In this document: one piece after another, positions 1 through 52,735 of the stretch
How the letters are laid out: each line of letters starts with the position of its first letter
Numbering within the stretch: position 1 is the stretch's first letter
Assembly: GCA_016841065.1 (NCBI GenBank)
Contig: JAENZW010000005.1
Location: 1 to 52,735 of the forward strand
Length of the DNA stretch: 52,735 nucleotides
Direction: 5' to 3'
Source of the DNA: Actinomycetota bacterium
Lineage (GTDB): Bacteria; Actinomycetota; Coriobacteriia; Anaerosomatales; JAENZW01
The notes under the pieces: model-generated
The model's database searches: none
The model's input: the letters and a program-made list of their open reading frames with translations, nothing else
What the model was told of the DNA's origin: nothing
Program-made: the position numbers and the translations under genes

Positions 1-119
1 CCGCTGCCAGGGGATTCCTGCTTGCATGGAGAGTCGACAACGATTCCTGTTACGCACTCGGCGGCACAAATAGTGTCAGCAGTCTTGCCCTGGCGCAGGC
101 TTCGCTGGCCCTAGAGTAG
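1..119 (+). CDS. Possible C-terminal end of an off-window gene
   Basis: The frame beginning at base 3 is open for 38 codons from the window edge to a TAG at 117-119. The encoded tail is mixed polar and hydrophobic and ends ALAQASLALE. A frame this short stays open fairly often by chance in GC-rich DNA, so this is a tentative partial gene. No family can be named. A pilin-like secreted protein is conceivable from the W/C/Y/G-rich stretch, but that is only a guess. A strong-looking promoter for the next gene follows at 182-190, which fits a gene ending here. Confidence 0.3.
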   Translation, partial: AARGFLLAWRVDNDSCYALGGTNSVSSLALAQASLALE

Positions 120-181
120 CGAGTGACGACTGTCACGAACGGGATAGGGCAGCTCGCCAACGTGCAGGAGTGCATTTCACC

Positions 182-190
182 TGGTAGAAT
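182..190 (+). promoter_or_regulatory. Extended -10 promoter for the 14-haem cytochrome
   Basis: The sequence TGGTAGAAT is a TGn extended -10 with hexamer TAGAAT; no convincing -35 lies 17 bases upstream. Transcription would start near 197. This leaves a leader of about 85 bases before the GTG at 283 and argues against the upstream TTG at 199 as a start. The same element recurs before several other genes in the window. Confidence 0.5.
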
Positions 191-282
191 TACTAAGCTT
201 GGGACGATTACTCGAGGGCGTTCGGTCCGACGGGCGGCTCTGCCTGCCGTTCGTCGTTCGATGGCGCCGTGAGGATGTGGCT

Positions 283-3200
283 GTGAGCGCGCGCATCACC
301 ATGCGCATGCCAGGAGCAAGGCGGGCATTCACCATGCTCGCGTTCGGGTGCGCACTCGTGTTTGCCACCACCGCGCTCGCCTTTGCCGAGGACGCCCCTC
401 ACGTGATCACCGACACCGAGACTGACGCCTGCGCGATATGTCACCGGGCGCACGTCTCTCCATCAGAGGCCGGCTGGGAAGACCCCAACTCACTCGAGAC
501 ATCCAGCAGCGCGCTGCTGGTGGGCACATGGGATGAGCCTGGCGACATCGGGCTGTGCTACGTGTGTCATGGTGTTGGCGCACTTGGTTCCGGAACCGAC
601 ATCGAGGCGGACTTCCTCGGGGTGTCTGTTCACAAGATGACCCCGGAGACTTCTCTCTACGGGCCGCCACAGAAGCAGTGTTCTTCCTGTCACGACAGCC
701 ACGGGAGCGAGCGCGACACAGACGGGAAGCCCTTCGCTGCGCTGTTGCGCTCGGATTCGACGACCTCGACCGGTCTGGGCATCGTGTTCTACAGCGGCGA
801 CGAGTACTGCGCGTCCTGCCATCCGGACAGGGTGCAATCGATATGGGACGGGCTCGATATCTGGCAGCAGACTGTTCACGCTGCGCGGATCCCGAAGCCA
901 GCTTCGGGCACGAAGATCGTGTGCTCCGTCTGTCACGCTGAACACGGGTCCGACGTGACACCGCTGATCAATGCTCAGATCACACCGCCTGCGATCACGG
1001 CGACAACGACGGTCACCGCCAACGATCGAACGTTCTGCCTGGTGTGTCACGATATCTCGTACGGCACTTGGGATGATGCTACCGAGTACGCCAAGTCGGG
1101 GCACGCGTCGTCTGCAGAGACCGCAGCAGTGGCCGCAGAGTGGGGTACGGCGACGGGCGCAGATCGTCTCGTCGGCGAATGCCAGGTGTGCCATAGCGCG
1201 ATGGGTCGCGATGATGGCGCTGGCGGTGTGGTCCCGAAACTCACCAACGCGGCGGGGCGGGCACTGTGCGATTCGTGCCACAGCGCGTCGGGCGTGTCTA
1301 CGGACACCGCTTCAATAGCGTTTCCGGCTGCCGCCTCGACTCTGAAAGAGCTGGCAGTCACCTATGACCCGGCGGAGCTCCCAGCGAACTACTCGCGAAT
1401 CAGTGTGTATTCGGCTGAGACCACCGGCGCGGCGCCGCGTCCAGTGCTCGGACCGCGTGAGTTCGAGCCGACCTCGCGTGCAGGCGATGTTGCCGCGGGT
1501 GACGTGGACGGCGATGGTACCGCCGAGTTCGTGGTCGGCGATCCCGGCGCGGCGCGTCTCGAGATCTTCGCCGAAGATTCGCTCGCTGGCCTCGCGCGCA
1601 GCAGTGTCTCGATTGATGCGAACGCGACTTGGGTGGCGGTCGGCGATGTCTTCCTCGATGGTAGCGGACTCCCCGAAGTCGTCGTCGTTTCGCGCTCGGC
1701 CACGAGCCCGTTCGCAAGCAGCGTCTACGTGTACCGTCACAACGGAACCACGCTGACGAAGATCACGGGACCGGTGTCAGTGGGCAACGACGCGTCGGGA
1801 CTTGCGGTCGGCCGCGTGACGAGGGGCGATCGGGATGACATTGTCGTGACGTCGAGCTCGGACAATGAACTTCGGTACCTGACCGAGTCCGGTGTGACCC
1901 CGGGCACGCTGACGATCGACGGTCCGCATGGCACCCGCAAGGGGCCGCGCGGTGTCAGTATCGGCGATGCATGGGATGGGGCGACTACGGAGAACGAGGT
2001 CGTGGTCGCGAACGCCGGGGAGCTGACGGGTACGGTCTCCGTCTTCGACACAACGGGTTCGATCCTGCAGAGCTACGACGCGACGGCGAACGCAGGTGCT
2101 CGAGCATGGGACACTGTGGTCGCCGACGTACTGCCAAACGTGTCTGGTGCGGAAACCATCATCGCCCTCAAACATGAGACCGGCACCAGCGGCATCAACG
2201 TCTACGAGCGGCTGTCCGGCGGAGGCATCGGCAATCGGGTCTCGTACGACACCGGTGCGTACTACAACAGCGCATCACTTGCGGCCGGGGACGTGGATGT
2301 CGACGGCGACAGGGAACTCATCGTGGGCAACGCTGGCCGCTGGGCGCGTGACGCGACGCGTCGCGAACCGTCTGTGCAGGTCTTCGCCGCCAACGGAGCG
2401 GGGACTGCTCTGGCGACACCGCCCACGACACTCTGGGGCGGGGGCGTTGAGCTCGCCGGGCGGGACCCGGGTCTTGCCGTCGCCGATGTCGGCGGTCTCG
2501 GTGAGAGTCGGCATCCTGTGGGGGCTATGGGGGACACGCATGTCTCGACTGAGACCGCGACGGTCACGCGACATGTTGAGTGCGCCGACTGCCACAACGT
2601 GCACGAGTCGACCAGTACTCCCACGTTTGCGTCCGCGAGTCCCGCTTCGGTGTACGGTCCGCTCAAGGGCGCATGGGGCGTTCAGATCCAGAACCTCTCT
2701 TCGGCATCGATCACGCTCACCGAGCGACGGGGCGTTGTGTATGAGTACGAGGTCTGCTTGAAGTGTCACTCGGTGTGGAGTGATCTCGGCAGCGGGCGCG
2801 ACATCGCGAGCGAGGTCAACACGAGAAATGCCTCGTTCCACTCGGTCGAGGGCGTATCTGCGGCTGCGCAGAACACAGCGGGCTCGTTCGTCGCCGGATG
2901 GTCAACGTCATCGATGATGTACTGCGTCGACTGCCATTCGAATGCTGACGCCGCCGAGGCTCGCGGGCCGCACACGAGCGCACTTGCGCCGCTGATGGCG
3001 AGTCCCTTCTGGGGCACTGTGGCGAGCGCTTCGGGACAGCTGTGCTTCGACTGTCACAAGTTCTCCGTGTACTACACGGGCGCGGATGACGTCCTTGGCA
3101 ACACGCCGGCTACAGAGAGCATGTTCCGCGGCGTGAATCTCACGCAGCCGAAACTCCATATGCTCCACGTGAACACGCGGGGATTCGGCTGCGAGACGTG

Positions 3201-3759
3201 CCATGTGAGCCACGGCGGCGACAACGAGCACATGATCCGCGATGACGTGGACTGGATCCACCAGACCAACGGCGGGGCATGCTTCACCCCGTGCCATTCG
3301 GGAAGCACTGCGAACGCGTACTCGCGCGTGACAACCCAGGTTTCACCGACAGGACTCAACGTCATCGTCGGTACGACCATCACGGGGAACTTGGCCTCAC
3401 TGCAGGCGCAGGATGCGAATGTCCTGCAGGTTCAGGAGGTCTCCGGTGCACCGCCGGGCTTCAACGTCCAGATCGACTACACCGGTGTCGGGGTGCTGCC
3501 GGGCAGCTTCAAGCTGTACGGGCGCTATCAGGGTAACGCCGGGCATACAGTCAACGTGCAGGCCTGGAACTGGACTACCTCGGCGTGGACAACGATCTCT
3601 ACATTGCCGAGCGCTCTGACGAACGGAACCTACACGTATCCGCTGACGAACTCCCAGTTCCTGTCGGGTACAGGGCAGGTGCGCGTGCGGGTCTATCACG
3701 CGAGCGGCGGGAGCGACACGCACAACCTGTACATCGATCGGGCCTGGCTGCAACAGTAG
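283..3759 (+). CDS. Secreted 14-haem c-type cytochrome with FG-GAP insertion
   Basis: A 1158-residue exported multihaem cytochrome, probably an extracytoplasmic electron carrier. I chose GTG 283 because GAGGA lies seven bases upstream and a signal peptide follows (arginines, then a hydrophobic stretch ending ALAFAED). There are thirteen CxxCH haem sites plus one CFTPCH (CX3CH) near residue 1000. Eight haems occupy residues ~50-330 and six occupy ~767-1000. Between them, residues ~390-750 contain FG-GAP/VCBS-type repeats with calcium-loop motifs such as DVDGDGTAEF and DVDVDGDREL, so a beta-propeller seems inserted between two haem blocks. Residues ~1015-1158 look like a beta-sandwich with no cysteines, perhaps for surface attachment or glycan binding. 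The electron acceptor cannot be told from sequence. Confidence 0.9.
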   Translation: MSARITMRMPGARRAFTMLAFGCALVFATTALAFAEDAPHVITDTETDACAICHRAHVSPSEAGWEDPNSLETSSSALLVGTWDEPGDIGLCYVCHGVGALGSGTDIEADFLGVSVHKMTPETSLYGPPQKQCSSCHDSHGSERDTDGKPFAALLRSDSTTSTGLGIVFYSGDEYCASCHPDRVQSIWDGLDIWQQTVHAARIPKPASGTKIVCSVCHAEHGSDVTPLINAQITPPAITATTTVTANDRTFCLVCHDISYGTWDDATEYAKSGHASSAETAAVAAEWGTATGADRLVGECQVCHSAMGRDDGAGGVVPKLTNAAGRALCDSCHSASGVSTDTASIAFPAAASTLKELAVTYDPAELPANYSRISVYSAETTGAAPRPVLGPREFEPTSRAGDVAAGDVDGDGTAEFVVGDPGAARLEIFAEDSLAGLARSSVSIDANATWVAVGDVFLDGSGLPEVVVVSRSATSPFASSVYVYRHNGTTLTKITGPVSVGNDASGLAVGRVTRGDRDDIVVTSSSDNELRYLTESGVTPGTLTIDGPHGTRKGPRGVSIGDAWDGATTENEVVVANAGELTGTVSVFDTTGSILQSYDATANAGARAWDTVVADVLPNVSGAETIIALKHETGTSGINVYERLSGGGIGNRVSYDTGAYYNSASLAAGDVDVDGDRELIVGNAGRWARDATRREPSVQVFAANGAGTALATPPTTLWGGGVELAGRDPGLAVADVGGLGESRHPVGAMGDTHVSTETATVTRHVECADCHNVHESTSTPTFASASPASVYGPLKGAWGVQIQNLSSASITLTERRGVVYEYEVCLKCHSVWSDLGSGRDIASEVNTRNASFHSVEGVSAAAQNTAGSFVAGWSTSSMMYCVDCHSNADAAEARGPHTSALAPLMASPFWGTVASASGQLCFDCHKFSVYYTGADDVLGNTPATESMFRGVNLTQPKLHMLHVNTRGFGCETCHVSHGGDNEHMIRDDVDWIHQTNGGACFTPCHSGSTANAYSRVTTQVSPTGLNVIVGTTITGNLASLQAQDANVLQVQEVSGAPPGFNVQIDYTGVGVLPGSFKLYGRYQGNAGHTVNVQAWNWTTSAWTTISTLPSALTNGTYTYPLTNSQFLSGTGQVRVRVYHASGGSDTHNLYIDRAWLQQ

Positions 3760-3822
3760 ACTGATGCGTGCAGTGCGTCGTCGGACGCGCTCTCGCCCTG
3801 AGAAGCGATCGCAGACGGGGCT

Positions 3823-4866
3823 CTATGCCTTGATGAACACCGGCGTTCCTACGTCGACGCGCTCGTAGAGATCCTCGATGTCCCATCGATGCATCCGCAT
3901 GCAGCCGTGGCTGGCGGCGGTTCCGATCGAGTAGTCCGCGGTGGTACCGTGGATGCGGATCGCCGGTGCGTCGAGATCAAGCGCTCGCGTGCCCAGCGGG
4001 TTCGAGACACCCGGAGGGATGTACCTGGGCATGCTTGCTGCCCAGGCGCTGCCCGGGTTGCTCCAGGACGGCATGTATCGCTTGTTGATGACCATCCAGT
4101 TCCCACGCGGTGTGGAGTGTCCCGGCGATCCAACCGCCACGCCGTATTCCTTCTCGATCTCCAGGCCGTCGTAGAGCGTGAGATGGCGCTCCGAGAGATC
4201 CACCACGATCGTCTTGCCGAGAGAATCGTCACTCACTCCCGGTTGGACCCTGTTCACCGGCAGTTCGATGGACTTCTGGCCTGCCAGCAGTGCGGCAGTG
4301 AGCAGCCGCACCGTCTCCTCTCGGTCCGTCTCGTACCCGACACGGGACTTTCGCATCAGGATCTCATCCTCTATCGGATCGCGCGTGATGGTTGCATCGA
4401 TCGATGGGCGGTCTACCTGCGCGGCAACCTCGGCCACCCACTCCTCGACCGGCGCGCCGTCGAGGACGAGCACGGTCTTGACGTCCGCGACAATCGGGCG
4501 ATCGAGCAGCCGGCGGGCAGTCCGTTCTGCAACTGTGGTGCTCGCAACCGGGCCGAAGGCCTCCTCGAGCATCGAGTCAGCATCGACGTACAGGCTCACT
4601 GAGGGATCGAGGTCGAACCTCTTCTTGCCGAAGGTAGCCGAGATCGGTTCCATGAGCGGTGCGGTAATCGAGCGCTCGATCAGATCTCGGGCCTCCGCCC
4701 TAGTCATGCCGCCGATCGGCATCCCTTCGACGGTGATGCCGTCGGGCACGATGTCTCGAACGGAGTAGTCGTCGACTGCCGTCCAGGTGAAGCCGGCGGA
4801 CAGTGCTAGGAGACCGCATGCGGCCAATACGCCGAAGATTCGCAAGGCTCGTGTCTTGAGGCTCAT
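3823..4866 (-). CDS. L,D-transpeptidase (YkuD) with PG_binding_4 domain
   Basis: A 347-residue cell-wall enzyme that would form 3-3 cross-links or attach proteins to peptidoglycan outside the membrane. One N-terminal membrane segment (residues ~10-30) is followed by a VanW/PG_binding_4-like region with GGMTRAEARDLIE, then a C-terminal YkuD domain. The catalytic signature is complete: His306 in HGTT, then SHGCMRM with nucleophile Cys322. ATG 4866 is preferred over a TTG at 4899 because the hydrophobic anchor then starts close to the N terminus and the TTG has no ribosome site. The gene is convergent with the upstream cytochrome and divergent from cheR. Confidence 0.9.
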   Translation of the reverse strand: MSLKTRALRIFGVLAACGLLALSAGFTWTAVDDYSVRDIVPDGITVEGMPIGGMTRAEARDLIERSITAPLMEPISATFGKKRFDLDPSVSLYVDADSMLEEAFGPVASTTVAERTARRLLDRPIVADVKTVLVLDGAPVEEWVAEVAAQVDRPSIDATITRDPIEDEILMRKSRVGYETDREETVRLLTAALLAGQKSIELPVNRVQPGVSDDSLGKTIVVDLSERHLTLYDGLEIEKEYGVAVGSPGHSTPRGNWMVINKRYMPSWSNPGSAWAASMPRYIPPGVSNPLGTRALDLDAPAIRIHGTTADYSIGTAASHGCMRMHRWDIEDLYERVDVGTPVFIKA

Positions 4867-4930
4867 TCGCTGGCTGTGCTCTCGTGGTCTCGTCTTCAAG
4901 GGCGGGTCACAATGTGTCTGGCCGATATTC

Positions 4931-4936
4931 TACAAT
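4931..4936 (+). promoter_or_regulatory. Possible -10 box for the chemosensory operon
   Basis: TACAAT lies 53 bases before the cheR start, in the gap divergent from the L,D-transpeptidase gene. Only a weak GTCACA is found at -35 distance and there is no TGn extension, so this is tentative. Confidence 0.3.
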
Positions 4937-4988
4937 GAGAAGCAGATTACGTGCCCCATTGGGTTCATTGCACGCCGAGGGAGGACCG

Positions 4989-5831
4989 GTGTCATCTACT
5001 GAGGCTGGTCAGGTCTATCGGGGCAACCTCAACAAACTCGTCACCAAGATTCTCGACGAGCGCGGGTTCGACATGGGTCGCTACCGGACGCCCTACCTGG
5101 AACGACGGATCGGAGCGCGGCTTCGGACCCTCGGTCTGCACTCCTATCGTCAGTACGCCGACTATCTGGATGTTCACCAGGACGAGTACGGCAAACTCCT
5201 CGACATGCTTACGATCAACGTCACGGACTTCTTTCGCGATTCCACGGTCTTCGACCTGTTTCGGAGTGACATTGTGCCCGCGATGGTTCAGGAGAAGACC
5301 CGGACGCGACAGCGTATGATCAGAGCGTGGTCTGCCGGGTGCGCGACGGGCGAGGAGACGTACTCGATCGCGATGTCGTTGCTTGAGGGGTTCGGCCAAG
5401 GGAAGGGCAGCTTCGTTCTCTCGGTACTCGGGACCGATCTTGACGAGAAAGCCCTTGCCGCAGCCAAGCGTGCCGAGTACCCGATAGACAAGCTGGAGCA
5501 CATCCCTGCGCCTCTTCGGCTAAAATACCTGGAGGTGGAAGGGGACAAGTTCCGCATTCGCTCGAATGTGAAGAGCCAGGTGAAGTTCCGGCGCTTGAAT
5601 CTCTTCTGCGACAAGCCGATAAGCATAGTTGACGTCGTCTTCTGTCGAAACGTGTTCATCTACTTCTCACGCGAACAGCAGGAGAAGGTGCTTGAGATGT
5701 TCTGGACTGCGCTGTCGAGGGGTGGCTATCTGGTGCTCGGCAGGAGCGAGCGGCTGGCCCCGTCGATGGCGGGGCGATTCGAGCTCGTAAACAGCAGGGA
5801 GCGTGTCTATCGCAAGCCGCGGCTTCGCTAG
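4989..5831 (+). CDS. cheR: Chemotaxis protein methyltransferase CheR
   Basis: A 280-residue SAM-dependent methyltransferase that methylates glutamates on chemoreceptors. The all-helical N-terminal part covers residues ~10-75. The SAM-binding domain follows, with AWSAGCATGEETYSIAM as the classic CheR motif I, then LGTDLDEKAL and a late CRNVFIYF motif. GTG 4989 is chosen because GAGGGAGGA ends three bases upstream and the frame upstream lacks family similarity. It is the first gene of the operon; the antagonist CheB is encoded downstream. Confidence 0.93.
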   Translation: MSSTEAGQVYRGNLNKLVTKILDERGFDMGRYRTPYLERRIGARLRTLGLHSYRQYADYLDVHQDEYGKLLDMLTINVTDFFRDSTVFDLFRSDIVPAMVQEKTRTRQRMIRAWSAGCATGEETYSIAMSLLEGFGQGKGSFVLSVLGTDLDEKALAAAKRAEYPIDKLEHIPAPLRLKYLEVEGDKFRIRSNVKSQVKFRRLNLFCDKPISIVDVVFCRNVFIYFSREQQEKVLEMFWTALSRGGYLVLGRSERLAPSMAGRFELVNSRERVYRKPRLR

Positions 5832-5891
5832 GAGCTGGCGTCGGGGGTGACCGGGCTCGGTTGAGTCCGAAAGACTGAGGAGGATCGCAGT

Positions 5892-7208
5892 ATGGTGCAG
5901 GAACACCGCAGAAGCGAGGTCAGGGGGGGCTTGTCCACCGCTTTCACGCTCGCAACGTGGTTCAGCATCGCACCAGCCGTAGGCGTCGGCCTGGCGTTCA
6001 CCGCGTTCTTCGCGTACTACAGGCTTGATTTGACGTTGGGCCAGATGATTCCGGTGATGTTCGTGGGCGCGCTCTCGATGATCGTAATGGGCTTTCCCGG
6101 CACAATCCTGTGGCGCATGTCGTTTCGTCGCCGGGTTCTCGATCCGTTGAGGGATCTCGGTGCAGTGATGATCGAGGCCGGCCAGGGAAACCTGACTGCT
6201 CGCGCGGAGATCTTCCGACAGGATGAGATTGGCGTTCTAGCGGAGGAGTGCAACGGTCTTGTGGAGTCGCTGCAGATGATCGCATCCGGCGTTCGCCTGT
6301 CTGCCGAGTCTGTTTCGGCCGCAGCAGCGCAGCTCTCCGCGTCGTCGGAGGAGATATCGTCCTCGACGATGGAGATATCTTCGTCGGTTCAACAGATAGC
6401 GCATGGCGCCGAGCTTCAATCCCGCAAAGTGGAGGAGACGACCGTCGCGATCGTCTCGATCAACACCACCACAGATGACGTCGCGAGGCAGGCGGAGGAG
6501 GCGGCAACCACCAGCGAAGAGGCTGCGCGCGTGGCAGCGCACGGCGAGCAGGCCACAGACGAGGCGATCGTCAAGATCGCCGAGGTACAGCAGGCAATAG
6601 AGACCCTCGCCGAGTCGGTCGTACTTCTCGGCAAGCGCTCCAGCGAGATCGGCTCCATCGTGGACGTGATCACGTCGATCGCCGATCAGACGAACCTACT
6701 GTCCCTGAATGCGGCCATCGAAGCGGCACGAGCAGGCGAGTCCGGCCGCGGATTCTCCGTGGTCGCAGATGAGGTCCGCAAGCTCGCCGAAGGTTCTGGG
6801 AAGGCCGCCGAGCAGATCGGCGAACTCATCAAGGAAGTCCAGGAAGAGACCGCGAAGGCCGTCAAGTACATGGAGATCGGCACCCGCGAGGTGGAAGTCG
6901 GAAGCGAGGTCGTCGCGAAGAGCGGCGACGCGCTTCGGCAGATCACGGATGCCGTATCGAGAACGGCGGTCCTCGCCGAGCAGATATCCCACTCCATGCA
7001 GGGTCAAGCGCAGCGGACGACGGCTGTAGACAAGGCAATGCACGAGATTGCCGCGGTCGTCGAGGAGAACGCAGCATCTGCCGAAGAGACCGCGGCTGCC
7101 GCAGAGGAACAAACGGCGTGCATGCAGGAGGTCACTTCTTCGGCGCAGGAGCTCTCGGACATGGCGCAGCGACTGGAAGACTCCGTGCATCGGTTCAAGG
7201 TTGACTAG
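5892..7208 (+). CDS. Methyl-accepting chemotaxis protein with minimal extracytoplasmic part
   Basis: A 438-residue chemoreceptor with GAGGAGG about eight bases before the ATG. Two membrane spans lie at residues ~18-40 and ~48-70 with only a short loop between them, so there is no classical periplasmic ligand domain. A HAMP domain follows (DPLRDL ... DEIGVLA), then a long coiled-coil signalling domain. The hairpin tip is conserved: [18 protein letters not shown] and [14 protein letters not shown]. Input is probably through the membrane, HAMP or a partner protein. It is encoded inside the che operon and so is likely its main receptor. Alternating glutamine/glutamate pairs in the helices are candidate methylation sites for CheR and CheB. 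Confidence 0.93.
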
Positions 7209-7217
7209 GAGGCCAAG

Positions 7218-7718
7218 GTGCCTGGCGTGACCGAACAGGAGACTCGCAGCTTCGTTGTCTTCAGGCTGGGTGCAGAGGAGTACGCTCTGCCGATTGAGCG
7301 CGTCCAGAGCATCATTCGCTATGAAGAGGCGACGCCGGTTCCCCGGGCGCCGAAGACCGTTCAGGGCATCATCAACATGCGTGGAGTCGTGATTCCGGTG
7401 CTCGATCTCTCGGAGCGACTGCGAGGCGTGGGGTTCACGCCGTCTGTCACGTCGAGAATCATCGTGGCGGAGGCTTCGGGCGGGGCGGTCGGACTTGCCG
7501 TTGATGCTGCGAACGAGGTGACGAGCTTTCCGGTGGAGAGCATTAGGCCGGCCCCCGAGAGCGTCCTGACTGAGGAGATCATGGGGGCGGTCGAGGGTGT
7601 GGCGGAGCGCGAGGGCTCACTGGTGATCATCCTCGACCTTGATGGCGCGATTCCGCGAACAGAGTACGCCCGGGTTCACATACCGGACGTTCCTCAGGAG
7701 GGTGACGCAGATGTCTAA
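7218..7718 (+). CDS. cheW: CheW coupling protein
   Basis: A 166-residue CheW that would link CheA to the receptor. The CheW fold starts at SFVVFRLGAEEYALPIERV and includes the conserved GIINMRGVVIPVLDLSERL segment and a late SLVIILDLDGAIP strand. The GTG start has AGGAGG overlapping the preceding stop region, with five bases of spacing. The last eight bases overlap cheY, so the two are translationally coupled. An acidic tail of about twenty residues follows the fold. Confidence 0.93.
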   Translation: MPGVTEQETRSFVVFRLGAEEYALPIERVQSIIRYEEATPVPRAPKTVQGIINMRGVVIPVLDLSERLRGVGFTPSVTSRIIVAEASGGAVGLAVDAANEVTSFPVESIRPAPESVLTEEIMGAVEGVAEREGSLVIILDLDGAIPRTEYARVHIPDVPQEGDADV

Positions 7719-8082
7719 GACCGTCCTCGTCGTCGATGACGCCGCCTTCATGCGGATGATGATTCGCGACATTCTCGCGAAGGAAGGCTACGTCATCCAC
7801 GAGGCGGTCAACGGAAGAGACGCAGTTGAGAAGTACGACGAGATTCGTCCCGACCTGGTGACCATGGATATCACGATGCCGGAAATGGATGGCATCGAGG
7901 CTTTGCGCTCCATACGCGAACGTGACCCGAACGCGCGCGTGCTCATGGTAAGTGCGATGGGGCAGCAGAAGATGATTGTGGAGGCGCTAGAGGCAGGCGC
8001 GCTCGACTTCCTGGTCAAGCCGTTCCAGCCGACGAAAGTGCTCGAGACCGTGAAGAAGTGCCTGCAGTTGCAGGCTGGCTGA
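7711..8082 (+). CDS. cheY: CheY response regulator
   Basis: A 123-residue single-domain receiver. The acidic pocket is Asp9/Asp10, the phosphoacceptor is Asp53 (LVTMDITMPEMDG), the switch Ser is in VLMVSAMG, and Lys is in FLVKPF. The start ATG has AGGAGG eight bases upstream, inside the end of cheW. There is no output domain, so it acts by protein contact. With no flagellar genes nearby and pilT downstream, the target may be a pilus motor rather than FliM; that is inference. Confidence 0.95.
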   Translation: MSKTVLVVDDAAFMRMMIRDILAKEGYVIHEAVNGRDAVEKYDEIRPDLVTMDITMPEMDGIEALRSIRERDPNARVLMVSAMGQQKMIVEALEAGALDFLVKPFQPTKVLETVKKCLQLQAG

Positions 8083-8096
8083 CCGGAAACCACTCA

Positions 8097-9179
8097 ATGC
8101 GTTCGACCATCAGAGTCCTTGTCGTGGACGACTCGGCGCTCGTGCGCCAGATGCTCACGCGCGCCCTGGGTCTCGATCCTCGAGTGGAGATCGTTGGAGT
8201 CGCCAGGACCGGCGTGGAAGCGATCGAGAAGGCGCGCGAACTAGCCCCCGACGTGATCACTCTAGACATCGAGATGCCCGAACTCACGGGAATCGAGGCT
8301 ATCCCGCACCTCAAGAAGCACTCCAGCGCGCGTATCGTGATGCTCAGTTCGATCGACGATCCAGACACCACGTATCAGGCGCTCGCCGCCGGTGCCGTCG
8401 ACTTCATCTCGAAGCCCAAACAAGGGATGGCCACATCTCTCGGGGATCTCGCCGAACTGGTTCTCAAGAAGATCAAGACCGCGTACAGAATCAATCCGGA
8501 TCGCGTCGCTCAGATGCTCGAAGTCGCAGGCGACGGGGTTCCAGGGGGAGCCCGGCAGTCCCCTGAGAGTCAAGCTGCTCATCCGACAACCCTCGACAAC
8601 GTAGTGGCGATTGCGGCGTCGACAGGAGGCCCTCCAGCGCTCGAGCGAGTGTTCTCGGGTCTTTCAGCCTCGCTGCCGGCTGCTTTCCTGATCGTTCAGC
8701 ACCTTCCGGTCGGGTTCTCGAGTTCACTCGCGCGTCGCCTCACCGCTGCATCTGACATCGAGGCGGTGGAAGCGCGGAATGGGATGCCCATCACTGCAGG
8801 GAAGGCCTACATCGCCCCGCACGGCAATCATATGGTTGCCCAGGCGGTTGACGGCAGGCCGGGCCGACTTGTCTTCGCAGAAACGCCTGCCGTACACGGC
8901 GTCTGCCCCGCGGCGGATCCCCTGTTCGAGAGTGTGGCGCGAGTGTACGGCCAGAGGGCCATCGGAGTCATCCTGACGGGCATGGGTTCGGATGGGGCGC
9001 TGGGTCTGAACGCGATCAAATCGGCTGGCGGCGAGACGATTGCTCAGAATGAAGAGACTAGCGTCGTCTGGGGCATGCCGGGCGCGGCGATGCGCCTCGG
9101 TGCGGTTCGCCATGCGGTACCGATCGGTCTGGTTGCCGCTGAGATTAGACGTTCTATGCGAGGGAGGGTGTCCGCATGA
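8097..9179 (+). CDS. cheB: CheB receptor methylesterase/glutamine deamidase
   Basis: A 360-residue two-domain enzyme. The N-terminal receiver has Asp11/Asp12 and phosphoacceptor Asp57 (ITLDIEMPEL). A linker of about 40 residues leads to the methylesterase domain with the catalytic triad motifs AASTGG (Ser near residue 175), QHLPVGF (His) and GMGSDGA (Asp). It removes the methyl groups added by CheR. The ATG at 8097 is 14 bases after cheY. The last four bases (ATGA) overlap the cheA start. Confidence 0.95.
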   Translation: MRSTIRVLVVDDSALVRQMLTRALGLDPRVEIVGVARTGVEAIEKARELAPDVITLDIEMPELTGIEAIPHLKKHSSARIVMLSSIDDPDTTYQALAAGAVDFISKPKQGMATSLGDLAELVLKKIKTAYRINPDRVAQMLEVAGDGVPGGARQSPESQAAHPTTLDNVVAIAASTGGPPALERVFSGLSASLPAAFLIVQHLPVGFSSSLARRLTAASDIEAVEARNGMPITAGKAYIAPHGNHMVAQAVDGRPGRLVFAETPAVHGVCPAADPLFESVARVYGQRAIGVILTGMGSDGALGLNAIKSAGGETIAQNEETSVVWGMPGAAMRLGAVRHAVPIGLVAAEIRRSMRGRVSA

Positions 9180-11149
9180 GCGACATGGACCAGTACAAGG
9201 ACATCTTCCTGTCCGAGAGCGCGGAGTTCCTCCAGGGCATCACGGACGGCCTGCTTGCCCTTGAATCGAACCCGACGGATCTCGAGCCGGTCGAGGTCGT
9301 GTTTCGCGGTGCTCACAGCCTCAAGGGAATGTCCGCTGCGATGGGCTACGACCTGACGGCGGACCTGACCCACAAGATGGAGAGTCTGATGGATCGCGTT
9401 CGCAAGCGCGAGCGCGTCGCCGATCCGCCGCTTGTCGACCTTATGCTCGACGCCACCGATCTTCTTCGGGCCCTAATCGATGCCGAATCATCGGGGGGTT
9501 CGAATCCCGACACCACTGCGACGATTTCGCGACTGGTCGCCATGGCCGAAGAAGAGGGGAACGCCGCCATCTCCGATGCGGATGCCGGCGGCCAGGCTGA
9601 TGATCGGAGCAACGCTGCGGTTCTCGATGACCGTGCTGACGCAACGGTGTTCCGCGTCAAGGTGACGCTCGAGGATGCGTGCGTGCTGAAGTCCGTCCGG
9701 GCGTACATGGTCATCAAGCGTCTCAGCCACATGGGTACCGTGGTAGACACAGTGCCGCCCGCCCGGGAACTCGAAGACGAGCAGTTCGATCGGGATTTCG
9801 AGATCATCGTGAGCACGCCGGCGGACGCCACGACCATCGAGAAGGCCGTCATGGCCGTCAGCGAAGTGCATGCGGTGACAAGCGAACTCGTGGACGAGAC
9901 TGACGAGGACTTGCCAGGAGAGGAGCCCGCCGAAGAAGGGGCGCCGCGTCGGCCTGCCATTCCAAAACTCTCGGAGACCCAGACCGTCCGAATCGCGATC
10001 GGCCATCTCGACACGATGGTCAATCTCGTGGGCGAACTTGTGATCATCCGCTCGCGGCTCGAGCGCGTTGCGAGCGATCTGGACTCACGCGATCTAGAAG
10101 ACACGATCGAGGTGCTGCATCGAGTCGCGGGCGAGCTCCAGCATGAGGTGATGCACACTCGCATGGTTCCGGTCGGCAATATCTTCAACCGATTCCCCCG
10201 TGCCGTACGCGATCTCGCCCGCGATCTTGGCAGGAGTGTGGACTTCTCGATGAGCGGGCTGGATATCGAGCTGGATAGGACCGTTCTGGATGAGATCGGC
10301 GATCCGATACTCCATCTGTTGCGCAACAGCGTCGACCACGGGATCGAGCCCGCCGAAGATCGCATGGCTGCCGGAAAGGACCCGAAAGGCACCGTGCACC
10401 TTGACGCCTCGCGCGAGCGTGATCAGGTACGTATCTCAGTGTCCGACGATGGGCGGGGGATGGACGTCGCGCGCGTGTGGGGCAAGGCATGTGACCTTGG
10501 CCTGGCACATGCGGAGAGTCGAGACTCGTACTCCGATGATGACATCCTGCTGTTCACATGCGTTCCGGGCTTCTCGACCGCGGCACAGGCGACCAGGGTT
10601 TCCGGACGTGGTGTCGGTATGGACGTGGTCAAGGGCAAGATCGAACATCTCGGCGGTACGCTACAGATCAACACAGCTCCGGGGCAAGGCACCGAGTTCG
10701 TCTTGACCCTGCCCCTGACACTGGCAATCATCCAGGCGCTCCTTGTCGGAGCGAGAGGCCAGGTCTTCGCCATGCCCCTGTCGGCGGTCGACGAGGTGAT
10801 GTCGCCGGACGAGGTGCAGTTGGACACCGTGGATTCGGCCCCGGTGGTGGTGCTTCGCGATGGGACGATCGCGCCCGTCTATCCGCTTGACGCGTTGCTT
10901 GGTGTGGGCGGGCAGATGCTTCGCGATCCTCAGGAAGGGGAGCACATCGTGCTCACAGATACCGGTGGTCAGAAGCGGGCTCTACTTGTTGAGGAGATGC
11001 TTGGCCGACGCGAGATCGTGATCAAGCCGCTCTCGCGCATGTTTCGCAACGTGAGGGGTCTGGGAGGCGCGACAGTGCTCGGCGACGGAAACGTCGCCCT
11101 GATTCTGGACCCACGCACGATGTTTCCGTCCAGGGAGGAGGTTCTGTGA
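9176..11149 (+). CDS. cheA: Chemotaxis histidine kinase CheA
   Basis: A 657-residue kinase with all functional parts. The Hpt domain carries the phosphorylated His47 in FRGAHSLKGMSAAMGY. Residues ~155-245 form a P2-like response-regulator docking region. A dimerisation helix pair follows an acidic linker, then an HATPase domain with the N box (LLRNSVDHGIE), SDDGRGMD and GRGVGMDVVK. The C-terminal CheW-like P5 domain ends the protein. Start ATG overlaps cheB by four bases, with GGGAGGG upstream. The 3' end overlaps cheC by four bases, indicating tight coupling. Confidence 0.95.
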   Translation: MSDMDQYKDIFLSESAEFLQGITDGLLALESNPTDLEPVEVVFRGAHSLKGMSAAMGYDLTADLTHKMESLMDRVRKRERVADPPLVDLMLDATDLLRALIDAESSGGSNPDTTATISRLVAMAEEEGNAAISDADAGGQADDRSNAAVLDDRADATVFRVKVTLEDACVLKSVRAYMVIKRLSHMGTVVDTVPPARELEDEQFDRDFEIIVSTPADATTIEKAVMAVSEVHAVTSELVDETDEDLPGEEPAEEGAPRRPAIPKLSETQTVRIAIGHLDTMVNLVGELVIIRSRLERVASDLDSRDLEDTIEVLHRVAGELQHEVMHTRMVPVGNIFNRFPRAVRDLARDLGRSVDFSMSGLDIELDRTVLDEIGDPILHLLRNSVDHGIEPAEDRMAAGKDPKGTVHLDASRERDQVRISVSDDGRGMDVARVWGKACDLGLAHAESRDSYSDDDILLFTCVPGFSTAAQATRVSGRGVGMDVVKGKIEHLGGTLQINTAPGQGTEFVLTLPLTLAIIQALLVGARGQVFAMPLSAVDEVMSPDEVQLDTVDSAPVVVLRDGTIAPVYPLDALLGVGGQMLRDPQEGEHIVLTDTGGQKRALLVEEMLGRREIVIKPLSRMFRNVRGLGGATVLGDGNVALILDPRTMFPSREEVL

Positions 11150-11757
11150 GGCTCGAACGTCTGACAGAACTGCAAATGGACGCCCTGCGGGAGGTTGGGA
11201 GCATCGGAGCAGGGCACGCTGCCACAGCTCTGTCGCAGCTCATGGACATGCCCGTTGGCGTGCGAAACCCAGAGATAGAGATCATGCCTCTCGGCGAGAT
11301 ACCGGGAGTATTCGGCGGGCCAGAGCAGCTTGTCGGTGCGGTGTACTTGCGCTTGCTCGGTGACATTGAGGGCGGGATGCTCTTCATGGCCCCGCGGGAT
11401 TCACTGCTGTCCCTCGTCGATCTTCTGCACTCGAGACGGCCGGGAACCACCAAGTCCTTCGGGCGCGAGCAGGAGGCGCTCGTGACTCATGTGGCTTCGA
11501 TTCTGGGCGCCTCCTACATCGCTGCAATTGCGCGCATGGCTGACCTCAACGTGTTGCCATCGACGCCGTCCTTCGTTCTCGACATGGCTGGGGCGATTCT
11601 CGAGGTAGCCACGACCGAGGCCGGCATGAAGGCGCATAGCGCAATGCTGATTCGAACCGCATTCTTCCACGAGGAGACGAAGATCGACGTCGCCCTGTTC
11701 TTCCTGCCGGACCAGGACAGTCTCGAGGTTCTTCTCGGCCGACTCGGAATTGCGTAG
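11146..11757 (+). CDS. cheC: CheC-family protein with degenerate phosphatase motifs
   Basis: A 203-residue CheC/CheX/FliY-fold protein. CheC has two active-site motifs of the form (D/S)x3Ex2Nx22P that dephosphorylate CheY-P. Here the first reads D12-x3-E16-x2-S19-x22-P42, so the Asn is Ser. The second has His115 where Glu is expected and Ser118 for Asn, with P141 kept. The framework is thus intact while catalytic residues are changed. It may be a weak phosphatase or only a CheD-binding regulator. GTG start overlaps cheA; the 3' end overlaps cheD. Confidence 0.85.
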   Translation: MRLERLTELQMDALREVGSIGAGHAATALSQLMDMPVGVRNPEIEIMPLGEIPGVFGGPEQLVGAVYLRLLGDIEGGMLFMAPRDSLLSLVDLLHSRRPGTTKSFGREQEALVTHVASILGASYIAAIARMADLNVLPSTPSFVLDMAGAILEVATTEAGMKAHSAMLIRTAFFHEETKIDVALFFLPDQDSLEVLLGRLGIA

Positions 11758-12283
11758 CCGGTTGGGCGCCCCAGACGACAACCAGGTGATCTCGGATCTG
11801 AGCGACCCCAACATGGTGGAGGTCGGCGTTGGCGCGTTGGCGGTGACGACGCTTCCCCGATACCTGATAACCCCCGCGCTCGGCTCATGCATCGGCTTGG
11901 GTCTGTACGATCCCGTGATGCAGCAGGGCGGTCTGGCGCACATCATGTTGCCGAGCCAGACCGACACGGCGCTGAAGGCTAGCCCTGAGCGGTTCGCAAG
12001 TGTAGCGGTACCTCGACTGGTTGAGGCGTTGACCCGAATAGGTTCACCCAGGCGCCGGCTCGTCGCAAAGATGGCCGGCGGAGCCGCTATGTTTCGTTCC
12101 GACACGACTCTGGCGACCATCGGTGACAGGAACGCCGCAGAGGTTCGAAGCCAGTTGAGGCTCTTGAAGATCCCCATCATTGCCGAAGATGTAGGAAACA
12201 GCCATGCGCGCACGGTTGAGCTGCACCTCGACACGGGGATGTTCATCGTGCGTAGCTACCTGTACGGTGTGAAGAGGTTGTGA
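11750..12283 (+). CDS. cheD: Chemoreceptor glutamine deamidase CheD
   Basis: A 177-residue deamidase that also partners CheC. The catalytic Cys lies in PALGSCIGLGLYDP and the His in GLAHIMLP, as in the family; AKMAGGAAMF is the conserved distal segment. The TTG at 11750 overlaps cheC by eight bases, but no ribosome site is visible. ATG 11813 would give a protein starting MVEVGVGALAV, exactly where the conserved domain begins, and is a real alternative. Its position after cheC matches the usual functional pair. Confidence 0.88.
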   Translation: MRSRLGAPDDNQVISDLSDPNMVEVGVGALAVTTLPRYLITPALGSCIGLGLYDPVMQQGGLAHIMLPSQTDTALKASPERFASVAVPRLVEALTRIGSPRRRLVAKMAGGAAMFRSDTTLATIGDRNAAEVRSQLRLLKIPIIAEDVGNSHARTVELHLDTGMFIVRSYLYGVKRL

Positions 12284-12284
12284 C

Positions 12285-13808
12285 GTGGGACCAGGTGGAA
12301 TCGAGAGACTTGCTATGAGCGAGGCGGAAGCAGCCTCCGTTCCCGTGCGGACGGCGGCGGATCGACTGACTATCGCCATCGTCGGCGGTAGCTTGCGCTC
12401 GGCCTCGATCCTGAGGCTCTTGAGCGAGGTCGAGAACATCGACGTTGCGGCTGTGGCATGCCAGAACTCGTCCGCTCCGGCCGCCAGATTGGCTGAGGAC
12501 GTCGGAGTCTTCGTCACCCGGGAGCTCACCGAGGTGTTTCAGATTCCCGGTCTGGACCTGATCATCGACATGTCCGAGGATCCCGTGACCCACGCGGCTC
12601 TCGAATCGCAGCGCCCTGAGAGCGTTGAGATGATCGGCACGAACGGGTCCGAGCTCGTGTGGGACCTCCTCGTGGCGAAGAAGCGTGGGGAAGAGCAGGA
12701 GAAACTCTTCGTCGAGTTGCAGGTCGCGTACGACAAGATTCGCAGTCATGAGAGGAGACTCCAGTCGAGCAAGGAGGCTCTTGAGCGAGCGAATGAGGAG
12801 CTTGAGAGCCGTCTCGCGGAAATCTTCTTCACGCATGAGTTCTTCAAAGCGCTCACGAGCTTCAGCTCCGTTGACGATGTCTGTTCGCTCATCGTTGACG
12901 GTGCCAACGGCATTCTTGGGGCAGAGATATCCGTGATCTATCTGTTCGATCGGGACTCCTGGACATTCCGTCTTCGCGCGTGCCAGGGTCGTTCCGAAGA
13001 GGCGTTCGAGCCGATTGTCGCAGTCAGCGACACCGTTCTCGGGACTGCATTTCGCGATGGCGCACTGCAAGAACCCGATGTGCCCTCCGAATCCCCCTCG
13101 GCGGCATGGATGCGACAAGGAGATCAGCCGCGTTCCCACGCAGCAGTTCCGCTTCGTACTGGTGATCACGTCATCGGCGTCATGGCGGTCGGTTCGGCAA
13201 CGTATCGCGAATTGATGCCGGCAGAGATGGAGCGGCTGCAGGTGATTGCCAACCAGTCGTCGCTGTCTCTCCAGAACGCACTGCTTCATGAGGAACTCGA
13301 ACGCTTGTCGGTTACCGACCGTCTGACCGAGCTCTACAACCATGGCTACTTCCAGCAACGCATCGAGGAGGAAGTGGGCCGTGCCTCACGGTTCGAGCAC
13401 GATCTCGCGCTCATCATGCTCGATATCGATGGATTCAAGGAGTTCAATGACACGTACGGACATCCACGTGGCGACAAGGTGCTGCAGATGGTCAGTGACG
13501 TGATCAAGCAGAATCTGAGGGACATGGATATCGCGGCCCGATATGGGGGCGAGGAATTCGTGGTGGTATTGCCGGAGACTGACGCCGGTGGGGCTCTCGC
13601 TGTCGCAGAGCGCATTCGTGAGGGAGTGGCGGCGTGCGAGTGTGCGGTGGGGGAGGGCGTCCAGCCCGTTCACAAGTCCGTTTCACTCGGTGTCGCATCC
13701 TTCCCAGATGACGCGTCGACTCCGGCACGCCTTATTGAGGCCGCAGATCGGGCGATGTACGTCGCCAAGCGGGAGGGGAAGAATCGAGTCAAGGTCGCCG
13801 GACGCTAG
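12285..13808 (+). CDS. Diguanylate cyclase: Rossmann-like, coiled-coil, GAF, GGDEF
   Basis: A 507-residue cytosolic c-di-GMP synthase ending the che operon. Residues ~26-120 resemble an NAD(P)- or CoA-binding Rossmann domain (LTIAIVGGSLRSASILRLL ... GLDLIIDMSEDPV). Residues ~130-180 form a coiled coil. A GAF domain spans ~185-325 and the GGDEF domain spans ~330-505. The active site GGEEF is intact, and RDMD five residues before it matches the inhibitory I-site RxxD. GTG 12285 has GAGG seven bases upstream; ATG 12315 is an alternative. It links chemosensing to surface behaviour through c-di-GMP; the ligand of the N-terminal domain is unknown. Confidence 0.88.
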   Translation: MGPGGIERLAMSEAEAASVPVRTAADRLTIAIVGGSLRSASILRLLSEVENIDVAAVACQNSSAPAARLAEDVGVFVTRELTEVFQIPGLDLIIDMSEDPVTHAALESQRPESVEMIGTNGSELVWDLLVAKKRGEEQEKLFVELQVAYDKIRSHERRLQSSKEALERANEELESRLAEIFFTHEFFKALTSFSSVDDVCSLIVDGANGILGAEISVIYLFDRDSWTFRLRACQGRSEEAFEPIVAVSDTVLGTAFRDGALQEPDVPSESPSAAWMRQGDQPRSHAAVPLRTGDHVIGVMAVGSATYRELMPAEMERLQVIANQSSLSLQNALLHEELERLSVTDRLTELYNHGYFQQRIEEEVGRASRFEHDLALIMLDIDGFKEFNDTYGHPRGDKVLQMVSDVIKQNLRDMDIAARYGGEEFVVVLPETDAGGALAVAERIREGVAACECAVGEGVQPVHKSVSLGVASFPDDASTPARLIEAADRAMYVAKREGKNRVKVAGR

Positions 13809-14093
13809 GGGCATTCGGCTTCGAATGAGTCTCAAGTGCGTATCGAAGCTTCTTCGCCCGGTAGCCTTGCGGGTATTCTGACAGTGTTGCATTCGAATCA
13901 CGTGCTAGACTTCGACTCTGCCATGCACTCGTATCGGTATCGGCAGGACACGATACTCGACACGGAGGCCGACGACTACGTCCGGCGCGTGGAACGAACG
14001 GTGCAGTCATGTCGAGCGTCTACGCCAGCGCTACGGGGCGCGCTAGGGCCATTACCTGAGGCCTCACGCGTGGCGCCATAGGGAGAGAACAAA
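13809..14093 (+). other. Intergenic stretch of 285 bases with a promoter and long leader
   Basis: This gap separates the che operon from the peptidoglycan-binding gene. It contains the extended -10 at 13903-13911 and then about 175 bases of apparent leader. A small open frame with ATG at 13923 (52 codons) has no ribosome site and is not called. I see no convincing terminator hairpin with a T tract. Confidence 0.4.
13903..13911 (+). promoter_or_regulatory. Extended -10 element TGCTAGACT
   Basis: A TGn extended -10 with hexamer TAGACT. CTGACA lies 22 bases before it, too far for a normal -35. The predicted transcript starts near 13918 and leads to the gene at 14094. Confidence 0.4.
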
Positions 14094-14984
14094 GTGGAGC
14101 CCATCCTTCCCGGCGGGCGTGGTCCCGCAGTTGAGGACGTACAGAGAAGGCTCTTGGGTCTCGGATACGATCTCGGTCCGACCGGCATCGACGGAGTCTT
14201 CCTCGGCAAGACGCGAGATGCCGTGACCGCTTTTCAGGCTGAGCATGCGCTGTCTGAGGACGGTATCGTCGGCGATGAGACGTGGTCAGCCCTTGTCGAT
14301 GAGACATTCGTGCTCGGCGACAGGATGCTGTATTTGAGGTTGCCTCACTTCCACGGTCGCGACGTGCGGATTCTTCAGTCGGCTCTCAACACGCTCGGCT
14401 TCTCATGCGGATTCGCTGACGGCATCTTCGGCCCCTATTGTGAGCGGGCCGTTCGCGAATTCCAGCTCAGCTGCGGCCATGCCGCTGACGGCATCGCCGG
14501 TCTTGAGACGACGCGTGCTCTCGAAGCGCTTCGGCATGTCTGGGAGGGCAAGGACTCGCGCATGCCGTCTTCGGCGACTGTTGCTCTCGCCAGGGCAGCT
14601 GAGGTGTTGGCTAGCCGTTCTGTGGCCATTCGAGGGCTTGACAACACCGCGCGGGACATAGCGGACCGCTTCAAGAACCTCGCGTTGGCCACGACCGAGA
14701 ACGCTCGCGTTGGGGCTGCACTCGATGGCGACGATGGCGACGTGGTACTGCGTTTGCTTCTTGCTGGGCCTCCGCTCGAAGTACCCGCCGGGGCGCCATT
14801 GGTCGCACTTGGCTCCGATGACGTTTCCGCGCTCGCTGGCCGGCTGACGACTGCGATGTCGGTCGTGCATGCAGGCTGCCGAGATGTCTACGTGGACATC
14901 GGCTCCACCGAGAGCGCGAATGACATGGACCGCCAACGTCGTGCGGTACGTCTGCTTGACGCGGTATGCAGCGCCCTCGCTTGA
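14094..14984 (+). CDS. Protein with two peptidoglycan-binding domains
   Basis: A 296-residue protein with two PG_binding_1 repeats at residues ~7-72 and ~80-150; each keeps the motif pattern of GIDGVFLGKTRDAVTAFQ or ADGIFGPYCERAVREFQ. Residues ~160-296 resemble the alpha/beta layout of an N-acetylmuramoyl-L-alanine amidase, but I cannot point to the zinc His/Glu set, so catalysis is unproven. No signal peptide is visible, which is odd for a wall-binding protein. GTG start with GGGAGAG upstream. It is followed by a wall hydrolase gene, which supports a role in wall metabolism. Confidence 0.75.
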   Translation: MEPILPGGRGPAVEDVQRRLLGLGYDLGPTGIDGVFLGKTRDAVTAFQAEHALSEDGIVGDETWSALVDETFVLGDRMLYLRLPHFHGRDVRILQSALNTLGFSCGFADGIFGPYCERAVREFQLSCGHAADGIAGLETTRALEALRHVWEGKDSRMPSSATVALARAAEVLASRSVAIRGLDNTARDIADRFKNLALATTENARVGAALDGDDGDVVLRLLLAGPPLEVPAGAPLVALGSDDVSALAGRLTTAMSVVHAGCRDVYVDIGSTESANDMDRQRRAVRLLDAVCSALA

Positions 14985-14996
14985 GGGGATGCCGGG

Positions 14997-15005
14997 TGAT
15001 AGAAT
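14997..15005 (+). promoter_or_regulatory. Extended -10 promoter for the NlpC/P60 gene
   Basis: TGATAGAAT is a TGn extended -10. Transcription would start near 15012. This excludes the in-frame GTG at 14996 and ATG at 14966 as starts for this transcript and bears on the CTG start called at 15047. Confidence 0.5.
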
Positions 15006-15046
15006 CGAGCGGCCGTACCGACCGACTGCCAGAGGAGGTAACCACT

Positions 15047-16108
15047 CTGACAGCCAGGATCAAGACGCTCATTGCACTGTCCATCGCGCTCACGCTTGCC
15101 CTGGGTGCGATTCCCGTATACGGTGCACCCTCGGTCAGCGACAAGCGCGCTGAGGCACGCCGTGTCAAGGCCCAGATCGACGACCTCGACCGCCAAGTCG
15201 AAGTGGCCAGTGAGGCGTACAACGAGGCTGCTTCGAAGCACAACGAACTAGTCGCACAGGTCGCAGAGGTTCGCACGAAGCTCAAGAAGACGAAGAAGCG
15301 AGTGGGTCAGCTGGAGACTCATCTGAACACGCGCGCTGAGTCGATGTACCGTCACGGCCCGCTGTCGTTCCTCGAGGTGCTGCTCAGCGCCAAGAGTTTC
15401 GAGGAGTTCGCCACGACATGGGACCTCCTTCGAGACATGAACACCTCGGATGCCGATGCCATCGCTGAGCTCAAGATTGTCAAGGCGGAGGCGGAGCAGA
15501 TTGAGCGCGATCTCGCGTCGCACGAGGCAGAGGCGAAGCAGGTTCGCAGCGAGATGGCCTCGAACAAGGCAGCCATCGAGTCCAAGCTTGGAGATCGAGA
15601 GCGTATGCTTTCGGGGCTCGAGTCCGAGATCGGTGCGCTCGAGGAAGCGGAGCGCCAGAGGGCCGAAGCAGCCGCACGTGCTGCGACACGGGCAGCAGCC
15701 GCCGCAGCGACAGCGTCATCGTCTTCGGGGGGTGGGGAGAGACAGTTCCCGCCGCCCACGCGCGCAGCGCGGAGCGAGGTCGTCAGCGTCGCCAAACGCT
15801 ATCTGGGTGCTCCGTATCGGTGGGGTGCCTCCGGACCCAATTCCTTCGACTGTAGTGGGTTCACGATGTTCGTCTACTCCCAAGTAGGCGTTTCGCTCCC
15901 ACACTCGTCTCGCGCTCAAATCGGGTACGGAGAACGCGTCTCGCGCGCGGACCTCCAAGCGGGTGATCTCGTCTTCTTCGGCTCACCGATTCACCACGTC
16001 GGCATCTACGTCGGCTCGGGACAGTACATACACGCGCCTCACACGGGGGCAGTGGTGCGCATCGACTCTCTGAGCCGCGGAGACTACGCGGGGGCGGCCA
16101 GGCCCTAG
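15047..16108 (+). CDS. Secreted NlpC/P60 (C40) peptidoglycan hydrolase, probable CTG start
   Basis: A 353-residue exported endopeptidase with a signal peptide ending near PVYGAPS. Residues ~30-215 form a long coiled coil of the CwlO/EnvC type, followed by an alanine/serine-rich linker and the catalytic domain (~240-353). Catalytic residues visible are Cys269 in FDCSGF and His317 in HHVGIYVG, with a later His near 328. The start is unusual: AGAGGAGGTAA at 15031-15041 is followed five bases later by CTG. No ATG, GTG or TTG lies in frame between the predicted transcript start and the end of the signal peptide. GTG 14996 is the fallback. Confidence 0.88.
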   Translation: MTARIKTLIALSIALTLALGAIPVYGAPSVSDKRAEARRVKAQIDDLDRQVEVASEAYNEAASKHNELVAQVAEVRTKLKKTKKRVGQLETHLNTRAESMYRHGPLSFLEVLLSAKSFEEFATTWDLLRDMNTSDADAIAELKIVKAEAEQIERDLASHEAEAKQVRSEMASNKAAIESKLGDRERMLSGLESEIGALEEAERQRAEAAARAATRAAAAAATASSSSGGGERQFPPPTRAARSEVVSVAKRYLGAPYRWGASGPNSFDCSGFTMFVYSQVGVSLPHSSRAQIGYGERVSRADLQAGDLVFFGSPIHHVGIYVGSGQYIHAPHTGAVVRIDSLSRGDYAGAARP

Positions 16109-16226
16109 GTCGTCCGTGCGTTAAGCTGCTGTGGCACTTGTGCCGATGTCTCTACCGTGGGAGCTGCTACAAGGCACTGCTGTATTCTGATAGTCGGTAT
16201 CGTGTCTGCGTACGGATGGTGGCGCT

Positions 16227-17333
16227 ATGGCAGAGATCGACGTACTGCTGAAACTGATGACCGATCGAGGATCTTCTGACCTGCACGTCAAGGCTGGAAG
16301 TCCGCCCGCGATACGCCAGAACGGTCGATTGGTCGTTCTTCGCGACGAGTACCAGCAGCTCAGTGCCGAACAATGCAAGCAACTCGCTGTCGAGATGATG
16401 AACGAGCCGCAGAAGCAGATGTTCGAGCACAATCGGGAAGCCGACTTTGCGTACTCGCTATCCGGAGTAGGCCGATTCCGCGTGAATGTGTTTCATCAGA
16501 GAGGCAGCGTTGGGATGACCCTCCGTCGGGTCGCCACTGATCGCGCGAGCATCGAACAGCTTGGTCTGCCGCATGTGATCAGACGCCTTGCCGATGAGCC
16601 GCGCGGACTGGTTCTCGTCACCGGTACGGCCGGCTCAGGAAAGACCACGACGCTTGCTGCGATGATCGATCACATCAATAGCACCCGAGAAGGTCATATC
16701 GTCACGATCGAAGATCCCATCGAAGTGCTTCACAAAGACAAGAAGTGCATCGTCAATCAGCGTGAGATCGGCATCGACACCGAGAGCTACGCGGATGCAC
16801 TGCGACACGTCGTCAGGCAGGACCCCGATGTCATCCTCATCGGAGAGATGCGGGATCACGAGACGGTCTCAGCGGCTCTCACTGCCGCAGAAATCGGCAA
16901 CCTGGTCTTCTCGACGCTCCACACGATCGATGCGACGGAAACGGTCAACAGGATCATCGACTTCTTCCCGCCGTATCAGCAGAAGCAGGTGCGTCTGATG
17001 ATGGCTGCGACACTGAAGGGCATCGTATCGATGCGTCTGATCCCATCGATCAACGGGGGCCTTGTACCTGCTGTTGAGGTCATGGTAATGACCGGCACGA
17101 TTCGTGAATACGTTACGGACTCGGAGAAGACGTACCTCATCCGGGACGCGATGGAAGAGGGCGAATACTACGGCATGCAGACCTTCGACCAGTCGCTGCT
17201 GAAGCTCTACCAGGATCGACAGATCACCCTAGATGATGCGATGGCGATGGCGCACAATGCGCACGACTTCAAGATCAAGGTGCGCCAGCTCGGGGTGGAT
17301 CCGCATCAGGCCGCAGAAAGTGGCGTCTACTGA
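16227..17333 (+). CDS. pilT: Type IV pilus retraction ATPase PilT
   Basis: A 368-residue hexameric ATPase that depolymerises type IV pili. It has the N-terminal PAS-like domain (DLHVKAGSPPAIRQNG), Walker A at residues ~133-141 (GTAGSGKTTTL), an Asp box (IVTIEDPIEVLH), Walker B (DVILIGEMRD) and the His box (FSTLHTIDA). The C-terminal helix keeps GMQTFDQSLLKLY. PilT rather than PilB is indicated by length and the lack of a zinc-binding tetracysteine. It stands alone, with no pilus genes within the window, but close to the che operon it may serve. Confidence 0.92.
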   Translation: MAEIDVLLKLMTDRGSSDLHVKAGSPPAIRQNGRLVVLRDEYQQLSAEQCKQLAVEMMNEPQKQMFEHNREADFAYSLSGVGRFRVNVFHQRGSVGMTLRRVATDRASIEQLGLPHVIRRLADEPRGLVLVTGTAGSGKTTTLAAMIDHINSTREGHIVTIEDPIEVLHKDKKCIVNQREIGIDTESYADALRHVVRQDPDVILIGEMRDHETVSAALTAAEIGNLVFSTLHTIDATETVNRIIDFFPPYQQKQVRLMMAATLKGIVSMRLIPSINGGLVPAVEVMVMTGTIREYVTDSEKTYLIRDAMEEGEYYGMQTFDQSLLKLYQDRQITLDDAMAMAHNAHDFKIKVRQLGVDPHQAAESGVY

Positions 17334-17376
17334 TTCTGCTGCGACCCGGAGAGGCGAGACACGACGTTCTGGGCGC

Positions 17377-18840
17377 TCACTTCTGGGTGATTCCCAACTT
17401 GCCGAGCAGCCTGTTCACTTCCGCCGGCATTCCGCCAAGTCCGCCCATGTACTGTCGAAGGTATGAGTTCTCCATGAGCAGCTTCATAGTGATGATGAAG
17501 TAGTCGCGCTTGACCTTGGACATGGTTGGAATCTGCTTGAGCTTCCCCATGTAGAAGCGACGGTAGCAGTCAATGACCATCTCCATGAGTTCATCAGTCT
17601 CCATGCCCTTGGGCTTCACGACGGGAGCCACGAGGTTGTAGTCCTCGTAGTCGTGGCTCACGATGTAGGGCTTCAACTCCTCGTACATGTCCGCATAGGG
17701 CCAGGGCGCTATGGTCAGGAAGAACGCCAGGTCGGGGTTGTAGTGCATGGCGAGCTTGAGGGTCGCTTCGATTGTCTCGGGCGTGTCATCCGGCAGGCCG
17801 AGCACGAGGCTCGTCTCAGAGATCATCCCATGCTCGTCGATCAGCTCGATGGCCCGCTTGCCTTGAGCGACCTGAGTGTTCTTCTTGAACATATCGAGAG
17901 ACGCCTGATCGGTGCGTTCCACGCCAATGTAGATGTGGTGGATGTTGGCCTCGCGATAGCGGTGGAGCACCGCTTCGTCCCTTAGTATGTCATCGACTCG
18001 CGTCTCCATCAGGATGTGGATGCCGACCTTGCGCTCGATGAGCAGGTCAAGGAATCGATACCAGCGATCCTGGTCAAGCGTGGGCGTCTCGTCCGAGAAC
18101 ATGATGACACCCACGCCATACCGGTCGCGCAGCATCTCCATCTCTGCGACAACCGCTTCCGGGGAACGTGCTCGCCACGTTCTCTCCCAGAAGACCTGTT
18201 GCGAGCAGAAGGAGCACTGTTGATCACAGCCACGTGAGGTGGACATGATTGCCAGGTTCGTGTCGGGCATCGGGTAGAACGAGTAGATGTCCCAGTCCAC
18301 GAGATCCCATGCGGGAATCAGTGAGTCAAGATCCGCGACAAACGGTCTGGCGGGCGTCGCGATCACCTCGCCGTCGGAGTTGCGAAACGCGATGCCGGCG
18401 ACGTTCGCGGGGTCTTCTCCCGCGTTGAGACACTGCAGCAACTCAGGTGTCGTGCGCTCACCCTCGCCACGCAGGATGAAGTCGATGGCCGCTCCGTCAT
18501 TCTCCAGCGCCTCGCGATACATGAAGTGCGCATGTACGCCGCCGATTCCGGTGATGACGCCGGGGAGCGTCTCTTTGGCAATCTCGAGCAGCGACACCGC
18601 CTTCGGGTACGAGGCCGTGTACGATGTCGTCAGCACCACGTCGGGACGGATACGCTCCAACTCGACGGCGATTTGATCGAGATCGTGGTTCATGGTCATA
18701 GCGTCGTAGATGATTGGGTCGAAACCGGCCTCGCGCAGCGCTCCCGCAATGTAGACGAAGGCGAGGTTCGGCCAGTTGCCTGCCGTTTCGACCACGCCGC
18801 TGTGGTACGGCGGCGTGACGAGAGCGACGCGCTTGATCAT
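17377..18840 (-). CDS. Cobalamin-binding radical SAM protein
   Basis: A 487-residue enzyme of the B12-binding radical SAM superfamily (BchE/HpnP-like methylases and cyclases). Residues ~1-140 form the B12-binding domain. The 4Fe-4S motif is CDQQCSFC (CX3CX2C) near residues 204-211. A TIM-barrel region with IYIGVERTDQ and ETSLVLGLPDDT follows. The substrate cannot be deduced. ATG 18840 has GGAG about seven bases upstream, and the B12 domain begins at once (IKRVALVTPPYH). The neighbouring genes do not point to a pathway. Confidence 0.88.
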   Translation of the reverse strand: MIKRVALVTPPYHSGVVETAGNWPNLAFVYIAGALREAGFDPIIYDAMTMNHDLDQIAVELERIRPDVVLTTSYTASYPKAVSLLEIAKETLPGVITGIGGVHAHFMYREALENDGAAIDFILRGEGERTTPELLQCLNAGEDPANVAGIAFRNSDGEVIATPARPFVADLDSLIPAWDLVDWDIYSFYPMPDTNLAIMSTSRGCDQQCSFCSQQVFWERTWRARSPEAVVAEMEMLRDRYGVGVIMFSDETPTLDQDRWYRFLDLLIERKVGIHILMETRVDDILRDEAVLHRYREANIHHIYIGVERTDQASLDMFKKNTQVAQGKRAIELIDEHGMISETSLVLGLPDDTPETIEATLKLAMHYNPDLAFFLTIAPWPYADMYEELKPYIVSHDYEDYNLVAPVVKPKGMETDELMEMVIDCYRRFYMGKLKQIPTMSKVKRDYFIITMKLLMENSYLRQYMGGLGGMPAEVNRLLGKLGITQK

Positions 18841-18906
18841 TAGGACTCCAGTTGACTGAGGAGCTTGAGTGCCTGACGGGGGCAGCCATAGCAACGGGTG
18901 CACACG

Positions 18907-18915
18907 ATTCTAGCA
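18907..18915 (-). promoter_or_regulatory. Extended -10 TGCTAGAAT for the radical SAM gene
   Basis: Read on the minus strand, this is TGCTAGAAT, identical to the element at 44825-44833 on the plus strand. The transcript would begin near 18900, giving a leader of about 60 bases to the ATG at 18840. No good -35 is seen. Confidence 0.5.
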
Positions 18916-18976
18916 TCCTTCGTGCCGTACCCACCGGGGGCGTGCGCACGTTAATAGGAATGGAGCCAGGCCGCGG

Positions 18977-19543
18977 ATGACCGCGATTTCGGACAGGAAC
19001 GTTGACAGGCTTGTGCGCAAAGCCGTGCGCGGGGACGTTGAAGCGTTTGGGCATATCTATGACCTTCACGTGGATCGTGTCTACTCCTTCATTCGATCTC
19101 GCGTGCGAGACGCGCACGATGCCGAGGACATCACGGAGACGGTGTTCCTCAAAGCCTTTGAGGCGATCGGGTCGTACGACAGACGCGGACTCCCGTTCGC
19201 AGCGTGGCTGTTCAGGATTGCGCGGAACGCGACGATTGACTTTGTGCGTCGTTCGGCGCGGACGCCAGACGTCGTCGAGGACATCGGGGAGCATACGGGC
19301 CCCGCACCCGATGACGTGGAGTTTCAGGTTAGCTCGCACCTGGATGCGGAGCAGCTATGGAGTGCGGTAACGCGTTTGACCGAAGAGCAGGCGGCAGTCA
19401 TCGGATGCAGGTTCTACTGGGACATGGATATTCGCACCACGGCACGCGTTCTCGATCGAACCGAGGGCGCAATCAAGGCGCTGCAACACCGCGCGCTCCG
19501 CAGCCTCGCCAAGCTGCTTGAGGAGACGAAAGACGATGAGTGA
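18977..19543 (+). CDS. ECF-type RNA polymerase sigma factor
   Basis: A 188-residue sigma-70 family protein of the ECF group. Region 2 spans residues ~10-85, with DAEDITETVFLKAFEAI and an FRIARNATIDFVRR core-binding end. Region 4 spans ~120-182, with TEEQAAVIGCRFYWDMDI and a helix-turn-helix. Region 3 is absent, as expected. The stop overlaps the ATG of the next gene (ATGAGTGA), which encodes a likely membrane regulator. The target promoters are unknown. Confidence 0.9.
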   Translation: MTAISDRNVDRLVRKAVRGDVEAFGHIYDLHVDRVYSFIRSRVRDAHDAEDITETVFLKAFEAIGSYDRRGLPFAAWLFRIARNATIDFVRRSARTPDVVEDIGEHTGPAPDDVEFQVSSHLDAEQLWSAVTRLTEEQAAVIGCRFYWDMDIRTTARVLDRTEGAIKALQHRALRSLAKLLEETKDDE

Positions 19544-20282
19544 AGACGGGCGACAGATTTCGGGCGGGACCATGAAGTTGGATGACGCCCTTCGAAGGTC
19601 GGTCGAAGGACCTGGAATCGATTCCGGGGAGCGCATGAGGGCGCGCGTTCTTGCGGCGGTGCGCGCTGATGGCACGCCTGCGGTAGCTCGCAGCGCGTTT
19701 GTTCGCGCTGCTGCGGCTTTCGCAGCGCTTTCTGTTGGAATGGGCGCCGCCACCTTCGCCGCCGCGGGTTCCCTTCCAGGCAGCCCGTTGTACCTCCTCA
19801 AGCGCGCCATGGAAGAGACCCAGGTGCAACTTACCCCGCGCTCCGCGCAGAGCGAAGCGCTCGTCGACCTGGCCCGAGAGCGAGTGCGCGAGGTGCGCGA
19901 GCTCATGGACTCGGAGGCACCGGATGCCGCAGTCGATGCCGCGGTTGAGGGCTTCGATGATGCGGCAAGAAGGGCCATCGAGAAGGAGTCTGATCCGGAG
20001 ATGCTGCAGCAGCGCGAGCGCGAGCTTCAGCAGACCCTGTCTTCCGAGCCCGCACGGGTGCAGGAGCGAGTCGAGCAGGGGAATGAGTCTCCCGCGAGCC
20101 CCGATTCACCCGCTCAACCGGGAGTCAATCAGAATCCCGACTCGGGGTCGGGGAGTGGCTCCGGCACGGGCTCCAATCCTGGCGAAGGCGCGGCCCCGCA
20201 GGCTCCTGGCGACGCGCAGGGAGAGACGGGTCCTGGCCCCGGGGACGCGAACCAGGGCAGTCCCGGCTCGAAGTCTCCGTAA
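19536..20282 (+). CDS. DUF5667-type membrane protein, likely partner of the ECF sigma factor
   Basis: A 248-residue protein. Residues ~1-50 are cytosolic and polar, a hydrophobic span lies at ~55-77, and the segment AGSLPGSPLYLLKRAMEE marks a DUF5667-like domain (family name from memory). A helical charged region follows, and the last 60 residues are a Pro/Gly/Ser-rich disordered tail. GAGGAG lies ten bases before the ATG. Overlap with the sigma factor gene suggests it controls that sigma factor as an anti-sigma or sensor. It lacks a recognisable zinc anti-sigma HxxxCxxC motif, so the mechanism would differ. Confidence 0.7.
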   Translation: MSEDGRQISGGTMKLDDALRRSVEGPGIDSGERMRARVLAAVRADGTPAVARSAFVRAAAAFAALSVGMGAATFAAAGSLPGSPLYLLKRAMEETQVQLTPRSAQSEALVDLARERVREVRELMDSEAPDAAVDAAVEGFDDAARRAIEKESDPEMLQQRERELQQTLSSEPARVQERVEQGNESPASPDSPAQPGVNQNPDSGSGSGSGTGSNPGEGAAPQAPGDAQGETGPGPGDANQGSPGSKSP

Positions 20283-20347
20283 CCTGAAGGCCTTCCGGGA
20301 CGTTGTTAGTCTGCGGAGGGGCGTGGATCTCCAAAGGAGGGAGACCC

Positions 20348-20806
20348 ATGTTCACACCGAGAGGGTTGGCGGTGATTCTGCTCGTCGCAGTACTGGTTCT
20401 GGCGTGTGCAGTTCCGGCTATGGCGGCTCAGGGCGCACAGAACAGTGCGGGAAACAGCGGAGCATGCACTCAGACGCAGGCGAGATCCGGAGAGGCTTCC
20501 GGCACTCAGCAGCAAGACCGTCAGTGCGACTGCGAGTGCGAGGGAGATCAGGCACAGACGCAGACGCAGACGCGCACGCGCACGGAAGCCCGCGTTCTCG
20601 CTGGAACGGCAGAGTCGACTGGTGACGAGACGACAGCAAGGACGAGGTCTCGGACTGCCGAGGTCGCAGCTGACGCCGGTGAGACGATCGAGTCTTCGCC
20701 CGCTGCAGAGGATGCTCTCGATGCGGGGACCGCAGGTGTTGCCGCGAGACTCGTCTCCTGGGTACGGCACATGCTCGCCATGTTCGGGTTCGACGTCGCC
20801 GTATAG
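20348..20806 (+). CDS. Secreted Gln/Thr/Arg-rich small protein
   Basis: A 152-residue protein of unknown family. A signal peptide ends at AVPAMAAQ. The mature part is low-complexity and probably disordered, with alternating QTQTQTRTRT and a cysteine cluster QCDCECEGD near residue 58. A short C-terminal amphipathic segment (RLVSWVRHMLAMFGFDVAV) could touch membrane. AAAGGAGGG precedes the ATG. It follows the sigma/DUF5667 pair by 65 bases and may be part of their regulon; TGTTAGTCT just upstream could be a weak extended -10. A strong terminator follows. Confidence 0.65.
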   Translation: MFTPRGLAVILLVAVLVLACAVPAMAAQGAQNSAGNSGACTQTQARSGEASGTQQQDRQCDCECEGDQAQTQTQTRTRTEARVLAGTAESTGDETTARTRSRTAEVAADAGETIESSPAAEDALDAGTAGVAARLVSWVRHMLAMFGFDVAV

Positions 20807-20856
20807 TGCTTGACCGAACAGCCGGTTCGGGGCTTGAAGAGCCTCAATCCGGGATA

Positions 20857-21231
20857 CTACGAGGGCCGCTTTCGAGCGGCCCTCTTCTTCGTTGCCAGCC
20901 AGATGAGACCGATGGACGCCGCTCCGGCGGTATCCACGAGCCAGTCGACCGGGTCGGGAACCCGCCCGGGAACGAATGACTGGTGAAACTCATCGGTCAC
21001 CGCGTAGGCGGCGCAGATGAACACCGTGAGCAGCATCGTTCTCGAGACGCTCTCGACTCTCTGAAGCGCGAAGAGTACAAGAGTAGCCAGGATCGCGTAT
21101 TCGGTGAAGTGTGCGATTCCCGAATAGCCACCGGGCAAGCCCGTGGCAGGTACTGACGACATGCCGAAGATGAATGCCATCCACAGCACTGCAGGAGTCC
21201 ATCGCAACGCCATTCGTCCAGCGCGCTCCAT
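20857..21231 (-). CDS. VanZ-like membrane protein
   Basis: A 124-residue protein with four predicted membrane spans and the VanZ signature: an early WMAFIFGMSSVP, HFTEYAILATLV in the second span, then TDEFHQSFVPGR and a DPVDWLVDTAGA segment. VanZ family members are linked to glycopeptide resistance in some hosts, but most have unknown roles. ATG 21231 has GAAGGACG about nine bases upstream and follows the promoter at 21274-21282 by a sensible distance. The 3' end encodes a lysine/arginine-rich tail and overlaps the opposing terminator. Confidence 0.85.
   Translation of the reverse strand: MERAGRMALRWTPAVLWMAFIFGMSSVPATGLPGGYSGIAHFTEYAILATLVLFALQRVESVSRTMLLTVFICAAYAVTDEFHQSFVPGRVPDPVDWLVDTAGAASIGLIWLATKKRAARKRPS
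20861..20890 (+). terminator. Intrinsic terminator with UUCG loop
   Basis: A perfect 10-bp stem, GAGGGCCGCT paired with AGCGGCCCTC, around a TTCG tetraloop, followed by a T-rich tail. It ends the plus-strand transcript. It also lies inside the last codons of the convergent VanZ-like gene, so the same bases serve coding and termination. Confidence 0.85.
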
Positions 21232-21273
21232 CTTGTGACGTCCTTCGGTCACGACCCCGGTCAGAACGGGTCG

Positions 21274-21282
21274 AGTCTAGCA
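21274..21282 (-). promoter_or_regulatory. Extended -10 TGCTAGACT for the VanZ-like gene
   Basis: Minus-strand TGCTAGACT, the same variant as at 13903-13911. The transcript would start near 21267, 36 bases before the chosen ATG. Confidence 0.45.
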
Positions 21283-21351
21283 CGCCCTTGACGCGCGTTT
21301 GGTCCAGTGGGAGCGTGCAGAAACACTGTGAGACTCGGAGGGAGGGACGCG

Positions 21352-22260
21352 ATGCGCCGAAGGGGTTCAGTCGTCGCGGCCATCACGTCTTCGGCATGCT
21401 TCGGCACCCTTGCCGTGCTCGCGAAGCTCGCCTACGAGGGCAACGCACAGCCCCTGCAGCTTCTGGCATGGCGCTTCAGCCTCGCTGCGCTGGTGCTCGG
21501 CGCGTTCGTGACGGTTCGTCGGCCGGGATCGCTGCGCATCCCGGCGGGAGACGTTGCCCGATATGCCTTGCTCTCCGTGACAGGCTATGGGGCCGCGTCG
21601 ATTTGCTTCTTCTTTGCGCTTCGTACGTCATCGGCACCCGTGATCGAGATTCTGCTGTTCACCTATCCGGCGATGGTTGCAGTCGCCGAGCCGCTCCTAG
21701 GTGGTCCGAGATTCACCCTGGCTCGGTTTGCTGCCGTTGCCGCCACCTTCGCCGGGTGCGTTCTCGTGGTCGATCCGTTCTCGTCGGGCGGGCGGGTTGG
21801 GCTCGCGGGACTACTTCTCGGCCTAGGCGCTGCAGCGGGCTATGCGAACTTCAGCATTCTGAGCGCAAGACTTCTGCCGGGCAGGTCTCGGCTGACCTTG
21901 ATGACCTACATGTTCGCCTTCGCGGCACTGCTTTCGGTTGCTGCGGCGGTCATGACGGGTGACACACTCTCACCCGCTTCTTGGGAAGTGTCGGTGTGGC
22001 CGATTCTGGGGATCGTGGTCCTCGTCCCGACGTTTGCCGCCGTCCTGCTCTACCTCGCTGCGATACGCAGTCTGGGTGCATCGCAGGCAGCTCTCCTGTC
22101 GACGTCGGAACCCATCTTCACTATCGCCTTCGCAGCCTTCTTCCTCGGGGACCATCTCGTGGGCATCCAATGGGTGGGTGCTGCCCTCGTTCTGGGTGGA
22201 GTGGTCGGTGCCGAGGTTTCGGCCCGCGGTGCGTTCCCCGAGCCGACTGCCGCTCGCTAG
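21352..22260 (+). CDS. EamA/DMT-family transporter
   Basis: A 302-residue integral membrane protein with ten predicted spans in two EamA repeats. The first begins AITSSACFGTLAVLAKLAY; the second begins GLAGLLLGLGAAAGYANFSI. The late SEPIFTIAFAAFFLGD motif is typical of the drug/metabolite transporter superfamily. The substrate is unknown; amino acids or other metabolites are usual. ATG 21352 is favoured over GTG 21307 by GGAGGGA seven bases upstream. Its stop overlaps the stop of the convergent next gene by four bases. Confidence 0.88.
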   Translation: MRRRGSVVAAITSSACFGTLAVLAKLAYEGNAQPLQLLAWRFSLAALVLGAFVTVRRPGSLRIPAGDVARYALLSVTGYGAASICFFFALRTSSAPVIEILLFTYPAMVAVAEPLLGGPRFTLARFAAVAATFAGCVLVVDPFSSGGRVGLAGLLLGLGAAAGYANFSILSARLLPGRSRLTLMTYMFAFAALLSVAAAVMTGDTLSPASWEVSVWPILGIVVLVPTFAAVLLYLAAIRSLGASQAALLSTSEPIFTIAFAAFFLGDHLVGIQWVGAALVLGGVVGAEVSARGAFPEPTAAR

Positions 22261-22895
22261 CCGGAGATTGCGGCACCCGCAACGAATGCGTTCCTGACCA
22301 CCCATGCCGCCACAAGGGCAAGAACCTGAGAACCGTATCCCCACGCGAGAGCATGGGTGACTGCGCGGCGCGTGAGACCTCTGTTGCGAAGGGTGAGGAA
22401 GGCCAGCGCGGCCGACACCGTCCATGCGATGCCTTGCAGAGGAGGCGTGAACGCGATGGCGTATGGCAGGAGCCCGATTGCCCAGGCCCGCACGATGGCG
22501 TCACGTTCAGAGGGTGTCTTCGCGTCCACCGCGAGACTCATCAGCGCAACGCGCGCAAGGCACCACAACGCCATGAGTCCGGCGGATGCCACCGAGTTTC
22601 TGAGATCCCCTCGCCCGATCAACACGGTACCCACGATGCCGGTAGCAAGAGTCAGGAGTCCCGCGGCGATCAGCGTTGCAGAGGCGCGACGTGCGCTGTT
22701 GGCCGGTAGGCCGGGTGTCGTCTGACTGACCTCGCCGACGACGTCTTCGGCGAACCGGACGGCTTCGCCCGCTTGCTCACGGACCGAACGTGCGCTCAGT
22801 CCTAGCATGCGTCTCCACGACTCGAAGAGCGCCGAAACAAGGTCTCCAAGTCCACGTGCTGGCGGCTCATCGCCCGGCTTGCTGCGTGCTACCAT
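22257..22895 (-). CDS. Integral membrane protein of unknown function
   Basis: A 212-residue protein that I do not recognise. The first 75 residues are soluble and include an amphipathic helix (VSALFESWRRMLGLSARSV). Four or five hydrophobic spans follow from about residue 76 to the end, including GLLTLATGIVGTVL and AIGLLPYAIAF. The layout is similar to Yip1-type membrane proteins, but no diagnostic motif is visible. ATG 22895 has GGGAG about twelve bases upstream. It is divergent from the penicillin-binding protein gene. Confidence 0.6.
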   Translation of the reverse strand: MVARSKPGDEPPARGLGDLVSALFESWRRMLGLSARSVREQAGEAVRFAEDVVGEVSQTTPGLPANSARRASATLIAAGLLTLATGIVGTVLIGRGDLRNSVASAGLMALWCLARVALMSLAVDAKTPSERDAIVRAWAIGLLPYAIAFTPPLQGIAWTVSAALAFLTLRNRGLTRRAVTHALAWGYGSQVLALVAAWVVRNAFVAGAAISG

Positions 22896-23008
22896 TGGCG
22901 CGTCCGAATCTCCCGGGCAGCCTGCACGTTTCGGCTGCATACGCGCCTCTCGGCGCAGCGTTTGCTCGCCATGAAGTGTACTCGACATCCAGATGGTATG
23001 GGGGCCTG

Positions 23009-25033
23009 GTGTACGTCACACCCCGTCTTGCGTCGGTGCTCAAAGCGATCGCGGCAGTGCTTGTCGTCATGCTTCTCGCGCTGCTAGGCGTCGGCGTCTA
23101 CCTCTATCGCGTATCCCTGAGCCTTCCGGACATCGATCTCGCCGCCAGCAGCCAAGAGACCGCACGCACGTCAATCGTGTACGCGGCGGACGGTTCCGTC
23201 CTCGCCGAATGGCATGGCGAGGAGGATCGAACTGTGGTCGCCCTCGAGAACATGCCGATCCACCTTCGCGATGCAGTAGTGTCCATCGAAGACGAGCGCT
23301 TCTACACGCACCGGGGTGTAGACTCCAGGGCCATTCTGCGGGCGTTTCGCGCGAACGCCGAAGACGGAGGCATCTCACAGGGTGGTAGCACCATCACCCA
23401 GCAGCTCGTCAAGATTCTGTGCACCGACGGGAAACGGACCCTGGAACGCAAGGTTCGAGAAGCGCTGCTTGCGTTCCAGATCGAAGCGCGCACGGACAAG
23501 GACAAGGTGCTTGAGACGTATCTGAACACCGTGTACTTCGGGCACGGCTCGTATGGTGTCGAGAGTGCGGCCCGGACGCTCTTCGGCACGTCGGCGTCAC
23601 AGTTGGATCTAGCAGAGAGCGCTATGCTCGCCGGTCTGATTCAGTCACCGGGCCACTTCTCGCCGATAGATGAGCCCGATGCAGCCATCGAGCGGCGTGC
23701 CACGGTCCTGTCCAAGATGCGTGAGCTCGGCTACATCACGGAGGCTGAAGAGGTTGCCGCTCGCGGTCAGGAACTGGCGATTGCTCCGCCACGCGAAGTC
23801 CCAGAGGTCGCGCCCTACTTCGTTGAATGGGTCAAACAGGATCTCATCGAGAGGCTCGGCGCTGATACCGTTTTCCGGGGCGGACTGAGGGTCTACACGA
23901 CGCTCGATCCCGTGCTTCAGGATGCTGCCGAGCGAGCGGTCCGCTCGCAACTGCCCGATCCGGCGGATCCCGAGTGCGCGCTTGTCGCGGTGGACCACAC
24001 CAACGGTCAAGTAGTGGCGATGGTGGGGGGCCGGGATTTCCATGAGAACCAGTACAACCTGGCTTCGCAGGGTCGCCGGCAGCCCGGCTCGGCATTCAAA
24101 CCGTTTGTTCTCGTTCGCGCACTCGAGGAGGGAATCAGGCCGGAGCAGCAATTCGATGCATCGCCGTACTCCGTGCGCGTGAAGGACGGCGTCTGGAATG
24201 TGCAGAACTACGAGAACGCCTTCACCGATGGGCGGCTTACCCTCAGCGCGGCGACCAACTGGTCCGTGAACGCCGTCTATGCGCGTCTCATCATGCGTGT
24301 CGGCGCCGAGGACGTCGTCGAGACTGCACAGAGAATGGGAATCGAGAGCCCGCTCGAACCCAACCCCGCCATCGCCCTCGGTGGCCTCAGCCAGGGAGTC
24401 ACGCCGCTCGAGATGGCGTCAGCATACGGAACGATCGCGTCGGGAGGCTATCGCAACTTTCCGACCGGCTTGCTGCGCGTGACCGATGATCGGGGCACGG
24501 TCGTCTACGAGCCGGATAGCACCGCGAACCAGGCTATCTCGAAGACGGTGGCAGTGCAGGCCTCTCTAATGCTTCATGATGTAGTTGAGAACGGAACCGC
24601 ACAGGAAGCTCGGATTCCGGGTACGTGGGTGGCTGGCAAGACCGGGACCACGCAGTCCTATCGTGACGCCTGGTTCGTCGGCTACACAGACCGCATATCG
24701 TGCGCAGTATGGGTCGGCTATCGCGACGGACAAGTGGAGATGACCGACGTCCACGGGATCCGGGTGACAGGTGGAAGCATCCCGGCCAAGACGTGGAAGG
24801 TGTTCATGACGCGTGCACTCAAGGCTCAGCGCGCTCCGCTGACACCTGTCGAACCCCCTGACCCGGTTGCCTTGGGCGATGAGAATGGCGAACCGCCCGT
24901 CATCAGCTCACAGCAGGTTCTCGTTCAGATCTGCGCTGAAACGAAGCTGAAGGCCACGAAGCGTTGTCCCGACGTTGTAGAGATGTACCTTGACCCAACG
25001 CTCGTGCCCGAAGGAACATGCGAACGCCACTAG
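23009..25033 (+). CDS. Class A penicillin-binding protein (PBP1A type)
   Basis: A 674-residue bifunctional peptidoglycan synthase. A short N-terminal tail and one membrane anchor (residues ~8-32) are followed by the glycosyltransferase domain with EDERFYTHRGVD near residue 94 and GGSTITQQLVK. The transpeptidase domain has the active Ser361 in GSAFKPF, SVN, and KTGTT at residue 544. The last ~60 residues are proline-rich; no PASTA domain is present. GTG 23009 is chosen because the anchor begins there; its ribosome site (a run of Gs) is weak. TGCTACCAT at 22887-22895 may be the promoter. Confidence 0.92.
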   Translation: MYVTPRLASVLKAIAAVLVVMLLALLGVGVYLYRVSLSLPDIDLAASSQETARTSIVYAADGSVLAEWHGEEDRTVVALENMPIHLRDAVVSIEDERFYTHRGVDSRAILRAFRANAEDGGISQGGSTITQQLVKILCTDGKRTLERKVREALLAFQIEARTDKDKVLETYLNTVYFGHGSYGVESAARTLFGTSASQLDLAESAMLAGLIQSPGHFSPIDEPDAAIERRATVLSKMRELGYITEAEEVAARGQELAIAPPREVPEVAPYFVEWVKQDLIERLGADTVFRGGLRVYTTLDPVLQDAAERAVRSQLPDPADPECALVAVDHTNGQVVAMVGGRDFHENQYNLASQGRRQPGSAFKPFVLVRALEEGIRPEQQFDASPYSVRVKDGVWNVQNYENAFTDGRLTLSAATNWSVNAVYARLIMRVGAEDVVETAQRMGIESPLEPNPAIALGGLSQGVTPLEMASAYGTIASGGYRNFPTGLLRVTDDRGTVVYEPDSTANQAISKTVAVQASLMLHDVVENGTAQEARIPGTWVAGKTGTTQSYRDAWFVGYTDRISCAVWVGYRDGQVEMTDVHGIRVTGGSIPAKTWKVFMTRALKAQRAPLTPVEPPDPVALGDENGEPPVISSQQVLVQICAETKLKATKRCPDVVEMYLDPTLVPEGTCERH

Positions 25034-25044
25034 GAGGACCGGAG

Positions 25045-25350
25045 TTGGACCATTACGCCACCCTGCAGGTCTCACGCGACGCGGAGCCGGAAGTGATAGA
25101 GAAGGCGTACAAGGCGCTCTGTCTGAAGTACCATCCCGACGTCGTGAATCAAGCCGAGAGAACAAGCGCCACTCGCAAGATGCAGCGCATCAACGTGGCC
25201 TACGGCGTGCTGAAGAATTCGCGTTCGCGGCAGCAGTACGACAAGACGCTGTCCTTTGAGTCTGCGGGCAGCGCCTGGGATGTCTTCCTGGATAAGGGAC
25301 TACTCGGGATGCTGTTCGACAAACTTGCATCCGATCAGCATCGTGCGTAG
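25045..25350 (+). CDS. Minimal J-domain (DnaJ-like) protein
   Basis: A 101-residue protein, almost entirely a J domain. It begins MDHYATLQVSRDAEPEVIE and has the essential HPD at residues 30-32, then helix III ending SRQQYDKTL. It would stimulate a DnaK-type chaperone. It lacks the G/F and zinc regions of DnaJ. TTG 25045 is chosen because AGGAGG at 25032-25037 is seven bases upstream and the J-domain consensus starts there; an ATG at 25018 lies inside the PBP gene. Possibly co-transcribed with the PBP gene. Confidence 0.85.
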   Translation: MDHYATLQVSRDAEPEVIEKAYKALCLKYHPDVVNQAERTSATRKMQRINVAYGVLKNSRSRQQYDKTLSFESAGSAWDVFLDKGLLGMLFDKLASDQHRA

Positions 25351-25361
25351 CGCCGACCGGT

Positions 25362-25703
25362 CTAGTCTGCTGCCACGCGGTCGTTGAGCTTGTTCTGAAC
25401 GGCTCTCAATATCGCCGGATAGGACACGGCTCCGTCGTAGAGCGGCATTCCATCAATCACCGTAACCGGGTACAGCAGCCCGCGTCGTTCGATCTCATCG
25501 ATCACGTCAGCATGCTTTTCGCGGACGTTCGTGTCCGACGTGTTGTGATAGGTGATCGATGCGGCGTCGCCAAACCTGCGCTCCATCTCCTGGTGAATGA
25601 TGCCGGTGATCTCCTCCGGAGACCAGGAGGGACCTCAACCCCCACTGAAGCATGCGGTCTGCGCTGGGAGATCGAATACCTCAACTGCGATTGAATCGCT
25701 CAT
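25362..25703 (-). CDS. Probable selenoprotein with thioredoxin-like fold, in-frame UGA at codon 23
   Basis: Read through an in-frame TGA (25637-25635), this gives 113 residues. The N terminus IAVEVFDLPAQTACFSGG leads to U23-GPSWSPEEI, then an open frame to TAG. The beta-alpha-beta-alpha-beta-beta order and the cis-Pro-like YPVTVIDG resemble small thioredoxin-fold proteins (ArsD, YuzD). Cys18-x4-Sec23 would be the redox pair; ArsD has Cys in the comparable CGPS motif. ATG 25703 has GGAGGGAA upstream and overlaps the ferredoxin stop (TGATG). The first ATG after the TGA (25586) has CAGGAG directly abutting it, so no usable spacing. A hairpin right after the UGA could be a SECIS. Pseudogene or sequence error are alternatives. 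Confidence 0.75.
25603..25626 (-). promoter_or_regulatory. SECIS-like hairpin downstream of the in-frame UGA
   Basis: On the minus strand a hairpin starts nine bases after the TGA. CUGGU pairs with ACCGG (with one U-G), and CUCC pairs with GGAG. A three-base AUC bulge separates the helices, and the loop is GGA. The apical loop begins 18 bases after the UGA and its first base is G. As I recall the bacterial SECIS model, it asks for a loop of 3-14 bases, 16-37 bases from the UGA, with G in the first two loop positions; this hairpin fits. It was folded by eye. Confidence 0.5.
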
Positions 25704-25915
25704 CAGTTGTTCCCTCCGAATTGCACGGCCCCGCCAGCGCATACGCGAACGCACACGGCGCAACCGCGACATAGTTCGTCAATAACATAGTAGCCGTTCG
25801 CTCCTGGATACGCTCCGCCTTCGGCCGGCTGAATCGCTCCCGTCGGGCATACCCTTCTCGAGGGGCAGGCCGGCGAACGATCACAAGAATCGTTGTCAAT
25901 GGCAAGTCCGGTCAT
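25703..25915 (-). CDS. Small ferredoxin-like 4Fe-4S protein coupled to the selenoprotein
   Basis: A 70-residue iron-sulfur protein with seven cysteines. Cys49-x2-Cys52-x2-Cys55, with Cys23 followed by Pro, gives one standard 4Fe-4S site. The remaining Cys11, Cys17 and Cys59 would give only three ligands for a second site, and Cys59 is followed by Ala rather than Pro. GGAGGAA sits seven bases before ATG 25915. The stop overlaps the next start in TGATG, so the two products are likely made together. It could pass electrons to the Cys/Sec centre; that is inference. The CDRSPACPSRRVCP pattern looks like a specific small family rather than a generic ferredoxin. Confidence 0.85.
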   Translation of the reverse strand: MTGLAIDNDSCDRSPACPSRRVCPTGAIQPAEGGAYPGANGYYVIDELCRGCAVCVRVCAGGAVQFGGNN

Positions 25916-25969
25916 TGCTGTGGTTCCTCCGTATTCATTCCGGCAAGGCAACATGCTGAAGTACATGTG

Positions 25970-25999
25970 ATGATACCCCACAGGGTATTGTTCAGGCAA
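25970..25999 (-). promoter_or_regulatory. Promoter of the ferredoxin-selenoprotein operon
   Basis: On the minus strand TTGCCT (25999-25994) is followed after 18 bases by TATCAT (25975-25970). These are the same two hexamers as at the tRNA-Pro promoter. Transcription would start near 25962, about 46 bases before the ferredoxin ATG. A perfect dyad overlaps the spacer and -10. Confidence 0.6.
25973..25988. promoter_or_regulatory. Inverted repeat ATACCC-CACA-GGGTAT, CsoR/CstR-like operator
   Basis: A perfect 6-bp dyad with a four-base centre, AT-rich at its ends and G/C-rich inside. This is the general form of operators bound by CsoR/RcnR/CstR-family repressors of copper, nickel or persulfide response (from memory). 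It lies between the -35 and -10 of the ferredoxin operon, the right place for repression. No CsoR-family gene is in the window. Confidence 0.5.
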
Positions 26000-26041
26000 C
26001 CGTAGTGATTGGCCTGAGTTGCAGCAGTCTCGGCGTTTCGC

Positions 26042-26050
26042 TGCTAAGAT
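26042..26050 (+). promoter_or_regulatory. Extended -10 TGCTAAGAT for the second MCP gene
   Basis: TGn extended -10 with hexamer TAAGAT. Transcription would start near 26057 and the GTG start is at 26091. It is divergent from the ferredoxin promoter. Confidence 0.45.
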
Positions 26051-26090
26051 AGACGCGGACTGCCGCACAACCCGACGCTTGGAGGCGTGC

Positions 26091-27251
26091 GTGGGCAAGA
26101 AGCTGACGGTAGGTACGACCAGCAAGAGGCTGACGGGAATGATGCTTAGCGCAGGCCTCGCGGTGGGAATCCTCTTCCCGGTCGTCGCTCGATTCTTCGT
26201 CTATCCACGCAGCACCGTTTCTTGGATCGCGTTCTGGATCGTCTGTGTAGCTGTGGGCCTCGGCCTGGGGGTCATGTGCCTTGTCTTTGCGACTCGGATG
26301 TCTGAGAGACTCATGCGCAGCTTGCTGATGGATTCCGCGAAGGAGTTCGACCTGCAGGTTCGCACTGAGGGGTCGACCGACGAGATGCGTGCCGAACTCG
26401 TCTCTGTGATGGATCGCCTACACAGCCTCCTTACGAGTGCCCGTGCGATCAACAACGACATGAGGGCACTTACATCGGAGGTACTCGCCGCGACAGAAGA
26501 GCAGGCCTCCGGAGCGGCGGAGCAGGCCGCGGCGGTCACTCAGACGTCCGCAACGGTCGAGGAGCTCGCCCAGACGTCGAAGCAGATTGCCGAGAACTCG
26601 ACGGCAGTCGTCTCGGTTGCCGAGCGCACCCTTGCCAGCGCTGAAGACGGCATGCAGACGGTTGCGGACACCACCGAGGGCATCGAGGAGATCAGACAGA
26701 GCACCCAGCAGGCGTCCGATCGGATTCTCGCGCTCGGCGAGCGCAGTCAGGAGATCGGCCGCGTTCTCGTGATTATCGATGACATTGCCGAGCAGACGAA
26801 GATCCTCGCCCTCAACGCTGCGATCGAGGCAGCGCGTGCAGGCGAGGCCGGCAAGGGTTTCGCCGTGGTCGCCGAGGAGATACGGAAGCTGGCGGACTCG
26901 GTAACCGAATCGACCCAGGAGATCGGCAGGGTCGTGCGGGAGATTCAGGCGTCAACGTCTCAGCTCATCATGTCCACCGAGCGAGCGGCGAAGAAGGTCG
27001 ATGAAGGCAAGCTGCTCGCCTCGCGAACGGCGGACTCGCTCGACAAGATCGTGCATCAGGTCGAGGAGACGACGGATGCTGCGAAGCAGATATCGATAGC
27101 CACCCAACAGCAGCGCACCGCTTCCGATCAGGTGGTTCTCTCCATGAAGGAAGTCGCTCAAGTGAGCCAGCAGGCCGCAGAGACGTCTCGGCAGATATCC
27201 GCCGCGATCATGGACCTGAATCGACTTGCGGACAACCTCCTGACCTCCTAG
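26091..27251 (+). CDS. Methyl-accepting chemotaxis protein (second receptor)
   Basis: A 386-residue receptor-like protein. Two membrane spans (residues ~15-35 and ~43-67) are joined by a very short loop, so it has no extracytoplasmic sensor. The HAMP region is degenerate. The signalling hairpin is conserved ([31 protein letters not shown]), with QTK replacing the more common QTN at the tip. GTG 26091 has TTGGAGG upstream at a good spacing. It is divergent from the ferredoxin-selenoprotein operon and three bases before a RidA-like gene. A redox or cytosolic cue is possible. Confidence 0.9.
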
Positions 27252-27253
27252 CG

Positions 27254-27721
27254 ATGAGCGAGGTCGCGCAGCGGCTCTTGTCCGCCGGGTGGGAGTTGCC
27301 GCCTCCTCCTTCTGCCGTGGGCCGCTATGTCCCTGCGACTCGGGCCGGTTCGCTGGTGTTCACGTCGGGGCAACTTCCGTTCGTGAACGGTTCGCTGCTC
27401 TCGTCCGGATCTGTCGGCGCAACGGTGAGCGAGGACGTGGCGTTCCTCTGCGCCCGTCAGGCAGCGCTCAATGCGCTCGCTGCGGCAGCGACCGTATGCG
27501 ATCTGGATCGGGTTTGTGCGGTGCTCAAGCTCGTCGGCTACGTCAACTCCTCGAGCGGGTTCTCCCGCCAGCCGGCGGTCATAGACGGTGCAAGTGAGGT
27601 GCTGCTGACTGCGTTCGCAGGCGTCGGGCATCATGCGCGCGAGGCCGTCGGAGTCTTGTCACTCCCGCTGGATGCCCCGGTCGAGTTGTCCGTGATCCTG
27701 TCCGTTGTCGACAAAACATAG
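27254..27721 (+). CDS. RidA/YjgF-family protein
   Basis: A 155-residue protein of the RidA superfamily, close to the longer 'YjgF-like' branch. It has the usual start (AVGRYVPATRAGSLVFTSGQ), a central helix with ARQAALNALAAAATVC, and the C-terminal GHHAREAVGVLSLPLDAPVE, which carries the conserved Arg. Canonical RidA deaminates reactive enamines and imines. The activity of this branch is uncertain. It starts three bases after the MCP stop and so is probably co-transcribed with it. Confidence 0.85.
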   Translation: MSEVAQRLLSAGWELPPPPSAVGRYVPATRAGSLVFTSGQLPFVNGSLLSSGSVGATVSEDVAFLCARQAALNALAAAATVCDLDRVCAVLKLVGYVNSSSGFSRQPAVIDGASEVLLTAFAGVGHHAREAVGVLSLPLDAPVELSVILSVVDKT

Positions 27722-27891
27722 CCCCTTCGCGTAGGAATGACAGCGCGAGCGGCGAAATCCATGTGTGTAGGAGCTGTTCGGCCCGTTGTCTGTATGAGCG
27801 GGTTCTTATATCGTAGGCGAGTATGGGCGGGCATGTGCCGCCTTTCACGTGTGGGCTGTGTCGGCCTCGGAATGAGCAAGGAGAGATGCGA

Positions 27892-30117
27892 ATGCCGAAG
27901 ATCTCCCTGGCCGGGTTCAAAGACCCGGTCCGGCGGCCGCGGTACATCATCTGGACAGGTGTTCTTGTCCTGGGGTTGGCCGCGTTCGTCATCGTCGCAC
28001 TAGGGGTGACCTCGACGTACTGGTTCTGCGCCAATGTCTGTCACAAGGTGCAGGACGACACAATCATCGCGTACGACAGATCCTCTCACTCCGAGGTCTC
28101 ATGCATGGCGTGTCACATGCCAGTGAATGCCGACCCGATCACGTTCGTGATTCACAAGGCCGGCGCGCTTGGCGAGCTCTACCTCACGGCCACGAACAAA
28201 TTCGAGCTGCCGCTGAATGAGGGCTCCCACCTGGCTATGAACGGCCATCACATGGGATCGAAGCAGTGCACCCAATGCCACTCGACCAACCGCGAGATCA
28301 CGCCGAGTCCGGGCATCATCATCGATCACGCGGTTCACGAGGAGAACAAGGTTCACTGCACGATGTGTCACAACCGAGTGGCGCATCCTGAGGACTTTGA
28401 GCTCACGCTGACGCACCCGAAGACGGGCGAGCCGAACGAGCCACATCCGGTGTTCATGTCGATGACGGCTTGCTTCCGCTGCCACGGTCTGGCGAAGGAC
28501 GCGATGGCGCCGGGAACGTGCGCCGCCTGCCATCCCGCCGACTTCGAGCTCAAGCCCCCGAGCCACTTCGAGACGGCGTTCTATCCTTCGGGACACGCCG
28601 AGATGGCGCTTGAGGAGATCAAGCGTGTTGAAGAGGCGGTAGCTGAGGCCGAGGGCGGCCATGGCGAAGGCGAGGGTGGCGAGTCGGAGGAACCGGCTGA
28701 AGAGGGTTCCGAGTCCGAAGAGGCCACGTCCAGCAGTTCCTTGGGGCTCGCTTCGGCCTATGCCGAAGAGGCCGCCACGCCCGTGACGACAGAGGCAACC
28801 GGCGAGCCGGCCTTGATTGCGGAGCCCGAGGGTGAGGCAACCGCCGAAGAGGAGTCGCACGATACCGATGAAGAGGGCGGCAGCCACGAGATTCCTGAGT
28901 GGGCGGAGCTGCTTCCGGCCGTTGGTGAGATCAACTACTGCTCGACGTGTCACCTCGACACGTTCTGCACGAACTGCCACGGCATGGAGATGCCGCACCC
29001 GACCGCCTTCATTGAGAAGGAGCATCCCGAGGACGCGATTCGGATGCCGGAGAAGTGCGAGCTGTGTCACCAGCCGGCAAAGACATTCTTCTGTGAGAGC
29101 TGTCACCACGGCGAGAAGTCTGGTGGTTGGACCTACGACAAGAAGGAAGTCTGGCAGACTCAGCATGCCAAGGCCGTGAGCCAGAACGGCGTCACGGCGT
29201 GTCTTGAGGCTTGCCACGAGATGAAGTTCTGCCAGGACTGTCACACCAAGCTCAATCCGATTCCGACGTCTCACAAGGGCAAGACATGGCTGCACAACCA
29301 GACGACGGTTTCCAAGCCTCCAAATGAGAAGGCCGCACCGTCGGCGCTGCACGCTGTGAACGCCCAGAAGCAGATTCAGGCGTGCGAAGTCTGTCACGGC
29401 GATGGCGGCGCCAACTCCAAGTTCTGCAAGGGCTGCCACGAGTACGAGATGCCGCATCCCACCGACTTCGTCGGCTTCCACTCGAAGAGCGGGAAGAAGG
29501 ATGCAGCCCAGTGTCAGTTCTGCCACCAGTTCAAGGAGGTATGCAGCAACTGTCACCACGTCGGAGCGAGCACCAGCAAGGCGTGGATCTCCGTCCATGG
29601 CGGTGTCGTCAACGACAGCGGCTCTGGCGGATGCCTTGAGAAGTGTCACAAGCAGGACTTCTGTGTCGATTGCCATACGACGCGCAAGGTGGTTCCGGCA
29701 TCCCACAAGAAGTCCGGCTGGACCAAGCGCGCCAAGGCTGACATCCCGGCCGTGCACACGGCCACGTTTGGCGATCAACCTGACAGCTGTCTCTACTGTC
29801 ACGGTGCGAACGGGCCGAACGACAACAAGTTCTGCAGTGGCTGTCACGGGCTTGACATGCCTCACGCCGACGACTACAAGGACACACACAAGGCTGGCTT
29901 CAACGACAAGAAGCTGAAGAAAGCCACATGCAATACGTGTCATGCGGCGACGTTCTGCAACTCGTGTCACCATCCCGAGTCGACGGCGAAGAAGCCGTGG
30001 GTGAACGATCATCCTCGCGTGGTGAAGGACACGGGCGCAGCTCCGTGCTTCGAGTGTCACGAGGAAACGTACTGCTCCTACTGTCACGTTCGCGAAGCGT
30101 CGAAGTACATCGACTAG
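27892..30117 (+). CDS. Membrane-anchored 24-haem cytochrome: NapC-like head plus three six-haem repeats
   Basis: A 741-residue quinol-linked type of cytochrome. One membrane anchor (residues ~18-43) is followed by six haem sites in NapC/NirT style, beginning with CANVCH (Cys46). Residues ~240-340 are a Glu/Gly/Ser/Ala-rich acidic linker. Residues ~348-741 hold three tandem modules of about 110-130 residues, each with six haem sites, sharing motifs such as CxGCHxxxMPHxxD and FCxDCHT. In total I count 21 CxxCH and three CX3CH (CANVCH, CLEACH, CLEKCH). ATG 27892 has AGGAGA seven bases upstream. It would carry electrons from the quinone pool outward. Confidence 0.92.
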   Translation: MPKISLAGFKDPVRRPRYIIWTGVLVLGLAAFVIVALGVTSTYWFCANVCHKVQDDTIIAYDRSSHSEVSCMACHMPVNADPITFVIHKAGALGELYLTATNKFELPLNEGSHLAMNGHHMGSKQCTQCHSTNREITPSPGIIIDHAVHEENKVHCTMCHNRVAHPEDFELTLTHPKTGEPNEPHPVFMSMTACFRCHGLAKDAMAPGTCAACHPADFELKPPSHFETAFYPSGHAEMALEEIKRVEEAVAEAEGGHGEGEGGESEEPAEEGSESEEATSSSSLGLASAYAEEAATPVTTEATGEPALIAEPEGEATAEEESHDTDEEGGSHEIPEWAELLPAVGEINYCSTCHLDTFCTNCHGMEMPHPTAFIEKEHPEDAIRMPEKCELCHQPAKTFFCESCHHGEKSGGWTYDKKEVWQTQHAKAVSQNGVTACLEACHEMKFCQDCHTKLNPIPTSHKGKTWLHNQTTVSKPPNEKAAPSALHAVNAQKQIQACEVCHGDGGANSKFCKGCHEYEMPHPTDFVGFHSKSGKKDAAQCQFCHQFKEVCSNCHHVGASTSKAWISVHGGVVNDSGSGGCLEKCHKQDFCVDCHTTRKVVPASHKKSGWTKRAKADIPAVHTATFGDQPDSCLYCHGANGPNDNKFCSGCHGLDMPHADDYKDTHKAGFNDKKLKKATCNTCHAATFCNSCHHPESTAKKPWVNDHPRVVKDTGAAPCFECHEETYCSYCHVREASKYID
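28930..29290 (+). repeat. Six-haem module 1 of the 24-haem cytochrome
   Basis: Haem sites in order: CSTCH, CTNCH, CELCH, CESCH, CLEACH, CQDCH, ending near PTSHKGKTW. It aligns by eye with the next two modules. Confidence 0.75.
29380..29725 (+). repeat. Six-haem module 2 of the 24-haem cytochrome
   Basis: Haem sites in order: CEVCH, CKGCH, CQFCH, CSNCH, CLEKCH, CVDCH, ending near PASHKKSGW. The fifth site is CX3CH, as in module 1. Confidence 0.75.
29785..30117 (+). repeat. Six-haem module 3 of the 24-haem cytochrome
   Basis: Haem sites in order: CLYCH, CSGCH, CNTCH, CNSCH, CFECH, CSYCH. The fifth site is CX2CH rather than CX3CH, and the module ends the protein without the SHK tail. Confidence 0.75.
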
Positions 30118-30141
30118 CGCGTAGGAGATATGGATAGCGTG

Positions 30142-30174
30142 ATGGGGCCGGCCCGCTCGTCGGGTCGGCCCCAT
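30142..30174 (+). terminator. Strong GC hairpin after the 24-haem cytochrome gene
   Basis: ATGGGGCCG pairs with CGGCCCCAT and an inner CCCG pairs with CGGG around a short loop. There is no T tract, so it may act as a weak terminator or as a 3'-end stabiliser. Confidence 0.6.
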
Positions 30175-30200
30175 GCTTGCAAGAACGCAGGTCAAGCCCT

Positions 30201-30229
30201 TTGCCTGCGCACGGGCGACCGTGTATCAT
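30201..30229 (+). promoter_or_regulatory. Promoter of tRNA-Pro
   Basis: TTGCCT, 17 bases, then TATCAT at 30224-30229, ending 10 bases before the mature tRNA. The hexamers match those of the ferredoxin operon promoter. Confidence 0.6.
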
Positions 30230-30239
30230 AGGCGCTCGT

Positions 30240-30316
30240 CGGGATGTGGCTCAGCTTGGTAGAGCGCTGCGTTCGGGACGCAGAGGTCGTGGGTTCGAAT
30301 CCCGCCATCCCGACCA
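30240..30316 (+). tRNA. tRNA-Pro, anticodon CGG
   Basis: Complete cloverleaf of 77 bases. The acceptor stem CGGGATG pairs with CATCCCG, the D arm is GCTC/GAGC, the anticodon stem CTGCG/CGCAG encloses loop TTCGGGA, and the T loop is TTCGAAT. CCA is encoded. The anticodon at 30274-30276 is CGG, reading CCG. Confidence 0.97.
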
Positions 30317-30390
30317 TGGAAATCCTGGCGGCAGTCCGAGTGAATCGGTCTGCCGCCTTCCATTTTCGTTCGGACTGACTGGGGTTTGCG

Positions 30391-31095
30391 ATGCTCGAGA
30401 ACCTCTTGCACTGGCTGGGACTGGGGCTGTGCCATCAGCTGCCCGAGCGCTCGTTCTTCGGCGGGGGAGTTCAGGTTCCCGTGTGTGCTCGAGACACGGG
30501 CATCTACGTTGGTTTCACGGTAGCACTCATGATTCTCGCCTTCCTGGAGAGGTCGCGCCGCTCGGCCGAGATCCCTCCCGCTCGAGTGGTCGCCGTCCTG
30601 CTGGCAGGAATCGCACTGATGGCCGTCGATGGCCTCACTTCCTACTTGGGGATTCGGGAAACCAACAACGCGCTCCGGCTTGCCACCGGGCTTGCGGCGG
30701 GGTTCGCGATAGGAGGGTTGACGGTACCGCTTCTGAACTCTCAGTTGTGGAGCAACCCGGGGCGAGGGCGGGCGCTCGAGGGGGGACGCGACGCTACGTT
30801 GTTCCTGCTCGCTATCCCGGCAACGTGGGGTGTTGTATGGTGGCTCCTGCCGAAAACGGGTGTCGCCTATCCGCTGCTGGTGGCCGTCTGCATCGTTGTG
30901 ACGTTCTCGGCAGTCAATCTCGTCATCGCGTGTCTGATACCGGCCTTTGAGCGCCGTGCGCATCGCTTGCGCGACGCCTGGGGACCGATGCTCATCGCAC
31001 TGGCGCTCACGGCGGTCGAACTCTGGTTGTCAGCTGTTCTGCGGGTGGTGCTCGTCGGAGCGACAGCGGTTGTGCAGCAGGTCTCGTCGTTGTGA
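30391..31095 (+). CDS. DUF2085-like integral membrane protein
   Basis: A 234-residue membrane protein with about six predicted spans. The N terminus has the family's diagnostic segment: CHQLPERSFF, then QVPVCARDTGIYVG, with conserved Cys, His and Asp residues that look like a metal or redox site (family name from memory). The function is unknown. It begins 75 bases after tRNA-Pro and may be read from the tRNA promoter. The ribosome site before ATG is weak (TGGGG). Confidence 0.75.
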   Translation: MLENLLHWLGLGLCHQLPERSFFGGGVQVPVCARDTGIYVGFTVALMILAFLERSRRSAEIPPARVVAVLLAGIALMAVDGLTSYLGIRETNNALRLATGLAAGFAIGGLTVPLLNSQLWSNPGRGRALEGGRDATLFLLAIPATWGVVWWLLPKTGVAYPLLVAVCIVVTFSAVNLVIACLIPAFERRAHRLRDAWGPMLIALALTAVELWLSAVLRVVLVGATAVVQQVSSL

Positions 31096-31160
31096 AAGTA
31101 TCCACCGCGGTGTACATGCGATAGAGTCGATAGTGAGATGCAGGGAGAGAGGAAGCCTCC

Positions 31161-31400
31161 ATGGTCTACACGAACAAGGATCGTGTGCAGGTGGTCATCG
31201 CGACCGGGGTGTATCGGGTCGAGGGGGAAATGTACGTTCTCGCGGGGAGTCGGCTCACGGATGCGCTGAACTCGAAAGCCAAGGACTTCTTCGCGATAAC
31301 GAATGCGAGAGTCTTCGACCCTCAGTCCGGTGACTTGCTCTACGAGACGCCATATCTTGCAGTCAACCGCGACTCGATCGCGGTTCTGTTTCCGAAGTAG
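31161..31400 (+). CDS. Conserved small protein of unknown function
   Basis: A 79-residue soluble protein with strong coding character, probably all-beta at the start (VQVVIATGVYRVEGEMYVL), followed by LTDALNSKAKDFFAITNA and a C-terminal strand ending VLFPK. It may match a DUF of uncharacterised actinobacterial proteins (DUF6812 comes to mind), but I am not sure. GAGAGAGGAAG precedes the ATG. No membrane span or cysteine is present. Confidence 0.65.
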   Translation: MVYTNKDRVQVVIATGVYRVEGEMYVLAGSRLTDALNSKAKDFFAITNARVFDPQSGDLLYETPYLAVNRDSIAVLFPK

Positions 31401-31470
31401 GCCGATTCCTGTCAGACCCGGGTGCTAGCCTTCCAGGCGAACAGTCGTTCGCTTTGGAGGGTGATTCCGA

Positions 31471-31836
31471 ATGAACTTGGATCTTGCTGGTCGCACGCAG
31501 ACTCTGTATTTCGACGCGCTGATCGACGAGGCATCTCGCCTCGGGGTCCCGATCTGGCTCGCCAACGACGCCGCGCGTATCACCGCCAGGCGTCTCCGCG
31601 AGTCAACCGACTCGGCGACTTCGCCCCGGATTCGCTCACGGACACGCGCGTATTTCTGGGGCGTCATCCGGAATACATGCTTCGAATCGTCTGATCGGCG
31701 CCTGGACTCGCTGAGGGCTCGGTATGTGCATGCATCAATCCATGAGGATGCTCGCATGGCTGAGCTGGACAGAGTCACTGGAACGCCGGAGGGACTTGAC
31801 ACAGTCAGCGTCCAGCTCGAACTCGCGCTTGCCTAG
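31471..31836 (+). CDS. Small protein of unknown function
   Basis: A 121-residue protein that I do not recognise. It is mostly helical and rich in Arg and Asp. It starts NLDLAGRTQTLYFDALIDEA, contains WLANDAARITARRLRES, and ends in an acidic helix. GGAGGG eight bases before the ATG supports translation. The stop is two bases before the stop of the convergent lipoprotein gene. Upstream lies TCCTGTCAGACCC (31407-31419), also found before the yhaM-like gene. Confidence 0.55.
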   Translation: MNLDLAGRTQTLYFDALIDEASRLGVPIWLANDAARITARRLRESTDSATSPRIRSRTRAYFWGVIRNTCFESSDRRLDSLRARYVHASIHEDARMAELDRVTGTPEGLDTVSVQLELALA

Positions 31837-31838
31837 GA

Positions 31839-32312
31839 CTACCTGGAGGAAGTTGCGAGCAGCACCACGCCGGTCTCCATGTCGAAGACCCACAGGCGAG
31901 TCCTGTCGAGCGCGCCACCCTCCGAGCCCCAAACCTCTACCACAACCCAGGCGCGTTGACCGGCGACGGTGGCCTCTTCGGCGAAGAAAGGCACCGATCG
32001 CTTCTCGTCGGGGAAAGCACTTGTGAGTAGCGTGGCGAGTTCGGCGGCCTTGTCGCCCTTGCTCCGAAGTGCGACGAGCTGGTCGTGCCTGAGCGCTTCT
32101 GCGTCGGCCGTAGGGCGGCCCTTGAATGACGGGCTCTCCGCAAGAGTGGCCAGGGACGTCACGTTCTCAAGTGTGTAGTCGCGTCCCGCAGTGAGGTAGA
32201 CGAACTGGTCACCTCGGCAGCCCCCTACGGCGATGAGCAGCATCAGCGACAGTGTGATCGCTGCGAGAGTGGCTGATCTCACGCGCATTGCAGTTCTGTG
32301 AATCACAGACAT
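31839..32312 (-). CDS. Putative lipoprotein of unknown function
   Basis: A 157-residue protein. The signal peptide, SATLAAITLSLMLLIAVGGC, ends in a lipobox-like VGGC, so the mature protein would be lipid-anchored at Cys29. The mature part has a charged helix (LRHDQLVALRSKGDKAAELA) and then beta strands (AWVVVEVWGSEGG, LWVFDMETGVVLL) like small beta-barrel or NTF2-like domains. An ATG at 32312 is chosen because the signal peptide follows it. No family is recognised. Confidence 0.6.
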   Translation of the reverse strand: MSVIHRTAMRVRSATLAAITLSLMLLIAVGGCRGDQFVYLTAGRDYTLENVTSLATLAESPSFKGRPTADAEALRHDQLVALRSKGDKAAELATLLTSAFPDEKRSVPFFAEEATVAGQRAWVVVEVWGSEGGALDRTRLWVFDMETGVVLLATSSR

Positions 32313-32414
32313 CCCCACGGTACGGGTGCGGTTCCATAGTAGACCAGCGGCCTGGCGAGGACGAGGGCGTATAGTGATGACCCAGGATGTCACGGGCCAA
32401 TTCCTGGGGGTGAG

Positions 32415-33221
32415 ATGCAGAACATCATCTGCTTCAGCTCGGACTTCGGGCTGGAGGACACGTGGGTGGGGGTCTGTCACGCGGTCATCCATCAAGCCTG
32501 TCCTCAGGCAAGAATCGTGAATCTCTCCCACCAGATTCCAGCGTTCGATATACGCAAGGGCGCCGCCATTGCCGCGGCGGGTGTGTATCAGTTGCCGGAG
32601 GCCATTCATCTCGTGGTCGTGGATCCGGGAGTAGGCGGCGGGCGTGCAGACTTGTGTCTCGTATGCGCTGCAGGAACGCGCCTGGTGGGACCAGACAACG
32701 GCGTTCTGATGGCGGCTGCGCGTCGTGCCGGTGGAATCGAGAGCGCATTCTCCATTGACTCTGAGAAGATCGACTTTCGTGCGCCGCTAGCGACCTTCCA
32801 CGCGAGGGATGTCATGGCTCCAGCGGCCGCTGCGTTGGCCTGCGGTGTGCAACCCTCGTCCCTTGGCCATCCACTGGATTCTGATGCTCTGACCCCCGCG
32901 CCCTTCGGCCCCTGCGCGAGTGACGGCTTGGCTGTCAAGGCAGAGGTGGTCGACATAGACCGATTCGGGTCTGTGAGGCTCGGAATCGACACGGAGGAGA
33001 TAGACCGGCTCGGACTACGCGCGAATCGTCTGGAGATTGCATTCGGCCACGTCGTCGTCGACGTGCCCTTCGGCGACACGTTCTCCGACGTTGAGCCAGG
33101 TGAGCCCGTCGCAATGGTCGACTCATCGGGTTGGCTGACTCTGAGTGTTCGTATGGAGAGAGCATCAGATCGCTATGGCCTCGAGCCGGGAGCAACTGCC
33201 AGAGTCAGGCCGATCGAGTAG
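32415..33221 (+). CDS. S-adenosyl-L-methionine hydrolase (DUF62/SAM hydroxide adenosyltransferase)
   Basis: A 268-residue enzyme that splits SAM with water into adenosine and methionine; its fold is shared with fluorinases. The N-terminal domain has SSDFGLEDTWVGVCHAVI and HLVVVDPGVGG. FHARDVMAPAAAAL matches the family's F-H-G-R-D-x-F-A-P-A motif, with Ala replacing Gly and Met replacing Phe. A C-terminal beta-barrel (residues ~175-268) completes the family length. GGGGGTGAG precedes the ATG. The possible -10 TATAGT is at 32370. An MTA phosphorylase is encoded 1.1 kb downstream. Confidence 0.85.
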   Translation: MQNIICFSSDFGLEDTWVGVCHAVIHQACPQARIVNLSHQIPAFDIRKGAAIAAAGVYQLPEAIHLVVVDPGVGGGRADLCLVCAAGTRLVGPDNGVLMAAARRAGGIESAFSIDSEKIDFRAPLATFHARDVMAPAAAALACGVQPSSLGHPLDSDALTPAPFGPCASDGLAVKAEVVDIDRFGSVRLGIDTEEIDRLGLRANRLEIAFGHVVVDVPFGDTFSDVEPGEPVAMVDSSGWLTLSVRMERASDRYGLEPGATARVRPIE

Positions 33222-33284
33222 CCACGTCTCCTGTCAGACCCCCGGAGTATGTTCGAAGCGAGAACAGACTTCGGAAGGTGAGCG

Positions 33285-34289
33285 ATGAAGAAGCAGTGGG
33301 CACGCGAACTCGCGATCGGCCAGGCAATTGACGATCTCTTCGCGATCTCGTCGCGCGAGATTCGCACGTCCCGGAATGGCGACGCCTATGTTGTTCTGGA
33401 AATGACAGACCGGTCGGGCCGGATACGTGGCGTGCTATTCAAGCCATCCGCTTCTGAAATCGCCGTTCCGGTGGGGGCGGTCGTTCGTGCTCAGGGCGTC
33501 GTGACCCGCTACAGAGGCCAGAGCAGGGTTTCGCTCAAGCACATCGCCCCTGAGGACTCCTACCACGCGGGAGATCTGATGTTGGCCGGGGAGCAGGACC
33601 CCTCGGAGCTCAAGCGCCGAATGAAGGCACTGATCACGTCTGTCTCCGATCGCCGGCTGAGAAGCGTCCTCTCGGCGGTCTTCGGCGACCAGGGGTTCCG
33701 AGTCCGGTTTGAGCAGTGCCCCGGCGCCCAGTCATACCATCATGCGTATCTCGGTGGTTTGCTCGAACACACCGTCTCGGTTGCAGCAATATGTGCTAGT
33801 GCAGCCGCCCTGTATCCCGACGTCGATCGAGATCTTCTCGTGTCCGCCGCGCTGCTGCATGATGTGGGCAAGGTCGATGAGTACTCATGGTCGACAACGA
33901 TCGAGTACTCCGACGCCGGTCGGCTCCTGGGGCATGTCGTCCTGGGTGAGCAGCGCGTTAGAGAGTGTGTGCTATCTCGGGTTCCGGACTTCCCCCAACA
34001 ACTGCTCTTGCGGCTCTCGCATGCGATCTTGTCTCACCATGGTGAGCTGGAGTGGGGTGCTCCGAAGCGCCCATCGACTCTCGAGGCACTCTTGCTGCAT
34101 CACGCTGACAACATGGATGCGAAGGTCACCGGGTTCTCCGCTCTCCTTGGCGCGGCCACGGCGGCCGATGAGCGATGGACGGATGCCCAGAACCTATTCA
34201 AGCGGCCACTCTTCGCCCCGGCGTCCGCAGAGGCCGCCAGAAGGGTTCCATCCAGTGAGGACGATCAGTACGTGAGTATCTCAGCGTAG
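33285..34289 (+). CDS. yhaM: YhaM-like 3'-5' exoribonuclease (OB-fold plus HD domain)
   Basis: A 334-residue nuclease. An OB-fold nucleic-acid-binding domain occupies residues ~10-95 (AYVVLEMTDRSGRIRGVLF). The HD phosphohydrolase domain follows: HHAYLGGLLEHTVSV, the metal-binding ALLHDVGK, ILSHHGELEWGAPK and LHHADNMDAKV. This domain order and spacing match Bacillus YhaM. GGAAGGTGAG precedes the ATG. It shares the upstream 13-base motif TCCTGTCAGACCC with the unknown gene at 31471. Confidence 0.88.
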   Translation: MKKQWARELAIGQAIDDLFAISSREIRTSRNGDAYVVLEMTDRSGRIRGVLFKPSASEIAVPVGAVVRAQGVVTRYRGQSRVSLKHIAPEDSYHAGDLMLAGEQDPSELKRRMKALITSVSDRRLRSVLSAVFGDQGFRVRFEQCPGAQSYHHAYLGGLLEHTVSVAAICASAAALYPDVDRDLLVSAALLHDVGKVDEYSWSTTIEYSDAGRLLGHVVLGEQRVRECVLSRVPDFPQQLLLRLSHAILSHHGELEWGAPKRPSTLEALLLHHADNMDAKVTGFSALLGAATAADERWTDAQNLFKRPLFAPASAEAARRVPSSEDDQYVSISA

Positions 34290-34325
34290 CGTGCGCGTGG
34301 CATCGGTGTGTTTAGGGGAATGCTC

Positions 34326-34331
34326 TAGAAT
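34326..34331 (+). promoter_or_regulatory. -10 box TAGAAT for mtnP
   Basis: TAGAAT, the hexamer used at several other promoters here, lies 37 bases before the mtnP start. It lacks a correctly placed TGn extension, and no -35 is obvious. Confidence 0.35.
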
Positions 34332-34367
34332 CATCCTCGACGATACCCCGTGCCAAGGAGTGAGAGC

Positions 34368-35162
34368 ATGCAGCATCCCCAGGCTGAGATAGGCGTGTTC
34401 GGTGGAAGCGGCTTCTATGAACTCATCGATGATCCTCGTGAGTTCAAGGTCGATACCCCCTACGGCGCACCGTCATCTCCAGTGATGTACGGTGAGATCG
34501 GCGGTTGTCCCGTTGCGTTTCTACCTCGCCACGGGAAGGACCATCAGTACCCGCCTCACATGATCAACTACCGCGCCAACGTGTACGCGATGAAGATGCT
34601 CGGTGTGGAACGAATCATCGGGCCAAATGCATGTGGCTCCCTCCAGAAGAGCGTTGCGCCCGGCGACTTCGTCATCTGCGATCAGTTCGTGGATCGTACG
34701 TCCGGACGAAAGGACACCTTCTACGATGGCCCGACCACGACGCATGTCTCTTCCGCGGACCCCTACTGTGAAACTATGCGTGAGACGGCGATCGCCGCTG
34801 CCGAGCGAATCGGCATAACGGTCCATCCGAGTGGCACGGTGGTTGTCATCCAGGGGCCGCGATTCTCGACCCGTTCGGAATCGAAGTGGTTCGCCTCACA
34901 GGGTTGGGAAGTCATCAACATGACCCAGTATCCGGAGTGCTATCTGGCACGCGAACTGGAGATCTGCTACTGCAATATCTCGCTCATCACCGACTACGAC
35001 GTCGGCACCGAGGACATGCCGCCTGTAACGAACGATGAGGTCGTCCGCGTGTTCAATGAGAACAACGCCAAAGTGAAGCAGCTTCTCTTCGAGATGATCC
35101 CCAACCTCCCGAAGAAGAGAGATTGCGCATGCAGCAGCGCTCTGGACGGGGCACAGTTCTAG
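34368..35162 (+). CDS. mtnP: S-methyl-5'-thioadenosine phosphorylase
   Basis: A 264-residue purine nucleoside phosphorylase-family enzyme that cleaves methylthioadenosine to adenine and methylthioribose 1-phosphate. Key segments are GVFGGSGFYEL, the phosphate-binding LPRHGKDH, NACGSLQ, and the substrate motif NMTQYPECYLARELEICYC followed by TDYDVG. The ATG at 34368 has AAGGAG upstream. GTG 34350 is an alternative. It belongs to methionine salvage. A Cys-containing tail (CACSS) follows the fold. Confidence 0.93.
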   Translation: MQHPQAEIGVFGGSGFYELIDDPREFKVDTPYGAPSSPVMYGEIGGCPVAFLPRHGKDHQYPPHMINYRANVYAMKMLGVERIIGPNACGSLQKSVAPGDFVICDQFVDRTSGRKDTFYDGPTTTHVSSADPYCETMRETAIAAAERIGITVHPSGTVVVIQGPRFSTRSESKWFASQGWEVINMTQYPECYLARELEICYCNISLITDYDVGTEDMPPVTNDEVVRVFNENNAKVKQLLFEMIPNLPKKRDCACSSALDGAQF

Positions 35163-35193
35163 ATTCTCTTCACCAGTAGAAGGGGCGCCCGTC

Positions 35194-36315
35194 TTGTTCG
35201 GGATGCCGTCGTTGCGCATAGGGAAGATCCTCGGAATTCCGGTCGAGGTCAACGCGTCGTGGCTGGCCATCTTCGTCCTTGTCGCCGCGTCGCTGTCGTT
35301 CGACTACTTCCCGGGACAGTTCGGCTGGTCTGCAGGTCTCTCCCTGCTGGTCGGCGTGTTCACCGCCCTGCTGTTCTTCCTGTCCGTCGTAGCGCACGAA
35401 ATGAGTCACTCGGTTGTTGCCAGAGCGGGCGGCATCCGCATCAATCGTGTGACACTCTTCCTGTTCGGCGGAGTTGCGGAGATGGCCGAAGAGCCGCACG
35501 GCCCCGGCAAAGAGTTCCTCATGGCAGTGGCCGGACCGGGAATGAGTCTTGTTCTGGCAGCCGCGTTCTTCCTGACATATACGGCGGCGCGAGCGGTCGG
35601 AGCCAGCGCCGTGCTGTGGGGGCCAACGCAGTACCTCGCGATGATCAACCTAGCGGTGGCGGTCTTCAACCTACTCCCGGGCTTTCCGCTCGACGGCGGG
35701 CGCGTTCTGCGCGCGATTTTGTGGAAAGCCACGGGCGATCTCCTCAAGGCGACGCTCTGGGCGAGTAGAGTGGGTCAGCTCATCGGCTATGGCATGGTTG
35801 CCACCTCGGTGTTCGGCGTGCTGAGCTACGGTGCCAGCTTCATCTGGTTCGGGCTCGTCGGGTGGTTCCTCGCAGTACTCGCGGACACGTCGTACCGTCA
35901 GCAACTCGCCAAAGCGCGGATGGGTGCCGTACGCGTGGGGGACATAATGACGCCTTCGCCGGTGGTCGTGCCGGGCGATCTTAGCCTCGAAGAGCTGGCG
36001 CACGGGTACTTCCTTGGCGGACTTCACAGCAGGTATCCCGTGGTGTCTGACGGCCGAGTAGTGGGTCTCATTTCCCTTGCGGGCGCGAAGGCCGTTCCGC
36101 GCGAGTTGTGGTCTCAACGCACTGCAGAGGATGCTGCCGAGAAGAACCTTCAGCTCCTGATTGTCGGTGCCGATGAGTCGGCCGATTCCGTCCTCGAGAG
36201 ACTCGTCGCAGACGAGCCGGGTGCACTTCTTGTCGTAAGTGAAGGGCGGGTATCGGGAATCGTCACGAGGAGTGATGTCCTCGCACGTCTGCGCTCAGAT
36301 GGTCAATTCGGCTAG
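35194..36315 (+). CDS. Site-2 protease (M50) with C-terminal CBS pair
   Basis: A 373-residue intramembrane zinc metalloprotease. Five or six spans carry the active site HEMSH (His68, Glu69, His72) and the second motif NLLPGFPLDGGRVL near residue 159, which supplies the Asp ligand. Residues ~245-373 form two CBS domains, which usually bind adenosine nucleotides. TTG 35194 has AAGGGG eight bases upstream; ATG 35203 also fits the family start (MPSLRIGKILGIPVEV). The substrate is unknown. Confidence 0.88.
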   Translation: MFGMPSLRIGKILGIPVEVNASWLAIFVLVAASLSFDYFPGQFGWSAGLSLLVGVFTALLFFLSVVAHEMSHSVVARAGGIRINRVTLFLFGGVAEMAEEPHGPGKEFLMAVAGPGMSLVLAAAFFLTYTAARAVGASAVLWGPTQYLAMINLAVAVFNLLPGFPLDGGRVLRAILWKATGDLLKATLWASRVGQLIGYGMVATSVFGVLSYGASFIWFGLVGWFLAVLADTSYRQQLAKARMGAVRVGDIMTPSPVVVPGDLSLEELAHGYFLGGLHSRYPVVSDGRVVGLISLAGAKAVPRELWSQRTAEDAAEKNLQLLIVGADESADSVLERLVADEPGALLVVSEGRVSGIVTRSDVLARLRSDGQFG

Positions 36316-36347
36316 GAGACTCCGCTCGATTTGCAGGCGGATCCTCC

Positions 36348-36379
36348 TTGTTACCGTTTGTAACTATTGTTACTATACT
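36348..36379 (+). promoter_or_regulatory. rex promoter with overlapping GTTAC/GTAAC dyads
   Basis: GTTAC-cgttt-GTAAC-tatt-GTTAC gives two overlapping inverted repeats (36350-36364 and 36360-36373). The -10 TATACT follows at 36374-36379. Rex proteins commonly bind TTGTxA-type palindromes and control their own gene, so this is a likely Rex autoregulatory site. The match to the TTGTGANNNNNNTCACAA form is only partial. Confidence 0.55.
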
Positions 36380-36405
36380 GGGACAGGGCGATATTCTGGA
36401 GCAAC

Positions 36406-37059
36406 GTGTCCACTTCCGAGAATGACCGGATTCCTGAAGGCGTCATTGAGCGCCTTCCCACGTATCTGAGCGTGCTAATCCAGCTGCGTCAGGACGGTTG
36501 CTACACGGCGTCCTCGGCGAAGCTCGGAGATCTCACGGACATCAATCCGGCGCAGATACGTCGTGACCTCACCCATTTCGGCTCGTTCGGAAAACGTGGC
36601 GTCGGATACGAGATCGTGTCCCTCATAGATCGCATCCAGCGGATACTCGGCTCGGATCACACGCACCGCCTTGTCCTCGTTGGCGCGGGGCATCTCGGCG
36701 CGGCGATTGCGGACTACAACGGACTCAGGGCTCGCGGATTCGTTGTCTCCGCGATATTCGACAACAGTCCGAGCAAGATCGGCACACGTATCGGCGACAT
36801 AATCGTGCAGGACGTGGAGGCAATGCCGCGCATCGTGCGTGACCAGAACATCCGTATTGGCGTGATTGCGGTCCCACCTGAGGCTGCGCAGACCGTGTCC
36901 GATATGATGTGTGCCTCGGGCATCAGGGTCATTCTCAACTACACACCCACGATGGTGCGGGTCACGGACGACGTGACACTACACAACACCGATCCCGTGC
37001 GCGAGCTTCTCCATACGCTCTACTATCTATCCCGTACCGAGAGCGTGGCGCGTGCGTGA
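36406..37059 (+). CDS. rex: Redox-sensing transcriptional repressor Rex
   Basis: A 217-residue repressor that senses the NADH/NAD+ ratio. The N-terminal winged helix covers residues ~8-75 (SSAKLGDLTDINPAQIRRDL, then FGSFGKRGVGY). The Rossmann domain begins near residue 91 with VLVGAGHLGAAI. The C-terminal domain-swap helix ends near YYLSR. GTG 36406 has GGAG about five bases upstream and matches the family's N-terminal length. In anaerobes Rex controls fermentation and respiration genes, in keeping with the cytochromes here. Confidence 0.93.
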   Translation: MSTSENDRIPEGVIERLPTYLSVLIQLRQDGCYTASSAKLGDLTDINPAQIRRDLTHFGSFGKRGVGYEIVSLIDRIQRILGSDHTHRLVLVGAGHLGAAIADYNGLRARGFVVSAIFDNSPSKIGTRIGDIIVQDVEAMPRIVRDQNIRIGVIAVPPEAAQTVSDMMCASGIRVILNYTPTMVRVTDDVTLHNTDPVRELLHTLYYLSRTESVARA

Positions 37060-37144
37060 CAGTGGTGGTACGCTACGCAAAGTGTTTCCCGCTGGCAGTT
37101 GCGTCAGCTAGGAGTATCTGTTTGGGACTTCGTCTGGAGGCGTG

Positions 37145-37393
37145 ATGGCTGCTATTCCGTTTCTTCCTGGGGTTGGGTTCCCCGAGCTGCTCCTGATTCT
37201 GCTCGTGGTTCTTTTGCTGTTCGGTCCGAAGCGTCTGCCGCAACTCGGCAAGTCGCTGGGCAAGACGGTTCGCTCGATTCGCGAAGGCGTTGAGGGCAAG
37301 TTTGACGAGGAGAATGAGGATGACTCGGAGTCCTCGAAATCGGAGGCCAAGAAGGCCGAATCTGAGTCGAAGGACTCCTCCGAGGAGGACTAG
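37145..37393 (+). CDS. tatA: Twin-arginine translocase subunit TatA
   Basis: An 82-residue membrane protein. One N-terminal span (GFPELLLILLVVLLLF) is followed by the hinge FGPKRLPQLGKSLGK and an amphipathic helix, then a highly charged Ser/Glu/Lys tail. This is the TatA pore-forming architecture. TGGAGG is four bases before ATG 37145; GTG 37142 is too close to it. No tatC is nearby. It would export folded cofactor proteins. Confidence 0.93.
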   Translation: MAAIPFLPGVGFPELLLILLVVLLLFGPKRLPQLGKSLGKTVRSIREGVEGKFDEENEDDSESSKSEAKKAESESKDSSEED

Positions 37394-37441
37394 TATCACC
37401 GGCGTGGCGCACCGACCAAATGAGTGCCCCGCCGAAAGCAC

Positions 37442-37469
37442 TTGTGCATGCACGATGTTTCGCTATACT
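37442..37469 (+). promoter_or_regulatory. greA promoter
   Basis: TTGTGC (37442-37447), 16 bases, then TATACT (37464-37469). Transcription would start near 37476, about 92 bases before greA. Confidence 0.5.
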
Positions 37470-37484
37470 TTCGGGGACATTCTG

Positions 37485-37516
37485 ACGGGCTGCCGGTCTC
37501 GGACCGGGCAGCCCGT
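37485..37516 (+). promoter_or_regulatory. Strong hairpin in the greA leader
   Basis: ACGGGCTGCCGGTC pairs with GACCGGGCAGCCCGT around a TCG loop with one bulged G, a stem of about 14 bp. It starts roughly nine bases after the predicted transcript start and has no T tract. It may be an attenuator, a stabiliser or a cis-regulatory element. Confidence 0.6.
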
Positions 37517-37567
37517 AGTGCGCGAGATGGCTCGTGCGTTCGGGCGGGCGGCTTAGGAGTCGAAGAC

Positions 37568-38041
37568 ATGCACAAGGAGATCGCGCTCACGCGTGAAGGG
37601 CAGACCCGGCTAGAAGAAGAGTTGCACAACCTTGAAACTGTACGACGGCGCGAGGTCGGCGAACGCATCAAGGAAGCCAAGGAGTTCGGCGATATCTCCG
37701 AGAACTCGGAGTACGACGATGCCAAGAACGAACAGGCTTGGGTCGAGAGTCGCATCGCGGAGATCAACGTGATCCTGGCAAACGCTACGATCATCGAATC
37801 GCCGAAGAAGAGCGACAAGGTCACACTGGGATGCAAGGTGGAGCTCGAGGACGCGGAGACGGGCACGGTGCACAAGTACCAGATCGTCGGATCCGCCGAG
37901 GCCGACCCCGCCCGCGATCGTATCTCGAACGAGTCGCCGGTAGGTCAGGCGATCATCGGAGCCAAGAAAGGTTCCAAGGTCGCGGTCACCACGCCTTCCG
38001 GTCGGGTCATCGACTACTGTGTCCTGAAGATCACCCGCTAG
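37568..38041 (+). CDS. greA: Transcription elongation factor GreA
   Basis: A 157-residue factor that rescues backtracked RNA polymerase by stimulating transcript cleavage. The N-terminal coiled coil has the acidic tip GDISENSEYDDAK, and the C-terminal FKBP-like domain contains ISNESPVGQAIIGAKKG. AGGAG lies eight bases before ATG 37568. An open frame extends upstream but covers the leader hairpin. greA is followed after four bases by lysS, a common pairing. Confidence 0.95.
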   Translation: MHKEIALTREGQTRLEEELHNLETVRRREVGERIKEAKEFGDISENSEYDDAKNEQAWVESRIAEINVILANATIIESPKKSDKVTLGCKVELEDAETGTVHKYQIVGSAEADPARDRISNESPVGQAIIGAKKGSKVAVTTPSGRVIDYCVLKITR

Positions 38042-38045
38042 CCAA

Positions 38046-39554
38046 ATGGCAGACGCCGACGAACTAGTCAGCGGGCTCCCGTCCGGTTCGGACGATCAGT
38101 TCATCATTCGGCGCGCGAAGCTCGACGCTCTGAGACGGGCTGGTACGGAACCCTACAAGGAGCGATTCGATCCCGATGCGCGAGCAGCGGATCTTTCCCT
38201 GCGCTATGAGAGCCTTGAGCCCGGAGACGAGACAGAGGATGTCGTGTTCGTCGCTGGTCGCATCGTCGCCAGGCGCGACCAGGGCAAGGCGCTGTTCCTG
38301 GTGATCCGAGACGCTTCAGGGGACCTCCAGTTGTTCTGCAGAATGAATGTGCTGGGGGAGGACGGTTTTGCCAGTGCTGCGGAACACGACGTGGGGGACT
38401 GGGTCGGTGCATGCGGGAAGGTGCTGCGCACCCGCCGCGGCGAGCTCTCGGTAGTCCCCACCGAGGTGACCCTGCTATCCAAATCACTTCGCCCTCTACC
38501 CGAGAAGTTCCACGGACTCACCGACACCGAGACTCGCTACCGTCAGCGCTACGTCGACCTCATAGCCAATCCCGATGTTCGGAGTGTGTTCGAGATGCGC
38601 TTCCGGATCGTCTCGGCCATACGGCGCTTCATGGAATCGCGTGGATTCCTTGAGGTCGAGACGCCGATGTTGCACCCGATACCGGGAGGGGCGACCGCCA
38701 GACCGTTTGTCACCCACCACAACTCCCTCGATATGGACCTGTATCTCCGAATCGCGCCGGAGCTGTACCTCAAGCGGTTGCTCGTCGGTGGGTTCGACCG
38801 CGTCTTCGAGATCAACCGCAGCTTTCGGAACGAGGGCATGTCGCCGCGGCACAACCCCGAGTTCACCATGTTGGAGGGCTACCAGGCCTACGGGAACATG
38901 GACTCGATGCGCGAGCTTGTGGAGTCGCTCGTCTCCGGCGTGGCGCTCGATGTGCTCGGAACGCTCGATGTCGAGTATCAGGGCACCAAGCTGTCGCTCT
39001 CCGCGCCCTGGAAGCAGGCCACCATGGCTGACCTGGTTTCACAGGCCCTTGCCGAAGAGGTCACCGTCAACACGGACCGTGGTCATCTTGCGGATCTCTG
39101 CCAGGAGCATGAGATTGCCTGTGAATCCACATGGGGCGCGGGCAAGATGCTCAACGAACTGTTCGAGAAGCTCGTAGAGCATACCCTCGTGCAGCCGACC
39201 TTCGTTACACACTACCCCGCGGAGACATCTCCTCTTGCCAGGCGCAACGACGCGGATCCGCAAGTCACGGACCGCTTCGAGCTCATTATCACCGGCCGCG
39301 AGTTTGCCAACGCGTTCTCAGAACTCGTTGATCCAGTCGATCAGAGAGCGCGCTTCGAGGAGCAGGCTTCGGCAAAGGCGGCAGGGGATGTCGAGGCGAT
39401 GTGGGTGGATGAGGACTACTTGCGGGCGCAGGAGTACGGCATGCCTCCCGCAGGAGGCTTTGGGCTTGGCATCGACCGCTTCGTCATGCTTCTGACGGAC
39501 AGCGCGTCCATACGCGACGTGTTGCTCTTCCCGCACATGCGCCCTGAACACTAG
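38046..39554 (+). CDS. lysS: Lysyl-tRNA synthetase (class II)
   Basis: A 502-residue enzyme that charges tRNA-Lys. The N-terminal OB-fold anticodon-binding domain covers residues ~55-165. The class II core includes motif 2 (INRSFRNEGMSPRHNPEFTM) and motif 3 (GFGLGIDRFVMLLT), and the protein ends with the family's LLFPHMRPE. The ATG is four bases after the greA stop. No Shine-Dalgarno is evident (GCTAGCCAA precedes it), so translation may depend on coupling. Confidence 0.95.
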   Translation: MADADELVSGLPSGSDDQFIIRRAKLDALRRAGTEPYKERFDPDARAADLSLRYESLEPGDETEDVVFVAGRIVARRDQGKALFLVIRDASGDLQLFCRMNVLGEDGFASAAEHDVGDWVGACGKVLRTRRGELSVVPTEVTLLSKSLRPLPEKFHGLTDTETRYRQRYVDLIANPDVRSVFEMRFRIVSAIRRFMESRGFLEVETPMLHPIPGGATARPFVTHHNSLDMDLYLRIAPELYLKRLLVGGFDRVFEINRSFRNEGMSPRHNPEFTMLEGYQAYGNMDSMRELVESLVSGVALDVLGTLDVEYQGTKLSLSAPWKQATMADLVSQALAEEVTVNTDRGHLADLCQEHEIACESTWGAGKMLNELFEKLVEHTLVQPTFVTHYPAETSPLARRNDADPQVTDRFELIITGREFANAFSELVDPVDQRARFEEQASAKAAGDVEAMWVDEDYLRAQEYGMPPAGGFGLGIDRFVMLLTDSASIRDVLLFPHMRPEH

Positions 39555-39664
39555 GAGTCTGTGGCCGCGGAGGATCAGGGGGGGATGAGCCCCGGCCGGC
39601 GAGTTGCCTGGCACTCGGCTTGCTCAGTCTAGCGGCGGCCGCTCCGAGTGTCATCGCGGGCGGG

Positions 39665-39670
39665 TATACT
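39665..39670 (+). promoter_or_regulatory. Possible -10 for clpC
   Basis: TATACT, 65 bases before the clpC start, with no good -35. I do not see a CtsR-type direct repeat in the 180-base gap. Confidence 0.35.
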
Positions 39671-39734
39671 TGGTGACGGGCTGTCAATCCGTGCTGGGAT
39701 CCCCAGACGGCATCGATACAAGGGGTGCACCATC

Positions 39735-42275
39735 ATGTTCGAGCGATTCACTGAGAAGGCGCGCAGGGTCGTCGTCTACGCCCAAGAAGAGGCGCGCATG
39801 CTGAACCAGAACTACATCGGCACCGAGCATCTTCTGCTCGGGTTGATTCGCGAGCAAGATGGCATAGCTGCGAAGGCGCTCGAGTCGCTCAGCATCTCGC
39901 TGGAGGATGTTCACTCGCAAGTCGAGGAGCTGATTGGCCGGGGGACGTTCGTGCCCACGGGACACATCCCCTTCACGCCTCGCGCGAAGAAGGTGCTCGA
40001 GCTCTCCCTACGCGAAGCCCTACAGCTCGGCCACAACTACATCGGCACGGAACACATTCTCCTCGGGCTGATTCGCGAGGGCGAGGGTGTTGCCGCGCAG
40101 GTCTTGCTCAACCTTGGCGCAGACCTAGAGAAGGTGCGTTCAGCGGTCATCCAGCTCCTCTCCGGGCACTACGGCAAGCAGGGCGAGGCGACGGAGGAGA
40201 GAGGCCGCAGCGGCGGCTCACTGCTCGATGAGTTCGGCCGGAATCTGACGCGTGCCGCCACCGATGGCAAACTCGACCCCGTGATTGGCCGCTCTGTCGA
40301 GATCGAGCGAGTCATGCAGATCCTGTCGCGCCGTACGAAGAACAACCCCGTCCTCATTGGCGAACCCGGCGTGGGCAAGACTGCGGTGGCTGAAGGGCTT
40401 GCCCAGTCCATAGCATCCGATGAGGTGCCCGAGACGATCAAGGGCAAGCAGCTCTACACGCTCGACCTGGCGGCTCTCGTAGCTGGGTCGAAGTATCGAG
40501 GCGAGTTCGAGGATAGGCTGAAGAAGGTCATGAAGGAGATCCGCGAGCGGGGAGACGTGATCCTGTTCGTGGACGAGATGCACACGCTCGTGGGAGCCGG
40601 GGCCGCAGAAGGCGCGATCGATGCCGCATCCATCATCAAGCCCGCGCTTGCGAGAGGTGAACTCCAGACCATCGGCGCCACCACTCTCGATGAATATCGC
40701 AAGTACGTCGAGAAAGATGCGGCACTCGAGCGCAGATTCCAGCCTATTCTGGTTGGCGAGCCGAGCGTCGAAGAGACCATCGAGATTCTGCGGGGGCTCA
40801 GGGACCGATACGAGGCCCATCACCGCGTCTCAATCACCGATGAAGCGCTGTTCGCGGCTGCGACTCTTGCTGACCGCTACATCTCCGATCGCTTCTTGCC
40901 CGACAAGGCAATCGACTTGATTGACGAGGCCGGCTCCAAGATGCGCATCAAGATGATGACCGCCCCTCCGGGCGTCAAGGAAGTTGAAGACCGCCTGCGA
41001 CGCGTGCGTGCCGAGAAGGAAGCTGCAATTGAGGCGCAGGAGTTCGAGAAGGCTGCCTCGCTGCGCGACGACGAGAAGCATATCCTCGCCGAGAAGCGGG
41101 CCATGGAAGAGGAGTGGTTGAAGCCGGACAATCGGCGAGTGGTCGAGGTAACCGCCCACGAGATTGCGGATATCGTGTCGATGTGGACTGGCGTCCCGGT
41201 GACATCCCTGACAGAAGAAGAGACCGAGAAGCTGCTCAGGATGGAAACGAGCATTCACGAACGAATCGTCGGTCAGGACGAGGCGGTCACGGCGGTCGCC
41301 AAGGCCATACGTCGGTCCCGCGCGGGCCTGAAGGACCCGAAACGTCCGGCTGGGTCGTTCATGTTCCTGGGGCCATCTGGCGTCGGGAAGACCGAACTCG
41401 CCAAGGCTCTCGCCTCGTTCCTGTTCGGTACTGAGGAGGCGCTGATCCAGCTCGATATGTCCGAGTACATGGAGAAGCACACGGTTTCGCGACTCATCGG
41501 CTCGCCCCCCGGTTACGTCGGCTTCGATGACGGTGGGCAGCTCACGGAGGCAGTTCGACGCAAGCCCTACTCGGTGGTTCTGTTTGATGAGATCGAGAAA
41601 GCGCACCCTGACGTATTCAACGTCCTCCTTCAGATTCTCGAGGAGGGTCGACTCACCGATGCTCAGGGTCGCAAGGTCGATTTCAAGAACAGCATCCTGA
41701 TCATGACGAGCAACCTCGGGGCGCGAGACATCGTCAAGGGTCAGTCCCTAGGTTTCACTACGGAGTCCAACGACGGTCTGTCCTACGACGTCCTCAAAGA
41801 GCGTGTCACGGGTGAGCTCAAGAAGATGTTCCGACCCGAGTTCCTCAACCGGGTCGATGAGGCCATCGTGTTCCACGACTTGAAGTCCGACGAGATCAAG
41901 TCGATCGTCGACTTGATGATCTCGCGTCTGCGGGAGCAGTTGTACGCTCACGAGATGGGCATCAGTCTCGCCGAGGACGCGCGCGACATGCTGGCGAAAG
42001 AGGGTTTCGATCCGGCTCTTGGCGCACGACCGCTGCGCCGCGCGATCCAGCGCCTTGTCGAGGATCCGCTGTCGGAGCAGATCCTGGCCGGAAACTGGCA
42101 AGCGGGTGACGTCATCGAGGTCTACATCGACGGTGGCGTCCCGGCGTTTCGCAAAGGGGAAGGGACGGTGAACGTCCCGGCGACGGCACAAGCGAAGGGC
42201 ACCAGCCCGTCCGTGCCGCCGCGCCGATCCCGCGCGAGTGGAGGCACGGCTGCCGGAGGAGCAGCTGGCGAGTAG
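39735..42275 (+). CDS. clpC: ClpC-type AAA+ unfoldase
   Basis: An 846-residue Clp ATPase that feeds proteins to ClpP. Two Clp_N repeats occupy residues ~1-145. The first AAA+ module has Walker A GEPGVGKT near residues 209-216. A UVR-containing middle domain ([20 protein letters not shown]) identifies ClpC rather than ClpB. The second AAA+ has Walker A GPSGVGKT near 546-553. AAGGGG lies eight bases before the ATG. It heads the conserved radA-disA block, though its CtsR/McsAB partners are not present. Confidence 0.95.
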
Positions 42276-42276
42276 C

Positions 42277-43659
42277 ATGTCTCCCAAAGTCCGCACTGTA
42301 TGGCGCTGTCAACAGTGCGGCGCTTCGGCGCCCAAGTGGCTGGGACGCTGTCCGGAGTGTGGCGAGTTCGGCACCTACGTCGAGGAGATGGAGCGCTCAG
42401 AGAGGAACGGCCCGAGCGTCTCTCGGCTCTCGGCCAGTAGACCTGTCCCACTCTCCGAGGCTACCGCCGAAGATGCCCTTCGCATCCCCACGGGCACACC
42501 GGAGTTTGATCGTGTGCTCGGAGGTGGCCTGGTTCCTGGCTCACTTGTCCTACTCGGAGGCGAACCTGGAATCGGCAAGTCGACACTGCTCCTCCAGGTC
42601 TCCGACGGCGTGGCGCGAAATGGGACGTCCGTGCTCTACGTGTGCGGCGAGGAATCCACATCTCAGGTCGGAATGCGTGCGCGACGGCTTGGCATCAAGG
42701 GCGACGGGCTTGAGCTCATGCCCGAGGTCGACGTCGAGGCGGTTGAGCACGCCGTACGCGAGCGCCGCCCGGGTCTTCTCGTGATCGACTCCATTCAGAC
42801 TGCATACGACCCCGCTCTCGATGCGGCTCCCGGGAGCGTTAGCCAGGTGCGCGCGTGCGCCGCCCGGTTCATGAGGATCGCGAAGGAGACTGGTCTGCCG
42901 ACGGTTGTCGTTGGACACGTGACAAAGGACGGCACCATTGCCGGCCCGCGCGTCCTCGAGCACATGGTCGATTCGGTGTTGTACTTCGAGGGCGACCGGG
43001 ACCACGCTTTCCGCATAGTCCGTGCGGTCAAGAACCGGTTCGGGTCTGTCTCAGAGATCGGTGTGTTCGAGATGGGCGAGGGGGGACTGGCTGGTGTCTC
43101 TGATCCGTCCGGAGTCTTCCTGGGTCAGCGGCAGGAGGCTCTCACCGGCTCGGTAGTCATGCCGGCGATGGAGGGATCACGACCACTTCTCGTTGAGCTC
43201 CAGGCGCTTGTGACGCCGTCATTCACCCCGGTGCCACGGCGCGTCACAACCGGAGTAGAATCCGCGCGACTCTTGCAGGTGCTTGCGGTTCTTGAGCGGA
43301 GGGCAGGCCTCTCCTTCGGCAGTCTGGACGTGTACGTGTCGATTGCTGGCGGCGTGCGTGTCGCAGAACCAGCTGTCGATCTTCCCCTCGCGCTCGCGTT
43401 GGCTTCCACGCTGCGGGACAAGGCGATCGGCCTTGAAGTCGCCGCGTTTGGCGAAGTCGGTCTCACCGGGCGTATCAGGCCCGTGAGTCACACCGCGTCG
43501 CGCATCCGAGAGGCGTCGCGACAAGGGCTGACCCGAGTGCTGTCGTCGCTGCCGCCGGGGACGCCCGTGGTTGAGGGCGCTTCGCATACTGCGGTGGCCT
43601 CCGTTGAGGAGGCGCTTGAGCGGCTCGGTCTTGCCGTCGCCAGCGGCAAGGATCGATAG
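42277..43659 (+). CDS. radA: DNA repair protein RadA
   Basis: A 460-residue RecA-like branch-migration helicase. The N-terminal zinc finger has CQQCG and CPECG. Walker A (GGEPGIGKST) is at residues ~94-103, the RadA-specific KNRFG motif is present, and the C-terminal Lon-like domain includes DVYVSIAGGVRV. The ATG is one base after the clpC stop; AGGAG is rather far upstream at 42256. Together with disA this is a standard genome-stability pair. Confidence 0.95.
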   Translation: MSPKVRTVWRCQQCGASAPKWLGRCPECGEFGTYVEEMERSERNGPSVSRLSASRPVPLSEATAEDALRIPTGTPEFDRVLGGGLVPGSLVLLGGEPGIGKSTLLLQVSDGVARNGTSVLYVCGEESTSQVGMRARRLGIKGDGLELMPEVDVEAVEHAVRERRPGLLVIDSIQTAYDPALDAAPGSVSQVRACAARFMRIAKETGLPTVVVGHVTKDGTIAGPRVLEHMVDSVLYFEGDRDHAFRIVRAVKNRFGSVSEIGVFEMGEGGLAGVSDPSGVFLGQRQEALTGSVVMPAMEGSRPLLVELQALVTPSFTPVPRRVTTGVESARLLQVLAVLERRAGLSFGSLDVYVSIAGGVRVAEPAVDLPLALALASTLRDKAIGLEVAAFGEVGLTGRIRPVSHTASRIREASRQGLTRVLSSLPPGTPVVEGASHTAVASVEEALERLGLAVASGKDR

Positions 43660-43695
43660 ACCGTCGGGCGGGCTTAGCCTCGAACCTGCTGTTTG

Positions 43696-43704
43696 TGGCA
43701 GAAT
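43696..43704 (+). promoter_or_regulatory. Extended -10 TGGCAGAAT for disA
   Basis: A TGn extended -10 with hexamer CAGAAT, placed 39 bases before the disA GTG. It could add transcription within the clpC-radA-disA run. Confidence 0.35.
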
Positions 43705-43743
43705 CGAGAGGTCGGGCAGCTGTTTGCGAGGAGGGGAGGCAGG

Positions 43744-44805
43744 GTGGGGGCTTCGTCCGAAGATGCGCTTCGTCAGGAGCTGCGCAAGGTAGCGCCGGGA
43801 ACACCTCTGCGCGAGGGGCTGGACTTCATCATCTCCGCTCGTACCGGTGCCCTGATCGCCATTGGCGATCAGAAGGCGGTCGAGTCGCTGTGCAATGGCG
43901 GATTCGAGATCGATACGCCCTTCACTCCGCAACGCCTATTTGAGCTTGCGAAGATGGATGGCGCAATCATCTTGGACAGCGAATGCGAGCGCATTAGGCG
44001 CGCCAACGTCCATCTCGTTCCCGACCCGGGGCTGCCAACGAACGAGACCGGGATGCGACACCGCACGGCTGAACGCGTGAGCCGTCAGACTGAGGCACTC
44101 GTGATCTCGATCTCGCAGAGGCGCGATGTCGTCAGCCTGTATCTGGACGGGCAACGCGTCATCCTCGAAGACATCGACGTTCTTCTGGCGAAGGCGAACC
44201 AGGCTCTGCAGACGCTGCAGCGATACCGAAGCGGGCTTGACGAGGCGCTGGAGCGACTCACCACCCTTGAGTTCGATGATGTCGCGACTCTCGGGGACAT
44301 CGTGGAGACCATCAGCCGATTCGAGATGGTGCGACGCATCGCCAGTGAGGTCACGCGCTACATCGACGAGTTGGGTACCGAGGGCCGCCTGATCAGAATG
44401 CAAGCCGAAGAGCTCACCGCCGGGGTTGACGACGACTACACACTGCTTCTGCGGGACTACGGTTCGGATCCGGGACCTCGGAAGGCCACGACCGCGCGCA
44501 CGCAAATTGCGGGACTTCCGCCGGAGCAGTTCCTCGAGCCGTCGGTGATCTCGGGCGTGCTCGGCACATCGAGTGATCAGCAGACCGCAGAGGATCATGT
44601 CCGACCGCGCGGCTACCGAGTTCTTCGGCGCATTCCGGCACTGCCCGCTAGCGTGGTGAACAGGATAGTCGAGAGGTTCGGCACGCTGAGTGCTCTCGTT
44701 ACGGCCTCTGAGGATGAACTCGACGACGTAGACGGTGTGGGATCGCGGAGAGCAGCCGCCATCGCCGAGGGCCTTTCTAGGGCGAAGGAACGGGCTCTAG
44801 GCTGA
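43744..44805 (+). CDS. disA: DNA-integrity scanning diadenylate cyclase DisA
   Basis: A 353-residue octameric enzyme that makes c-di-AMP from ATP. The DAC domain has the DGA motif at residue 72 (MDGAIILD) and RHRTAE at 105-110. A helical middle region follows. The C-terminal helix-hairpin-helix DNA-binding domain contains LPASVVNRIVERFGTL and DDVDGVGSRRAAAIAEGL. GTG 43744 has GGGGAGG upstream. The product implies c-di-AMP signalling in this organism. Confidence 0.95.
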   Translation: MGASSEDALRQELRKVAPGTPLREGLDFIISARTGALIAIGDQKAVESLCNGGFEIDTPFTPQRLFELAKMDGAIILDSECERIRRANVHLVPDPGLPTNETGMRHRTAERVSRQTEALVISISQRRDVVSLYLDGQRVILEDIDVLLAKANQALQTLQRYRSGLDEALERLTTLEFDDVATLGDIVETISRFEMVRRIASEVTRYIDELGTEGRLIRMQAEELTAGVDDDYTLLLRDYGSDPGPRKATTARTQIAGLPPEQFLEPSVISGVLGTSSDQQTAEDHVRPRGYRVLRRIPALPASVVNRIVERFGTLSALVTASEDELDDVDGVGSRRAAAIAEGLSRAKERALG

Positions 44806-44824
44806 GTGTCAACGAATCCGCTGT

Positions 44825-44833
44825 GCTAGAATT
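44825..44833 (+). promoter_or_regulatory. Extended -10 TGCTAGAAT before the yacL-like gene
   Basis: A perfect copy of the recurring element, 74 bases before the ATG. Transcription would begin near 44840 and include the leader hairpin at 44854-44877. Confidence 0.55.
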
Positions 44834-44853
44834 GTTTGGTTGAATACCACTTG

Positions 44854-44877
44854 ACCTCCTGGAACAGAGTAGGAGGT
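44854..44877 (+). promoter_or_regulatory. Leader hairpin pairing ACCTCCT with AGGAGGT
   Basis: A perfect 7-bp stem with a ten-base loop. The right arm is a consensus Shine-Dalgarno and the left arm matches the 16S anti-Shine-Dalgarno. The Shine-Dalgarno is 29 bases from the ATG and no start codon follows it at normal spacing. Confidence 0.6.
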
Positions 44878-44906
44878 GAGGGCGCCGACTCGGGGCCTGA
44901 GTAGAC

Positions 44907-45983
44907 ATGATCGTCCTAATCACTCGCTTCGTATTCATTACGGCGGGCGTGTTGGGCGGACTTGCGGTCACTGATCTCACCGACTGGACGAGCGAGACCG
45001 GCTTTCCTGAGTATCTCGTCATCCTCATCTTCGTTCTTCTTGGCTGGTCGATCGGATACGTTCTTGGTGGGATAATTGGCCGCGAGTTCGCCTCTTGGTA
45101 TGGGAAGCTGGAGGATCACCTCCGCGACCTGTCTCCCGTCGACATAGTCCTCGGAAGCATCGGCCTGATCGGTGGATTCCTGATTGCCTGGCTGGTGTCC
45201 CAGCCTCTTGGGCGACTCGAACCCCTGTGGCTGTCCATCCTGGCGTCGTCCGTTCTCTACGCGATGGCAGGCTACGTAGGACTCCGTGTTGCCGTCCTGA
45301 AGCGCGACGATATCGCCAGGTCTTTTCCGAAGCTGGACGGGGGAGGCGAGACGTCGACGGGAACGGCTGCGCTTTCCGTGAAGTTGCTCGACACGAGTGC
45401 CGTGATTGATGCACGCTTCCTTGACCTCGTCCACCTCGGGGTGCTTGAGGGCGAGGTGCGGGTTCCGCGCTTCGTGCTATCTGAGCTGCAGACCCTGGCC
45501 GACTCGGCTGATGACGTGAAACGGGCGAGAGGCAGGCGCGGTCTGGATCTGCTTGCGCGCGTCCCAGAGGATGAGCGCATCACGGTGTTTGAGACCGACT
45601 ACGTGGACACGGCAGATGTAGATGCGAAACTTCTGCGACTTGCCCAGGATGCGCAGGCGACCATCGTTACGGTCGACTACAACTTGACGAAGGTCGCCAA
45701 TGTACGTGGAGTCTCGGTAGTCAACCTCAACGAGATCGCGACAGCGCTGAAGCCGGCGTTCCTTCCCGGTGAGGGTCTGCGCCTCAGGGTCGTACGTGAA
45801 GGCAAGGAGACCGGGCAAGGGGTTGGCTATCTCGATGACGGAACGATGGTGGTCGTGCAGGAAGGCCGTTCACACATCGGCGACGAGATCGACACCGAGG
45901 TCACGTCCGTCCTCCAGACTTCGGCAGGACGCATGATCTTCGCACGACTCGTCGGTGCTCTCGGGGACATCGGTGATGGTTAG
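44907..45983 (+). CDS. YacL-like membrane PIN-TRAM protein
   Basis: A 358-residue protein. Four membrane spans lie within residues ~1-130. A PIN nuclease-like domain follows (LLDTSAVIDARFLDL, then DYNLTKVANVRGVSVVNLN with conserved acidic residues). A TRAM RNA-binding domain completes the C terminus (GVGYLDDGTMVVVQEGRSHIG). In Bacillus this gene (yacL) also sits between disA and ispD, while many actinobacteria have carD there. The ribosome site near the ATG is weak. The stop overlaps the ispD start by eight bases. Confidence 0.9.
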   Translation: MIVLITRFVFITAGVLGGLAVTDLTDWTSETGFPEYLVILIFVLLGWSIGYVLGGIIGREFASWYGKLEDHLRDLSPVDIVLGSIGLIGGFLIAWLVSQPLGRLEPLWLSILASSVLYAMAGYVGLRVAVLKRDDIARSFPKLDGGGETSTGTAALSVKLLDTSAVIDARFLDLVHLGVLEGEVRVPRFVLSELQTLADSADDVKRARGRRGLDLLARVPEDERITVFETDYVDTADVDAKLLRLAQDAQATIVTVDYNLTKVANVRGVSVVNLNEIATALKPAFLPGEGLRLRVVREGKETGQGVGYLDDGTMVVVQEGRSHIGDEIDTEVTSVLQTSAGRMIFARLVGALGDIGDG

Positions 45984-46704
45984 CTCTGCTGAAGCATGCG
46001 CTGTTGCCGTCGTCGTTGCCGGCGGAACCGGCGAGCGAATCGGGTTCCCGGGCGGAAAACAGATGCTTCCGGTCCTTGGCGAGCCATTGCTCGCCCACAC
46101 CGTACGAGCCTTCGAACGAGCGCGTTCGGTACGGCGAATCGTTCTCGTGTGTCATCCCGATCGCGTGGACGAGTACAACCGTGCCGTCGTTCATTCCGTC
46201 AGACCCACCAAGCCGCTCGTGGTCGCGTCGGGAGGAATCACGCGCCCCGAATCAGTGGCGGCAGGCCTGTCGTTCGTTGAAGGAGAGCTCTTCACTGCCG
46301 TGCACGATGGCGCGCGTCCTCTCATCACGAGTCGCGTGATCGACGACGTTGTGACAGCCATCGCGGAGGGACCGGCAGATATCGCGGGGCTCGTCGTCGG
46401 CCATCCATCCTATGACACGCTCAAGGTGATCGACGCCGATGGGTTCGTCACCGTCACGCCCGATCGCGGGAGGTTCTGGGTTGCCCAGACACCGCAGGTC
46501 TTTCGCACGGACGTCTTGCTCGCAGCGTACGATGCTGCTCGAGCATCAGGCTTCGTCGGCACGGACGACGCTTCTTTCGTGGAGGCGCTCGGCGAACGGG
46601 TCGCTGTGTTTGAGGGTCCGCGCGAGAACATCAAGGTGACTGTAGAGTCAGACGTGGGTCTCGTGGAAGCGATTCTGGCATCGAGGCGGGGGGTGGCACC
46701 GTGA
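45976..46704 (+). CDS. ispD: 2-C-methyl-D-erythritol 4-phosphate cytidylyltransferase IspD
   Basis: A 242-residue enzyme for step three of the MEP isoprenoid pathway. It has the nucleotide-binding AGGTGERIGFPGGKQMLPV, a DGARPL motif and the late GTDDASFVE segment. ATG 45976 lies inside the end of the yacL-like gene, with GGGG eight bases upstream. The last four bases (GTGA) overlap ispF, so the two MEP enzymes are coupled. Confidence 0.93.
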   Translation: MVSSAEACAVAVVVAGGTGERIGFPGGKQMLPVLGEPLLAHTVRAFERARSVRRIVLVCHPDRVDEYNRAVVHSVRPTKPLVVASGGITRPESVAAGLSFVEGELFTAVHDGARPLITSRVIDDVVTAIAEGPADIAGLVVGHPSYDTLKVIDADGFVTVTPDRGRFWVAQTPQVFRTDVLLAAYDAARASGFVGTDDASFVEALGERVAVFEGPRENIKVTVESDVGLVEAILASRRGVAP

Positions 46705-47189
46705 GCTCCATTCGCGTTGGCATGGGCTATGACGTGCATGCATTCGTGGACGGAAGGGTTCTCGTTCTTGGCGGGGTCGAGTTTCCCTTTCCGAAGGGGC
46801 TTGCGGGACATTCGGACGCGGACGTTCTTGTTCATGCCCTGATGGACGCGATTCTGTCTGCGATGAGGGTCGGAGACATTGGCGAGCTCTTCCCGGACAC
46901 CGATTCGTCATTTGCCGGCGCTTCCAGCATCGGACTTCTCCGCATTGTCGCTTCGCGCATGGCTGCAGAGGGGTGGACGCTCGTCGATGCTGACTGCGTC
47001 CTGGTCCTGGAGGCGCCCATGATCTCGCCTCATCGCGACGCAATGCGATCGACCGTGGCCGGGGCGCTCGGAGTAGACATCGAGTTCGTTGGCATCAAGG
47101 CCACGACGACTGAAGGTCTTGGGGCAATGGGTCGCGGCGAGGGTATCGCCGCCTACGCGGTCGTCTTGCTCGAGCGCGTGGTCGCGTGA
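46701..47189 (+). CDS. ispF: 2-C-methyl-D-erythritol 2,4-cyclodiphosphate synthase IspF
   Basis: A 162-residue trimeric zinc enzyme of the MEP pathway. Metal ligands are Asp11 and His13 (GMGYDVHAF) and His45 (LVHALMDA). The substrate segment DTDSSFAGASS and the closing ATTTEGLGAMGRGEGI are conserved. The GTG start overlaps ispD by four bases. Length is normal. Confidence 0.95.
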   Translation: MSSIRVGMGYDVHAFVDGRVLVLGGVEFPFPKGLAGHSDADVLVHALMDAILSAMRVGDIGELFPDTDSSFAGASSIGLLRIVASRMAAEGWTLVDADCVLVLEAPMISPHRDAMRSTVAGALGVDIEFVGIKATTTEGLGAMGRGEGIAAYAVVLLERVVA

Positions 47190-47292
47190 CCCACCGCCCT
47201 AGGTTCGCTCCCGTTCCGAGGGCATACCGAACATCGGAGTCGTGTGCGACGGGGCCTCTCGCTTGAGTCGTGCCATCGACTCGGCGATGATG

Positions 47293-47301
47293 TGACAGAA
47301 T
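47293..47301 (+). promoter_or_regulatory. Extended -10 TGACAGAAT for cysE
   Basis: TGn extended -10 with hexamer CAGAAT, 62 bases before the cysE ATG. The predicted start of transcription falls inside the dyad at 47302-47330. Confidence 0.4.
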
Positions 47302-47330
47302 CCAGGAGGGCGTGTTCGGCTGCCTCCTGG
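47302..47330. promoter_or_regulatory. Inverted repeat CCAGGAGG-N13-CCTCCTGG upstream of cysE
   Basis: A perfect 8-bp dyad immediately downstream of the -10 box. It could be an operator or a leader hairpin. The bases after it (TGGCACCGCC) resemble a T-box core, but no upstream T-box stems are visible. Confidence 0.5.
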
Positions 47331-47363
47331 CACCGCCGTTCCGTGATCACAGAGGATTCTTGC

Positions 47364-48050
47364 ATGTTCAATCTCATGAGAGAGGACATACGGACCGTCA
47401 AAGAACGGGACCCGGCTGCGACATCCACGCTGAACGTGGTCGTCAACTACCCCGGGCTTCACGCTTTGTGGGCTCACCGTGTCGATCACTGGCTCTGGGC
47501 ACACGGTCGCAGGGGTCTGGCGCGGTGGTCCAGCCAGGTCGCCCGGTTCTTCACGGGTGTTGAGATTCACCCCGGAGCAACCATCGGTCGTCGCTTCTTC
47601 ATCGATCATGGGATGGGAGTCGTTGTCGGAGAAACGACGATCATTCACGATGACGTGACCGTCTACCAGGGCGTCACTCTTGGCGGAACCGGGAAGGAAA
47701 AGGGCAAGCGCCACCCCACCCTCGAGGATCATGTGGTGGTCGGCGTCGGATCAACTGTACTCGGCGACATCACGATTGGCCGCGGTTCCAAGGTCGGAGG
47801 CGGGGCTGTTGTCATCAGGAATGTGCCTCCCAACTGCACGGTCGTCGGCATACCCGGGCGAGTTGTCGTGCGAGAGGGTCAGCGTGTAGAAACCGTCGAC
47901 CTGCACCACGAGGACCTTCCCGACCCGGTTGTAGAGATGTTCCGCCAGCTACAGCGACGCATAGACGTTTTGGAGGCGCGCGTGCTGCAGGACGAGGCCG
48001 CAATCAGCGAGCGGAGTGGCAAGGAGCTTCCAGCCGAAGACGAGGCCTAG
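47364..48050 (+). CDS. cysE: Serine O-acetyltransferase CysE
   Basis: A 228-residue enzyme that makes O-acetylserine, the precursor of cysteine. After a short helical start it has a left-handed beta-helix of hexapeptide repeats ([20 protein letters not shown], then [19 protein letters not shown]). The form is the short type, with a reduced N-terminal domain and a helical C-terminal extension. AGAGGA lies eight bases before ATG 47364. It is followed by cysS, a pairing common in Gram-positive bacteria. Confidence 0.93.
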
Positions 48051-48105
48051 AGACGATTGAGAAACGGGCCGACGACGTCGGTTGCGAGAGACGGAGAAGA
48101 GCGGA

Positions 48106-49608
48106 ATGAGCGTGCGTGCATACAACACGATGGCGCGAGCCAAAGAGGATTTCCTGACGCGCGATCCGGGCAAAGTCGCGATGTATGTGTGCGGGCCCAC
48201 CGTCTACAACCACATTCACATCGGGAATGCAAGGACGTTCCTGTCGTTTGACGTCATTCGCAGGTACCTGACGTTTCGGGGATATGACGTCCGCTTCGTC
48301 CAGAACATCACCGATGTCGACGACAAGATAATCAACCGCGCGAATGAGGAGGGTCGTTCGGCCACAGAGGTCGCCCACGAGTACACAGTCGCGTTCCAGA
48401 AGGCGATGGCCGATCTCGGCATTCTCCCCCCGACTGTGCAGCCCAAGGCGACCGAGACGATCACCGAGATGATCGACATGGTGCAACGCCTCATCGATCG
48501 TGGCCACGCCTACGTTGTCGAGGGGGACGTCTACTTCTCGGTCCGCTCCTTCCCCGGCTACGGAAAGCTGTCAGGGCGTGACATCGAGGACCTGGAGTCG
48601 GGCGCACGCGTGGATGTGGACGAGCGCAAGCATGACCCGTTGGATTTCGCTCTGTGGAAGACCGCGAAGCCCGGTGAACCGCATTGGCCATCGCCTTGGG
48701 GAGAGGGCAGGCCAGGTTGGCATCTGGAGTGTTCGGTGATGTCCGAGAGGGAGCTTGGTGTGACCTTCGACATCCACGGGGGAGCTAGCGATCTGGTGTT
48801 CCCGCACCACGAGAACGAGGTCGCGCAGTCCGAGGCGGCCACCGGCGAGCCATTCGTACGCTACTGGCTTCACGGTGGACTTCTCCAGGTGAACGCCGAG
48901 AAGATGAGCAAGTCACTCGGCAATTTCATGCTGCTCAAGGACGTGCTGGTCGAGTACGATGCGCCGATCATCCGCCTGATGATGCTCCAGACGCACTATC
49001 GCAGTCCGCTCGAGTTCTCTACAGAGCGTCTCAACGAAGCGCGCGTGGCATATGAACGCCTGCTTGTTCCGGTACGTGAGGTCAAGAGGGCCCTCGAGTC
49101 TGACGCCGGCTGGGCGGCGCGCCCGGCGACCACCGAAGAACGAAAAGCCTTCGTCGGGAACATCGGCAATGCTCGGGACAAGTTCCAGGCGGAGATGGAC
49201 GATGACTTCAACACAGCCGGGGCTCTCGCGGCCGTCTTCGAGTTGGCGCGGGCAACAAACCGGTTCCTCGGCGGATTCGGCATAGGCGAACACAGTGAGA
49301 ACGCGCCGGTACTGAGTCAGTCCGCGCAGACGATCATTGAGCTGCTGGGGGTTCTCGGCATCGCAATGCCCGAAGCCAGGGCGGGGGAGTACCCCAAAGA
49401 GGTCGTGAAGGTTGCAGCCGAACTCGCAGGCTACTCGGGGAGCGATCCTCGGGCAGCCGTGGAGGCCTTGCTCGCCGCTCGTTCCGCCGCGCGTACCGAG
49501 AGGAACTGGGCGGCGGCCGATGCCGTGCGAGGCGGACTCGAGGCACTCGGCTTCACTGTCGAAGACACGCCCCGGGGACCGCGAGTGACGTACTCGCCGG
49601 AGAACTAG
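48106..49608 (+). CDS. cysS: Cysteinyl-tRNA synthetase
   Basis: A 500-residue class I synthetase. The HIGH motif is HIHIGNAR near residue 38, KMSKS is at residues ~266-270, and zinc ligands include Cys29 (YVCGPTVYN), the Cys in HLECSVM and the HHENE pair. The C-terminal DALR-type helical domain is present. GGAGAAGAGCGGA precedes ATG 48106. It belongs to the cysE-cysS-rlmB-yacP run. Confidence 0.95.
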
Positions 49609-49611
49609 GTG

Positions 49612-50349
49612 ATGGACGACCTGATCGAGGGTCGGAATGCCGTCATCGAGGCGCTGAGAGCCCGTCTGCCGATAGTTCGTGTCCTTGTTGCACAGAACCT
49701 CAGCGGGGACGCGATATCGGAGATTGAACGGCTCGCACGGGAAACCGCGACCCCTGTCGTGCGAGTTCAGCGTCGAGAGCTCGACCGACACAGCGTACGG
49801 GGTGCGCACCAGGGCGTTGCGGCGGAGCTGCGCGCGTTCACATACGCGAAGCTTGCCGAAGTTGTCTCTGCCCACCGTACTGACGCGATGAGTCTCATCG
49901 TCGTACTCGACCACGTGACCGACCCACAGAACCTGGGGGCAATATCGCGGTCCGCCGAAGTTGCTGGCGCATGTGCACTCGTAGTCTCCGAGCGGCGGAG
50001 CGCTGCGGTCGGCGCCGCCGCATTCAAGGCCTCGGCAGGCGCGCTCGCGCATCTGCCTGTCGTCAGGACGGTCAACATCGCGCGCACACTTGAGGAGCTC
50101 AAGGAGGCCGAGTACTGGATCGCCGGAGCGAGCGAGCGCGCCGATCAGCTGCTGTGGGACGCGCCGCTCGAAGGGCGCATCGCTCTCGTCCTGGGTGCAG
50201 AGGGAGCTGGGCTCTCGCGTCTCGTGAGCGAGACATGCGACTTCCTTGTAGGGATTCCAGTGCGCGGAAGGACCGAGTCTCTCAACGTGGCGAACGCCGC
50301 GAGCGTCCTGATATACGAGTGGATACGCAGGCAGGAAGCGGGCGCGTAG
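49612..50349 (+). CDS. rlmB: 23S rRNA (guanosine-2'-O-)-methyltransferase RlmB (TrmH family)
   Basis: A 245-residue SPOUT methyltransferase. The N-terminal L30e-like substrate-binding domain starts at DLIEGRNAVIEALRA. The knotted SAM-binding domain has NLGAISRSAEVAGA, LVLGAEGAGLSRL and the final IPVRGRTESLNVANAAS. ATG 49612 has GGAGA eight bases upstream; GTG 49609 is equally possible. The stop shares one base with the next GTG (TAGTG). Confidence 0.93.
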   Translation: MDDLIEGRNAVIEALRARLPIVRVLVAQNLSGDAISEIERLARETATPVVRVQRRELDRHSVRGAHQGVAAELRAFTYAKLAEVVSAHRTDAMSLIVVLDHVTDPQNLGAISRSAEVAGACALVVSERRSAAVGAAAFKASAGALAHLPVVRTVNIARTLEELKEAEYWIAGASERADQLLWDAPLEGRIALVLGAEGAGLSRLVSETCDFLVGIPVRGRTESLNVANAASVLIYEWIRRQEAGA

Positions 50350-50864
50350 TGTCTCGTGTCGTCGTAATCGACGGGTACAACGTCATCGGCGCATCCGATA
50401 GGTACAGCGAGCTCATGGATCGCGACGCCGACGTCGCCCGTTCGCGCCTCGTGGCCGACGTGGCCTACGCGCAAGGCGGCGGGGACGAAGAGACTATCGT
50501 CGTGTTCGACGGAGCCATGAATCCGGGGTCGGATGGCACTCCGCACGATGTCGGTGGGGTTTCGGTGGTGTTCTCCGCGTACGGGCGAGATGCGGATGAG
50601 GTTATCGAACAGCTCGTGGCGCGCAGGCGAGGGCGCGGCGACACCGTCACCGTCGTCACTTCCGATGGGGAGACGCAGTGGGTCGCTCTAGGCCTCGGCG
50701 CTGTGAGGATGTCGGCTAACGAGTACATAGAAGGACTGAAGTCCGTTCGTGAGGGGGACGAGCGTATGAATCGCGCTCAGTCGAGGCGTGTGCCCATGGA
50801 GTCTCGCCTGGATGCTGCCACGCGCGCGGCGCTCGCGAGGTGGGCACGCGGCTTCAGAGAGTGA
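50349..50864 (+). CDS. NYN-domain (YacP-like) ribonuclease
   Basis: A 171-residue PIN/NYN-fold protein. It opens with VVVIDGYNVIGAS, whose Asp8 is a metal ligand. Further acidic residues appear in VVFDGAMNPG, DADEVIEQLV and VVTSDGETQW. Bacillus YacP (Rae1) is a ribosome-associated mRNA endonuclease, and this gene sits in the same place after rlmB. GTG 50349 overlaps the rlmB stop by one base, with AGGAAG ten bases upstream. The C-terminal 35 residues are basic. Confidence 0.88.
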   Translation: MSRVVVIDGYNVIGASDRYSELMDRDADVARSRLVADVAYAQGGGDEETIVVFDGAMNPGSDGTPHDVGGVSVVFSAYGRDADEVIEQLVARRRGRGDTVTVVTSDGETQWVALGLGAVRMSANEYIEGLKSVREGDERMNRAQSRRVPMESRLDAATRAALARWARGFRE

Positions 50865-50892
50865 AGTCTTGAGTTGCGATATGCGTGCACAC

Positions 50893-50913
50893 AATCACGA
50901 AGTCACCGTGATT
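50893..50913. promoter_or_regulatory. Inverted repeat AATCACG-N7-CGTGATT
   Basis: A perfect 7-bp dyad in the gap between the NYN gene and sigH. No T tract follows. It lies about 35 bases before the sigH -35 box, so it could be an operator or a weak terminator. Confidence 0.4.
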
Positions 50914-50945
50914 CTGTCAGGATTGTTCAGCATCGTGTCTACTCG

Positions 50946-50975
50946 TTGACATCCCTCGTCAAGCTCGCGTAATGT
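50946..50975 (+). promoter_or_regulatory. sigH promoter
   Basis: Consensus -35 TTGACA (50946-50951), 18 bases, then TAATGT (50970-50975). This is the best -35 match in the window. The leader to the TTG start is about 73 bases. Confidence 0.65.
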
Positions 50976-51054
50976 CAGGGGGCAATGCGTCTAGCGCCGT
51001 GCCGGCGGCGCCATCCATCACCCCGATTTCGGGGACCCACAGGGGGGATTGTGA

Positions 51055-51708
51055 TTGGATGCACGAATAGACGCCACGCCCAGAGTGCCTGGAGCGGTGC
51101 GTGGCGCTGAGCTTGCCCTCGTGAAGGCAGCTCAATCGGGTGACCAGGGGGCCTCGGCCGAACTGGTCCGCAAGTATCGTAGCCTTGTCAGGTGCAAGGC
51201 TCGTTCGTATTTTCTCGCGGGAGGTGACCGCGAGGATGTCATCCAGGAGGGACTGATCGGGCTGTTCAAGGCGATCAGGGATTATGACCCCTCCCGACAA
51301 GCGAGCTTCCGTTCCTTCGCGGAACTGTGTGTCACGAGACAGATGATCACAGCGATCAAGACTGCCACGCGGAGGAAGCATGCTCCGTTGAACAGCTACG
51401 TCTCGCTCTCTCGGCCCGCCGTGAGCGATGAAGAGGGAGAGCGCCTCCTCTCGGACATCCTGGCCGCTCGGGAGGTCTGCGACCCCGCCGAAATCGTCAT
51501 CTCGGCGTGGGAAGGAGACTTCATCCGCAAGGGATTCAGAGAGGCGTTGTCTGGTTTCGAGGCCCAGGTGCTCAGGCTGTACGTTGAGGGCCGTTCGTAT
51601 CAGGAAATCGCCGAGAGACTCGGACGCCACTCCAAGTCCGTCGACAACGCACTTCAGAGGATCAAGCGCAAGATGGAAGTGCAGATCGATCGGTGCCGTC
51701 TCTGCTGA
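51055..51708 (+). CDS. sigH: RNA polymerase sigma factor, SigH/Spo0H family
   Basis: A 217-residue sigma-70 family protein. Region 2 contains DREDVIQEGLIGLFKAIRDY and FRSFAELCVTRQMITAIK. Region 4 contains FRKGF-like helices, then YVEGRSYQEIAERLGRHSKS and VDNALQRIKRKM. The position after the NYN gene matches SigH in Bacillus. TTG 51055 has AGGGGGG seven bases upstream. In non-sporulating actinobacteria its role is likely stress or competence; that is inference. Confidence 0.92.
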   Translation: MDARIDATPRVPGAVRGAELALVKAAQSGDQGASAELVRKYRSLVRCKARSYFLAGGDREDVIQEGLIGLFKAIRDYDPSRQASFRSFAELCVTRQMITAIKTATRRKHAPLNSYVSLSRPAVSDEEGERLLSDILAAREVCDPAEIVISAWEGDFIRKGFREALSGFEAQVLRLYVEGRSYQEIAERLGRHSKSVDNALQRIKRKMEVQIDRCRLC

Positions 51709-51712
51709 GGCG

Positions 51713-51742
51713 TTGGCACGCCCATGCGAGGCCGTCTACAAT
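51713..51742 (+). promoter_or_regulatory. Promoter of tRNA-Thr
   Basis: TTGGCA (51713-51718), 18 bases, then TACAAT (51737-51742), ending 10 bases before the tRNA. It lies directly after the sigH stop. Confidence 0.65.
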
Positions 51743-51752
51743 AGGCGCCGCC

Positions 51753-51827
51753 GCTGGCGTAGCTCAATGGCAGAGCAACTGCCTTGTAAGCAGTAGGTTG
51801 TGGGTTCGACTCCCTCCGCCAGCTCCA
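51753..51827 (+). tRNA. tRNA-Thr, anticodon TGT
   Basis: Complete cloverleaf of 75 bases. The acceptor stem GCTGGCG pairs with CGCCAGC, the anticodon stem ACTGC/GCAGT encloses CTTGTAA, and the T loop is TTCGACT. CCA is encoded. The anticodon at 51785-51787 is TGT, reading ACA. In Gram-positive genomes ribosomal and secE genes often follow here, but not in this window. Confidence 0.97.
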
Positions 51828-51838
51828 TCGAAAACGAT

Positions 51839-51870
51839 GACGCCCGGTCAACGCCGGGCGTCTTGTCTTT
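51839..51870 (+). terminator. Intrinsic terminator after tRNA-Thr
   Basis: GACGCCCGG pairs with CCGGGCGTC (9 bp) around TCAACG, followed by TTGTCTTT. It is a classic rho-independent terminator for the tRNA. Confidence 0.85.
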
Positions 51871-51898
51871 GCGACAAATGCCGAGGAGGCGCGAATCC

Positions 51899-52735
51899 TC
51901 ACTCGCCCTGAACGCGCGGGGTGCAGGGTTCCTGTCCCTCGGCCCAGAGAATCTCAAGAACCGGCACGGGCTCCGCGATGTTCTTGAGTTCGAAGTCTCC
52001 ATGACTATGAGTCGCGAGATCGTCGCACTTGGCGTCCAAAACGACCTGTCTGGTTGTGAAGACCTGGCCACCCTCGCCGAGGTTCATCACGCGCGCAGCG
52101 AGATTGAGCGCATTCCCGATGAATGGCCGCCCGCCCTTGTCCAAGACGACTTCGCCCGAGGCGATTCCGATGCGGATGATGATGTCGCGTTCGGAAGAAT
52201 GTGTCCGGTTGTACTCGTCGAGAGTGCGCTGCATGACGACTGCGGCGTGCAGGGCGTCGGTTGACGAGTCAAACGAAGCAACCAGCCCGTCTCCGCCCGT
52301 CGATTTGCCGTGTCCTCGGTATTGTCCGATTACCGGGAGCAGCAGGTCTCTGTGTCGCTGGATGGTCTTCGCTGAGACGACGCTGCCCTCCTCCTCGGTC
52401 ATCTTCGAGAAGGACTTCATGTCCGTGATCATGACGGTCGAGTTGACCGTATGCTTCGAGGCGAGTTCGTCCTCAGCTGTGGCGATGAGTCGGAGCAGTT
52501 CGTCCACGTCGGCGTCCTCGGCGGACATCCCGCTCTGGACCATTGGTGGGACAACTGCGATCGGTTGGAACGCCCAGTCCCACGCGGAGATGACGACTGC
52601 GGCCACGGCGAACGATGACGCGGAAGCCACGAGAAGGTCTGACCCAGCGGGGAGTCCGCCGCCCGCGACCGAGTACGCGATGGCGGTGCCGACGACTGCC
52701 GCAGCCGCGCCGGCTAGAGCGGCGATCGGTCCGAA
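51899..52735 (-). CDS. Membrane class III adenylate/guanylate cyclase, 5' end beyond the window
   Basis: The frame is open from the TGA at 51899 to the window edge, giving 278 residues without the true N terminus. The first ~65 residues are hydrophobic (ALAGAAAAVVGTAIAYS, then AVAAVVISAWDWAF), so two membrane spans precede the catalytic part. The cyclase homology domain keeps the metal Asp in MITDMKSF, the second in GGDGLVASF, and NLAARV. Substrate-specifying residues cannot be assigned by eye. It is convergent with tRNA-Thr. A GTG at 52630 lies inside the membrane segment and is not the start. Confidence 0.85.
   Translation of the reverse strand, partial: FGPIAALAGAAAAVVGTAIAYSVAGGGLPAGSDLLVASASSFAVAAVVISAWDWAFQPIAVVPPMVQSGMSAEDADVDELLRLIATAEDELASKHTVNSTVMITDMKSFSKMTEEEGSVVSAKTIQRHRDLLLPVIGQYRGHGKSTGGDGLVASFDSSTDALHAAVVMQRTLDEYNRTHSSERDIIIRIGIASGEVVLDKGGRPFIGNALNLAARVMNLGEGGQVFTTRQVVLDAKCDDLATHSHGDFELKNIAEPVPVLEILWAEGQEPCTPRVQGE

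Follow-up and report, generated by a model that had tools for sequence, protein, structure and literature searches.

The closest described relatives of the protein analyzed here belong to two families. One is DUF1462 (PF07315), represented by YuzD of Bacillus, SA0798 of Staphylococcus and the solved structure 1xg8; the active-site motif of the YuzD/SA0798-type proteins is CxxC. The other is the metallochaperone ArsD, which has a thioredoxin-like fold (3ktb, 3kgk) and binds As(III) through Cys12, Cys13, and Cys18. The window, that is, the whole stretch of 52,735 nucleotides that was analyzed (contig JAENZW010000005.1 of assembly GCA_016841065.1, from an Actinomycetota bacterium of the class Coriobacteriia, order Anaerosomatales), contains on the minus strand, at positions 25362-25703, a read-through gene for a protein of 113 amino acids. 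As judged from profile comparisons and a structure model, DUF1462 and ArsD are the families nearest to this protein, which is predicted to adopt the thioredoxin fold with a C-x4-U active site, where U is selenocysteine (Sec), residue 23.

The DUF1462 profile matches all 34 aligned members of the new family (E 0.01 or better in each case, 4.8e-10 at best); for the window protein itself, the match is marginal (25.3 against 25 bits). An ArsD profile matches 12 of the 34 members, and the window protein remains below the cut-off of the Pfam ArsD model (PF06953; 15.9 against 27 bits). The NCBIfam ArsD model (NF033727) likewise matches only below its cut-off, in 2 of 16 members (best E 0.0067), and the window protein has no match among the NCBIfam models. 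The structure model, for which Sec was replaced by Cys, is thioredoxin-like with a mean pLDDT of 90.6; confidence is low only around residues 11-30, drops below 50 at residues 19-21, and is least in the active-site loop. Its best neighbors among solved structures are 1xg8 of DUF1462 (TM 0.61) and, in second place, 3ktb of ArsD, with modest TM-scores (0.5-0.6). A Cys of 1xg8 aligns with the Sec of the new family, which differs from DUF1462 in the replacement of this Cys by Sec, in the C-x4-U spacing found instead of the CxxC motif, and in its ferredoxin operon. The likeness to the Cys-Gly-Pro-Ser motif of ArsD, which the initial annotation had pointed out, holds up: C-x4-C-G-P-S of the ArsD-type proteins of this phylum aligns without gaps with C-x4-U-G-P-S, so that Sec occupies the position of an ArsD cysteine. 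Among the As(III)-binding cysteines, only Cys13 (C18) and Cys18 (U23) have equivalents. Identification as ArsD proper was rejected given the sub-threshold profile scores and the absence of the third cysteine, Cys12; no ars operon was seen around the gene.

The read-through gene and its in-frame TGA

The minus-strand frame extends from the ATG at 25703-25701 to the TAG at 25364-25362 and is interrupted solely by the TGA at 25637-25635, which lies within the motif C18-F-S-G-G-U23-G-P-S-W. A Shine-Dalgarno sequence, GGAGG (25713-25717, minus strand), is located 9 nt before the ATG, which shares one base with the stop codon (TGA, 25705-25703) of the ferredoxin-like gene upstream. A short DnaJ-like ORF on the plus strand (25018-25350) is convergent with the gene. 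A search with the read-through protein detected it in 61 of the 69 genomes of the order, with a TGA inside each match. The initial annotation had inferred a continuous thioredoxin-fold frame across the TGA, with a ribosome site of its own and coupling to the ferredoxin gene, and had anticipated that automatic annotation would call only a C-terminal part of 74 residues; the coordinates and the homologs bear out each of these inferences, and standard gene calling indeed yields a 74-residue ORF that opens at ATG 25586.

The loci extracted from the order (63, of which 61 are non-redundant) come from about 36 genera, and all encode C-x4-U-G-P-[S/T/A]-W with the TGA at the identical codon, flanked by conserved C18, S20, G21, G22, G24, P25, and W27. 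The initial annotation had proposed to look for homologs with Cys or Sec at position 23: the Sec codon is aligned in 61/61 loci, and the ArsD-type Cys aligns to Sec. Sequencing error as the source of the TGA was rejected because the same TGA is present in 61 genomes. All copies found in the order are of the Sec form, and the close family yielded no Cys form, so that methods that depend on close Cys homologs could miss the family. Two more genomes of the class, from a different family, likewise carry the TGA, as do four distant subfamilies in other classes of the phylum, with the motifs CSGGUGPSW, CGFGUGSYG, CSGGGUGTVSW, and RGGGU[AR]P. The relatives at L007 and L008 are from Coriobacteriia metagenome assemblies. 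A plasmid search produced no matches, and the scan of named genomes, which used a single protein, could reach close relatives only.

Several other TGA-containing frames were noticed along the way. Genomes of family f54 encode divergent relatives (L203, L204, and L206) with the motifs CRGGGUAPPLSLEE or WRGGGURPSLSLEE, and in one of these, the partner Cys is lost, with W in its place. A separate thioredoxin-like ORF (L109 / L202, G623:C6), with a TGA before G-P in the region AGAGGUGPVCEPADCGP, shows a weak match to DUF1462 (E 0.0013) and is probably another uncatalogued Sec protein. A small thioredoxin-like frame with a TGA (L205, G418:C109), VVVVYSTLPSGUSSSGAAGGCG, is a possible further one.

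If the TGA were a true stop, the locus would comprise a pseudogene or two short ORFs, and only the 74-residue piece from ATG 25586, the one obtained by standard gene calling, would be made. However, neither the first strand nor the active site of the modelled fold is included in this piece, and the TGA is retained in 61/61 loci amid the conserved flanking residues, which makes such a reading highly improbable. The frame would also be open if UGA encoded one of the standard amino acids (Trp, Gly, or Cys) by way of a changed code or a suppressor tRNA, but the probability of this is negligible: 33 of the 61 homologs end in TGA, so that a changed genetic code is ruled out, the adjoining ferredoxin gene also has TGA as its stop, and the Sec machinery is present.

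With regard to this machinery, the initial annotation would have been refuted by a lack of sel genes. The source genome encodes tRNA-Sec (71.9 bits), SelA (503.9 bits), and SelD (375.3 bits; its gene contains a single in-frame TGA); only SelB was not found above the cut-off in this draft genome. The SelA match stops 15 bases from the contig end, inside selA, and the break makes an assembly gap the likely, albeit unproven, cause of the missing SelB. Across the order, SelB scores above the cut-off in 51/69 genomes. The selD gene (L105, G000:C60) itself encodes a selenoprotein, and the hairpin that follows its TGA has the same CC-GGA-GG apex as the SECIS of the present gene. In eight genomes that contain the gene (G005, G021, G024, G026, G034, G062, G066, and G068), SelB did not exceed its cut-off, and no tRNA-Sec scored higher than about 51 bits (true tRNA-Sec scores 65-75 bits); all these discordant genomes are drafts, 82-98% complete. 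Since selB and the tRNA-Sec gene are adjacent in G009 and G060, a single assembly gap could eliminate both, although this is not proven for the eight drafts. In G030 (99% complete), the gene, SelB above the cut-off and a true tRNA-Sec are all absent, as expected; in G011 and G053, tRNA-Sec is present and no copy of the gene was found. A long ORF located beside tRNA-Sec (L099, G000:C32, 6399-8057) was recognized by eye as YeeE/YedE-type transporter-like.

The predicted SECIS hairpin

The putative SECIS element, TGGTCTCC-GGA-GGAGATCA (25607-25625, minus strand), is a hairpin of 19 bases with 8 base pairs, including one G-U, and a GGA loop at 25617-25615; it starts nine bases past the TGA, and the distance from the UGA to the loop is 17 nt. 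The initial annotation had the loop and the spacing right and the stem one pair too long. Its proposed fit to the bacterial SECIS model stands as well, the loop, stem, and spacing all being within the bSECIS limits given in PMC13188914.

The strongest indications come from comparisons among the loci. Synonymous sites in codons +5 to +9 are nearly invariant (TCT 57/57, CCG 60/61, GAG 57/57, GAG 61/61, and ATC 60/60, counted over those of the 61 loci that have the consensus residue at the respective codon), and none of 2000 draws was as extreme at any of these five hairpin codons, whereas codons just outside the hairpin, e.g., Gly +1, Pro +2, and Thr +10, drift at synonymous sites. In a set of 25 distinct hairpins that represents all subfamilies, standard pairs make up 96.5% of the pair cells, and 18 changes affect both sides of a pair; these values were reached in none of 500 shuffles, and sliding of the partner strand reduced pairing to 58% or less. 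A caveat is that the 25 sequences were picked and anchored by hand and that kinship inflates the shuffle control. Neither the freezing of five codons nor a covarying hairpin is expected of a pseudogene, which counts further against a true stop. On this comparative sequence evidence, the hairpin is under selection at the RNA level. Folding energy was rejected as a line of evidence because the region is indistinguishable from shuffled sequences (z = -0.01 and -0.66); the isolated hairpin has an energy of -9.3 kcal/mol, and the predicted minimum for the window sequence is a different pairing (-14.1 vs -10.0 kcal/mol), which counts against the element.

Given the retention of the TGA across about 36 genera, the conservation of the coding sequence on both sides of it, the RNA-level selection on the hairpin, and the presence of tRNA-Sec, SelA, and SelD, no reading other than that of a selenoprotein with a bacterial SECIS fits, and the identity of the gene as a selenoprotein gene is nearly certain. 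The UGA at codon 23 would be decoded as Sec by tRNA-Sec and SelB under the direction of the hairpin, which begins nine bases after it. With its frozen synonymous sites, the hairpin represents a clean natural SECIS for the SelB of this lineage.

Ferredoxin partner, operator, and CsoR-family regulator

The gene upstream of the selenoprotein gene (25703-25915, minus strand) encodes a ferredoxin-like protein of 70 amino acids that is matched by Pfam Fer4 models below their cut-offs. Its cysteines are arranged in two groups, C-x5-C-x5-C-P and C-x2-C-x2-C-x3-C, so that the first group contains one cysteine less than that of a classical two-cluster ferredoxin. A ferredoxin-like gene is located directly upstream in 51/61 loci and is missing in about 10-12 of the 61; in the 49 loci that fit a strict pattern, the first cysteine group is invariant. 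A multihaem c-type cytochrome of 764 amino acids with many CxxCH motifs is encoded on the plus strand (27823-30117) a few genes from the operon.

The operon is preceded by a 16-bp palindrome, ATACCCTGTGGGGTAT (25973-25988, minus strand), a probable repressor operator that lies over the promoter (TTGCCT at 25999-25994 and TATCAT at 25975-25970, with an 18-nt spacer). In 60/61 loci of the order, the consensus palindrome ATACCC-N4-GGGTAT is present upstream of the operon or, where the ferredoxin gene was not found, of the selenoprotein gene itself; across the loci, a TTG is found upstream of the palindrome, and TAT(A/C)(A/C)T overlaps its right arm. Five genomes contain 5-7 such sites each, 28 in total, compared to 2 for a reversed control pattern. 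The additional sites are associated with genes for thioredoxin, a DsbD-type transmembrane protein, rhodanese, an ACR3-like transporter (in 3 of the 5 genomes; its best NCBIfam match is ACR3, with a score of 109.7 bits that falls short of the cut-off of 282.8 bits), and NAD synthetase. Membrane-anchored rhodanese genes at L150 and L215 begin at the operator, divergently from a long glucan-synthase-like gene.

The candidate repressor is a CsoR-family protein (PF02583) that is present in 64/69 genomes, mostly in a single copy, and in 28 of 31 regulator loci, the palindrome is found within about 1.5 kb. Copper-sensing CsoR has a histidine ligand that is lacking in CstR. In the present regulator, the two core cysteines are conserved and the position of the copper-ligand His is occupied by Ser or Ala, which points to a thiol-based sensor. 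The regulator probably senses reactive sulfur, although both the effector and the DNA binding are inferred. In the absence of binding data, co-regulation of these genes by the CsoR-family protein remains a likely inference; that the gene encodes a selenoprotein and belongs to this operon, under this operator, is very likely when taken as a single claim.

Possible functions and comparison with known systems

The composition of the operon and of the regulon suggests a scenario in which the CstR-like repressor would keep the operon silent as long as its cysteines are not modified by reactive sulfur species; once they are, the ferredoxin would donate electrons to the Cys/Sec pair, which, alongside the co-regulated thioredoxin, could reduce persulfides, polysulfides, or disulfides. 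Persulfide or disulfide reduction with ferredoxin as the donor is put forward as a tentative assignment that falls somewhat short of an even chance, the donor, the substrate, and the effector all being inferred. More doubtful is the specific version in which a ferredoxin dedicated to the system, whose first cluster site has three cysteines, feeds the Cys/Sec pair directly, without a ferredoxin:thioredoxin reductase or an NADPH-dependent reductase, and the system detoxifies persulfides under the control of a reactive-sulfur repressor.

Two other functions have to be considered for the selenoprotein. It could be a general, ferredoxin-linked selenoprotein thioredoxin with no tie to sulfur stress that is involved, for example, in iron-sulfur cluster repair. 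Such a role is compatible with the thioredoxin-like fold and the ferredoxin operon, and iron-sulfur proteins adjoin the YuzD genes in Bacillus. Nevertheless, the operator is shared by a small regulon beside a CstR-like repressor, which suggests a role induced under stress, and the general function appears rather unlikely. Alternatively, the protein might be an ArsD-like chaperone or reductase for arsenite or another soft metal(loid), which the CsoR-family repressor would sense via its three cysteines. This possibility draws on the second place of ArsD among the structural neighbors, the ArsD profile matches in 12/34 members, the C-x4-C-G-P-S alignment, and the ACR3-like transporter that has the operator in 3/5 genomes (itself below the ACR3 cut-off), but it is unlikely, considering that the vicinal Cys12 of ArsD is absent, that no ArsA was seen in the loci examined, and that the protein is partnered by a ferredoxin in a regulon with thioredoxin, rhodanese, and a DsbD-type protein. 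Reduction of persulfides or disulfides remains the preferred, albeit tentative, reading. The ferredoxin partner together with the operator offers a first functional lead for DUF1462-like proteins and connects selenium use, in a way that can be tested, with a possible defense against reactive sulfur.

The known thioredoxin-fold selenoproteins (SaoT, HUIPC-motif, Sec.1/Sec.2, and UGSC) are similar to the present one in that they are small redox proteins with Sec in an active-site loop. None of the 119 prokaryotic selenoprotein families catalogued in PMC13188914 (2026) uses the DUF1462/ArsD family or a C-x4-U-G-P-x-W motif, and literature searches that linked DUF1462, Coriobacteriia, or ArsD with selenium returned nothing relevant. 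Hence this is a selenoprotein family not yet catalogued, near-universal in its order, that standard annotation would cut before the active site; in the searchable literature, the ferredoxin partner and the regulon are not described for selenoproteins. On the regulatory side, the closest parallels are the CsoR/CstR regulons of TTHA1953 in Thermus and CstR in Staphylococcus, which share with the present system a two-Cys repressor without the copper-ligand His, a TAC...GTA promoter palindrome, and target genes that include those for thioredoxin and rhodanese; to these, the regulon described here adds a selenoprotein-ferredoxin operon.
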